From a bacterium (GTDB taxonomy: Bacteria > AUK180), in NCBI GenBank assembly GCA_030622125.1, contig JAUXGM010000012.1:1-25536 (forward strand): 25,536 nucleotides of DNA, in the 5' to 3' direction. Numbering within the stretch: position 1 is the stretch's first letter; each line of letters begins with the position of its first letter. Under the pieces are notes generated by a model. It worked only from the letters and a program-made list of their open reading frames with translations. It was not told where the DNA came from and ran no database searches. Of the stretch, positions 1 through 25,536 are shown one piece after another. The position numbers and the translations under genes are program-made.

Positions 1-207
1 ACTTGTGGAGATAAAGATATCATAATATCCCCCCATTTCTTCCTGCCAAACAACATAAAAATCCTGACCAATTGCTTCTATGTCAGGATAAGAAGATTCC
101 GTTGATGTGCCGGTTAATTGGACATCATCCCACCACCCTATTGGAGCTGAATAAACCGCAGATAACAAAATTGCACAAAAAAAAGATAAAAAAGCTACTT
201 TTTTCAT
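1..207 (-). CDS. Exported beta-propeller-like protein, N-terminal part only
   Basis: The gene starts at an ATG at 207 and runs off the left edge of the window, leaving 69 readable codons with no stop. The start is preceded by a strong ribosome binding site (AAGAGGAGAG, about 4 bases before the ATG). The product opens with a clear signal peptide: MKK, a hydrophobic stretch to about residue 20, then a likely cleavage near VYS-A. The mature part reads 'LTGTSTESSYPDIEAIG' followed by 'FYVVWQEEMGGYYDIFIS'. This resembles the repeat of extracellular sialidase-type or YVTN-type beta-propellers, in which each blade carries a V-W-Q-(D/E)..G..DI...S pattern. Role and partners cannot be read from this fragment; the propeller assignment is inference from one blade. 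It has its own promoter at 222-250. Confidence 0.8.
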   Translation of the reverse strand, partial: MKKVAFLSFFCAILLSAVYSAPIGWWDDVQLTGTSTESSYPDIEAIGQDFYVVWQEEMGGYYDIFISTS

Positions 208-221
208 AATCTCTCCTCTTA

Positions 222-250
222 ATAATAAATATTAGCATATTTAATGCCAA
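222..250 (-). promoter_or_regulatory. Sigma70-type promoter for the gene at 1-207
   Basis: On the minus strand a -35 box TTGGCA (250-245) and a -10 box TATTAT (227-222) are separated by exactly 17 bases. The -10 lies 14 bases upstream of the ATG, leaving room for the AAGAGGAGAG ribosome binding site. No operator-like repeat is seen nearby. Confidence 0.55.
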
Positions 251-352
251 ATAGTAATTCACCAATATACATAAATATACAAAAAAAACATATAAAAAAA
301 GTGGGGAAAATAGAAAAAAATGAAGAAAATTTTCATAATCTTGCAGGAGTCT

Positions 353-475
353 GGGACACATAAAAAAAGAGGTTGGAGGTTAGAGGTTGGTAAGAAAAAA
401 AATATAAAACTCCGAAAAGCCATAAAAGAGGGACATTACCTCAACTTTCTGATTTTTAAAGTTGAGATGTGTCCC
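353..475. mobile_element. Candidate 123-bp MITE/REPIN-like element with 9-bp terminal inverted repeats
   Basis: GGGACACAT at 353-361 is perfectly complementary to ATGTGTCCC at 467-475. Between them lie three purine-rich GAGGTTR heptamers (369-389), a block at 407-440 that is identical over 34 bases to the repeat at 25429-25462, and a strong hairpin (430-475). There is no coding sequence inside. The structure fits a non-autonomous miniature element or a REP-type palindrome pair mobilised in trans. No target-site duplication is obvious, so mobility is inference. Confidence 0.5.
430..475. repeat. Long hairpin inside the 353-475 element
   Basis: GGGACA (430-435) pairs with TGTCCC (470-475), and the nine bases CTCAACTTT (440-448) pair perfectly with AAAGTTGAG (458-466), leaving a 9-base loop. 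There is no T-run on either strand directly after the stem, so it does not look like an intrinsic terminator. It is better explained as a REP-like palindrome. Confidence 0.6.
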
Positions 476-599
476 GGATTCTTCACTAGATAACGATATA
501 CCTCCCGAGAACGATATAGCCAAAGGCAAGAAAGTCAAAAGATAGATTCTTCACATTCGTTCAGAATGACGGGAAGGAGGGGTTCATAATGACAAAATA
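476..599. repeat. Degenerate dispersed-repeat debris in the intergenic region
   Basis: This stretch has no gene. It holds GGATTCTTCACT (476-487) and a second copy of the same head at 543-573, where ATTCT (546-550) and AGAAT (563-567) form an imperfect palindrome around TCACATTCG. The phrase resembles the short 'ATTCTTC...TCAGAATGAC' repeats scattered through many bacterial genomes. AACGATATA occurs twice, 18 bases apart (492-500 and 510-518). No promoter or terminator is recognised here. The resemblance to repeats elsewhere is from memory, not a search. Confidence 0.45.
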
Positions 600-1421
600 T
601 CAAGTTGAGCCACAGCCCCTTGTAAAGAGGCTGGGTAAAAAGTGAAGAAATATTTCCTTCATTATTTTTTCATTATGTTTTTCAGCGATAGATGCCGCTT
701 TTTCTCGCTGTCCCAAATAATATCTTTTAAGATTAAGGAAGTAAAAAACCAGATCAATATAGTTTTTTTCTGTAAATAAATGGTACCAGAGATAAAAGAT
801 CGCTCCATTCAAAAGAAAGGCATTCAGTCCATTTTTGATATCCCCACTTGCGAATTGTCCCATTCCGGGAATAATAGTAGATAATCCCTTAGCATTATTT
901 GGGTCTATCTTTTGATTGTGAAGAGCTATGATCTGCCTTGAAAATTTTCTTATATCTTTTTTGATATTGAGTTTTTGAATTAACCGTAATGCTTGTATCT
1001 CCCTATCCGTAGATATATATATTAAAATTTTGTCAAGTGTAATAAGTTTTTCATAACCCTTGATCTCATTATCGGAAAATTTTTCCAATATCATTTCGGA
1101 AGCCAAATAGTTACCGATAATAATATAATTGCTAACAATGTAAAGTTTGATTTTTGTCTTACTATCTTTATCTTCAATAATCTCCAATGCCTGATTGAAA
1201 TAAGAGATACTTTCCTTGTAGTTATTCTCTTTCCGTTCCAACATTCCTATTTTAATAAGCAGATCGGGATCTTTTTTAAAGAAGAATGCTCTTTTGTATT
1301 CAGTTATGGCATTATAGTAATCACCATTTTCTTCAAGGAATTTTGCGGTCTCAATAGGTGACTCAGAATAGGAAATCAAAAATAAACTAAAAATTAATAG
1401 TAATGTTAAGTTGAATTTCAT
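600..1421 (-). CDS. TPR-containing exported/membrane protein with PGxG motif (paralogue of the 1387-2193 product)
   Basis: The product has 273 residues from the ATG at 1421; an in-frame TTG at 1427 is a less likely start. It begins with a signal peptide or membrane anchor (about residues 3-19). TPR-like helical repeats follow, with 'YYNAITEYKRAFFFKKDPDLLIKIGMLE' and 'YKESISYFNQALEI' as typical units. The C-terminal third carries a GLSTIIPGMGQFASGDIKNG motif followed by hydrophobic helices, recalling the P-G-x-G-Q-x-Y-x-G motif of small TM2/DUF5683-like membrane domains. The next gene upstream (1387-2193) has the same architecture, so the two are probably ancient duplicates; the genes overlap by 35 bases. 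The last residues (about RGCGST) are encoded by a repeated hairpin (605-641), so the tail may be acquired. The function is unknown. The operon context points to envelope biogenesis or transport. Confidence 0.8.
   Translation of the reverse strand: MKFNLTLLLIFSLFLISYSESPIETAKFLEENGDYYNAITEYKRAFFFKKDPDLLIKIGMLERKENNYKESISYFNQALEIIEDKDSKTKIKLYIVSNYIIIGNYLASEMILEKFSDNEIKGYEKLITLDKILIYISTDREIQALRLIQKLNIKKDIRKFSRQIIALHNQKIDPNNAKGLSTIIPGMGQFASGDIKNGLNAFLLNGAIFYLWYHLFTEKNYIDLVFYFLNLKRYYLGQREKAASIAEKHNEKIMKEIFLHFLPSLFTRGCGST
605..641. repeat. Hairpin repeat, copy 1 (second copy at 12423-12458)
   Basis: The plus strand reads TTGAGCC, then an AGCCCC arm, a short loop, a GGCTGGG arm and TAAA. This matches the element at 12423-12458 in both arms and in the flanking TTGA(A/G)CC and GGGTAAA, while the loop differs. 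It overlaps the last codons of the minus-strand gene at 600-1421. Matched arms with a variable loop suggest a dispersed REP-like family. Confidence 0.45.
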
Positions 1422-2193
1422 TTTCAATCTTTTTTAAAAAATCCCTTTTTCTGATCTTTACTGCAACAACGGAACCATATATATTTCCAACATAAAAGTA
1501 TAGATCAAGCATTCCCCATAACCACCCTTCAATTGAAGAAAGACCATTTTGAGAAAATGTATAATAGGTTTTATAAGTTAGGGTTAAAATGTATATCATC
1601 GAAAAAATACCGTCGGCAATTCTTCCTGCGTATATTCTGCCGCTTCCCGGAATGATTGAAGAGAATAGTCCGGCAAGAATAGGGCTTTTTTCTTTGAACT
1701 GATTTTCTTTTTGGTAAAGCATAAAAAGTTCCTTTGAAATGCGATCATCCTTTTCTTTTAATGAAAGAAATCCCCCGGTATAATTTTTTGCATTACCCAA
1801 TATTAAACTCGATGCAAGGGAAATCTTCATTTGAAAATCGTTTTTGTACCCTTTAATTAAAATTCTCTTGTAATTTTTCAATTTGAAAAGTGAATAGAGG
1901 TAAGAATCAAAATAATCCAAATGATGCTTATCTATAATACCGATAACTGCTCCATATTTTTCTTCCTTTAAAAGGGATTTGATTATCAGAGGAAAAGCTT
2001 CATCGGAAAGTTCGGGATAGATTGTTATTGCTCGTAATCCTTCATTTGCACATCTTTCAAAATCATCTATTGAATAAAGATAATTTATAAACCTTAGCTC
2101 GTTTTCTTTTGAGTAGTAGTCAATGGAAAAAGGGGAGTTGTTCATAAGAAAAATCATGATAAAAAACACTAAAATAGATCTTATTTTTCCCAT
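1387..2193 (-). CDS. TPR-like exported/membrane protein with PGxG motif
   Basis: The 268-residue product starts at the ATG at 2193, which lies inside the end of the yidD-like gene (13-base overlap, suggesting translational coupling). An N-terminal hydrophobic segment (about 6-22) is a signal peptide or anchor. Residues about 30-165 are helical, repeat-like and degenerate. At about 170-190 sits 'GLFSSIIPGSGRIYAGRIADG', the same signature as in the product of 600-1421, followed by two predicted transmembrane helices. The family has small membrane domains with a P-G-x-G-(Q/R)-x-Y-x-G turn; their biochemical role is not known to me. Being co-encoded with a YidD-like protein, a LolA-like carrier and a CsgG-like protein suggests a role in envelope protein or lipoprotein traffic (inference). 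Confidence 0.8.
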   Translation of the reverse strand: MGKIRSILVFFIMIFLMNNSPFSIDYYSKENELRFINYLYSIDDFERCANEGLRAITIYPELSDEAFPLIIKSLLKEEKYGAVIGIIDKHHLDYFDSYLYSLFKLKNYKRILIKGYKNDFQMKISLASSLILGNAKNYTGGFLSLKEKDDRISKELFMLYQKENQFKEKSPILAGLFSSIIPGSGRIYAGRIADGIFSMIYILTLTYKTYYTFSQNGLSSIEGWLWGMLDLYFYVGNIYGSVVAVKIRKRDFLKKIENEIQLNITINF

Positions 2194-2642
2194 AGGTAAT
2201 TTTTCTCCGGTTCATCAAAGAATTTTCCATCAGGGGCGGCATCAAAATAATAGGAACTACCAACGCCATTACATCTTAATAACCTGTCGGATGAAAGAAA
2301 TATTCCTTTTAAAAAACCATATTTTTCAAAGGAAAGCTGAGTATAAAGTGAACAATGTGGATGGAACATACAGATGTCTTCATCCTGAGAAGAGATGAGA
2401 AACCGATACAATGTCAGAATTTTTTCTCCTAAAAATAGAAGTTCATTATAATCCATTAACTCCAATTTTTGGTATTTATAATGATATTCAGGTAAAATGG
2501 ATCCGTATTGATAGTTCGAGAGAAGGAAATCCATCTCGTTATCAATAGAAAATTCAAAGGAAAATATACCTGCTGAAACAATAAATAGCAACAGAATAAT
2601 TAAGAATAATTTACCATTCAATTTCTTTAATTTCTGCATCAT
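2181..2642 (-). CDS. YidD-like protein with an N-terminal signal/anchor extension
   Basis: Residues about 75-135 match the YidD family (membrane protein insertion efficiency factor): 'LYRFLISSQDEDICMFHPHCS', then 'YGFLKGIFLSSDRLLRCNG', corresponding to the canonical Y..LISP...C.F.PTCS.YA...G...G......RL.RC.P. All three family cysteines are present. Canonical YidD has roughly 70-90 residues, lies on the cytoplasmic face beside YidC and is encoded between rnpA and yidC. This one has 153 residues, begins with a hydrophobic segment (about 12-28, ending SAGIFS-FEF) like a signal peptide, and has a 45-residue extension before the domain. It may therefore act in the periplasm or as a membrane-anchored form. 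It overlaps the LolA-like gene by 32 bases. The family assignment is firm; location and role are inference. Confidence 0.8.
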   Translation of the reverse strand: MMQKLKKLNGKLFLIILLLFIVSAGIFSFEFSIDNEMDFLLSNYQYGSILPEYHYKYQKLELMDYNELLFLGEKILTLYRFLISSQDEDICMFHPHCSLYTQLSFEKYGFLKGIFLSSDRLLRCNGVGSSYYFDAAPDGKFFDEPEKNYLWEK

Positions 2643-3315
2643 CGGGAATCTTAAAGTTCTTTATTTTAATTGGAATTAAACCATCTGAAATGATATCGGA
2701 CATAACCATTGTTTCGGTTGAGATTAAATTTTTCTTATCATCATATTTTTTTGTTTTGATCATATTCGGCAGTTTTAAATTATTAATCAACTTATAACCG
2801 AAGATAAAGGTTTCTGATATCACTTTCTTCTTTCGGTTTGTTACTTTTATATACGAAATGTTACCATTGTTAGATACCTTTACAATATAGTATTGTATCA
2901 ATTTTTGTAATTTTTTTACCGGAATAAAATAAAAATATTTGCCATCTTTCTTTTTTACTACCTTTGAAACTACAAAGCCCAATTTTGAAAGTCCCATATC
3001 ATCTTCAAGTATCATCAGGAAAATAGAAAAAAGGGGAAGCATTTGTGGAAATTTTGAATTAATTATAAATGCTTTATTTGACTCGGGGTAGTATATTGTT
3101 AATTGTTTTCCCGAAAAGAACATTATCTGATGAAGAGGAGAGGTTATTTCAAGAAAAAGTCCTTGATCAAAATAAAAGAGCTTTCCTTCGGAAACATTAC
3201 TTTCTTTTGATGTTTTTACATCTATCTTTATGTCGGCAATCAATTCATTAAGTTCGGTTCCAAACGAAAATAGAGGAATCAGAATTAAGAGGGAAAGAAT
3301 AAATACCTTTTTTAT
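2611..3315 (-). CDS. LolA-like outer-membrane lipoprotein carrier protein with non-canonical start
   Basis: The product (234 residues if begun at 3315) matches the LolA/LolB-like fold family that shuttles lipoproteins or lipids through the periplasm. Evidence is a run of beta-strands with 'GKLFYFDQGLFLEITSPLHQIMFFSGKQLTIYYPESNKAFII', the family pattern G.l.f....f...y..P..q....dG..l.iY.Pe....... In frame upstream of the first usual start (TTG 3243, which would begin after the signal) is a good signal peptide, KKVFILSLLILIPLFSFG. Back to the in-frame TAG at 3327-3325 there is no ATG, GTG or TTG, only ATA (3315) and ATT (3321). An AGGAT lies about 6 bases before the ATA. The start is thus AUA/AUU, or an ATG lost by mutation or sequencing error. 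It lies 27 bases after the CsgG-like gene in the same operon. Confidence 0.75.
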   Translation of the reverse strand: MKKVFILSLLILIPLFSFGTELNELIADIKIDVKTSKESNVSEGKLFYFDQGLFLEITSPLHQIMFFSGKQLTIYYPESNKAFIINSKFPQMLPLFSIFLMILEDDMGLSKLGFVVSKVVKKKDGKYFYFIPVKKLQKLIQYYIVKVSNNGNISYIKVTNRKKKVISETFIFGYKLINNLKLPNMIKTKKYDDKKNLISTETMVMSDIISDGLIPIKIKNFKIPDDAEIKEIEW

Positions 3316-3342
3316 AAAAATATCCTATTTTTATATTTTTAA

Positions 3343-4203
3343 TTAATATCCAGCCGATGCACTAGTTCCATAGATAATTGCTGATATTATTAACCATGAT
3401 AAGCAGCCGTAGGTTGCTTGTTTTGTTTGGATCCTTTTCCCAGCCCTTTTATAATTTTTTGTATATATTGCTACATAATCCGCATCCTTTCCAATAAGTA
3501 AACTTGACGGTGGAGTGGGTTCAACAAGATATGCGAGACCAACCCCTAAAACACCAAGTAAACATCCCGATGTAAACCAAATAGTTTTATTTACATTCAC
3601 CTTTGCAGCAAGTGTAGATGCAGTAATAGGATCCATACTATATTTTGAATAACGATTTGATGAGATTTTTTCAGTTCCTCTTCCTTTGGACGTTTCTATT
3701 GTTGCCTTTACAGTTGTTGTCTCATCCGGTAATAAGGTTTTTAAAAGATCATTTACAAGACCTTTTACTACATCATCAATTTGTGAAAAATCCATTACTT
3801 TAATAGAATTTGACCATTCTATCTTTGAGTTTTCAATATTCACCATTCTTGCAGAAATTATATAAGTGTTGCCTAATTTACCGAGAGTTCCGATGATTAT
3901 ACTATTTACACCAAGAACCTTACCAACATTAACAGCACATTCAGCTGAGGAACATCCTAATGCTTGCTGTAGATTTTGCTCTTTTAAGATCGTTTCCATT
4001 GAACTTCTATCAACTACGATAAATTTCTGGACGGAAACAAGGGAATCTCTAAAAAGATCACTAATAATACTGGCACTATTCTTATCGGTTCCTTTTGGTT
4101 GAAAGTCCAATATTGCCATTGTTTTTTTCATTTCCACATCACTATAAATAAAAACAGCAAACATAAGAAACAAGATTTGTATCAAAAGAATTTTCTTATT
4201 CAT
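3343..4203 (-). CDS. CsgG-like envelope protein with two C-terminal hydrophobic segments
   Basis: The 286-residue product starts at the ATG at 4203 (GGAG about 8 bases upstream). It has a signal peptide (about 1-21), then a CsgG/LpoB-type domain (about 27-160): 'KTMAILDFQPKGTD', 'FIVVDRSSMETILKEQNLQQ', 'LGCSSAECAVNVGKVLGVNSIIIGTLGKLGNTYIISARMVN'. The two cysteines of the GC..AEC motif are shared with the paralogue at 13649-14965; the two domains are about two-thirds identical by eye. After a charged linker come two hydrophobic segments (about 205-228 and 262-280). CsgG-type domains act in envelope assembly or export, or as periplasmic regulators of penicillin-binding proteins. This group lacks a tested function as far as I know, so the exact job is open. 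It is the first gene of the minus-strand operon extending to 600. Confidence 0.8.
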   Translation of the reverse strand: MNKKILLIQILFLMFAVFIYSDVEMKKTMAILDFQPKGTDKNSASIISDLFRDSLVSVQKFIVVDRSSMETILKEQNLQQALGCSSAECAVNVGKVLGVNSIIIGTLGKLGNTYIISARMVNIENSKIEWSNSIKVMDFSQIDDVVKGLVNDLLKTLLPDETTTVKATIETSKGRGTEKISSNRYSKYSMDPITASTLAAKVNVNKTIWFTSGCLLGVLGVGLAYLVEPTPPSSLLIGKDADYVAIYTKNYKRAGKRIQTKQATYGCLSWLIISAIIYGTSASAGY

Positions 4204-4221
4204 AATTATTCTCCATTATAA

Positions 4222-4250
4222 ATTGTATCTAAAATTTTATAAAAAGTCAA
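4222..4250 (-). promoter_or_regulatory. Promoter of the CsgG-LolA-YidD operon
   Basis: On the minus strand TTGACT (4250-4245) and TACAAT (4227-4222) are separated by 17 bases. The start codon lies 18 bases after the -10 and is preceded by GGAG, so there is a short normal leader. The -35 boxes of this and the divergent promoter at 4258-4286 are only 7 bases apart, so one regulator could affect both. Confidence 0.6.
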
Positions 4251-4257
4251 ATTTCTC

Positions 4258-4286
4258 TTGAATTTTAATAAAAATTGTGGTAAAAT
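4258..4286 (+). promoter_or_regulatory. Promoter of the kinase-miaB-mutS operon, probably leaderless
   Basis: TTGAAT (4258-4263) and TAAAAT (4281-4286) are separated by 17 bases. The ATG of the next gene is at 4293, only 6 bases after the -10, so transcription should start at or next to the A of the start codon. No Shine-Dalgarno sequence is visible. Together these suggest a leaderless mRNA. Confidence 0.5.
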
Positions 4287-4292
4287 AAAACT

Positions 4293-6140
4293 ATGGAAAA
4301 AAAGATAGAAATAAGAGAAAGTTTATTTACTAAAAAATTGCTATCCGTGTTTCGAATAAATGAGAATGATGAAAAACGTGTAATGTTTCTATTTCAAAAC
4401 CCTTTTTTGAAAACGAAAGAATATTTTAATTATTTTCAGAGAAGATTTAAAAAAATACAAGAAATTAATCTTCCCGAGTTCTTAAATCTATCTCATGGTA
4501 GTTTTAAAAAGATTCCCTATATTAGTTTTCAGGATGTATTTAAATATGACAGGACATTGGATAAAATGATACCTTCTTTAAGAGACAAAAGTGAACAGCA
4601 TCTGCATAAATTAATTACCAATTTCCTACTATATTTTGTGGAATTTCATAACGCAAATGAGATTGTAGGCAATGCTTCACCGTCACTTTTTATGCTTTCT
4701 GATTCGGGAATGCCGTATTTTATTGATTTTTTAAATGGCTGGGATAATGCAGACATATTTTCAAGAATTAAGGGGTTTTATACGGATGAACTTAGATTCG
4801 TGAGTCCCGAGCACCTAAATAATAAGAATATTACAATAAAATCAGATGTATTTGCCGTTGCACTTTTTTTAATATATGTGTTAAGTGGCGAATCTTACGA
4901 GATAAATGAAATAAAGAACAGTAAAATAAGGATACCTGATCAATTGACTGATTATAAAGAACTCATTGAAAAAATGCTTAAACCGGAACCGGAAAAAAGA
5001 ATATCGATCAATACTGTTTATGATGCATTTAAAATGGATAAATTCCCTATTGAATTTGCTTATTATGATGTGAATAAGATCGCTGATATTCATTGTGCCA
5101 GATGCAGTAAACCAATTCTTTCCACTGATGCGAGCAAGATAGGGAATGATTACTTTTGTAAAAATTGCATTGATGAATTAAGAAATAAAAAACCAAAAGA
5201 AAAAGAAAAAAAAGAAAAAGTAGGTCCATCAAAATGTTATTATCATTTCAAGAGAGATGCTGTGTATACTTGTTCAAATCCGGAATGTAAAAAACCGTTA
5301 TGCGAGGATTGTGCAGAAAAGATTGAAGGAAAAATATTTTGTCCGGAATGTGCTTATGAAGAAAGAAGAAAAATAGATAAAGAAAAAGCAAAAAAATTAA
5401 GAGAGGAGAGAAAGGCGGAGATCGAAAGAGCAAAACAGCGTAAAAAAAAGACGGAAATAGAAGAAAAAGAACCGTTAAAGCAGGATGAGGAGGATTTTTT
5501 TAAATCCATTCAAAAACAAACGGATAACAATGATTTCGGTGATATTTCTCAAACAATAACAGAAGGACTTGATAATTCTAAATATATTAGAACAGAAAAA
5601 AAAGGTAAAAAAAACCTTCCTTTTTTTATAATTATTCCCGTTATTGTGATCCTAATTTTGGTCATGTTAATTGCTTTTCATAAAAAAAATTATGATACAA
5701 AAGAAATAAAGAAAACACACAAACTCTTTCTCAAAGCAAAAACCATATCGGATAAGGTAAGTTATGGCAAAAGACTTTCACGACTATACATAAAAAATAC
5801 TAATGACCCCGAACACAACGAGAAAGCGATCTTAACATTAGACAACCTCCTTTCTACAGGGAATGTTTCGGACTTTGATAGAAAAGATATTTATACACAA
5901 AAAATAGAATATTTAAAAGATCAGAAAAACTATGCGGAGATCATAAAATTGTATGATATAATGGAAAAAGAGTTCAGAAATGACACTACCTTATATCCAA
6001 TGATATTACTTGATAAAGCCAAATTTTATGAAACAATAAACAGAAGCAAAGCAATAAAAATATATAATCTAATAATGAAAAAATATAAAGGGACACCTTA
6101 TGGTTCTAAGGCATATAAGGCAAGAAAAAAACTAAAATAA
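4293..6140 (+). CDS. Pseudokinase with zinc-finger pair, one transmembrane helix and TPR ectodomain
   Basis: The product has 615 residues. Residues about 1-245 have a degenerate protein kinase fold: the C-lobe keeps 'RFVSPEHL' (APE-like, 169-175), 'SDVFAVALFLIYVLSGE' (184-200) and 'EKRIS', plus a DFL in place of DFG (145-147). The glycine loop and lysine are not evident, and the HRD..K..N segment reads VGNASPSLF, so catalytic Asp, Lys and Asn are gone. Two zinc sites follow: C268/C271/C289/C292, then a B-box-like cluster C315/H318/C327/C332/C337/C340/C350/C353. Next come a charged coiled region, one transmembrane helix (about 441-462) and an extracytoplasmic TPR-like tail to the end. The kinase gene starts at the stop codon (TAATG, 1-base overlap), so the two are tightly coupled. 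A regulatory or scaffold partner of that kinase is likely (inference). Confidence 0.85.
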   Translation: MEKKIEIRESLFTKKLLSVFRINENDEKRVMFLFQNPFLKTKEYFNYFQRRFKKIQEINLPEFLNLSHGSFKKIPYISFQDVFKYDRTLDKMIPSLRDKSEQHLHKLITNFLLYFVEFHNANEIVGNASPSLFMLSDSGMPYFIDFLNGWDNADIFSRIKGFYTDELRFVSPEHLNNKNITIKSDVFAVALFLIYVLSGESYEINEIKNSKIRIPDQLTDYKELIEKMLKPEPEKRISINTVYDAFKMDKFPIEFAYYDVNKIADIHCARCSKPILSTDASKIGNDYFCKNCIDELRNKKPKEKEKKEKVGPSKCYYHFKRDAVYTCSNPECKKPLCEDCAEKIEGKIFCPECAYEERRKIDKEKAKKLREERKAEIERAKQRKKKTEIEEKEPLKQDEEDFFKSIQKQTDNNDFGDISQTITEGLDNSKYIRTEKKGKKNLPFFIIIPVIVILILVMLIAFHKKNYDTKEIKKTHKLFLKAKTISDKVSYGKRLSRLYIKNTNDPEHNEKAILTLDNLLSTGNVSDFDRKDIYTQKIEYLKDQKNYAEIIKLYDIMEKEFRNDTTLYPMILLDKAKFYETINRSKAIKIYNLIMKKYKGTPYGSKAYKARKKLK

Positions 6141-7564
6141 TGGAGAACGATCTACTCTTTGGCAAATATATAATAAAAGGTAAGCTTGGTCAGGGTGGGA
6201 TGGCGATTGTATATCACGCTTTTGATCCGACACTTCAAAGAGATGTTGCGATAAAAGCCCTTCTTCCAAAATTTAAAAATAACACAAACATTGTTAAAAT
6301 GTTTATCCGTGAAGGTCAGTTAATGGCTCAATTGGATAATCCGCACATCGTACAGGTTTATGAAAATGCTAAATATAAAGATTTCTTTTTTTATGTTATG
6401 GAATATATTGGGGGGAAAACATTAGATAAACTTATAAAAAACGGACTTTCTTATGCCGAAAACGAGGTTATATTTAGAGAGATATTAAAAGCACTTATCT
6501 ATATTCACAAGAAAAATATACTTCATTTGGATCTAAAACCATCCAATATTCTTGTTGAAAGTTCAGGTAATGTAAAGATCACCGACTTTGGTATCGGTGC
6601 GGATATAACAAAGGAAATGATATCAAAAAATGCTGTTGTCGGCACGATCAAGTATATTGCTCCGGAACAAATAACCGGTGACGAGATAAATTTCTATACC
6701 GACATATATCAACTTGGAGTTATCCTCTACCAAATGTACAGCGGCAATATCCCTTTTGAAGGAACAAATGAAGAGGTTATGAGGCAAAAACTAAATGAGG
6801 AACCGCAACCACTTAATATGTCCAATATTCTTGTTCCGGATTATATTTCAAGCATCTGTACAAGAATGCTTAGAATAAACTCTACTGATAGATATAAGAG
6901 TGTAGATGAGATTTTAGAAGATATGGATAATTTAAAATCTTACACTTCATCTTATGAAAGTGAACGTGCTGAGGTTTACGAAGCAGAAAAAAATAGAGTT
7001 TATACAGCTGATGCAATTTCGAACAATGTAAAAAAAGAAAGAAAAAAAAAGAAAAAAGAAAAATTCTTTGTAAAGATCTTTATCATATTTATTTTACTTC
7101 TTATCGGTTTTGTACTTCTTATCCATTTTGCAGAAAAGTGCGAGCGGATACCGATCATAAATAAGTTATTATTTCAATCTAAAAGCTCGATTGTTGCCAA
7201 TTATACCATTTATAAATATGATGATAGCATAGAATTTGCTCAATACTGTATAGATCATTTTAAATACAAACAAGCTGAAGAAATATTGCTTCCGTTAAAA
7301 GAAAGATACCCGAAAAAAAGATACATTATCTTAAAAATGCTTTTTGATATTTATTATTCGTATAACGATGAAAAATTTATTACTATAAGCAAAGAAATAT
7401 TAAAGATCGCTCCCAATTATGAGAGATACTTTTTAAATAAAAGACTCGGTGATTTCTATAGTGAAAAAAATGAGGTAAAACTTTCAAGAATATATTACAA
7501 TCAAGCAATAAAATATGCACCCAATGATGAACTAAAAAAAGCGATCTATAAGAAAATAAAATGA
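6140..7564 (+). CDS. Transmembrane PknB-type Ser/Thr protein kinase with TPR ectodomain
   Basis: The 474-residue product has a cytoplasmic Hanks-type kinase domain (about 8-265): glycine loop GQGGMAIVY (17-25), VAIK lysine K39, alpha-C glutamate E58, catalytic D131, K133 and N136, DFG 149-151, APE 174-176, and T169 in the activation/P+1 region. The usual HRD reads HLD, so it is a non-RD-type kinase and may not need activation-loop phosphorylation; catalytic residues are otherwise complete. A basic stretch leads to a single transmembrane helix (about 309-330) and an extracytoplasmic part with TPR-like repeats ('YKQAEEILLPLKERYPKKRYI', 'SRIYYNQAIKYAPNDE'). Topology matches the adjacent pseudokinase, suggesting a receptor pair sensing an envelope signal. 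The miaB start overlaps its stop (ATGA). Substrates are unknown. Confidence 0.9.
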   Translation: MENDLLFGKYIIKGKLGQGGMAIVYHAFDPTLQRDVAIKALLPKFKNNTNIVKMFIREGQLMAQLDNPHIVQVYENAKYKDFFFYVMEYIGGKTLDKLIKNGLSYAENEVIFREILKALIYIHKKNILHLDLKPSNILVESSGNVKITDFGIGADITKEMISKNAVVGTIKYIAPEQITGDEINFYTDIYQLGVILYQMYSGNIPFEGTNEEVMRQKLNEEPQPLNMSNILVPDYISSICTRMLRINSTDRYKSVDEILEDMDNLKSYTSSYESERAEVYEAEKNRVYTADAISNNVKKERKKKKKEKFFVKIFIIFILLLIGFVLLIHFAEKCERIPIINKLLFQSKSSIVANYTIYKYDDSIEFAQYCIDHFKYKQAEEILLPLKERYPKKRYIILKMLFDIYYSYNDEKFITISKEILKIAPNYERYFLNKRLGDFYSEKNEVKLSRIYYNQAIKYAPNDELKKAIYKKIK

Positions 7565-8889
7565 GTTCAAAATCCTTTTTTATTATAAATTATGGCTGTC
7601 AAATGAATTTTTTAGAATCACAAAAGATCGCCGGGCAATTGGAAGGAATAGGATATTCGTATGCACCGGACAAAATGAATGCCGACTATGTCGTTTTAAA
7701 TACCTGTGCCGTAAGAGAAACCGCAGAAAGAAAAATATATGGAACAATCGGTCTTATTAAAAAATATGGAAAGTCTGGCGTGAAAATTGCAGTTGGAGGA
7801 TGCGTGACCCAGGTAAAGGGAAAAGAGATATATGATAGGTATAAACAAGTGGATATAATTTTCGGAAGCAGGAACAAAGAGATGCTGCCTCAATTTTTTG
7901 AAAGTGCCGATAAAGGTAAGCGGATCTTGAATTTAGATGAAATTGTAAATGAGGATATTGAATATGCCCTTTCCGCAAAAAGAGATTCCAAATATAGTGC
8001 TTTTGTCGAGATAATGAAAGGATGTAATAATTTTTGTAGTTATTGCATCGTTCCTTATGCTCGTGGCAGGGAAATTTCAATTCCACCGGACAATATTAAA
8101 GATAAGATCGTTGGGCTAATAGATAAAGGCTATAAAGAATTTACCCTACTTGGACAAAATGTTAATTCTTACGGCAAAAAATTTACTGATGATAAAGACA
8201 GAAACTACCGTTTTTTAGATCTGTTAAATGACCTTGAAGGGATCAATGGTATTTATCGTTTGCGTTTTATTACTTCTCATCCGAAGGATTTTAGTTTTGA
8301 GCTTGCCGATCTTATGGCAACCTCAAATATTATTGCCCATAGTTTGCATTTACCGATCCAATCCGGATCAAATAAGATATTGAAGCTTATGAATAGGGGA
8401 TATTCAAAAGAAGATTATATTGAAAAGATATCATATCTAAGGAGTAAAATCCCTGATATTGCTCTTTCAACCGATATGATATTTGGTTTTCCCTCGGAAG
8501 ATGAAAGGGATTTTCTTGAATCAATAGATATATTAAAAAAAATCAACTACCAAATAGCGTTTTTATTCCAATTTTCAGTAAGAACCGGCACAGCAGCAGC
8601 AAAGATGGAGGAAAAATTCATTGATAATAAAACAAAATTGGAACGTCTTCAATATGCCATTGATTTTCAAAACAAGATATCTTACGAAAGATCGAAGAAC
8701 TACATAGGCAATATTGAAGATCTTCTATTCTATTCTTCGGATAAAACCGGCAAAAAGCTAATGGGAAGAGATACTCACAATATGATCGTTGTTGCAGATG
8801 GGAAAAAAAAGGATATCGGTAACATTAAAAAAGTGAAAATAAACGATGGGAATTCCTACACATTATTTGGAAGTCAGTTGAATGAATAG
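7561..8889 (+). CDS. miaB: tRNA-2-methylthio-N6-dimethylallyladenosine synthase
   Basis: MiaB is a radical-SAM methylthiotransferase that adds a methylthio group to isopentenyladenosine at position 37 of tRNAs reading UNN codons. The 442-residue length is typical. The N-terminal domain carries the three auxiliary [4Fe-4S] ligands C13 (YGCQMN), C49 (NTCAVRE) and C81 (GGCVTQ). The radical-SAM cluster motif C155-x3-C159-x2-C162 sits in GCNNFCSYCIVPYARGRE. Typical segments LLGQNVNSYG, RFITSHP and HLPIQSGS..IL..M.R.Y follow, and a TRAM domain occupies about the last 65 residues. It shares an ATGA overlap with the kinase gene and an 8-base overlap with the next gene. CDK5RAP1 and MtaB belong to the same superfamily, but YGCQMN and the overall pattern favour MiaB. 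Confidence 0.95.
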   Translation: MSSKSFFIINYGCQMNFLESQKIAGQLEGIGYSYAPDKMNADYVVLNTCAVRETAERKIYGTIGLIKKYGKSGVKIAVGGCVTQVKGKEIYDRYKQVDIIFGSRNKEMLPQFFESADKGKRILNLDEIVNEDIEYALSAKRDSKYSAFVEIMKGCNNFCSYCIVPYARGREISIPPDNIKDKIVGLIDKGYKEFTLLGQNVNSYGKKFTDDKDRNYRFLDLLNDLEGINGIYRLRFITSHPKDFSFELADLMATSNIIAHSLHLPIQSGSNKILKLMNRGYSKEDYIEKISYLRSKIPDIALSTDMIFGFPSEDERDFLESIDILKKINYQIAFLFQFSVRTGTAAAKMEEKFIDNKTKLERLQYAIDFQNKISYERSKNYIGNIEDLLFYSSDKTGKKLMGRDTHNMIVVADGKKKDIGNIKKVKINDGNSYTLFGSQLNE

Positions 8890-9730
8890 CAGAATATTTA
8901 TTATTATCTTAGTTCTTTTTTCTTGCTCTGTATATTCAGAAAGTGTAAAAAAATTGTATGACCTGGGATTAAGCTCTATTGCAGAAGAAAATTATGAAGA
9001 AGGTATCCTTAAATTAAGAACCGTTTATCTCAAATACCCTAAGTCAAAATATGCAGAAGCTGCAAGATATTATGTCGGTTATTTTGCCGAAGATGTTTTT
9101 CAACAAAAGGTTGAATATATGGATTTTTTAGATAAATATCCGAATTCAGCATATTGTGAGGAGATTTATTTTCAACTTGGACTAAACAATTATGTTACAA
9201 AAAACTTTAAAGAAGCACAATTTTACTTTGAAAAATACCTCTGGAATTATCCGACAGGAAATTATCTTAATTCTGTTAATTTTTATTTAGGAGTAATTGC
9301 AAAAGAAAATGGAGAATATAACCTTTATAGAGCGAAGATGTCAAAACTTAACCATTATAATAAAAATCCGTACTTTTTAATGGCTTCTTTTTTATTACTT
9401 GATTTTTACAAAAAAAATGGGATTTCAGAAAAAATACAGGAGATTGAAAACCAACTGCAAGGGAAGTTCCCACCTCTTTTATTGACAACAAATAATCTAA
9501 ATTCTTACTGGACCATTCAACTTGGTGCTTTTAAAAGTAAGAATCGGGCAAAGAAATATAAGCAATTGTTGGAGGATCATAATTTTTCAAATATCTACAT
9601 AAATAAGATTGGAAGTTATTACAAACTCTTTTCAGGGCATTTTTCAACAAAGACGGAAGCAAGATCATACTTAAAGTTATTTGAGGATCAAGGTTATGAA
9701 TGCCGAATTATCAAAAAAGAAAAAAAATAA
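8882..9730 (+). CDS. Exported TPR protein with C-terminal SPOR domain
   Basis: The 282-residue product has an N-terminal signal peptide (about 1-19; FSCSVYS-ES) and may be a lipoprotein through C15, although the lipobox is weak. Residues about 22-190 hold TPR or Tol-Pal-YbgF-like repeats ('EENYEEGILKLRTVYLKYPKSKYAEAARYYVGY', 'FKEAQFYFEKYLWNYPTGNYLNS'). Residues about 207-280 are a SPOR domain: YWTIQLGAFKSKNRA..., then FSGHFSTKTEARSYLKLFED. SPOR domains bind denuded peptidoglycan, often at the division septum. The protein probably sits in the periplasm, tethering a TPR scaffold to the wall. It is encoded inside an operon with miaB and mutS, and the mutS start overlaps its last codons by 35 bases. 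Confidence 0.85.
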   Translation: MNSRIFIIILVLFSCSVYSESVKKLYDLGLSSIAEENYEEGILKLRTVYLKYPKSKYAEAARYYVGYFAEDVFQQKVEYMDFLDKYPNSAYCEEIYFQLGLNNYVTKNFKEAQFYFEKYLWNYPTGNYLNSVNFYLGVIAKENGEYNLYRAKMSKLNHYNKNPYFLMASFLLLDFYKKNGISEKIQEIENQLQGKFPPLLLTTNNLNSYWTIQLGAFKSKNRAKKYKQLLEDHNFSNIYINKIGSYYKLFSGHFSTKTEARSYLKLFEDQGYECRIIKKEKK

Positions 9731-12374
9731 CAGAGAAACTCCAATGATCAAACAGTATCTTGATATAAAAAATAATTACAAGGATACCGTCTTATTTTAT
9801 CGAGTCGGTGATTTTTACGAGACATTTTTTGATGATGCGAAAACTACATCAAAGGTCCTAAATATTGCACTCACATCCCGCGGAATTGACGCATCAGGCA
9901 AAAAAGTACCCCTTGCAGGCATACCGTATCATGCAGTTGACTCTTACCTTTACAAAATGGTTGCCGCCGGTTATAAGGTCGGTATATGTGAACAAATAGA
10001 AGACCCGAAACTTGCAAAAGGTGTGGTGAAAAGGGATGTAATAAGGGTTGTTACACCCGGTACTATTGTTGATGACAAGGCAATTGATGAGAAAAGCAAT
10101 AACAATATCCTTTCTTTTTTTATATCGGATTCCTTATTTTATTATAGTTTCTGTGATGTTTCAACAGGGGAATTTCATTTTTCCGAGATTGAATCGGGCA
10201 ACGATTTTAGAAAATTTCTATCGGAATTATTAAAGATATCTCCCAAGGAAATTATTGTTTTTGAGGAATATTACAGAGATTATCTTGAAAATAAGAACAG
10301 TATTATCAAAGAGATAAAAAAATTCTTCCCGAATATTACTATTAACTATGTAGAAAAATGGAAAACAGTTCTTTCCTATAATGAAAATATATTGAAAGAT
10401 CATTTGAATGTAATAAACCTAAAATCATATGGATTTGAAAAAAATGAGGAGATAATAACAACGGGTATATTACTTTCTTACCTTCAGGAAACGCAGAAAA
10501 GTGAACTTTCTCATATTGAAAGGATAACTCCGCAGCGAAATCTTGATTTTATGTTTCTTGATCTCTACACGCAGCTTAATCTTGACCTTCTTCCCGATAG
10601 TGCAAACAAAAATGCTAATCTTTTCTACATTCTTGATACAACAAACACACCAATGGGAGCTCGGCTTTTAAAAAATAGGATACTTCAACCATTGACCGAT
10701 CCCGAGAAGATCGGCAGGCGTCTTGACATTATTGATGAATTTTTTGCCCTTGCCACTTTCTCAATTGAGAAGATTTTGGATAAAATAAAAGATATTGAAA
10801 GAATTATATCGAAGATATCCATAGGAATCATAAAACCGGGAGAATTTAATGTATTAAAAGAAGGATTAGGAGCGATTCCCGATATTAGTGATTTTGCATC
10901 CAAATTAAAAAGCAGTTATGGAATGGATCTATATCGGCAATTTATGGGCATAAAGAAAAATGTTAAGACCGTTTTCAAAAAAATTGAGGAAGCTATATCT
11001 GAAAATCCACCGTTTGCTTCAAATGAAATTGGTATTTTCAAAGATGGTTATAACAAGGAACTTGATGAGATCAGAAATATAAGTAAAAACGGAAAAAAAA
11101 TAATTAAAGAACATTTTGAAAAGATAAAGGAAAAGATAGGCTCACAGAATATTAAACTTGGCTACAATAAGGTGTTCGGATACTATTTTGAAATAACAAA
11201 GGCAAAACTAAATGAGGTAAAACTTCCGGAGGAAGCGATCAGAAAACAGACCCTTGTAAATTCCGAACGATTCATAACCGTTGAGTTAAAAGAAATCGAA
11301 GAAAAAATACTCTCTGTAAATGACCGCTTACTTGCATTTGAGCGGCAGTTGTGGAATGATTTTTTGGACTGTTTTAAGCCCTTTTATAATTCACTAATGG
11401 TTTATAGTAGAATAATTGCCGAGTTGGATTATTTTATTTCAATGAAAAATAATGCAATTAGATATAATTATACAAGACCGGTTGTTAATAATGGAGATCT
11501 TATTAGATTAAAGGGATCAAGACATCCGGTAATAGAGCAGCAGGAATTGGGTGAACCATTTATTCCGAATGATATTACCATTGATAATCAGGAGTCTCAG
11601 ATTCAACTCATTACAGGTCCGAATATGGCAGGCAAATCAACATTTTTAAGGCAGGTTGCCCTTATCATCCTGATGGCACAGATGGGTACCTATGTCCCTG
11701 CTGATGAAGCGTATATAGGTGCAGTCGATAGAATATTTACACGAATCGGTGCAAGTGATAATCTTGCATTGGGGCAGTCCACATTTATGGTTGAAATGAA
11801 TGAGGTTGCAAATATCTTAAATTCTGCAACCGATAAGAGTTTTATTATTTTAGATGAGGTTGGTAGGGGTACTTCTACTTACGATGGACTTTCAATTGCA
11901 TGGGCAGTTGTCGAATATCTTCACGACACAGAAGGGCAAAGGGCAAAGACACTTTTTGCCACTCATTATCATGAACTTACCAAGATCGCCGAATATCTTA
12001 AAAGAGTAGATGTTTTTAAGGTTGATGTTGAGGAATACGGAGACAAGATCATTTTTTTAAGAAAGGTAATAAAAGGTTCTGCCGACAAGAGTTACGGTAT
12101 CTATGTCGGAGAACTTGCAGGTCTTCCAAAGGAGGTGATAAAAAGGGCAGAGGAGATACTTGTTGATCTTGAAGCCAATTCATCGGAAAAAATTATCTTA
12201 AAAAAGAGAATCAATTATGTTCAGCCTTCTCTTTTTGTTATGGATGGCATAACAAAAGCGGAAAAGTACATTATAGAAGAGATCAAAGCACTTGAAGTAA
12301 ATAATATAACACCAATGGATAGCCTGGCAATTTTAAATAAATTTAAAAAAAGTTTGAAAAAAAATGAAAATTAA
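9696..12374 (+). CDS. mutS: DNA mismatch repair protein MutS
   Basis: MutS recognises base mismatches and small loops and recruits MutL. The 892-residue product has the mismatch-contact Phe-x-Glu at F40-Y41-E42 (in YRVGDFYETFFDDAK). The C-terminal ATPase has Walker A GPNMAGKST (641-649), Walker B IILDEVGRGTSTYDG (D720-E721) and ATHYHEL. I chose the ATG at 9696, which has GAGGA 8 bases upstream and gives an N-terminus matching E. coli MutS (TPMIKQY versus TPMMQQY). An in-frame TTG at 9681 would add 5 residues. The gene overlaps the SPOR gene by 35 bases. mutL is not in the window. The absence of a Smr domain and presence of the N-terminal mismatch domain make it MutS1 rather than MutS2. Confidence 0.97.
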   Translation: MNAELSKKKKNNRETPMIKQYLDIKNNYKDTVLFYRVGDFYETFFDDAKTTSKVLNIALTSRGIDASGKKVPLAGIPYHAVDSYLYKMVAAGYKVGICEQIEDPKLAKGVVKRDVIRVVTPGTIVDDKAIDEKSNNNILSFFISDSLFYYSFCDVSTGEFHFSEIESGNDFRKFLSELLKISPKEIIVFEEYYRDYLENKNSIIKEIKKFFPNITINYVEKWKTVLSYNENILKDHLNVINLKSYGFEKNEEIITTGILLSYLQETQKSELSHIERITPQRNLDFMFLDLYTQLNLDLLPDSANKNANLFYILDTTNTPMGARLLKNRILQPLTDPEKIGRRLDIIDEFFALATFSIEKILDKIKDIERIISKISIGIIKPGEFNVLKEGLGAIPDISDFASKLKSSYGMDLYRQFMGIKKNVKTVFKKIEEAISENPPFASNEIGIFKDGYNKELDEIRNISKNGKKIIKEHFEKIKEKIGSQNIKLGYNKVFGYYFEITKAKLNEVKLPEEAIRKQTLVNSERFITVELKEIEEKILSVNDRLLAFERQLWNDFLDCFKPFYNSLMVYSRIIAELDYFISMKNNAIRYNYTRPVVNNGDLIRLKGSRHPVIEQQELGEPFIPNDITIDNQESQIQLITGPNMAGKSTFLRQVALIILMAQMGTYVPADEAYIGAVDRIFTRIGASDNLALGQSTFMVEMNEVANILNSATDKSFIILDEVGRGTSTYDGLSIAWAVVEYLHDTEGQRAKTLFATHYHELTKIAEYLKRVDVFKVDVEEYGDKIIFLRKVIKGSADKSYGIYVGELAGLPKEVIKRAEEILVDLEANSSEKIILKKRINYVQPSLFVMDGITKAEKYIIEEIKALEVNNITPMDSLAILNKFKKSLKKNEN

Positions 12375-12401
12375 ATAGAATAATATAAATAGGATGTGAA
12401 T

Positions 12402-12503
12402 ATGAAAAATAGAGAAAAACCTTTGAACCCAGCCCCGATTTCATTGGGCGGGGTAAACTTTTTAGCCTTTGAACAAGGTATTTTTTATAGGAGTAAATTA
12501 TGA
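12402..12503 (+). CDS. Possible 33-residue leader peptide upstream of the acetyltransferase gene
   Basis: In the 125 bases between mutS and the acetyltransferase gene there is an ATG at 12402, preceded by AGGATGTG about 3-9 bases away, that opens a 33-codon frame. Its stop TGA overlaps the acetyltransferase start (ATGA, 4 bases), the coupling seen elsewhere in this operon. The peptide has no signal or transmembrane segment. The frame runs through a hairpin repeat (12423-12458), which could be a translational or attenuation element, or could mean the frame arose by chance. Real expression is uncertain. Confidence 0.25.
   Translation: MKNREKPLNPAPISLGGVNFLAFEQGIFYRSKL
12423..12458. repeat. Hairpin repeat, copy 2
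   Basis: AGCCCCG and CGGGG pair around an ATTTCATTGGG loop. The flanks TTGAACC and GGGTAAA match copy 1 at 605-641. CCTTTGAAC occurs at 12420-12428 and again at 12466-12474, 46 bases apart, and could be a duplicated target site, although the first copy partly belongs to the repeat. No T-run follows, so a terminator is unlikely. Confidence 0.45.
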
Positions 12504-13630
12504 ATATTGAAATTAAGAATGTGGAGAGCAAAAGGGATTTGAAGGAATTCATAAGGTTTCCCTGGAAGGTCTATAAAAATGATCCCAATTGGGTTGCTCC
12601 GCTGCTTATGGAAATGAAAATGAAATTTAATCCCAAAAAAAATCCTTACTATGAACATTCGGAGGTAGAACTTTTCATTGCCATAAAAGACGGAGAAATT
12701 GCCGGTAGAATTGCCTGTCATATAGACCATTTACATAATGAGTTTCATAAAGAAAAATGCGCTTTCTTTGGTTTTTTTGAAGTAATAAATGACTATGATG
12801 TTGCAAAGAGATTATACGATAAAGCAATTGATTGGGCTAAAAAGAGAGGAATGCATAAGTTGAGGGGACCGATGAGTTTCGGCACCAACGATGAATGTGC
12901 CTTTTTACTTGAAGGTTTTGATTCGCCTCCGGTTGTTATGATGAGTTACAACCCTAAATACTATCTTGATTTTTCAGAAAAATACGGATTTAAAAAGGCA
13001 AAGGATCTTTTGGCATTTTTTAAAACAACTAAGGATCCGATTGACCCGAGAATGGCAAAGCATGCAAAAAGAATAGACGAAGACCCGACTATTAAAGCAA
13101 GAAAGTTCAATAAAAAAGATTTTAAAAATGAAATGAAAAGGGTAAAAGAGGTGTATGATGCGGCATGGGAACCAAATTGGGGATTTGTGCCGATGACACC
13201 GAGAGAGTTGGATGAAACGGCAAAAATGTTTTTGAATTTTGCTGATATTGACCTTATATGGTTTGCTGAAAAGATACATGAAAACGGCACTGTGGAACCA
13301 ATAGGTGTATCTGTTGTTATTCCGAATCTTAATGAAGCGATAAAACCGTTAAATGGTAAATTAGGACCTATAGAAATAATAAAATTTTTAAGATTAAAAA
13401 AGAAGGTAAAAGGCACGAGAGCGATTCTTTTCGGATTAAAAAAGAAAGCACAGGGATTTGGTATTCCGGCGCTTCTTTTTATGAAAACAGAGGAAGCAGG
13501 AAGAAAAAAAGGTTACGAATGGGTTGAAATGTCCTGGAATTTAGAGGATAATTTTAAGATCAATACATTTGACAAGGGCATCGGTGGTAAGGTTTACAAA
13601 AAATATAGGATTTACGAAAAGGAAATATAA
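12500..13630 (+). CDS. GNAT-fold acetyltransferase-like protein (YghO-like)
   Basis: The 376-residue product resembles the YghO type of GNAT-superfamily protein: a duplicated-fold acetyltransferase of about 370-390 residues with the opening 'EFIRFPWKVYKNDPNWVAPL', 'AIKDGEIAGRIACHID' and the mid-protein 'KLRGPMSFGTNDECAFLLEGFDSPPVVMMSYNPKYYLDFSEKYGF'. The C-terminal half has 'NLNEAIKPLNGKLGPIEIIKFLRLKKKVKGTRAILFG' and a second Gly-rich helix region. Substrate and physiological role are unknown; the family is annotated from fold only. It has a TAGGAG ribosome site 6 bases upstream and is probably the last gene of the operon from 4293. It converges with the gene at 13649, leaving 18 bases and no terminator hairpin. 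Confidence 0.8.
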   Translation: MNIEIKNVESKRDLKEFIRFPWKVYKNDPNWVAPLLMEMKMKFNPKKNPYYEHSEVELFIAIKDGEIAGRIACHIDHLHNEFHKEKCAFFGFFEVINDYDVAKRLYDKAIDWAKKRGMHKLRGPMSFGTNDECAFLLEGFDSPPVVMMSYNPKYYLDFSEKYGFKKAKDLLAFFKTTKDPIDPRMAKHAKRIDEDPTIKARKFNKKDFKNEMKRVKEVYDAAWEPNWGFVPMTPRELDETAKMFLNFADIDLIWFAEKIHENGTVEPIGVSVVIPNLNEAIKPLNGKLGPIEIIKFLRLKKKVKGTRAILFGLKKKAQGFGIPALLFMKTEEAGRKKGYEWVEMSWNLEDNFKINTFDKGIGGKVYKKYRIYEKEI

Positions 13631-13648
13631 TACAAATTTCTTTTTAAC

Positions 13649-14965
13649 CTATTTTTCCAATAATGCTCTTAGGTCAAAATTATATCCCAATCTAATCGTC
13701 ATTCCATGAAAAATATCAATAAAATTTGTATCATAATCATAAAAATTCACATAGAGAAGGTTAAAATCATATCCCAATAAGAGATATGGTCCGTATTTTT
13801 TCATTACTGCACCAATGCCGATATTGCCGCATAATGATAAACCATAAGGAGATTCACCGATATATGTATCCGGTTCGTCATATATCATATAGGCAAGATT
13901 AATATCAAATTCATACATAAATCCGACGGGGAATTCACTTTTTTTATCTTTATAAATATCTCCGAATCGTAATGAAAAACCGATTCCGGGTCCATAATAA
14001 TTATCTTCTCCACTATAATATGTATAATTGATTTCTTTCCACACAAAATATATCATATCAAATCTGTTTTTTGATTGAGCCCTCAGTGAAAATATATAGT
14101 CGATAAAACTAATATCCGTTTCATATACAGAATAAGTATAGCTTGCACCGGTAGAATCCTCATAATTCATTTTATCACCTTCATTAAACCAAAACGATCT
14201 ATTATGAATGCCGAAATAAAGGAAAGTCCAGTAAAGTCCGAATTTAAAATCAAAATAACCGGGCTTCATTGAGTACCAGTATGTAATATCGGAAGTATTA
14301 TCATAATATGTTTCTTTAAATCTAAAAGAGGGCGAAAATCCAAATTGCAGATCTATACCTACATTGGGATATTTACTTTTTTTGCGAGCAGGGATAACTT
14401 TTATCTCCTTCTTTTTTTCAGGTTGTGGTTCAATAGTTTTTGGAACTTCTATCGGCACTATTTCTTTAATAGGTAATTTCTCTTTAAATTCCTCTTTGAA
14501 GATGGTTTTTAAAAGATTGTTCACCATTTTTTCAATGACACTATCTATCTGTCCGAAATTAGTTAGTTTGGCAGAATTTGTCCATTCAATTTGGGCATTT
14601 TCTATATTTACCATTTTTGCCGATACAATATAAACATTACCGAGTTTTCCCAAGCTACCGATAATAGAATAATTAACACCAAGGATCTTTCCTAACTGAA
14701 CCGCACATTCGGCAGAATTACAACCCAGTGACTGCTGAAGGTTTTGCTCGGTAAGAATCTCTTTCATAGATTCTCTATCAACTACGATGAATTTTTTTGA
14801 TGAAAAAAGATAGTTTCTAAAAAGATCGCTAATAATACTTGCAGACGATTTATCAACCCCTTTCGGTTCAAATTCCATAATAGCAACAGATTTAGTGGGC
14901 TGTGCAAAAGATAGAAACCCCGATAAAATAAAAACAAAAATTGCAAAAAACTTGATTGTTTTCAT
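13649..14965 (-). CDS. CsgG-like protein fused to a predicted outer-membrane beta-barrel
   Basis: The 438-residue product uses the ATG at 14965 (AAGGAG 6 bases upstream); an in-frame GTG at 14971 overlaps that site and is unlikely. A signal peptide (about 1-21) precedes a CsgG-like domain (about 25-160) with 'SVAIMEFEPKGVDKSSASIISDLFR', 'FIVVDRESM' and 'LGCNSAECAVQLGKILGVN', closely matching the 3343-4203 product. A Pro/Lys/Glu-rich linker (about 163-195) leads to some 240 residues of alternating aromatic and polar short strands ('YFDFKFGLYWTFLYFGIHNRSFWF', ending in GMTIRLGYNFDL), typical of an outer-membrane beta-barrel. The fusion suggests an outer-membrane-tethered CsgG-type periplasmic module. 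The function is unknown to me. It has its own promoter at 14991-15019. Confidence 0.85.
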   Translation of the reverse strand: MKTIKFFAIFVFILSGFLSFAQPTKSVAIMEFEPKGVDKSSASIISDLFRNYLFSSKKFIVVDRESMKEILTEQNLQQSLGCNSAECAVQLGKILGVNYSIIGSLGKLGNVYIVSAKMVNIENAQIEWTNSAKLTNFGQIDSVIEKMVNNLLKTIFKEEFKEKLPIKEIVPIEVPKTIEPQPEKKKEIKVIPARKKSKYPNVGIDLQFGFSPSFRFKETYYDNTSDITYWYSMKPGYFDFKFGLYWTFLYFGIHNRSFWFNEGDKMNYEDSTGASYTYSVYETDISFIDYIFSLRAQSKNRFDMIYFVWKEINYTYYSGEDNYYGPGIGFSLRFGDIYKDKKSEFPVGFMYEFDINLAYMIYDEPDTYIGESPYGLSLCGNIGIGAVMKKYGPYLLLGYDFNLLYVNFYDYDTNFIDIFHGMTIRLGYNFDLRALLEK

Positions 14966-14990
14966 AAACACTCCTTTTTTTTTAATTTTA

Positions 14991-15019
14991 ATTATACAAA
15001 ATAATTATCTTTTTGTCAA
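14991..15019 (-). promoter_or_regulatory. Promoter of the CsgG-barrel gene
   Basis: TTGACA (15019-15014) and TATAAT (14996-14991) lie 17 bases apart on the minus strand, a perfect consensus at both boxes. The -35 overlaps the last codons of the upstream gene (15005-15709). An AAGGAG site precedes the ATG at 14965. The gene can thus be expressed independently of the upstream PII operon. Confidence 0.75.
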
Positions 15020-15709
15020 ATTTTTTGTGGTTAATCTTATTAAAATAATTGGAGATAACATAAGTAATATACCGATTATGTAAGGTAAAAGAGGAAACGA
15101 CCCCGGAATATAATTTTTTGCAAGGTTTTGTCCGAATTCCATTGTCGGCATTCTAAAAAAACCATTTGTAGATAAAAATTTATAATAATCATGAATGAAT
15201 GCAAAAAATACGAATAGGCATCCCGAAAAAAAAGGAATTAGAAGGTGTAAGAGATTGATCTTTTTCTTAAGATTAATAAGATAATAACCTAATATAATAA
15301 AGATAATGCTAACCAGTAGGGGGGACCAAACCGGTCCAATCCATGTAATCGGTATAAGAAAGAGAATGTCCCAATCGGCAAGTGATAACGGCCATTTTAT
15401 AAAAATTCTTAAAAAAACATAGTATAGAATATCCCATATTCCAAAGATTATGAAAAAATACGAAAACCTTTCTAAAAAGCTTTTTCCTGTAAGATATGCT
15501 ACGGAAAAAATAATAATTAGTGTTGCAAATTCTCTTATTATTTCAATGAGAAATATCTTTATAGGCATAAACGATTGAAGCGGAAAAATAAACCCCGACG
15601 GATAAAAAAGTTCTCTTAAATAGATAACGACTATCGCTTCTAAAAGTCCAAAACCAATGCCGAAAATAATTACAAAAATATCCTTCTTTTTCATATTATA
15701 ATTTAACAT
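15005..15709 (-). CDS. Polytopic membrane protein of unknown function
   Basis: The 234-residue product (start 15709; an ATG at 15694 is an equally good start, and neither has a clear ribosome binding site) has about seven hydrophobic segments: near 10-30, 50-73, 84-103, 112-135, 140-163, 170-190 and 208-228. Notable conserved-looking polar positions are 'GLLEAIVVIYLRELFYPSGFIFPL', 'EIIREFATLIIIFSVAYLTGK', 'GIWDILYYVFLRI' and 'PLSLADWDILFLIPITWIGPVWSPLLVS'. The buried Glu, Arg and Asp residues suggest a channel, enzyme or carrier rather than a mere anchor. I do not recognise the family with confidence. It lies 21 bases after the VWA-like gene and is probably the last gene of the PII operon. 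It may work with the VWA-like membrane protein (inference). Confidence 0.7.
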   Translation of the reverse strand: MLNYNMKKKDIFVIIFGIGFGLLEAIVVIYLRELFYPSGFIFPLQSFMPIKIFLIEIIREFATLIIIFSVAYLTGKSFLERFSYFFIIFGIWDILYYVFLRIFIKWPLSLADWDILFLIPITWIGPVWSPLLVSIIFIILGYYLINLKKKINLLHLLIPFFSGCLFVFFAFIHDYYKFLSTNGFFRMPTMEFGQNLAKNYIPGSFPLLPYIIGILLMLSPIILIRLTTKNLTKR

Positions 15710-15730
15710 TTTTTTCTGTATTTTTCAAAT

Positions 15731-17323
15731 TCACAGCCACATTAAAATAAGGGCAATGATTATAATGATGAATGAGATAATTGTTTCAAATGGATTCAGA
15801 TAAGTTATTTTCCTTTCCTTTTTATCTTTACCGGAAATGTGTTTGTAATGTTCTCTTAATTTATCATATTTTTCCTTGTCAAAACCGATATATTTATTTT
15901 CAAGATCATTTTGAAAAACAGGGTAATTCCTATTCAATACTTTATCAATGCCATTTTGTTCATAGTTCACTTTTATATTTATTTTCGTACCGGTCGACAT
16001 AAAACTAAATTTACCGTTTTTCATTTTTACATCAAAACCGTTAATAGTGAGTATTCCATCTTCTTTTGAAAAATAACCGTTTACCTTCTTTCCGTTTACT
16101 ATTGTATCGGCATCAAGTTCTATGTGTGGGTATCTATTCATATCTTTTGAGTAGCGGTTGATAATATTACTAAAAACGCTTGAAAGATACGGCTCTTTTT
16201 TTAAAAAATATTTATAATAATTGATAAAAGCCAAAAAATATCGGTTTTTTATATTTACCACTATTCCTTCATCTCTACTGTTTCTATTTAATACGATACC
16301 TGAATTCAAATAACCGCTTTGAATAATTTCTTGATAAGGCTTCTCTCTTCCCTTAAAACTTAATCCCTTAGTAATCTCTTTTTTTATACCGTAGTTCTTG
16401 GTGTAACCGATTATCAAGATCGGCTTATCGTTATTGATTAAATAATCGGTATTATAAAGCACATAACCGTCATATTTTTCTAAATTCTTTACCTTATCTA
16501 TGTGTAAGGTCTTAACATTTATACCCAATCCATGCAAGAATCTTGAAATTATTCCAATGTCCGCAGATGGATATCTATAGATGATCACTACATCGGGGTG
16601 TTCTTTTTTTAATACCATATCAAGATATAAATAATTATCAGATACAATACTATCATTTGAATCGATTTTTACTTGCAAGGGATAAACACCCGCTTTTTTA
16701 AATGAAATTGTAATGGGGATATTATTTACACCGGCTATTAAAGCGATCCTCTTTTGATAAAGTTCTTTTCCATGCGAACTTATGCTCAAATCCGTCTTTA
16801 TCTTTTTACTACTTTTTATCCTTAAAATAAACCTATTTTTGTTTCTCAGAACGGTTTTTTTCGGAGTAAGATCAATCATTTCAAGGTTATCAATGATGCT
16901 CTCTTTTTTAAGTGGTAAAAATTCTATGTTTGTTCTAAATGTTTCCGGAAGTTCATCCGTATAATTAAAGTCGGATATAAAGGTTGCTTTTTTTTCCTTT
17001 AATACCGAATAGAGCGTTATTCTTTCTATGTAATCATTCAAAGGTGAAGAATCCTTGTTGAAATCAGAAAATTTGGCTATTTTTCCCTGATCAATTGTAT
17101 AGTATTTCCCTTTTTTCCGATAGTTTTGATAGTTCATGCTTTTAGAATTATCAATGAAAATTAATTCACCACCTAACTTGATTTTTCTTAATATTTGAAA
17201 TTTTATATTAAAAAATAACATCAATAGAAATATTACCGGGATCAAATGAAATATCTTAAATTTTTTCTTATAGATTAAAAGAAAAATATATAAAAAAGAA
17301 AAAACAAGATATAAAAAAATCAT
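15731..17323 (-). CDS. Membrane protein with a short VWA-like MIDAS motif (BatA-like)
   Basis: The 530-residue product has two N-terminal transmembrane helices (about 2-17 and 25-42), then 'ELIFIDNSKSM', a VWA-type metal-ion-dependent adhesion motif D58-x-S60-x-S62. The region after it is too short for a full VWA domain and goes straight to a strand-rich domain with 'ATFISDFNYTDEL' and 'PLQVKIDSNDSIVSDNYLYLDMVLKKEHPDVVIIYR'. This is similar in layout to the large periplasmic part of VWA-BatA/glutamine-amidotransferase-like membrane proteins. A C-terminal helix (about 510-528) ends the protein. Such proteins usually accompany a MoxR ATPase, and none is in the window. It starts at the stop of the GAF gene (TAATG). 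The function is unknown. Confidence 0.75.
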   Translation of the reverse strand: MIFLYLVFSFLYIFLLIYKKKFKIFHLIPVIFLLMLFFNIKFQILRKIKLGGELIFIDNSKSMNYQNYRKKGKYYTIDQGKIAKFSDFNKDSSPLNDYIERITLYSVLKEKKATFISDFNYTDELPETFRTNIEFLPLKKESIIDNLEMIDLTPKKTVLRNKNRFILRIKSSKKIKTDLSISSHGKELYQKRIALIAGVNNIPITISFKKAGVYPLQVKIDSNDSIVSDNYLYLDMVLKKEHPDVVIIYRYPSADIGIISRFLHGLGINVKTLHIDKVKNLEKYDGYVLYNTDYLINNDKPILIIGYTKNYGIKKEITKGLSFKGREKPYQEIIQSGYLNSGIVLNRNSRDEGIVVNIKNRYFLAFINYYKYFLKKEPYLSSVFSNIINRYSKDMNRYPHIELDADTIVNGKKVNGYFSKEDGILTINGFDVKMKNGKFSFMSTGTKINIKVNYEQNGIDKVLNRNYPVFQNDLENKYIGFDKEKYDKLREHYKHISGKDKKERKITYLNPFETIISFIIIIIALILMWL

Positions 17324-18381
17324 TATTTTTTATTACTTTTCAATGCTCTATTCAATATAATTGCTGCGTTTAATGCGAAATCATTAAATAATATCTCATC
17401 ATCACTTGAAAATTTTGCCTTTTCAAGTGCCTCAATATTTAATACACCGATTATTTCTTCGCCAACAATGAGGGGAGCAGCCATTTCAGAATTCATTTTA
17501 GATGTTTCATCTGCTATATATCGTTTATCTCTTTTTACATTATTTACCCTAATTGTCTTTTTTTCTTTTGCGGCAAGTCCTGTAACACCCTTACCTATTG
17601 GGATCTTTGTTTTTTTGACAAATTCTTCACTTTCCCCATAAGCACTATAAATATCCAGGCAATTATTTTTTTTATTTGTAAGCAATACGGATGCTGATTC
17701 AACATTGAATATTTCAACTAATTTTTTTATGATCAGATCGATTACTTTTTTAGGCTCTAAATTAGCAATGAGAAGACGATCAATTTTCCTGAGATGTTCA
17801 AGATCCTTTGCTCTTTTCTTTTCCTTTTGATGCATAATTGCATTTTGTAAGATAAGTTTATAAAATGGGATCATAATATTGAATATCTTCATATCGTGAT
17901 TGTTAAAATCCTCTCCATTGGATTTATCTGCTACAAAAAGGTAGGCAATCACTTTATCATGTAACATTAACGGTTCAAAAACACCGTATTTTATGTTAAA
18001 ATTCCTAAAAAAATTATTGACCGCCGGATAATTTTTCGCTTTGCTTTTTGATAAAAAATACTGTTTGCCTGTCAAAAAAAAATTTTTTGAAGATAAATTT
18101 TTTAAGAAAAAATTATTGACTTCATTTTTATCAAGCCCAAAAGAAAAGAGAGGTAGATACAATTCCTTTCTATCGTCATAAAAAAATATAACTGATTTTG
18201 TTGTATTAAAAAGGTGCATAATTGATGAGCCGATACCCCATGTAGTATCAAAGAAATTCTCAAATGACTTTGGTAAAAGGGAACTAATCTCTTCAAGTAT
18301 ACTTACTATTTCCCTTGTTTTTATCTGTTCATCAATCTTCTGTATATTTACCCTAAAAAGTTCCTTGAAAAAATTTTTCAT
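17323..18381 (-). CDS. GAF-domain protein with no output domain
   Basis: The 352-residue product has a GAF-like region at about 50-185 and a clear GAF domain at about 206-347 ('ANLEPKKVIDLIIKKLVEIFNVESASVLL', 'IPIGKGVTGLAAKEKKTIRVNNV', 'MAAPLIVGEEIIGVLNIEALEKAKFSSDDEILFNDFALNAAIIL'), joined by a charged helical linker (183-205). GAF domains bind small ligands such as cyclic nucleotides, haem or amino acids. There is no kinase, GGDEF, HD or DNA-binding domain, so it must act through a partner. The gene overlaps the PII-like gene by 4 bases (ATGA) and the VWA gene by 1, so a regulatory relay from PII to the membrane proteins is a reasonable guess. Confidence 0.8.
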   Translation of the reverse strand: MKNFFKELFRVNIQKIDEQIKTREIVSILEEISSLLPKSFENFFDTTWGIGSSIMHLFNTTKSVIFFYDDRKELYLPLFSFGLDKNEVNNFFLKNLSSKNFFLTGKQYFLSKSKAKNYPAVNNFFRNFNIKYGVFEPLMLHDKVIAYLFVADKSNGEDFNNHDMKIFNIMIPFYKLILQNAIMHQKEKKRAKDLEHLRKIDRLLIANLEPKKVIDLIIKKLVEIFNVESASVLLTNKKNNCLDIYSAYGESEEFVKKTKIPIGKGVTGLAAKEKKTIRVNNVKRDKRYIADETSKMNSEMAAPLIVGEEIIGVLNIEALEKAKFSSDDEILFNDFALNAAIILNRALKSNKK

Positions 18382-18719
18382 TTTATTCCCTCATCTCCGC
18401 TTTCACCTGTTCGTATTCGTATTACATTTTCTATATCTTCTACCCAGATCTTTCCGTCAGCCATTCTCCCTGTTTGTAAAAATTCCTGTATTCCCGATAC
18501 AAATTCATCAAGATCCTCAGTTAATATGATCGCTTCCATCTTTATCTTCGGGTGGAGAATTATGTTTTTTATAGCACCGGGATGAAGCTCTTTATGACCG
18601 AACTGAATTCCAAAACCCTCAACGCTATTGAATGTGGCACCTTTGATCTTGCTATCTTTTAGATAATTAAGAAAATCCCTATGTCTCTTTTTTTTATACA
18701 CTACTACAACTTTTTTCAT
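18378..18719 (-). CDS. PII-like signalling protein lacking the T-loop tyrosine
   Basis: PII proteins are homotrimers that bind ATP/ADP and 2-oxoglutarate and control partners through a flexible T-loop. The 113-residue product aligns without gaps to E. coli GlnB through residue 60: EGFGIQFGHKELHPGAIKNI parallels KGFGRQKGHTELYRGAEYMV. G35, F36, G37, Q39, G41, H42, E44, G48 and K58 (ligand-pocket residues by GlnB numbering) are conserved, as is the C-terminal 'ADGKIWVEDIENVIRIRTGESGDEGI'. The uridylylated Y51 is K51 and Y46 is H46, so classical uridylylation is ruled out. No amtB, glnA or glnD is nearby. The start is fixed by the alignment and sits 6 bases after a -10 box. The target is unknown; the co-encoded GAF and membrane proteins are candidates. 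Confidence 0.85.
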   Translation of the reverse strand: MKKVVVVYKKKRHRDFLNYLKDSKIKGATFNSVEGFGIQFGHKELHPGAIKNIILHPKIKMEAIILTEDLDEFVSGIQEFLQTGRMADGKIWVEDIENVIRIRTGESGDEGIK

Positions 18720-18724
18720 ACTAT

Positions 18725-18753
18725 ATTATGCAAAAAAAACAACAAAAAGTCAA
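18725..18753 (-). promoter_or_regulatory. Promoter of the PII-GAF-VWA operon, probably leaderless
   Basis: On the minus strand TTGACT (18753-18748) and CATAAT (18730-18725) are separated by 17 bases. The ATG is at 18719, 5 bases after the -10, so transcription should begin about at the start codon. No Shine-Dalgarno is visible. The same TTGAC(T/A) core and spacing occurs at 4222-4250 and 14991-15019. Confidence 0.55.
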
Positions 18754-18769
18754 ATTTTTGTTATTGAAT

Positions 18770-18900
18770 ATTGTTACTAAATGAAAATGTTAAGAGATTT
18801 TACTGCGTGAAATGTTAAGTTTTTCTAAGTTATTTTTAAATTATTGCAATATTTTTTTTAAAGGAATAAAAACTTAACATTTTGATTTTGGAATAACAAT
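18770..18900. repeat. Nested inverted repeats between the two divergent promoters
   Basis: A 15-base arm at 18810-18824 is perfectly complementary to 18868-18882 (43-base spacer). AAAATGTTAAG at 18784-18794 repeats the core and is the inverted partner of CTTAACATTTT at 18873-18883. ATTGTTA at 18770-18776 is inverted at 18894-18900. So AATGTTAAG occurs three times, two direct and one inverted. This sits exactly between the -35 boxes of the PII and panB promoters and may be an operator array, or the ends of a small inserted element. Confidence 0.5.
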
Positions 18901-18908
18901 TTTTGCTA

Positions 18909-18937
18909 TTGAAAAAATGATTTTAAAAAGGTATAAT
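18909..18937 (+). promoter_or_regulatory. Promoter of the panB-nadB-uvrA-mutase operon
   Basis: TTGAAA (18909-18914) and TATAAT (18932-18937) are separated by 17 bases, and the ATG of panB follows after 19 bases with GAGG 8 bases upstream of it, so this mRNA has a short normal leader. It lies just downstream of the inverted repeats at 18770-18900. Confidence 0.7.
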
Positions 18938-18956
18938 AAATAATTGAGGTATAGTA

Positions 18957-19736
18957 ATGAAAACTATAAATATATTTAAGAAAAAACATAGACCAATCGT
19001 AATGACGACTGCCTACGATTATGTCTCTGCTAAGGTTTCGGAACTTGCGGGGATCGATGCACTTTTGGTCGGAGATTCTCTCGGAATGGTAATTGGGGGC
19101 AATGATACAACCTTAAAGGTAACGATCGAACAAATGATACTTCATACTCAATATGCGGCAAATGGAGCAAAGGATACATTTTTAATTAGTGATATGCCGT
19201 TTATGACCTATAAAACTACGCCAAAAGAGGCTGTGAAAAATGGAGGTTTACTTATCCAGAAAGGTGGTGCCGATGCGGTAAAATTGGAAGGTGGAAATGA
19301 GATATGCAGAACCATCAAAAAGATGGTTTTTGCGGATATTCCCGTTATGGGACATATCGGCTTAACGCCGCAAGCAATACTAAAATTCGGAAGATACAAA
19401 AAGATTGGAAAAAATGAGAAAGAGAAAAAATATTTACTTGATTCTGCAAAAAAACTTCAAGATGCAGGCGCCTTTGCTATTGTTCTTGAAAGTATACCCG
19501 AGCAAGTCGCCAAAGAGATCACAGAGTCCGTTTCAATACCAACGATAGGAATCGGTGCCGGTAAATATACGGATGGGCAGATACTTGTATGGAATGATAT
19601 TTTGGGTTTTTACGACAAGATAAAGCCGCGATTTGCCAAAAGATACAAGGACCTTTGGAATGAAGCAATAGATGGACTTTCCAAATATAAGGATGAGGTT
19701 AAAAAAAGAAAATTCCCAAGCGAGAAGTATTTATGA
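18957..19736 (+). CDS. panB: 3-methyl-2-oxobutanoate hydroxymethyltransferase (ketopantoate hydroxymethyltransferase)
   Basis: PanB transfers a hydroxymethyl group from methylene-tetrahydrofolate to 2-oxoisovalerate, the first committed step of pantothenate and coenzyme A synthesis. The 259-residue product is a TIM barrel of typical length (about 260-280). Metal and catalytic positions of E. coli PanB (D45, D84, K112, E114, E181) correspond to D40 in VGDSLGMV, D79 in SDMPF, K109 and E111 in VKLEGG, and E178 in VLESIP; MGHIGLTPQ and IGIGAG..TDGQILVWND are also present. It is the first gene of a four-gene operon, and its stop overlaps the nadB start (ATGA). panC and panD are not in the window. 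Confidence 0.97.
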   Translation: MKTINIFKKKHRPIVMTTAYDYVSAKVSELAGIDALLVGDSLGMVIGGNDTTLKVTIEQMILHTQYAANGAKDTFLISDMPFMTYKTTPKEAVKNGGLLIQKGGADAVKLEGGNEICRTIKKMVFADIPVMGHIGLTPQAILKFGRYKKIGKNEKEKKYLLDSAKKLQDAGAFAIVLESIPEQVAKEITESVSIPTIGIGAGKYTDGQILVWNDILGFYDKIKPRFAKRYKDLWNEAIDGLSKYKDEVKKRKFPSEKYL

Positions 19737-21286
19737 ATAATAAGTTAAAAGTAGATTTTTTAGTTATCGGAAGCGGTGTTGCGGGACTTAGAATGGCACT
19801 TGAATTGAAAAAATACGGAGATGTTCTGATCCTTACCAAGAGTTTACTCAAAGAAGGTTCAACGATGCATGCCCAGGGCGGCGTTGCCGTCGTTTATTCC
19901 TCCATCGACAAACCCAAATATCATTTTGCCGATACAATAAATGCAGGTAATGGAATTTGTAATCCCGAAGCAGTTTGGCGTATGGTTGAAGAGGGACCGA
20001 TCAGGGTAAAGGAATTAATCGACTGGGGTGTAGCATTTGATATAGAAGGAAAAAAATTCGATTTTACAAAGGAAGGAGCACACAGAGTTTCAAGGGTATT
20101 GCATGCCGGCGGTGACGCTACGGGAGCAAACATAGAGGAAGTTCTCATAAATAAAATGGGAGCTGAACATATAAAATTCTATGAAAATGATTATGTCTGT
20201 CGATTAATAGAAAAGGATAATGAGGTTTTTGGTGCCGTTACTTATAAAAATGGAAAGCGAGTTACCATTTTTTCAAAAGCGGTCTTTATAGCGACCGGTG
20301 GAATAGGGCAGTTATACACCAATACGACAAATCCTCCGGTTTCCACCGGTGACGGGATTGCCTTTTCATTTCTTTCCGGTGCCGATATTATGGATAGTGA
20401 ATTCATTCAATTTCATCCGACAAGTTTGGCAATAGGGATTTATCCGCGATTTCTCATCTCTGAAGCCGTTAGGGGAGAAGGGGCAATTTTGGTTGACGAG
20501 AAAGGAGAACCGTTCATGGAAAGATACCATCCGATGAAGGATCTCGCAGCAAGGGATATAGTATCAAGAGCAATTTATGATATTATGAAAAAGAGAAATT
20601 TAAAAAATGTGTGGCTCGATATAAGTCCGATAGGATTGAATAAATTTTCTAAAAGATTTCCAACAATTTATAAGACACTGATAACTAACAATGTACCACT
20701 TGATAAGGGACTAATTCCCGTTGTTCCTGCTGCTCATTATTTTATGGGCGGTGTCCGGATAGATCTGAACGGGAAGACATCTTTAAAAAATCTCTTTGCT
20801 GCCGGTGAGGTTTCCTGTAATGGTTTGCATGGTGCAAATAGATTGGCATCAAATTCACTTTTGGAATCCCTGGTTTTTGCTAAGATTGCAGCTGAAAATG
20901 GTAAATATTACAGAAAAAAGGAGATAAAAGAGATCATTTTTGATGAAAAAAAGGGTATAGATAAAAAAATAGATAGTGAATTATACAGTGAAATCAGATT
21001 GAAAATGGAAACAAATGCCGGCATAATTAGAAATATGACCAATCTAAAGAAAAATGTTAGGTATTTCAAAAACTTGTGGAAGGAATATGGAAATATTCCC
21101 AGCAACACTATAGAAAAATTTAGGTTAAAAAATATGATAATAAATGGATTTCTTATTAGTTATGCCGCATTACAAAGAAAAGAATCAAGAGGAGCTCATT
21201 TTAGATCGGATTTTTCATTTATTGACAACAGACATTGGAAACGGCATCAGATATTAAATAAAAAAGAGTTCAAATGGATAAAATAA
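19733..21286 (+). CDS. nadB: L-aspartate oxidase
   Basis: NadB is a flavoenzyme oxidising L-aspartate to iminoaspartate, the first step of de novo NAD synthesis. The 517-residue product has the FAD-binding GSGVAGLRMALE (13-24), HAQGGVAVV, GDATGANIEE, ATGGIGQLYTNTTNP, the substrate-site SEFIQFHPT, SEAVRGEGA, and HYFMGGVRIDLNGKTSLKNLFAAGEVSCNGLHGANRLASNSLLE. These HYFMGG and HGANRLASNSL segments separate NadB from fumarate reductase and succinate dehydrogenase subunits. The gene overlaps panB by 4 bases and uvrA by 13 bases. nadA and nadC, the next steps, are not in this window. Confidence 0.95.
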   Translation: MNNKLKVDFLVIGSGVAGLRMALELKKYGDVLILTKSLLKEGSTMHAQGGVAVVYSSIDKPKYHFADTINAGNGICNPEAVWRMVEEGPIRVKELIDWGVAFDIEGKKFDFTKEGAHRVSRVLHAGGDATGANIEEVLINKMGAEHIKFYENDYVCRLIEKDNEVFGAVTYKNGKRVTIFSKAVFIATGGIGQLYTNTTNPPVSTGDGIAFSFLSGADIMDSEFIQFHPTSLAIGIYPRFLISEAVRGEGAILVDEKGEPFMERYHPMKDLAARDIVSRAIYDIMKKRNLKNVWLDISPIGLNKFSKRFPTIYKTLITNNVPLDKGLIPVVPAAHYFMGGVRIDLNGKTSLKNLFAAGEVSCNGLHGANRLASNSLLESLVFAKIAAENGKYYRKKEIKEIIFDEKKGIDKKIDSELYSEIRLKMETNAGIIRNMTNLKKNVRYFKNLWKEYGNIPSNTIEKFRLKNMIINGFLISYAALQRKESRGAHFRSDFSFIDNRHWKRHQILNKKEFKWIK

Positions 21287-24078
21287 TTGTAAGGGGAGCC
21301 AACGAACATAATTTAAAAAATGTAAATGTTACAATACCCAAAGATCAACTTGTTGTCATAACAGGCGTATCTGGTTCCGGTAAATCATCACTTGCTTTTG
21401 ATACGATCTATGCGGAAGGACAAAGGAGATATGTAGAATCACTTTCCACTTATGCAAGACAGTTCCTTGGATTGAAAGGAAAACCCGATGTTGAATATAT
21501 TGAGGGTTTATCGCCTGCAATTGCAATTCAGCAGCGTGTACTTTCTCATAATCCAAGATCGATAGTAGGAACAATTACTGAGATATACGATTATATGAGA
21601 GTGCTTTTTGCACGAGTCGGAACCCCGTTCTGTCCCAATGATCATATCCCGATCTCATCCCAATCAATTGATGAGATAGTGGATGAGGTAATAAAGTTGC
21701 CCGTTGAAACAAGATTATTGGTTTTGGCACCCATAGTGCGAGGTAGAAAAGGAATATTCAGAGAACTTTTTTCAGACATAAGAAAAAAAGGATATGTTCG
21801 TGTTCGAATTGACGGTAAGATTTATGGTATAACGGATGCGCAAACCATTAAACTTTTTAAGAATAAAAAACATAATATTGAAGTTGTAGTTGATAGAATA
21901 ATATTGAAAAAAGGTATACGAACACGGTTGTATGATTCAATAGAGATTGCATTAAAGGAAGCATCCGGCATAGTTGGAATTTCTTTGTTGGAAAAGAAAT
22001 TCAATGATGGAAAGAAAGAAAAGATATTTTCGCAAAAATTTTTCTGTCCTATCTGCGGTTGGTCATTGCCTGAACTTTCCCCGAGAGTATTTTCTTTCAA
22101 TAATCCTTATGGTGCTTGCTCCGATTGTTCCGGTCTTGGCTTCGTTTACTCCGTTGACCCGGATCTTTTGGCAAAAAACAAAGAGCTATCTATTAGAAAC
22201 GGTTTATTTGCACATTTACCCGGATTAGGCTCGAGAAAATTTTCTCAATGGATGGTAAATTTAGGGAACAAACACGATTACGATTTTAATAAATCGTATA
22301 AAGAATTGACAGATGATGAAAAGAAATTTTTATTCTGGGGCGATAATGCTAAATTTGAGGGTATTGCAAATATCATAGAAAGACGTTTTAAATCTACAAA
22401 ATCTTCAATGATGAGGGATATTTATTTACGATATTTTACCAAGATCCCTTGTAGAACATGTGAAGGTAAACGGTTAAATTCCGATGCATTAACGGTTCAA
22501 ATAAAAGGGAAAAATATATGGGATCTGACCTCATCAACAGTAAGCTCCCTTTTATCATTTTTTAATGCTCTGAGTTTTCAAGGTGAAAAGAGAGTTATAG
22601 CATCACCCATACTAAACGAACTCCGAACACGATTACTCTTCCTGAACAATGTCGGTTTGTCGTATATTTCGCTTGATAGAACGATCGACACCCTTTCGGG
22701 TGGAGAACTTGAAAGAATAAAACTTGCAACACAATTGGGAACTAAATTAACGGGGGTCATCTATATTCTTGATGAACCAACCATCGGACTTCATCCAAAG
22801 GACACTAAACAGCTTTTGGATTCCTTGATCCGTTTGAAAGAGATGGGAAACACGGTTATTACCGTTGAACATGACAGGGACACGATCCGAAGTGCCGATT
22901 GGGTCATAGATCTTGGTCCGGGCGGTGGCATTCACGGTGGAAATATTATATTTTCAGGTACCTACCAACAACTGTTAAAAACAAAAACCTTGACGGCTTC
23001 CTATATAACTCATAAGAAAAAGTGTAAGTTAGATCGGATAATAAAAACCATCAGAAAAAATGATTACATAAAGGTTTATGGAGCGGAAGAATTCAATCTA
23101 AAAAAGATCAATGTTAATATCCCTTTGAATAAACTTGTATGTATAACCGGTGTTTCCGGTGCAGGGAAATCTACCTTAATGAATAGAATTCTATACAGGG
23201 GTATTAAAAGAGAAATGGGGTATACTACTCAAAAACCGGGTAAGTATGCTATGTTTGAAAATCTTGATAAGGTAGATGATGTCAAATATATTTCTCAACA
23301 CCCCATTGGCAGAACATCCAAGTCTAATATAGCTACATATACCAAGCTGTTTGATATTATAAGGGCTTTATTTGCTCAACTTCCGGAGAGTAGGGTAAGG
23401 GGCTATAGATTGGGAAGATTTAGCTTTAATGTAAAAGGAGGTAGATGTGAGGCTTGCCAGGGTGAAGGTGTCAAAAGGATAGAGATGCATTTCTTACCGA
23501 ATATCTTTGTCAAATGCGATGTATGTAAGGGGCATAGGTACAATAAAGAAACACTTGAAATAAAATACAAGGGTAAGAATATTGCAGAAATTCTTGATAT
23601 GACCGTTGAAGAAGCATACAATTTTTTTAAGAATATTCCAGCATTGAAAAGAAAATTACAGGTTTTGATGGATATTGGACTCTCTTATATAAAACTCGGA
23701 CAACCGGCACCTACCCTATCGGGCGGTGAGGCACAAAGGATCAAATTAGCAAAGGAACTCTCAAAAAAGACAAACAGGGGAACGATCTATTTTATGGATG
23801 AGCCAACAACCGGACTCCATTTTGATGATATCAATAAACTATTGAAGGTTATTGAAAAATTAAGGGATAAAGGAAACACGATCGTTGTCATTGAACATAA
23901 TCTTGATTTTGTTAAAAATGCCGATTGGATCATTGATCTTGGTCCTGATGGAGGCGATAAAGGCGGATATATCGTTGCAGAAGGAACTCTTCAAGATATA
24001 ACAAAGATCAGGGTTTCTTACACAGGTCAATATTTAAAAAAATATATAAAAGAGGAGAAAAGTTATGGGAATCTTTAA
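21274..24078 (+). CDS. uvrA: Excinuclease ABC subunit A
   Basis: UvrA is the damage-sensing ATPase of nucleotide excision repair; it dimerises and loads UvrB on damaged DNA. The 934-residue length is typical. It contains two ABC ATPase modules: Walker A GVSGSGKSS near residues 31-39 and GVSGAGKST at 626-634, with signature motifs LSGGELERIKLATQLG and LSGGEAQRIKLAKELS and Walker B stretches ILDEPTIGLH and FMDEPTTGLH. Zinc modules are C258/C261/C282/C285 (inserted domain) and C725/C728/C748/C751. The start overlaps the nadB end by 13 bases, and the stop overlaps the mutase start by 14, with its GAGGAG site inside uvrA. uvrB is not in the window. Confidence 0.97.
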   Translation: MDKIIVRGANEHNLKNVNVTIPKDQLVVITGVSGSGKSSLAFDTIYAEGQRRYVESLSTYARQFLGLKGKPDVEYIEGLSPAIAIQQRVLSHNPRSIVGTITEIYDYMRVLFARVGTPFCPNDHIPISSQSIDEIVDEVIKLPVETRLLVLAPIVRGRKGIFRELFSDIRKKGYVRVRIDGKIYGITDAQTIKLFKNKKHNIEVVVDRIILKKGIRTRLYDSIEIALKEASGIVGISLLEKKFNDGKKEKIFSQKFFCPICGWSLPELSPRVFSFNNPYGACSDCSGLGFVYSVDPDLLAKNKELSIRNGLFAHLPGLGSRKFSQWMVNLGNKHDYDFNKSYKELTDDEKKFLFWGDNAKFEGIANIIERRFKSTKSSMMRDIYLRYFTKIPCRTCEGKRLNSDALTVQIKGKNIWDLTSSTVSSLLSFFNALSFQGEKRVIASPILNELRTRLLFLNNVGLSYISLDRTIDTLSGGELERIKLATQLGTKLTGVIYILDEPTIGLHPKDTKQLLDSLIRLKEMGNTVITVEHDRDTIRSADWVIDLGPGGGIHGGNIIFSGTYQQLLKTKTLTASYITHKKKCKLDRIIKTIRKNDYIKVYGAEEFNLKKINVNIPLNKLVCITGVSGAGKSTLMNRILYRGIKREMGYTTQKPGKYAMFENLDKVDDVKYISQHPIGRTSKSNIATYTKLFDIIRALFAQLPESRVRGYRLGRFSFNVKGGRCEACQGEGVKRIEMHFLPNIFVKCDVCKGHRYNKETLEIKYKGKNIAEILDMTVEEAYNFFKNIPALKRKLQVLMDIGLSYIKLGQPAPTLSGGEAQRIKLAKELSKKTNRGTIYFMDEPTTGLHFDDINKLLKVIEKLRDKGNTIVVIEHNLDFVKNADWIIDLGPDGGDKGGYIVAEGTLQDITKIRVSYTGQYLKKYIKEEKSYGNL

Positions 24079-25393
24079 AGCTTATGATATTCGAGGGATT
24101 TATAAGGAAGAATTAACGGAAGAGATTGCAGAGAGGATCGGTTATTTTCTTCCACAGGTGATTGGCGGAAAAAAGATAGCAGTAGGTCACGATATGAGGC
24201 ACTCATCGGACAGACTGAGAGATGCTCTTATTTCCGGATTGACAAAGGCTGGAGCAACGGTCTATGATGTGGGACTTATTTCAACCCCTATGATAAATTT
24301 TGCAGTGGCAAACTATAATTTGGATGGTGGTGTTCAGATCACCGCTTCTCATAATGCAGCAAAATATAATGGTTTCAAGGTTAATAAAAAACTTGCTCAG
24401 CCGGTTGGATACGATATGGGTCTGAATAAGGTGGAAGAACTTGTAAAGAGTAACGAGAAAGTTATTGAAAAAGAGATCGGTGATGTCAAGAAGCTTGATA
24501 TATTGGATGATTATATTGCTCTTGTCAAGTCATTTTTAAAGTCGGATAAGAAGTTTCATATTGCAATAGATGCGGGAAACGGGATGGCGGGCTATACAGT
24601 TCCGAAGATATTGAAAGATAATAATATTTCTTATGACGGGCTCTATATGGAACTTGACGGTAACTTTCCGAATCACGAAGCAAACCCATTAAAAGATGAA
24701 AACCTTGTTGATATAAAAAAAATGGTGGATAAAGGGGATTACGATTTCGGTATTGCATTTGACGGGGATGCCGATAGAATAATGTTCATTGATGAAAAGG
24801 GGAATAATATCCCCGCTGATATAATTACTGCAATGATAGGGGAATGGTTCGTGGAAAATGGACATGATGGTGTTCTGTATGATGTAAGATCAACAGAAAT
24901 GATAAAGGAAGCAGTTGAAAGAAGAGGTGGACATTCCTATTTATGTATGGTAGGGCACGCCTACTTTAAAAAGCTTTTGAGAGAAAAGGATGCTTTTTTC
25001 GGTGGAGAGCTTGCCGGTCATTTTTATTTCAAAGAAAATTTCTATACCGATAGCGGTGTCATTATGCTTATGAAGATGGTCAATTTTCTCACGGAAAAGG
25101 GTAAACCATTATCGGAACTTGTTCTGCCGTATAGAAAGTATTTTCAAAGCGGTGAAATAAACTCAAAGGTTGAAGATAAAGACGCAAAAATAGAAGAGAT
25201 AGCGGAACTATACAAAGAGGGAAGGCAATTAAGGGTAGACGGCTTGACCGTCATATATGATAAATGGTGGTTCAACCTGAGAAAATCAAATACCGAACCG
25301 CTTTTGAGATTATGTCTTGAAGCGGATACGGAGGAATTGGTAAGAGAAAAAATTGAAAAATTATTGAAGGAAATAAGGAAATACAGAGGTTAG
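24065..25393 (+). CDS. Phosphomannomutase/phosphoglucomutase
   Basis: An alpha-D-phosphohexomutase that interconverts 1- and 6-phosphates of glucose or mannose, supplying sugar nucleotides for envelope polysaccharides. The 442-residue product has the four-domain layout: KAYDIRGIYKEEL at the N-terminus, active-site phosphoserine S95 in QITASHNAAKYNG, Mg loop AFDGDADRIMFID, sugar-binding GGELAGH, and phosphate-binding RKSNTEPLLRL. The pattern matches the PMM/PGM subgroup (as in AlgC) better than GlmM; which sugar is preferred cannot be read. The final codons (KYRG stop) are inside the 84-bp repeat, and its GAGGAG ribosome site lies within uvrA. Confidence 0.92.
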   Translation: MGIFKAYDIRGIYKEELTEEIAERIGYFLPQVIGGKKIAVGHDMRHSSDRLRDALISGLTKAGATVYDVGLISTPMINFAVANYNLDGGVQITASHNAAKYNGFKVNKKLAQPVGYDMGLNKVEELVKSNEKVIEKEIGDVKKLDILDDYIALVKSFLKSDKKFHIAIDAGNGMAGYTVPKILKDNNISYDGLYMELDGNFPNHEANPLKDENLVDIKKMVDKGDYDFGIAFDGDADRIMFIDEKGNNIPADIITAMIGEWFVENGHDGVLYDVRSTEMIKEAVERRGGHSYLCMVGHAYFKKLLREKDAFFGGELAGHFYFKENFYTDSGVIMLMKMVNFLTEKGKPLSELVLPYRKYFQSGEINSKVEDKDAKIEEIAELYKEGRQLRVDGLTVIYDKWWFNLRKSNTEPLLRLCLEADTEELVREKIEKLLKEIRKYRG

Positions 25394-25536
25394 AGGTTGG
25401 AGGTTAGAGGTTAGTTAAAAACAATATTAAACTCCGAAAAGCCATAAAAGAGGGACATTACCAAATACAGAGGTTAGAGGTTGGAGGTTAGAGGTTAGTT
25501 AAAAACAATATTAAACTCCGAAAAGCCATAAAAGAG
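25379..25536. repeat. 84-bp tandem repeat starting inside the mutase gene and running off the window
   Basis: Unit 1 is 25379-25462; unit 2 begins at 25463 and is cut by the window edge after 74 bases, matching unit 1 throughout. The unit begins AAATACAGAGGTTAG, so unit 2 also repeats the last codons and stop of the mutase gene. Each unit has four GAGGTTR heptamers (25386-25413, 25470-25497) and a conserved block (25429-25462) identical to 407-440 near the left end of the window. Short non-coding repeats and a window edge inside the array leave the true copy number unknown. Confidence 0.85.

Follow-up and report, generated by a model that had tools for sequence, protein, structure and literature searches.

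In eukaryotes, a dead kinase fold can allosterically switch an active partner, as in the HER3-EGFR and STRAD-LKB1 pairs. In plants, EFR activates BAK1 non-catalytically, one receptor kinase acting on its partner (PMC11259431). In bacteria, a 2025 review describes pseudokinases as largely unexplored experimentally and the functions of conserved families as unknown, and it makes no mention of a zinc finger or a TPR on a bacterial pseudokinase (PMC12599244). MviN of mycobacteria (ActPs3) is a membrane pseudokinase with all motifs degraded and is functionally linked to the kinase PknB, which phosphorylates the pseudokinase tail; the tail then recruits FhaA (PMC12599244). MviN is a larger transmembrane protein with no zinc fingers, its pseudokinase domain comes late in the chain, and its operon does not contain the kinase (PMC12599244). 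EssB/YukC, from type VIIb secretion, combines a kinase-fold domain and a membrane anchor in one protein and serves as a scaffold (PMC9600267, PMC12599244). Inhibition by pseudokinases is also known (PMC12599244). Finally, active PASTA-type kinases, such as PknB, StkP and Stk1 (PrkC), carry an N-terminal kinase domain, a charged juxtamembrane linker, one transmembrane (TM) helix and a repeat ectodomain.

The locus considered here comes from AUK180, a GTDB phylum also named Candidatus Uvuciota and found in deep-sea and marine hydrothermal sediments (PMC11382960). Seven genomes of the class were compared, among them the MAG "AUK180", to whose family the present genome belongs; the sequences are metagenome-assembled contigs and fragmented drafts. 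In the window, that is, the whole stretch of 25,536 nucleotides that was analysed, two genes follow each other head to tail on the + strand, ORF1 (4293-6140, 615 aa) and ORF2 (6140-7564, 474 aa). Base 6140 is common to the TAA of ORF1 and the ATG of ORF2, and the coordinates are exactly those at which the first-pass annotation had placed two adjacent genes with a one-base overlap. Each of the seven genomes (this one, four others of its family and two of a sister family) encodes an ORF1, although the homologues are only 22-44% identical to the ORF1 of this genome. ORF1 and ORF2 stand side by side in unchanged order in 7/7 genomes, over the two families. The conserved neighbourhood that had been anticipated is indeed observed: far from never co-occurring with a kinase, ORF1 homologues always stand beside the same kinase gene. 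Outside the class, the full ORF1 architecture was not found in a search of 386 genomes in which up to three candidates were scored per genome; proteins there matched at most one of two parts, the kinase or the finger. With the ORF1 of this genome alone as query against genome contigs no match was obtained, and with four homologues four MAG contigs were retrieved.

Directly 3′ of the pair lies a gene for a MiaB-type tRNA methylthiotransferase (7561..8889, +; UPF0004/Radical_SAM), in all six genomes whose contig extends that far. MiaB is thus a conserved neighbour, the function of which is probably unrelated to that of the kinase pair. It is followed by TPR/SPOR, MutS and acetyltransferase genes in 5/5 genomes of the family to which this genome belongs. 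On the 5′ side, the gene upstream of the pair is not the same in the two families. In the window, this neighbour is divergent and encodes one of two secreted CsgG/LpoB-like paralogues (3343-4203 and 13649-14971, both on the - strand) with nearly identical N-terminal halves; it is not kept at this place in relatives. Further upstream, two adjacent genes (600-2193, -) encode secreted proteins, one of which is TPR-like; their C-terminal membrane parts ('PG.G....G', weak DUF5683) resemble each other, and a LolA-like protein is encoded nearby (2611-3243, -). A candidate promoter 5′ of ORF1 (4258-4286) was discarded, its match to the consensus being weak and such matches being hardly commoner than in shuffled sequences.

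ORF1 is organized as a pseudokinase domain, zinc fingers, a long helix, a TM helix and a TPR-like ectodomain (4293..6140, +). The pseudokinase domain (residues 1-252; 4293..5048, +) comprises beta1-3, alphaC and a full C-lobe, as judged from an AlphaFold model, structure alignment and profile matches to true kinases. In the model, built from an alignment of seven sequences, residues 1-250 have pLDDT values mostly of 75-97 and adopt a two-lobe kinase fold. Using VIA-align, this model superimposes on solved kinases, including S. aureus Stk1 and PknA, with Z scores of ~22 over ~240 residues at 2.8-3.1 Å. Kinases fill the list of fold-search matches, a result that bears on the kinase domain and not on the fingers or the ectodomain alone. 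Sequence comparisons point in the same direction. Pfam Pkinase matches all seven family members (best E 3.3e-16); the ORF1 of this genome taken alone gives 3.2e-6, in the C-lobe only and slightly under the curated cut-off. A profile of the family reaches 3e-10 against solved kinases and up to 4e-17 against true kinases of many phyla. The kinase fold, for which the first-pass annotation had proposed a fold prediction, is therefore borne out.

Whether the domain "lacks all catalytic motifs", as had been written, calls for a more nuanced answer. The G-loop and the catalytic Asp are absent from all homologues. In the family of this genome, the beta3 Lys and the catalytic-loop Asn are lost and HRD reads VGN. 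FGL takes the place of HRD in the sister family, where an IK pair, with a beta3-like Lys, is still found in beta3. The Asp of DFG also persists in most members (I-D-F in this genome). Hence, the claim goes a little too far, and the IK pair of the sister family indicates that the loss was stepwise. Structural motifs of the C-lobe are retained, namely SPE, SDV[FY] (SDVF here) and PEKR with a late Arg. A predicted kinase fold, the loss of the beta3 Lys (own family) and of the catalytic Asp (all members) and an altered DFG make ORF1 a putative pseudokinase. Of bacterial pseudokinases, 42 families have been described, ActPs1-3, GLW, CP1, DYD and DLHK among them. The VGN/FGL replacement differs from GLW and the architecture of ORF1 does not appear in the 2025 review (PMC12599244), but its kinase domain may still belong to one of these families.

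The dead domain is under strong purifying selection. When the two closest genomes (G001 and G004) are compared, the pseudokinase domain has a dN/dS of 0.037, a rough ratio as it derives from 5.5 non-synonymous differences in 256 codons; the active kinase domain has 0.066, and MutS and MiaB have 0.06-0.07. In the TM-plus-ectodomain parts of the two proteins the ratio rises to 0.19 (ORF1, 0.188) and 0.33. With such a value the dead domain is not decaying, which rules out that ORF1 is a pseudogene on its way to loss. Between families, ORF1 diverged several times faster than ORF2. In a tree, pseudokinases and partner kinases, seven of each, separate into two clades with SH-aLRT support of 99 apiece, and the division by family recurs in both, so the pair is older than the families. 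A pseudokinase profile finds the partner ORF2 as best-scoring active kinase in 6/7 genomes, and it is plausible that ORF1 arose from a tandem duplication of ORF2. However, the tree does not put the pseudokinases beside the partner kinases, the branches being long and the fork remaining open.

The pseudokinase domain is followed by two cysteine-rich modules. Finger 1 (C268-x2-C271...C289-x2-C292; 5094..5168, +) has invariant ligands. Finger 2 (C315-C353; 5235..5351, +) is B-box-like, with eight ligands. C268, C271, C289, C292, C315, H318, C327, C332, C337, C340 and C350 are invariant in 7/7 sequences and position C353 is Cys in 6/7. Finger 2 matches the Pfam B-box (zf-B_box, PF00643) in six of the seven homologues with E <0.01, one of them above the curated cut-off; the copy of this genome falls below threshold with all ligands present. 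In each of these six genomes, it is the only B-box match. The B-box reading had already been put forward and is strengthened by these matches. In the sister family (G005/G006), finger 1 is complete (CxxH..CxxC..CxxC..CxxC), so that both fingers are full B-box-like units, and a finger-2 profile matches finger 1 of that family with E values of 1e-8 to 4e-8. From these sequences, the zinc module looks to be derived from tandem B-boxes, finger 1 of the family studied here being the apparent remnant of a B-box-like finger, half of which was lost. The "pair of zinc sites" of the first-pass annotation stands as two modules, C268-C292 and C315-C353, but is better counted as a CxxC/CxxC site plus an eight-ligand B-box-like module; each ORF1 is predicted to bind probably up to three zinc ions. 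Among the loci compared, the best finger-2 match outside the class is in an unrelated phylum (L008:352-1680, -), in a protein with a B-box-like finger, a TM helix and a beta-rich domain (DUF4097-like by eye) and no kinase domain. As finger and TM helix are combined there too, the finger is probably a general bacterial juxtamembrane module.

Beyond the fingers, the AlphaFold model predicts a long charged helix (residues 351-390; 5343..5462, +) leading to a low-confidence, probably disordered linker (391-443; 5463..5621, +; pLDDT <50 for 391-447). Next come a TM helix (444-462; 5622..5678, +), with a mean hydropathy of 3.47 over 19 residues and the same position in 7/7 proteins, and a TPR-like helical ectodomain (470-615; 5700..6137, +), predicted to be periplasmic, with helix pairs in the model and TPR_14 matches in 3/7. 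Within the linker, the motif F415-x5-T421-[IV]-[TS]-E424 (5535..5564, +), a candidate phosphosite, occurs in 5/5 members of the family; F415, T421 and E424 are invariant there and the surrounding residues vary. The motif was also looked for in the ORF1 of the sister family and is absent from it. Each of the seven genomes has 5-8 FHA matches and a single PP2C match, away from the pair, so that parts for phospho-Thr signalling are present throughout. Since the PP2C lies elsewhere, a PrkC/PrpC-like kinase-phosphatase locus is ruled out at ORF1-ORF2. Such an arrangement seems to exist on another contig, C89 of genome G000 (L057:2675-5576), where the sole PP2C match of the genome is directly 5′ of the gene for a kinase of 718 aa whose ectodomain is repeat-like. 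The same contig encodes a 639-aa Hanks kinase (L057:10065-11984) with TPR-like repeats and what looks by eye like a two-component receiver domain; its neighbours are polysaccharide genes, and other family members have matching kinases of about this size.

ORF2 (6140..7564, +; 474 aa) is a PknB/StkP-type kinase with a TM helix and a TPR-like ectodomain (Pkinase E 3.5e-52); its closest solved structures are StkP (1.2e-45) and PknB (2.5e-36). In the kinase domain (residues 9-265; 6164..6934, +), K39, E58, H129, D131, K133, N136 and D149 are retained in 7/7 proteins. With a kinase domain and all catalytic residues in every member, ORF2 belongs to the Hanks-type Ser/Thr kinases. A low-confidence linker joins the kinase domain to the TM helix (310-328; 7067..7123, +; hydropathy and model), after which comes the TPR-like helical ectodomain (338-473; 7151..7558, +; model, TPR_8 in 4/7). 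The matching topology noticed earlier in the two proteins, with a kinase fold, one helix and a TPR-like ectodomain, is thus confirmed. From their cytoplasmic kinase folds and from hydropathy, both proteins are predicted to be N-in. The ectodomains resemble each other (hhalign 93%), a likeness part of which may be general TPR similarity.

As a rule, phosphorylation of the activation loop controls RD kinases but not non-RD kinases. ORF2 is of the second kind: its catalytic motif reads H129-L130-D131 (6524..6532, +), and Leu or Met replaces the Arg in 7/7 partner kinases (HLD/HMD), against 2/23 of the other kinases listed from the same genomes. Two further sister-family kinases of ~650 aa (L034 in G006 and L042 in G005) are also non-RD (HLD). 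In addition, no activation-loop Thr is conserved at the PknB positions in the seven partner kinases, whereas the TMT-GT kinases of the same genomes have it. ORF2 is therefore not expected to activate itself by loop autophosphorylation. The HLD/HMD motif and the lack of a conserved loop Thr pair also exclude that ORF2 is PknB itself. It is not a PASTA kinase either (PrkC/Stk1/PknB, NF033483; 278.6 bits against a cut-off of 450, over residues 4-305 only), its ectodomain being TPR-like. Matches to the phage-defence kinase MAD6 and to other NCBIfam models, far below cut-off, reflect generic kinase similarity.

Considering these properties, we favour, with a probability of roughly 45%, a model in which ORF1 and ORF2, each as a subunit and presumably in physical association, together make up a single envelope-sensing receptor kinase. 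The two proteins would be made together and would associate through their ectodomains and their kinase-fold domains. ORF2 would be in charge of catalysis, and its active state would be set by contact with the pseudokinase domain, under the control of ligands of the TPR ectodomains. Docking of a substrate or a reader would fall to ORF1, through its zinc fingers, helix and linker, and the T421-x-[TS]-E motif would be a likely phosphosite of the ORF2 kinase; a link between phosphorylated T421 and an FHA protein would resemble that between MviN and FhaA (PMC12599244). Strict pairing, paired clades, dN/dS, the non-RD partner, the similar ectodomains, the top score of the partner with the pseudokinase profile in 6/7 genomes and the EFR-BAK1 precedent (PMC11259431) argue for this model. 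So do positions R10/L33/D76, which form the PknB dimer: the partner kinase has R/L/D there in the sister family, and K/L/E in the family of this genome. The pseudokinase would probably be a regulatory subunit, and probably an activating one, the main reason being that for a non-RD ORF2 without loop Thr control by a partner is likelier than self-activation. Together with the strong selection on the dead domain, this makes the activation or recruitment of ORF2 by ORF1 more likely; like the first-pass annotation, we infer such a role for ORF1 and the binding of a partner by its fingers. Several observations count against the model. The two other HLD kinases of the sister family have no known pseudokinase partner, and the T421 motif is absent from that family. 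Moreover, the PknB dimer residues are not clearly retained in the pseudokinase. A PknB-like back-to-back heterodimer is thus not supported, and the N-lobe of ORF2 could equally drive homodimers.

Other explanations may be envisaged. ORF1 may be a substrate and docking platform of ORF2 rather than its activator, in the manner of MviN; phosphorylation of T421 in the linker would recruit an FHA protein, or the fingers their binding partner. Conservation of the Thr motif within an otherwise poorly conserved, low-confidence linker, the FHA matches of all seven genomes and the phosphorylated tail of MviN (PMC12599244) would agree with such a role. We nevertheless hold it to be somewhat unlikely, since the sister family has kept the pair without the motif, the non-RD character of the partner kinase would be left unexplained, and MviN is encoded apart from its kinase whereas the genes of ORF1 and ORF2 always touch. 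It may also be imagined that ORF1 is inhibitory, keeping ORF2 off or competing for the ligand of the ectodomain until a signal releases it. The shared topology and similar ectodomains fit competition as well as activation, and pseudokinases that inhibit have precedents, as mentioned above. However, a non-RD kinase without its own loop switch would need an activator more than an inhibitor, and a dead kinase fold more constrained than the ectodomain (0.037 against 0.188) should be more than a spacer. Inhibition therefore seems improbable.

Still less probable is mere co-transcription of ORF1 and ORF2 as receptors independent of each other. In its favour, MiaB, TPR/SPOR and MutS, downstream of the pair, have the same orientation too, and surely not all of them serve one pathway. 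Against it, the pair is kept in both families despite the differing upstream gene, the two proteins have matching topology and similar ectodomains, and their genes overlap or touch. As for another catalytic activity carried by the kinase fold of ORF1, as in SelO or SidJ, the DFG Asp of most members and the beta3-like Lys of the sister family could be taken as its traces. But the family of this genome has neither beta3 Lys nor G-loop, and the residues invariant in 7/7 of the domain include no clear active-site set, which makes this explanation very improbable.

Returning to the receptor kinase with two subunits, its differences from known systems may be summarized. ORF2 shares the layout of the PASTA-type kinases and differs from them by its TPR-like ectodomain, its non-RD motif, the absence of an adjoining PP2C gene and its obligate pseudokinase neighbour. 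Unlike that of MviN, the pseudokinase domain of ORF1 is N-terminal, carries zinc fingers and is encoded by a gene that touches a kinase gene. EssB/YukC, for its part, belongs to a secretion system and has neither fingers nor partner kinase. A search of open-licence papers returned nothing relevant on bacterial pseudokinases with zinc fingers or TPR, or on a non-RD/pseudokinase pair. The idea of a non-catalytic fold switching its active partner likens the locus to EFR-BAK1 (PMC11259431). HER3-EGFR, STRAD-LKB1 and EFR-BAK1 are nonetheless eukaryotic and have unrelated ectodomains, and for ORF1 and ORF2 the mechanism is a deduction. By analogy, we tentatively put forward that the locus is to bacteria what HER3-EGFR or EFR-BAK1 is to eukaryotes: a dead TM kinase with a B-box, a module best known from eukaryotes, would allosterically switch on a co-encoded non-RD kinase, and the two would be conserved throughout the candidate phylum as an obligate pair; the odds are, in our estimation, rather against it.

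ORF1 and ORF2 suggest that receptor kinase pairs of one dead and one live member, known from animals and plants, have a bacterial version. A strict dead/live pair, in which the live kinase seemingly has no loop-phosphorylation switch, would provide a clean place to ask whether bacterial pseudokinases activate allosterically. Both genes are of small size, and it should be possible to express the cytoplasmic parts of their products.
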